Under the pieces are notes generated by a model that was not told where the DNA came from, did not search any database, and saw only the letters and a program-made list of their open reading frames with translations. Shown here in pieces: positions 1-10,000 of a stretch of DNA of 10,000 nucleotides. Location of the stretch: contig VSJD01000194.1 in assembly GCA_008636095.1 (NCBI GenBank), positions 1 through 10,000 on the forward strand, written 5' to 3'. The first letter of the stretch is position 1. Each line of letters opens with the position of its first letter. A program made the translations under genes and the position numbers. This DNA comes from Kiritimatiellota bacterium. GTDB lineage: Bacteria; Verrucomicrobiota; Kiritimatiellia; JAAZAB01.

Positions 1-1
1 G

Positions 2-745
2 CTTATGATGTCGGGTTGTGCTTCCATGCATCCGTCCGGAAAGGCGTGTTTGCCCGGAACAACAACTTCGCCCGAGAGTATGCGCGCGGCATATTATTGT
101 CCGTTTTCTGAAACCCCGCTTGCGGTTGACGGCGAATTAAACGAGCCGGTCTGGGAAAAGGCCGAAACAATATCATTTGTTATCCCGGTATCGTTCAAAA
201 AGCCGATATCAAAGACCGAGGCCAGGATTGTTTATGACAAAGATTTTCTTTATGTGGCCTTCAAGGCCTACGATGAGGATATCTGGGGAATGTTGACCGA
301 GAGGGATAGCTCAACCTGCACCGAGGATGTGCTCGAGGTTTTTTTCAAGACCCATCCGGATAAAGACCCGTATTTTAATTTTGAAATTAACGTTCAAGGC
401 GCTGTACTGGATGCCTATAACCTGAAAAGGAACGCGGCCGGCAACTATAAGCGCTGGTCGCAATGGGATTGCGCCGGCTTGAAAATGGCTTCCAAGGTCA
501 AAGGGACGGTTAATAATTGGACGGACCGGGATGAATATTGGATATTGGAAGTGGCCATACCTTTCGCGGAAATTCCGACGCTTGGCGGCAAAACTCCGGT
601 TAAGGGCGACAAATGGCGCTTTAGCCTTGCGCGCTACGATTATTCAATTTATCTGCCTGAAGGTCGGGAACTTACAGCCAGCGCGCCTTTGTCAGTGCTC
701 AATTTTCACTGGCATGAAGATTGGCCCGAGCTGATTTTTAATTGA
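2..745 (+). CDS. Probable lipoprotein with CBM9-like carbohydrate-binding domain (5' end outside window)
   Basis: The frame encodes a beta-rich domain of the family-9 carbohydrate-binding-like type, found in outer-surface and periplasmic sugar-binding proteins. Counting from the ATG at 5, visible hallmarks are VDGELNEPVW (41-50), the strand pair ARIVYDKDFLYVAFKAYDED (73-92), ERD (99-101), EDVLEVFF (107-114), FNFEINVQGAVLDA (124-137), the YWILEVAIPFAEI segment (178-190) and GDKWRFSLAR (201-210). The domain fills residues about 30-246, so it is complete. The first readable residues, LMMSGCAS, look like the end of a lipoprotein signal peptide with Cys5 as the acylated residue. The hydrophobic part would then lie left of the window, so the true start is probably upstream and the ATG at 5 is internal. 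It ends 25 bp before the transporter fusion frame on the same strand, so it may present glycans to that importer. No catalytic residues are evident. The family call is good; ligand and lipid anchoring are inferred. Confidence 0.8.
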   Translation, partial: LMMSGCASMHPSGKACLPGTTTSPESMRAAYYCPFSETPLAVDGELNEPVWEKAETISFVIPVSFKKPISKTEARIVYDKDFLYVAFKAYDEDIWGMLTERDSSTCTEDVLEVFFKTHPDKDPYFNFEINVQGAVLDAYNLKRNAAGNYKRWSQWDCAGLKMASKVKGTVNNWTDRDEYWILEVAIPFAEIPTLGGKTPVKGDKWRFSLARYDYSIYLPEGRELTASAPLSVLNFHWHEDWPELIFN

Positions 746-768
746 GCGCACATTGCCGTTCGGTTAAT

Positions 769-819
769 CCATGGGCGACCGGATCGTCATAATGAATGAT
801 GGAATTATTTTTCAGGTGG
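769..819 (+). pseudogene. 51-bp fragment of a MalK/UgpC-type ABC ATPase gene
   Basis: By direct comparison, 769-819 matches 6214-6264 inside the intact ATPase gene of this window at 43 of 51 positions, without gaps. The fragment reads in the same frame as the ATPase and encodes MGDRIVIMNDGIIFQV against [16 protein letters not shown], the segment just after the H-loop. Similarity stops abruptly on both sides. The differences fall mostly at third codon positions or give conservative changes, so the source was probably a paralogous ATPase gene that once evolved as a gene, not a recent copy. The fragment is fused in frame to the solute-binding protein/permease gene that follows. It is best read as the scar of a deletion or recombination. 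Confidence 0.7.
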
Positions 820-846
820 ATTTCGACGCGCCCCGGAAAACCAGGG

Positions 847-872
847 CCTCGAGCTTGTCGAGAAGCTCAAGG
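847..872 (+). repeat. REP-like imperfect palindrome
   Basis: Positions 848-856 (CTCGAGCTT) and 863-871 (AAGCTCAAG) form an inverted repeat with 8 of 9 pairs and a six-base loop; the next outer pair (847/872) also matches. The core GAGCTTGTCGA resembles dispersed palindromic repeats common in many bacterial genomes, which I recall but cannot search for here. It lies between the ATPase fragment and the signal peptide of the binding-protein/permease fusion. It overlaps the possible TTG start (855) and the AAGG (869-872) in front of the ATG at 879, so in the mRNA it could fold over the initiation region. Confidence 0.45.
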
Positions 873-878
873 TTAAGA

Positions 879-3602
879 ATGCTGGTCGGTATCTGGGGCT
901 TGCTGATGGTCCTGGCCCCGCTCGCTCGGGCGGGCTGGGTGGAAGACCTCCCGGACAAGACCGTCATCCATCTGAAGATCTTTCAACTGCCCGATCCATC
1001 GAATCCGGATGTGGGTGCCCAGGCCGATGTAGCCGTGATTAAAGAGTTGACCCGCCGGTTTCCCGCTGTGTTTGCGGAGCGTTACCGCGATGTTTATAAG
1101 CGCCATCCTGAGAAATACGGCCGCCATTGCTGGGACCGCGTGGAATTGGTTCTGCACAAGTTTTCCGGTATTACGATCGAAGGCATGGGCATGGATTCCG
1201 GGCCGTTGATGGCCATTGCCGGCGGCATGTCGCCCGATGTCATTTATGTTAATTTCCGGCAATCCGACACCTATATCCAACAGGGATTTTTGTATCCGCT
1301 GGACAAGCCGGAGGACAAGTATTTTTCCAGTCTGACGGCGGCGGAGAAAGCGTTTCGTATTCATCCCAAGATTATGCCTGTCATTGACCGCAAAGGTCCC
1401 GATGGCCAGAAACATATATGGGCCATGCCGATGGGTGGCATCCATGGCAAGGTTGTGCTGTACCGGAAAGATCTGCTGGACGCCAATAATATACCCTATC
1501 CGAACAATGACTGGACTTGGGATGACTTTTTTGCCATCTGCCAAAAAGTGACCGATCCCGGCCAAGGCATCTATGCTACAATCTATCAGATCGGTTTCAG
1601 TGAAAGCTGGTATTGGGTGACGTATCTCTGGTCGGCCGGCGGCGAGGTGATCGAATATGATAATGCCCGGGATGAATGGCGTGCGGTGTTTAACTCCCCG
1701 GCCGGTGTCCAGGCGCTGGATTTTTATACCAGGCTCTGTAACGAGATCTGGTACGACAAAGAAGGCCGCAAACGCTATGGTTATGTGTTGCGGGATTCCT
1801 CTTCGGAAAACCGGCGCAAATGGGAAATGGGCCAGATGGCTTTCTACACCACCTATATTAATGAAAAGACGTTCGCGCAAATCAATCCGGATATTACCGG
1901 CATGGTGGCGGTGCCCAAAGGCCCCGGGGGTCATCGGGGCGCGGAATTGAACTCGCAGATGCAGGGGATTTTCGCGGGCGTCAAGGATCCGGTGATCCGC
2001 GATGCGGCCTGGGAATATATGCGTTTTTTGGATTGTGAAGACGCCGTCCGTATTAGGACCAGCATTCAAGTGGAAGGGGGCTTGGGGCGCTTTATCAATC
2101 CCCGCTATTTGCGGATGTTCGGCTACGAAGATATCGTCCGTCTGGCCCCGAAAGGAATCGAGGAGTGTTTTAATATTGCGATTGAGACCGGCCGGCCGGA
2201 GCCCTACGGACGCAACTGTCAGTTGGTTTACGACATGCTGACCAAACCGCTGGTAAAGGCGGCGCAGATGACCATTGCCGGTACGATGCCGACCGATCCC
2301 ATCCAGCGGGCCGAGTTCCTGCAATCCATTCTGGATGAATACGCCTACGAAACCAACGAGAAAATGATTGGGCGGGTATCCCCGCGGGAACTGCTGAAGC
2401 GGCGAATTTCCGCCGGGGTTGTTCTGGTGTTGATTGTTATCGCCTTCGGGTTCGTGTTTCGGAATATCGCCAAAGTGTTTGCGCCGCCGCCCAGTGCTAC
2501 CGGTGTACCGACGGGCTGGGGGTTCCGCAAGTATTTGTGGGCTTATGTGATCCTGCTGCCGGCGATACTGACTATTATCATGTGGCATTATCTGCCTCTG
2601 CTGCTCGGATCCAAGCTGGCGTTCCAGGATTATCGCATCATGGGCGGTTCCACCTGGGTGTGGGTGGACAATTTTGGCGCGGTGCTGTGGGACCTGGAAT
2701 GGTGGGCTTCCGTTTGGAACAGTGTGCGCTATTGCGTCCTGGTGGTGAGCCTGTCATTTCTGCCGCCAGTGATCCTGGCGGTGCTCCTGCAGGAGATTCC
2801 GGTCGGCAAAATTTTATTCCGGACCTTATTTTATTTGCCGGCCGTAATTACCGGGCTGGTGGTAATATATCTTTGGAAATCGTTCTATGATCCGACGGAG
2901 TTCGGCGTATTGAATGCCGTGGTGTTGGCGATCCCGGCCCTGGGCTATATCGCCTTGGCAGTCATTTTCTTCCTGATCCTGTTTTTCTTCGCCAAGCGCT
3001 TATACATTCACCAGCGCTATGTGCTTGCGCTGGTATGTCTGGCGGCTGCGGGCATTGTGGGTTGGTTTTTCTTCAGTTTTGCGCTCCCCATCCTCAATCA
3101 GCCCGGGGCCCACTGGTACCAGTCCCTGTTAAAGACCGCGCCGGAGCCCAGTCGCTGGCTGTTGGATCCCAAAACCGCCATGTTTTGCTGTGTGTTGCCC
3201 ATGGTATGGGCCGGCATGGGGCCGGGCTGTCTGATCTATCTGGCGGCCCTCAAAGGTATCGCGGATGATTTCTATGAAGCGGCCGATATTGACGGCGCCA
3301 CGTTTATTGACAAAATTCTGTTTGTCGTCATTCCCATGCTGAAACCTTTGCTGGTGATTCAATTTGTGGGCGTTTTCATCAGTTCCTGGAACAGCAGCGC
3401 GTTTATCCTGGCCATGACCGGCGGTGCCAGCGGGACTACGGTGGCCGGCCTGCAAATTTTTTACAAAGCCTATATGTACCTGAAATTCGGGCCGGCGACA
3501 GCCATGGCATGGATCCTGGGATTCATGCTGATCGGGTTTACCGTGCATCAGTTGCGCATTTTGTCGCGGCTGGAATTCAAAACCACGGGGGATAAGAAGT
3601 AA
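879..3602 (+). CDS. ABC sugar importer: solute-binding protein fused to MalF-type permease
   Basis: One uninterrupted frame joins two normally separate importer parts. Numbering runs from the upstream ATG at 771 (943 residues). Residues 37-54 form a signal peptide ending ARA-GW. Residues about 60-535 are a family-1 extracellular solute-binding protein, with PDVIYVN (155-161), a GWKP-like sugar-site region WTWDDFF (248-254) and MAFYTTYINE (356-365). A membrane helix (546-563) crosses inward, followed by a cytoplasmic linker (564-585) and a MalF-type permease. The permease's EAA coupling loop is DFYEAADIDGA (833-843), which docks on the ATPase. An extra two-helix hairpin sits at about 717-772. 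The start is uncertain. ATG 879 has AAGG six bases upstream but gives a signal peptide with no basic residues; TTG 855, behind CAGGG, adds the expected arginines; ATG 771 begins inside the ATPase fragment and has no visible ribosome site. The function call is firm; the sugar is unknown. Confidence 0.9.
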   Translation: MLVGIWGLLMVLAPLARAGWVEDLPDKTVIHLKIFQLPDPSNPDVGAQADVAVIKELTRRFPAVFAERYRDVYKRHPEKYGRHCWDRVELVLHKFSGITIEGMGMDSGPLMAIAGGMSPDVIYVNFRQSDTYIQQGFLYPLDKPEDKYFSSLTAAEKAFRIHPKIMPVIDRKGPDGQKHIWAMPMGGIHGKVVLYRKDLLDANNIPYPNNDWTWDDFFAICQKVTDPGQGIYATIYQIGFSESWYWVTYLWSAGGEVIEYDNARDEWRAVFNSPAGVQALDFYTRLCNEIWYDKEGRKRYGYVLRDSSSENRRKWEMGQMAFYTTYINEKTFAQINPDITGMVAVPKGPGGHRGAELNSQMQGIFAGVKDPVIRDAAWEYMRFLDCEDAVRIRTSIQVEGGLGRFINPRYLRMFGYEDIVRLAPKGIEECFNIAIETGRPEPYGRNCQLVYDMLTKPLVKAAQMTIAGTMPTDPIQRAEFLQSILDEYAYETNEKMIGRVSPRELLKRRISAGVVLVLIVIAFGFVFRNIAKVFAPPPSATGVPTGWGFRKYLWAYVILLPAILTIIMWHYLPLLLGSKLAFQDYRIMGGSTWVWVDNFGAVLWDLEWWASVWNSVRYCVLVVSLSFLPPVILAVLLQEIPVGKILFRTLFYLPAVITGLVVIYLWKSFYDPTEFGVLNAVVLAIPALGYIALAVIFFLILFFFAKRLYIHQRYVLALVCLAAAGIVGWFFFSFALPILNQPGAHWYQSLLKTAPEPSRWLLDPKTAMFCCVLPMVWAGMGPGCLIYLAALKGIADDFYEAADIDGATFIDKILFVVIPMLKPLLVIQFVGVFISSWNSSAFILAMTGGASGTTVAGLQIFYKAYMYLKFGPATAMAWILGFMLIGFTVHQLRILSRLEFKTTGDKK

Positions 3603-3695
3603 AAAAGAAAGAAGAGGTCAGAGATCAGAGGTCAGAATAAGATTGAAAATTTCTGGCTGACTTCTGGTCGCTGACCTCTGGTCTCTGGTATTGCA
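3603..3695 (+). repeat. Large imperfect inverted repeat between the two permease genes
   Basis: The whole 93-bp spacer is a purine-rich then pyrimidine-rich repeat built from the words AGAGGTCAG and AGATCAG. Left arm 3613-3635 pairs with right arm 3657-3679 at 20 of 23 positions around a 21-base loop, and GTCTCTGG continues the pattern to 3688. The transcript could form a long hairpin ending about 16 bases before the next ATG. There is no U-tract after it, so it does not look like an ordinary terminator. An attenuator or a processing and stability element that adjusts the ratio of the two permeases is possible, but it may simply be a dispersed repeat that landed in the operon. Confidence 0.7.
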
Positions 3696-5603
3696 ATGCC
3701 TATCATATCAGCCATCGGACGCAAGCACTGGAAAGTTCGGGCGCTCTTTACCGGTATGTACCTGTTTCTGGTCATCGGCGCCGCCAGTATGGTCTATCCC
3801 TTCATGCTCATGCTCGCCGGCAGTACCAAAAGCGCGGTGGATATCAAGTATTTCGAAGCCATTCCGCGGTTCCTGTACGATGATACCTGGCTCTATCGGA
3901 AACATATCGAAGGCCTGTTCAACGAAAGTTTGATGGATGAAAACGTGGCCTATGACCGGGATGACAGCACCTTTGAAAACGTCGCTCCCCCCGCAACGGT
4001 CAATCAGGGATTACTGAATGAGTGGCGCACGTTCCTGCTGGCCACCCCGCTGCCACTCTATGCTTATCAATGCGGTTATTTGAACGCGCCCATGTCGCGC
4101 ACCATTCCCAGCGGTTTACGTGCGTTTAAACAGGCGCTGATGGCCCGCTATGGGCAGGATATCATTCGGGTTAACCGCGCATTGGGGACGGAATTTGAGA
4201 CTTGGAACAATGTGAGGATCAATGCAAATACCTGTCTGGATCGCCGGAACAATCCAATGGCTACGGCCTTTGTCTCTGCCGGGAACGAGTTCAAGACCCA
4301 ACTACCGGTGGGATGGCGGTCCTATGCATCCCCGGATGGATATTATAAGAAAATGTATATCAAGCCAGTGTATGGCAACGCGATCGACGACTATAACCGG
4401 GAACACGGCACCCGCCATGGTGCCTATGATAAAATCCGGTTGGCGCGCACCTGGGCGGAGAATGGAACTCCCAAGGAACAGGAGGATTGGGAGCAATTTG
4501 TGCGCATGACGCTGTCCCTGCAATGGATTCGGGTGGATGCCGTCGCGTTGCCGGAATATCGTCAATACTTGCAGGCTAAACACGATACGATCGCCATCCT
4601 GAACAAATACTATGGCACGGCGTATCGGAGTTTCAATGATATTCCCCTCATCACGGAGCCGCCCCTGGCCGGTATGGCGCTCAGCGATTGGGAAGCGTTT
4701 ATCGCTGGATGGAAAGATCCGGATACGAAGCGCCTTTATCAGGCGCCGGTCGCGGCCTTGCGGATTCACAGCGTGGATTGGTTGTTCCGCGATTATTTAA
4801 CGCGGAAATACGGTTCGCCCGAAGACCTTAATCGCCGCCTGGACACGCGTTATAAGACGATGGTGGAAATCAGGCCGCCGCAACGGGAGTTCCATTATGC
4901 CTGGTTCCTGGAAAATCGGCGCGCTCTGCGCATAGAATTTGTCACCCGGAATTACAAGACGGTCGCCGAATATATCCTGTTTCACGGACGGGGCATTATC
5001 AATACTGTGATCTATTGCGGCCTGGCCGTGCTGGTAGCCCTGCTGGTGAATCCGCTGGCGGCCTATGCCTTGAGCCGGTATAAGATGTCGTCCACCTATA
5101 AAATCCTGCTGTTTCTGATGGCGACGATGGCCTTCCCGCCCATGGTGACCCAGATCCCCAACTTCCTAATGCTCCGTCAGCTCAATTTATTGAACACCTT
5201 TGCGGCGCTGATTTTGCCCGGTATGGCCAATGGCTATTCCATCTTCCTGCTCAAGGGTTTTTTTGATTCCCTGCCGCGCGAGTTATACGAAAGCGCCGAA
5301 TTGGATGGGGCCAGTGAGTGGACAATTTTTTGGCAATTGACTATGGCGCTGTCCAAGCCTATCCTGGCAGTCATTGCGCTGGCTGCGTTTACGGCGGCGT
5401 ACTCTAATTTCATGTTCGCCTTTGTCGTTTGCCAGGATGAGAAGATGTGGACGTTGATGGTCTGGTTGTATCAATTACAGCAAATGAGCGGACAGTCGGT
5501 CATGTATGCTTCGCTGATTATTGCGGCCATCCCCACCTTTGTCATCTTCCTGTTTTGTCAGAATATCATCATGCGCGGGATTGTGGTGCCGTCCGAAAAA
5601 TAA
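3696..5603 (+). CDS. MalG-type ABC sugar permease with ~385-residue periplasmic insert
   Basis: This is the second membrane subunit of the importer, 635 residues against the usual 270-300. TM1 spans about 16-40. The canonical fold resumes near FVTRNYKTVAEYI (415-427), followed by the N-S/T-V helix INTVIYCGLAVLVALL and AAYALSRYK. The EAA loop ELYESAELDGAS (529-540), leading to KPIL (554-557), contacts the ATPase. Between them, residues about 42-414 form an extracytoplasmic insert. It contains four copies of a motif with an Asn, then GT four residues later and Ile/Val thirteen residues later, at N160, N234, N303 and N379; three copies have YG seven or eight residues before the Asn. [DE]W-x2-F helices occur at 109-113, 264-268 and 331-335. 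The ATG at 3696 begins the TM1-containing frame, but no Shine-Dalgarno sequence is visible because the preceding repeat abuts it. Importer role is firm; the insert's role is unknown and may be sugar or wall binding or docking to the fused binding protein. Confidence 0.9.
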   Translation: MPIISAIGRKHWKVRALFTGMYLFLVIGAASMVYPFMLMLAGSTKSAVDIKYFEAIPRFLYDDTWLYRKHIEGLFNESLMDENVAYDRDDSTFENVAPPATVNQGLLNEWRTFLLATPLPLYAYQCGYLNAPMSRTIPSGLRAFKQALMARYGQDIIRVNRALGTEFETWNNVRINANTCLDRRNNPMATAFVSAGNEFKTQLPVGWRSYASPDGYYKKMYIKPVYGNAIDDYNREHGTRHGAYDKIRLARTWAENGTPKEQEDWEQFVRMTLSLQWIRVDAVALPEYRQYLQAKHDTIAILNKYYGTAYRSFNDIPLITEPPLAGMALSDWEAFIAGWKDPDTKRLYQAPVAALRIHSVDWLFRDYLTRKYGSPEDLNRRLDTRYKTMVEIRPPQREFHYAWFLENRRALRIEFVTRNYKTVAEYILFHGRGIINTVIYCGLAVLVALLVNPLAAYALSRYKMSSTYKILLFLMATMAFPPMVTQIPNFLMLRQLNLLNTFAALILPGMANGYSIFLLKGFFDSLPRELYESAELDGASEWTIFWQLTMALSKPILAVIALAAFTAAYSNFMFAFVVCQDEKMWTLMVWLYQLQQMSGQSVMYASLIIAAIPTFVIFLFCQNIIMRGIVVPSEK

Positions 5604-5615
5604 GGAGCAAGGGTT

Positions 5616-6716
5616 ATGGCGGAAGTCATATTGGATCATGTCTGGAAGAGCTATGGCGGTAATCTCTGGGCGGTCAACGACTTTAATTTGACGATCAAAG
5701 ACAAGGAATTCATGGTATTCGTCGGTCCCTCGGGGTGCGGCAAATCCACGACCCTGCGTATGGTCGCGGGGCTCGAGGAAATCAGTAAGGGTGCGATTTC
5801 CATCGCGGGCCGCGTGGTCAATAATGTGCCGCCCAAGGATCGGGATATCGCCATGGTGTTTCAAAATTACGCCCTGTATCCGCATATGACGGTATACGAC
5901 AATATGGCCTTCGGCCTGAAACTGCGCAAATATAAACGGGCCGAAATCGAGAGCCGCGTACGCGAAGCATCGGATATCCTGGGCATTACCGATTATCTGC
6001 ATCGCAAGCCCAAGGCGCTTTCCGGGGGCCAGCGCCAGCGCGTGGCGGTGGGCCGGGCGATCGTGCGCAAGCCGAAGGTGTTTTTATTTGACGAGCCCTT
6101 GTCCAACCTGGACGCCAAAATGCGTGTTCAAATGCGCGCAGAAATCATCAAGCTGCATGCGCGGTTGGAGGCCACCATGATCTATGTGACGCATGACCAG
6201 GTGGAAGCTATGACCATGGGTGACCGGATTGTAGTAATGAAGGATGGAGTTGTTTTGCAGGTGGCCACGCCGCTGGATTTATATGAGAATCCGGCCAACC
6301 TGTTTGTGGCGGGGTTTATCGGCACGCCGCCGATGAATTTGTTCGAGGGGGTGATCCGTCGCGCGGCAGAAGGCTGGATCTTTGATGGCGAGACCCTGCA
6401 GGTCGCGCTCCAGCCTGACATGCAGGATAAACTGGCCGCCTACGCGGAAAAGAAAGTCGTAATGGGTATCCGGCCGGAGCATGTCGGTTCGCCGGTGGCA
6501 GAGAATACGGTCGGCGCGCCAAAGATCAAGGCGCGTGTGGATGTGGTGGAACCGATGGGCGCCGAGACCTATTTATACATGACAGCCGGGCGGCATACCT
6601 TTATTGCCAAAATTGATCCGCACCGCCGGTGTGCCATGGGCAATGAATTACATTTGGCGTTCCTGAATGCCAAGGCCCATTTCTTTGATCCGGCTACGAC
6701 CAGCCTGATCGTCTAA
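5616..6716 (+). CDS. ABC transporter ATPase, MalK/UgpC/MsmX type
   Basis: Cytoplasmic ATPase that powers the two permeases. All nucleotide-binding motifs are intact: Walker [10 protein letters not shown] (37-45), Q-loop Gln83 in [10 protein letters not shown], signature [14 protein letters not shown] (135-148), Walker B VFLFDE (155-160), D-loop SNLD (163-166) and H-loop His193. Residues about 237-366 are the MalK-type C-terminal OB/TOBE regulatory region, including the typical MGIRPEHV (283-290). The length of 366 residues is normal. The AAGGAG ribosome site (5602-5607) overlaps the TAA of the upstream permease gene, with an eight-base spacing to this ATG, so the two genes are translationally linked. 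Such ATPases handle many oligosaccharides, so the sequence does not fix the substrate; malK, ugpC and msmX are all possible names. A segment of a related gene survives as a 51-bp scar upstream of the importer. Confidence 0.95.
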
Positions 6717-6764
6717 CCACGCCCCTTCATAAGCGAGAAATCTCCACGATCAGCCCTGAATTTT

Positions 6765-6823
6765 GAGATCCTTCGCTCCGCTCCCGCCGTCGCCAAAAGG
6801 CTAGGGCGGGCAGGCAGGATGAT
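6765..6823. repeat. Composite intergenic repeat: hairpin unit nested in a second element
   Basis: Positions 6765-6783 (GAGATCCTTCGCTCCGCTC) and 6816-6823 (AGGATGAT) look like two parts of one dispersed element of the kind GATCCTTCGCTCCGCTC-AGGATGA that I recall from many bacterial genomes. Between them lies a 32-base GC-rich unit (6784-6815). The arms 6783-6794 and 6799-6810 pair at 10 of 12 positions around an AAAA loop. That inner unit also resembles a known type of dispersed GC-rich repeat. Without a T-tract it is unlikely to be a factor-independent terminator, although it follows the ATPase gene. The direct observation is the hairpin; the nested reading relies on memory of the repeat family. 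Confidence 0.55.
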
Positions 6824-6859
6824 AGCCTGAGTGGTTACAAATGGATGTAATAAACGGGC

Positions 6860-6888
6860 TTGCCTAATGCTGGGTCACTATTTATAGT
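6860..6888 (+). promoter_or_regulatory. Sigma-70-type promoter for the 66-residue protein
   Basis: A TTGCCT box (6860-6865) and a TATAGT box (6883-6888) are separated by exactly 17 bases, which fits a housekeeping promoter. Transcription would start about 6894-6897, inside the adjacent palindrome, and run into the small gene at 6922. This gives the small gene its own promoter, separate from the importer operon. Confidence 0.6.
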
Positions 6889-6889
6889 A

Positions 6890-6904
6890 TTAAACGTTTA
6901 AACG
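6890..6904. promoter_or_regulatory. LacI-family-type operator palindrome
   Basis: TTAAACGTTTAA (6890-6901) is a perfect 12-base palindrome with the central CG typical of LacI/GalR-family operators. A second perfect palindrome, CGTTTAAACG (6895-6904), overlaps it. It lies directly downstream of the -10 box over the presumed transcription start, the classic place for repression by steric block. A lone TAAACG half-site occurs at 6851-6856. No LacI-family gene is in the window, so the regulator is unknown; sugar-responsive control is inferred. Confidence 0.55.
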
Positions 6905-6921
6905 CAAAGGGAGTATTTGGC

Positions 6922-7122
6922 ATGGATGCTCAGAATAATCCGGCGGAGAATGGGGCTGACGCGGTCACGGTCAGCCCGGCGGCGAGCGACGAAAGTGCCG
7001 TGCGCTGGCGCCTGATCCTGCTGGTGTTGTGCGCTGTGGGCGCGGGCCTGATTATCGGCATCCTGGCTCTGCAGGTTACGGAATATCTTTTCTATAAGGC
7101 GCCGCCTAACGTCTGGCCGTAA
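6922..7122 (+). CDS. Small single-pass membrane protein of unknown function
   Basis: A 66-residue protein that I do not recognise. Residues 1-28 are polar and acidic (Asp/Glu/Asn/Ala/Ser). A short basic patch, RWR (28-30), precedes one membrane helix at about 31-51 (LILLVLCAVGAGLIIGILAL), followed by a short tail, QVTEYLFYKAPPNVWP. The order acidic stretch, basic residues, helix leaves the N-terminus probably cytoplasmic and the tail outside. It is convincing as a gene. AAAGGGAG (6906-6913) lies eight bases before the ATG, and a good promoter and operator stand in front. It follows the ATPase gene by 205 bp on the same strand and meets the kinase gene tail to tail 13 bp on. It could be an accessory of the importer or a regulatory membrane peptide, but nothing in the sequence proves either. 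Confidence 0.7.
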   Translation: MDAQNNPAENGADAVTVSPAASDESAVRWRLILLVLCAVGAGLIIGILALQVTEYLFYKAPPNVWP

Positions 7123-7135
7123 CCCGGCACCGGCT

Positions 7136-8167
7136 TTAGCGTTGCACACGGCCGGAGGCTTCGCCGCCGGCAAGTTTTTCAGCCTCGTCTGCCGTGACGC
7201 GGTTAAAATCGCCGGCAATCGAGTGCTTGAGGCAACTGGCGGCGACGGCAAAATTCAGGGCGGCCTCCGGCGACTTGCCATTGGCCAGTCCGTAAATCAG
7301 CCCGGCCGCGAACGCGTCGCCGCCGCCCACGCGATCCACAATATCGGTTATCTCGTATTTCCGGCTGAGCAGGAACTGCCGACGGTCGTTCAGGCAGGCG
7401 GACCAGCCATTGACATCGGCGCTGTGACTTTCGCGCAGGGTGATGGCAATCAGTTTCAGGTTGGGAAACGTCTTCAGCACCTTATCGGTCAGCGCCTGAT
7501 ATTGGGCGGTATCCAGACTGCCCTTTTCCACCCGTACATCCGCCTTGATCCCCAGCGATTTCTGGCAATCTTCCTCGTTGGCGATGCCGATGTCCACTAA
7601 TTTTACCAGCTCGTTCATGACTTCCGGCGCGGTCTTGCCGTATTTCCATAGCTTGCCGCGGTAATTGAAATCGCAGGAAACGGTCAGCCCGGCCTGCCTA
7701 GCCGCCTGGACCGCTTCCATCGAAAGATCGGCGGCGGATTGACTGATGGCCGGAGTAATGCCGGTAATGTGGAACCAGGTGGCGCCGGCAAATATTTTTT
7801 TCCAGTCCAATGTGCCCGGCTGAGCCAGGGCAAGTGCCGCATGGGCGCGGTCATAAACAACCTTGGAGGCGCGCTGATTGGCCCCGTTTTCCAGGTAATA
7901 AATACCCATGCGGCCGGACCCCCGGACGATAAATGCGGTGTCCACGCCAAAGCGGCGCAGTTCCGCGATACAGGCGTCCCCGATTTCATTTTTCGGCAGG
8001 ACGGTCACAAAAGTTGCATTCACCCCGAAATTTGCCAGAGACACTGCCACGTTGGCCTCGCCGCCGCCAAAGGTTGCTTCCAGGAGCGGCGACTGAAACA
8101 GCCGCTCGAGCCCAGGCGATTTCAAGCGCAACATGATCTCACCAAATGTTACAATGCGTTGGTTCAT
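7136..8167 (-). CDS. kdgK: 2-keto-3-deoxygluconate kinase (PfkB family)
   Basis: Cytoplasmic sugar kinase that phosphorylates 2-keto-3-deoxygluconate (KDG) to KDPG with ATP. PfkB/ribokinase features are clear. They include the N-terminal strand [12 protein letters not shown] (4-15), the substrate glycine motif [15 protein letters not shown] (34-48), CDFNYR (165-170) and the C-terminal signature [12 protein letters not shown] (278-289) with Asp284 as catalytic base. The GGGEANVA and DFNYR segments fit the KDG-kinase branch better than fructokinase or ribokinase. Length, 343 residues, is normal. The start is well supported: AAGGAGGG (complement of 8173-8180) lies five bases before the ATG. It is the last gene of the minus-strand run, 75 bp after the KDPG aldolase gene that consumes its product, which strongly supports the assignment. 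The gap between them holds a short repeat tract. Fructokinase-like specificity is a remote alternative. Confidence 0.9.
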
Positions 8168-8181
8168 AAAATCCCTCCTTT

Positions 8182-8240
8182 ATAAATGCAGAATGCAGAA
8201 TAAAAAATACGTAATGACCTCCGACTGTCTTCCGTCGTCC
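8182..8240. repeat. Short repeat-rich spacer between aldolase and kinase genes
   Basis: The word AATGCAG occurs twice in tandem (8185-8198) and is followed by an A-rich run (8202-8207) and a stretch whose complement reads GGAAGACAGTCGGAGGTCAT. That second part resembles the GGTCAGA words of the repeat at 3613-3688. It separates two genes that otherwise look co-transcribed. It is probably a degenerate dispersed repeat; no promoter or terminator is recognised in it. Confidence 0.4.
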
Positions 8241-8242
8241 AC

Positions 8243-9208
8243 TCATTTCTTCTGCAACAGATGCACGGCAAAGCCGCCGATTTCCTCTTTCAAATACACG
8301 GCCACGAGCGCGCCGGCGGGATCTTTTTTCGCCGAGTTCAGGTCAATCGCCACGCCCTTGCGCTCCAGCCAGGCCATGGCGCGTACGATGCTGTTGGTGG
8401 CGATGGCGATGTGGCCGTGCGTGCCCGCGCCAAAGCTCTTGTTGATTTCAAGACCCTTGCCGGCGAAGTTGGAGCTGTTGCCTTCCTTGAGCGGCTGATT
8501 GAACATCGTCGCCAACTGCCGGGCGATGCCCAGTGACGCGGTGGCGTCCACCGTGTTTACGCCGATATGGCCAAGATCAAATCCGAGCATGATATTAATT
8601 GCTTCCCGGGTCAGCCTGGTTATCTCGGCAAACTGGCCGGCCTTGATGAATTCGTCCTTGACCATCCAGGTCCCGCCGCAGGCGAATACTTTTGGAAATA
8701 AAATATATTCTGCCAGATTGGCGGCGGTAATGCCGCCGGTAGGAATGAATTTGACCGCGCCGTAGGGTGCGCTCATGGCCTTGAGCGTCTTGATCCCGCC
8801 GAAAGCGTCCGCCGGGAAGAATTTTACAACGTCCACGCCGTGGTCAAGCGCCATCTGGATTTCAGTCGGCGTGGCAATTCCCGGCGTGATCGGCACTTTT
8901 CGGTCAACGCAATATTTGACCACCGCCTGGCTCAGGCCGGGCGTAACGATAAATTTTGCCCCGGCCTTCAGCGCCCGTTCAGCCTGCGCGACGTTTACAA
9001 CCGTCCCGGCTCCGAGGAGAACATCGGGACATTCCGCGGCGATGGCCTTGATGGCGTCCTCAGCGGCGGCCGTCCGGAATGTTATTTCTGCCACCGGGAG
9101 CCCGCCTTCGGCCAGCGCTTTGGCGAGGGGCACGGCGTCCCTGGCGTTGTCTATTTTGACCACCGGGACTATACCCATCTCGTTGATTGTTTTTAATGTA
9201 TCCTGCAT
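8243..9208 (-). CDS. eda: KDPG/KHG aldolase with C-terminal VOC-fold domain
   Basis: Class I aldolase that splits KDPG into pyruvate and glyceraldehyde 3-phosphate. Residues 1-207 are a complete KDPG aldolase: GIVPVV (12-17), AEITFRT (40-46) with the conserved Glu41, GAGTV (66-70), VTPG (88-91), the Schiff-base lysine Lys129 in VVKFFPADAFGG (127-138) and the phosphate-binding TGGI (157-160). Residues about 208-321 add a second domain that the E. coli enzyme lacks. It reads as a complete vicinal-oxygen-chelate fold in two halves: GHIGVNT (213-219) to GLEINK (252-257), then HGHIAIAT (264-271) to GGFAVHLLQ (311-319). His214, Glu254 and His266 are at plausible metal-ligand places. Similar long aldolases exist in some anaerobes, as I recall. 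The start has AAAGGA five bases upstream. It lies 23 bp after the upstream minus-strand gene and precedes the KDG kinase gene. The aldolase call is firm; the extra domain's role is unknown. Confidence 0.92.
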   Translation of the reverse strand: MQDTLKTINEMGIVPVVKIDNARDAVPLAKALAEGGLPVAEITFRTAAAEDAIKAIAAECPDVLLGAGTVVNVAQAERALKAGAKFIVTPGLSQAVVKYCVDRKVPITPGIATPTEIQMALDHGVDVVKFFPADAFGGIKTLKAMSAPYGAVKFIPTGGITAANLAEYILFPKVFACGGTWMVKDEFIKAGQFAEITRLTREAINIMLGFDLGHIGVNTVDATASLGIARQLATMFNQPLKEGNSSNFAGKGLEINKSFGAGTHGHIAIATNSIVRAMAWLERKGVAIDLNSAKKDPAGALVAVYLKEEIGGFAVHLLQKK

Positions 9209-9231
9209 GTTTTTCCTTTCTGATTTTGCGT

Positions 9232-9999
9232 TTAAGTTGCCAGGTTTGTTATATTAAGCCGATATACTATTCTATTCCCTTTAACCCTGAAAACCCCTAC
9301 TTTGTAAATACCGTTGCGATTGGGCGCAGAAAATGGTTCCAGGAAGGCCTCAAAGACCGATGGGAAAAGGCATTCAACTATGTATTGATATTTCTGGTAT
9401 GTTACGGAGAATCCGTTCTGAGTGGTATTAATCTTTGCAGTATGCATGCCGTCCGTTTCCAATAAAGGAACTTGCACAAGAAGGTTTGCAATAGAACCGG
9501 AAACAGTATCGGTAATTACCAGGCCATTACTGTCAAGTTGATAATGTTCCGTAACGGATTCACAACCGATCATTGCGCCTTTATATTCCACCTGAAATTC
9601 TATCCCCTGGGGGGTCTCCTTTTGAATATCCGCCTGAACCCGGCGAATTTCATCTGAGAAATCAGCCAGCCAGTGAACATTTCCACGACTATCCTGCCAG
9701 CCAGGACCGATGGCTACGCTTCGCGGCGCTGTTTCAGTTGAAACCAGATACTGGGGATGCGGAACGATAGGCGTGGAAAGGCCCAGCTCGGTTGGAGCGG
9801 CGGCCATGTGTATTCTCCCCAATCCCGTAGCATCATAATGATGATCGGCTTTGGTATCTATTTCGAGATGGTATCCTTTACATGTTGCAAAGACCTTATG
9901 AAAGGCATCGGGAAGGTATGTTATATAACTATCCGTCTCAAAAGGAACCGGTTGTTCTTCTATGCTGTCATCGGCCATGAGATGTGCGAAGCCGAACTG
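9232..9999 (-). CDS. Unrecognised protein, C-terminal part; possible polysaccharide-degrading enzyme
   Basis: The frame is open to the right edge of the window. The first ATG inside it (9976-9978) has no ribosome site, and the seven codons before it (QFGFAHL) read naturally as protein, so the gene probably begins outside. The visible 255 residues are rich in alternating hydrophobic and polar residues typical of beta-sandwich domains, for example the GPGWQDSRGNVHWLADF, NGLVITDTVSG and NRIVYRLNIT segments, with many aromatic residues. No signal peptide or membrane helix is seen in this part. The gene sits first in a run of aldolase and KDG kinase genes, 23 bp before the aldolase. A role in processing a uronate-containing polysaccharide or oligosaccharide is therefore plausible, such as the beta domain of a heparinase-like lyase or glycoside hydrolase. 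I do not recognise the family with certainty. Confidence 0.6.
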   Translation of the reverse strand, partial: QFGFAHLMADDSIEEQPVPFETDSYITYLPDAFHKVFATCKGYHLEIDTKADHHYDATGLGRIHMAAAPTELGLSTPIVPHPQYLVSTETAPRSVAIGPGWQDSRGNVHWLADFSDEIRRVQADIQKETPQGIEFQVEYKGAMIGCESVTEHYQLDSNGLVITDTVSGSIANLLVQVPLLETDGMHTAKINTTQNGFSVTYQKYQYIVECLFPSVFEAFLEPFSAPNRNGIYKVGVFRVKGNRIVYRLNITNLAT

Positions 10000-10000
10000 A

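Follow-up and report, generated by a model that had tools for sequence, protein, structure and literature searches.

In the E. coli maltose transporter, the MalF-P2 region is reported to lie on the side to which the binding protein docks, and the P1 loop of MalG to touch the binding protein. According to PMC3654945, the long insert of MalF corresponds to the loop between TM1 and TM2 of MalG, which is shorter. The importers OpuA and GlnPQ are reported to have a binding domain tethered to a membrane subunit and OpuA, in addition, a scaffold domain.

Here, we analyzed a stretch of 10,000 nucleotides (the window) from a Kiritimatiellota genome of 3.8 Mb (completeness, 87%) and found a maltose-type importer that carries an array of GH42-related repeats, which confirms and extends the first-pass annotation of this DNA; among the functions considered for the array, docking of the binding protein leads. 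As in OpuA and GlnPQ, binding domain and membrane subunit form one polypeptide (SBP_bac_1 and MalF, ORF 771 to 3602), but the importer is of the sugar type, MalF and MalG are separate, only MalF bears the binding protein, and the array is on MalG. Like the MalF-P2 region, the array is a periplasmic domain in the equivalent permease loop, at the docking face; unlike that region, which belongs to the first core periplasmic loop of MalF, it sits on MalG and is made of GH42-like helical units, and in the partner MalF hydropathy leaves a gap of only 43 residues from the first core TM call to the second, with no P2-sized loop. The MalG/CUT1 permeases (E. coli MalG, 2r6g; AlgM2, 4tqu; SugB, 7cad) differ in that here a repeat array of about 388 residues fills the TM1-TM2 loop and the partner MalF carries a fused binding protein. 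Searches of openly licensed PMC papers for this architecture or its hosts turned up no title that deals with it, which is weak evidence of absence.

The importer locus

The ABC sugar-importer operon lies on the forward strand and comprises a CBM9-like protein (positions 2 to 745), the binding protein-MalF fusion (771 to 3602; 943 amino acids as listed), the array-bearing MalG-type permease (3696 to 5603; one open frame of 635 amino acids), and a MalK/UgpC-type ATPase (5616 to 6716) with ABC_tran, OB_MalK, and TOBE_2 matches and a score of 490.9 with the NCBIfam UgpC subfamily model (cut-off, 432). The reverse strand encodes a PfkB-family kinase (7136 to 8167), whose KDG-kinase-type NCBIfam matches fall below their cut-offs, a KDPG aldolase recognized by Pfam and NCBIfam (8243 to 9208), with a C-terminal extension of about 115 residues outside both matches, and the end of a further, unassigned ORF (9232 to 9999). 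The source genome also holds a second, conventional MalFG pair (L109; G000:C190:4691-6426), unfused frames of 281 and 299 amino acids that contain no units.

The permease is of the MalG type (CUT1), with BPD_transp_1 above cut-off (residues 455 to 628; 53.4 bits versus 26.4), a MalG fold, and an EAA loop (ELYESAELDGA, residues 529 to 539) in the part that spans TM2 to TM6 (4917 to 5585). TM1 is predicted from AlphaFold2 secondary structure and hydropathy at residues 12 to 42 (3729 to 3821); the hydropathy calls are residues 16 to 34 for TM1 and 433 to 451 for the next TM. The roughly 388 residues in between lack a membrane helix, their peak 19-residue hydropathy mean being 0.88 against a TM threshold of 1.6. 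This much had been recognized before, within limits (3819 to 4937) that prove slightly short; the whole periplasmic insert covers residues 45 to 432 (3828 to 4991) and ends where the hydrophobic part of TM2 begins. Since a PDB search with the whole MalG gave, among the best 50 matches listed per table, transporter permeases only, the insert was folded alone.

The fusion, already suspected beside MalG and substantiated by an SBP_bac_1 match (E 5.2e-17), is laid out as a binding protein (residues ~60 to 540), an anchor TM (545 to 563), a linker, and the MalF TMs from residue 593, as judged from hydropathy. Its MalF half matches BPD_transp_1 (residues 717 to 924) at 17 bits, under the cut-off of 26.4, and has MalF/UgpA-type NCBIfam matches below cut-off; relatives of the fusion number 1712 at E 0.001. 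The tether from binding protein to MalF (positions 540 to 600) measures 57 to 66 residues in 43 of 45 rows, and 79 (L106) and 82 (L108) in the other two. The MalF half also has an extra predicted TM hairpin (window 2937 to 3077; fusion residues 723 to 769). This hairpin is variable in the family: the region around it (fusion residues 735 to 803) measures about 66 to 91 residues in many of the relatives, 14 to 37 in others, and 138 in L086. At the 5' end, a 51-bp stretch (769 to 819) agrees in 43 of 51 bases with malK (6214 to 6264), in frame where the ORF listed from 771 starts. This stretch appears to be left over from a second malK gene, in which case the fusion probably begins at a later ATG near 879.

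Repeat units and their relation to GH42

The insert consists of five tandem related helical units, marked in sequence by N83, N160, N234, N303, and N379, and not of four as first counted. The motif N-x3-[GD]T-x7-9-[IV] does begin at the four claimed residues, N160, N234, N303, and N379. Chance is ruled out as its source by 10,000 shuffles of residues 45 to 435 (mean of 0.04 motifs, never more than two) and by the decoys of an HMM of the unit, built by iteration on this MalG family: 845 shuffled sequences reached at most 4.2 bits, compared with 35 to 50 bits for the five units of the window. The superseded count had passed over a diverged copy at N83, ahead of the other four, which scores 43 bits and places a spacing of 77 residues in front of the reported 74, 69, and 76, all of which hold.

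Unit 1 (residues 58 to 126; 3867 to 4073), the diverged copy, adjoins TM1 and has the same helix order as the other units. Unit 2 (127 to 210; 4074 to 4325), unit 3 (211 to 280; 4326 to 4535), and unit 5 (358 to 407; 4767 to 4916), the last of which continues into TM2, were delimited by profile comparisons, the unit HMM, and the AlphaFold2 model, and unit 4 (281 to 357; 4536 to 4766) by its superposition on a GH42 structure and its Pfam match (see below). Asn160, Asn234, and Asn303, but not Asn379, are invariant across 115 aligned sequences. The [DE]W-x2-F helices said to lie between the motifs are present in units 1, 3, and 4 and missing from units 2 and 5.

Profiles of units 2 to 5, cut from 115 sequences, matched one another pairwise at 95.7 to 98.5% probability, and that of unit 1 matched unit 4 at 90.3%, unit 5 at 79.4%, unit 2 at 10.8%, and unit 3 at 4.3%; as a control, the five units compared with 14 membrane-domain windows (70 comparisons) gave 2.3% at most. 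The two checks proposed together with the repeat claim agree with these comparisons. Compared with itself, the insert profile aligned over 228 columns with 99.4% probability when shifted by about 77 residues and matched again near two and three units, and AlphaFold2 folded the insert alone into five like helical units (pLDDT 93.6; pTM 0.90), with no strand exceeding 3 residues.

The suspected resemblance to GH42 enzymes is upheld by Pfam, profile, and structure matches. Glyco_hydro_42 scores 24.8 bits on MalG (cut-off, 21), a value reached only as the sum of small stretches, none of which singly passes E 1; the best pairs MalG residues 287 to 317 with profile positions 153 to 188 of 376. A GH42 profile, built from 23 ORFs of related genomes and numbered by a reference ORF of 675 residues, matched four units of the insert at 96.0, 95.5, 89.1, and 88.3%, all to reference residues 160 to 221 (about 160 to 223), and unit 1 in a weak alignment (22.6%), compared with 0.5% for the MalG membrane domain. 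In the reference, this segment is C-terminal of the NE motif, which we take to be the acid/base site. In GH42 beta-galactosidases and the hydrolases related to them (6ptm, 6y2k, 8ibs, beta-amylase 1ven, agarase 4bq2, and GH167 9whd), the units align in sequence to a single segment, with which units 2 and 4 also align in predicted structure; unit 4 (model range, residues 276 to 349) superposes on 6ptm at 1.4 Å over 62 residues. In 8ibs, the matched range (168 to 241) lies between E160 and E318, the residues mutated according to the title of that entry (E160A/E318A), and includes neither, so that the unit-matched segment holds neither of the two GH42 catalytic glutamates. The insert model, being five like helical units, also has no catalytic (beta/alpha)8 barrel, as had been anticipated. 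A catalytic GH42 domain is thus ruled out: only one segment matches, repeatedly and without the barrel.

Whereas the enzymes have this segment once, MalG has five consecutive copies. In a sample of nine non-MalG ORFs with a unit, taken from among the weaker insert-profile matches, each ORF has exactly one, and all eight that were given to Pfam are Glyco_hydro_42 hits; in this sample, tandem copies are therefore confined to MalG, and the enzymes have a single one. The array is, then, five copies of a helical element carried once by GH42-type enzymes, and its amplification most likely took place within the MalG P1 loop. Homology to one known single-copy domain, which had been named as the outcome that would remove the repeat claim, does exist for each unit, but with five copies in a row the repeats stand. 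Among the 50 PDB matches listed for the insert model, the best TMq is 0.15 and the last are unrelated proteins; no listed match therefore spans the whole array, although its overall shape is not thereby proven new. A search of viral structures gave 18 matches, all of them weaker than E 0.001. The relationship to GH42 accounts for matches of transport proteins to the Pfam family Glyco_hydro_42, which could otherwise lead to too many enzymes being counted in genomes of this kind, and a barrel-enzyme piece seemingly turned stand-alone repeat offers a testable case of fold evolution.

Distribution and linkage to the fusion

Far from being the lone oddity it had seemed, the array-MalG belongs to a family with one to seven detectable units. 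The recommended profile search with the insert alone found 340 proteins, counting the window's own; the best 120 of these all span the insert with a coverage of at least 80%, most of the 120 listed bear a beta-galactosidase domain label, and the source names of array proteins, where given, are mostly ABC permease. The family extends to several phyla around Planctomycetota and Verrucomicrobiota, with 29 named loci, mostly from MAGs, in Kiritimatiellae, Lentisphaerae/Victivallales, Verrucomicrobia, Planctomycetes/Phycisphaerae, Elusimicrobia, Coatesbacteria, and Cloacimonadota. Within the window's phylum, 132 of 288 genomes have insert-profile matches at E 1e-5 (107 of 250 good-quality genomes), with up to six candidates scored per genome and weak matches including GH42 enzymes. 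This importer architecture appears widespread in poorly cultivated bacteria.

Counting units above 6 bits in 169 MalG entries, partial and duplicate ones included, gave five units in 131, four in 14, three in 11, two in 5, one in 4, six in 2, and seven in 2. P0083 (739 amino acids) has seven and P0115 (673 amino acids) has six, and unit 1 is the sole unit recognized in three Phycisphaerae loci (L025, L026, and L028). The MalG inserts of L010 (5006 to 6418) and L029 (6423 to 7892) are longer by 80 to 100 residues, mostly within unit 1, and the extra stretch in L029 has two CPKC pairs, perhaps a zinc ribbon. In L096 (1837 to 5382), MalG is the C-terminal part of a 1182-amino-acid open frame (stop to stop), with several hundred residues ahead of it that have no assignment.

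Genetic linkage of the array-MalG to the fusion is frequent. The fusion lies directly upstream in 28 of the 29 named loci, and in the remaining one (L014) the contig begins inside MalF. In a second set of 20 loci, mostly picked for unusual MalG length, it neighbors the array-MalG in 10 (L077 to L083, L086, L087, and L091), does so in broken form in L093, lies at a distance of 2.4 kb in L090, and was not observed within the stretches of L084, L085, L088, L089, L092, L094, L095, and L096, of which L085 and L092 start near a contig end and L084 has no recognized MalG membrane part. Wider stretches place the fusion at distances of 4.3 kb (L106, the L089 genome), 5.6 kb (L107), 2.4 kb (L108), and 8.9 kb (L102, the L094 genome) and, in L103, on the opposite strand; L099 to L101, L104, and L105 contain a fusion with no MalG within the stretch. 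By genome, 30 of 115 have fusion matches, and a by-eye comparison finds 29 of these 30 (all but G120) among the genomes with insert matches, some of which are weak or on other contigs; G017 has an insert match without a fusion match.

In L093 (3582 to 6223), the fusion is interrupted into two ORFs that overlap by 79 bases, through either a sequencing error or a real break. It was considered as a split version, with a free binding protein and a free MalF beside the array-MalG, but the binding-protein ORF ends like the start of MalF TM1, which together with the overlap gives it the look of a disrupted fusion gene. Of the window and the 29 named loci, just two, the window and L003, have MalK within the stretch examined. 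The 19 neighbor ORFs of seven loci gave no hint of a shared substrate.

Possible functions of the array

The anatomy of the array is well supported, and from it we infer a function. We give about even odds to a docking scaffold, in which the array would form a rigid support in the periplasm, on the side of MalG, for the binding protein on its tether, a reading that draws on its location in the MalG P1 loop, on a MalF without a P2-sized loop, and on a binding protein tethered at near-constant length. The insert takes the place of the P1 loop between TM1 and TM2. In this scenario, the array would receive the MalF-tethered binding protein and orient it above the translocation pathway, a task that the MalF-P2 region performs in E. 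coli and that here would be carried out from MalG with other components. The array may contact the binding protein and could have a role in gating. It may be a second solution for positioning the binding protein on a maltose-type importer.

The GH42-type origin of the units would also suit a glycan-binding surface, on which enzyme-derived modules hold periplasmic oligosaccharides near the transporter and feed the binding protein; repeated modules could provide avidity, and some loci have glycan-active neighbors (sulfatase and Melibiase-type in L017, GH38 and GH20 in L024). However, neighbor genes differ between loci, and all five unit alignments miss five residues that follow GT-x-[FY] in the GH42 reference, a W being first or next. 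In addition, many of the most conserved residues are common unit-core positions (N, W, DW), others being in the membrane-proximal unit 1. Position and the fused binding protein favor docking over sugar binding, which we consider unlikely. A spacer or tower, crossing the periplasm to peptidoglycan, the outer membrane, or a porin and holding the importer under an outer-membrane entry point, would fit a confidently predicted, regular array whose relatives differ in length by whole units, as a ruler would; yet a tower would need to fold back, since the array starts and ends at one and the same membrane, and the 19 neighbor ORFs of seven loci include no common partner gene apart from the fusion, which makes this reading rather improbable. 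Selection on the insert is purifying but looser than on the rest of MalG (dN/dS of 0.315 versus 0.079 in one pair, the window and L003). An old accretion of little function, tolerated in the loop, could draw on this difference and on units lost or unrecognizable in some lineages (L025, L026, and L028 keep one), but it is very doubtful in view of residues invariant over 115 sequences, the link to the fusion in the named loci, and matches in 132 of 288 genomes at E 1e-5, even with GH42 enzymes among the weak ones.

The docking scaffold can be extended, at somewhat less than even odds, to an origin: a fragment of a glycoside hydrolase barrel may have been cut out, moved into MalG, and amplified as a cradle for the MalF-tethered binding protein, with docking transferred from MalF-P2 and rebuilt from enzyme parts. 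If true, this would make for an importer class in which docking has shifted from MalF-P2 to MalG.

The first-lobe helix region of the binding protein (996 to 1208; fusion residues 76 to 146) has about 71 residues, compared with 45, in about half of the 45 rows. Co-variation of this helix-1 extension with unit number was discarded as an argument, the correlation (rho 0.49; 45 rows, two of them duplicates) being weak and confounded by kinship, for which it is uncorrected, and long arrays are found with short-helix binding proteins as well. The longer region is possibly an extra contact surface.
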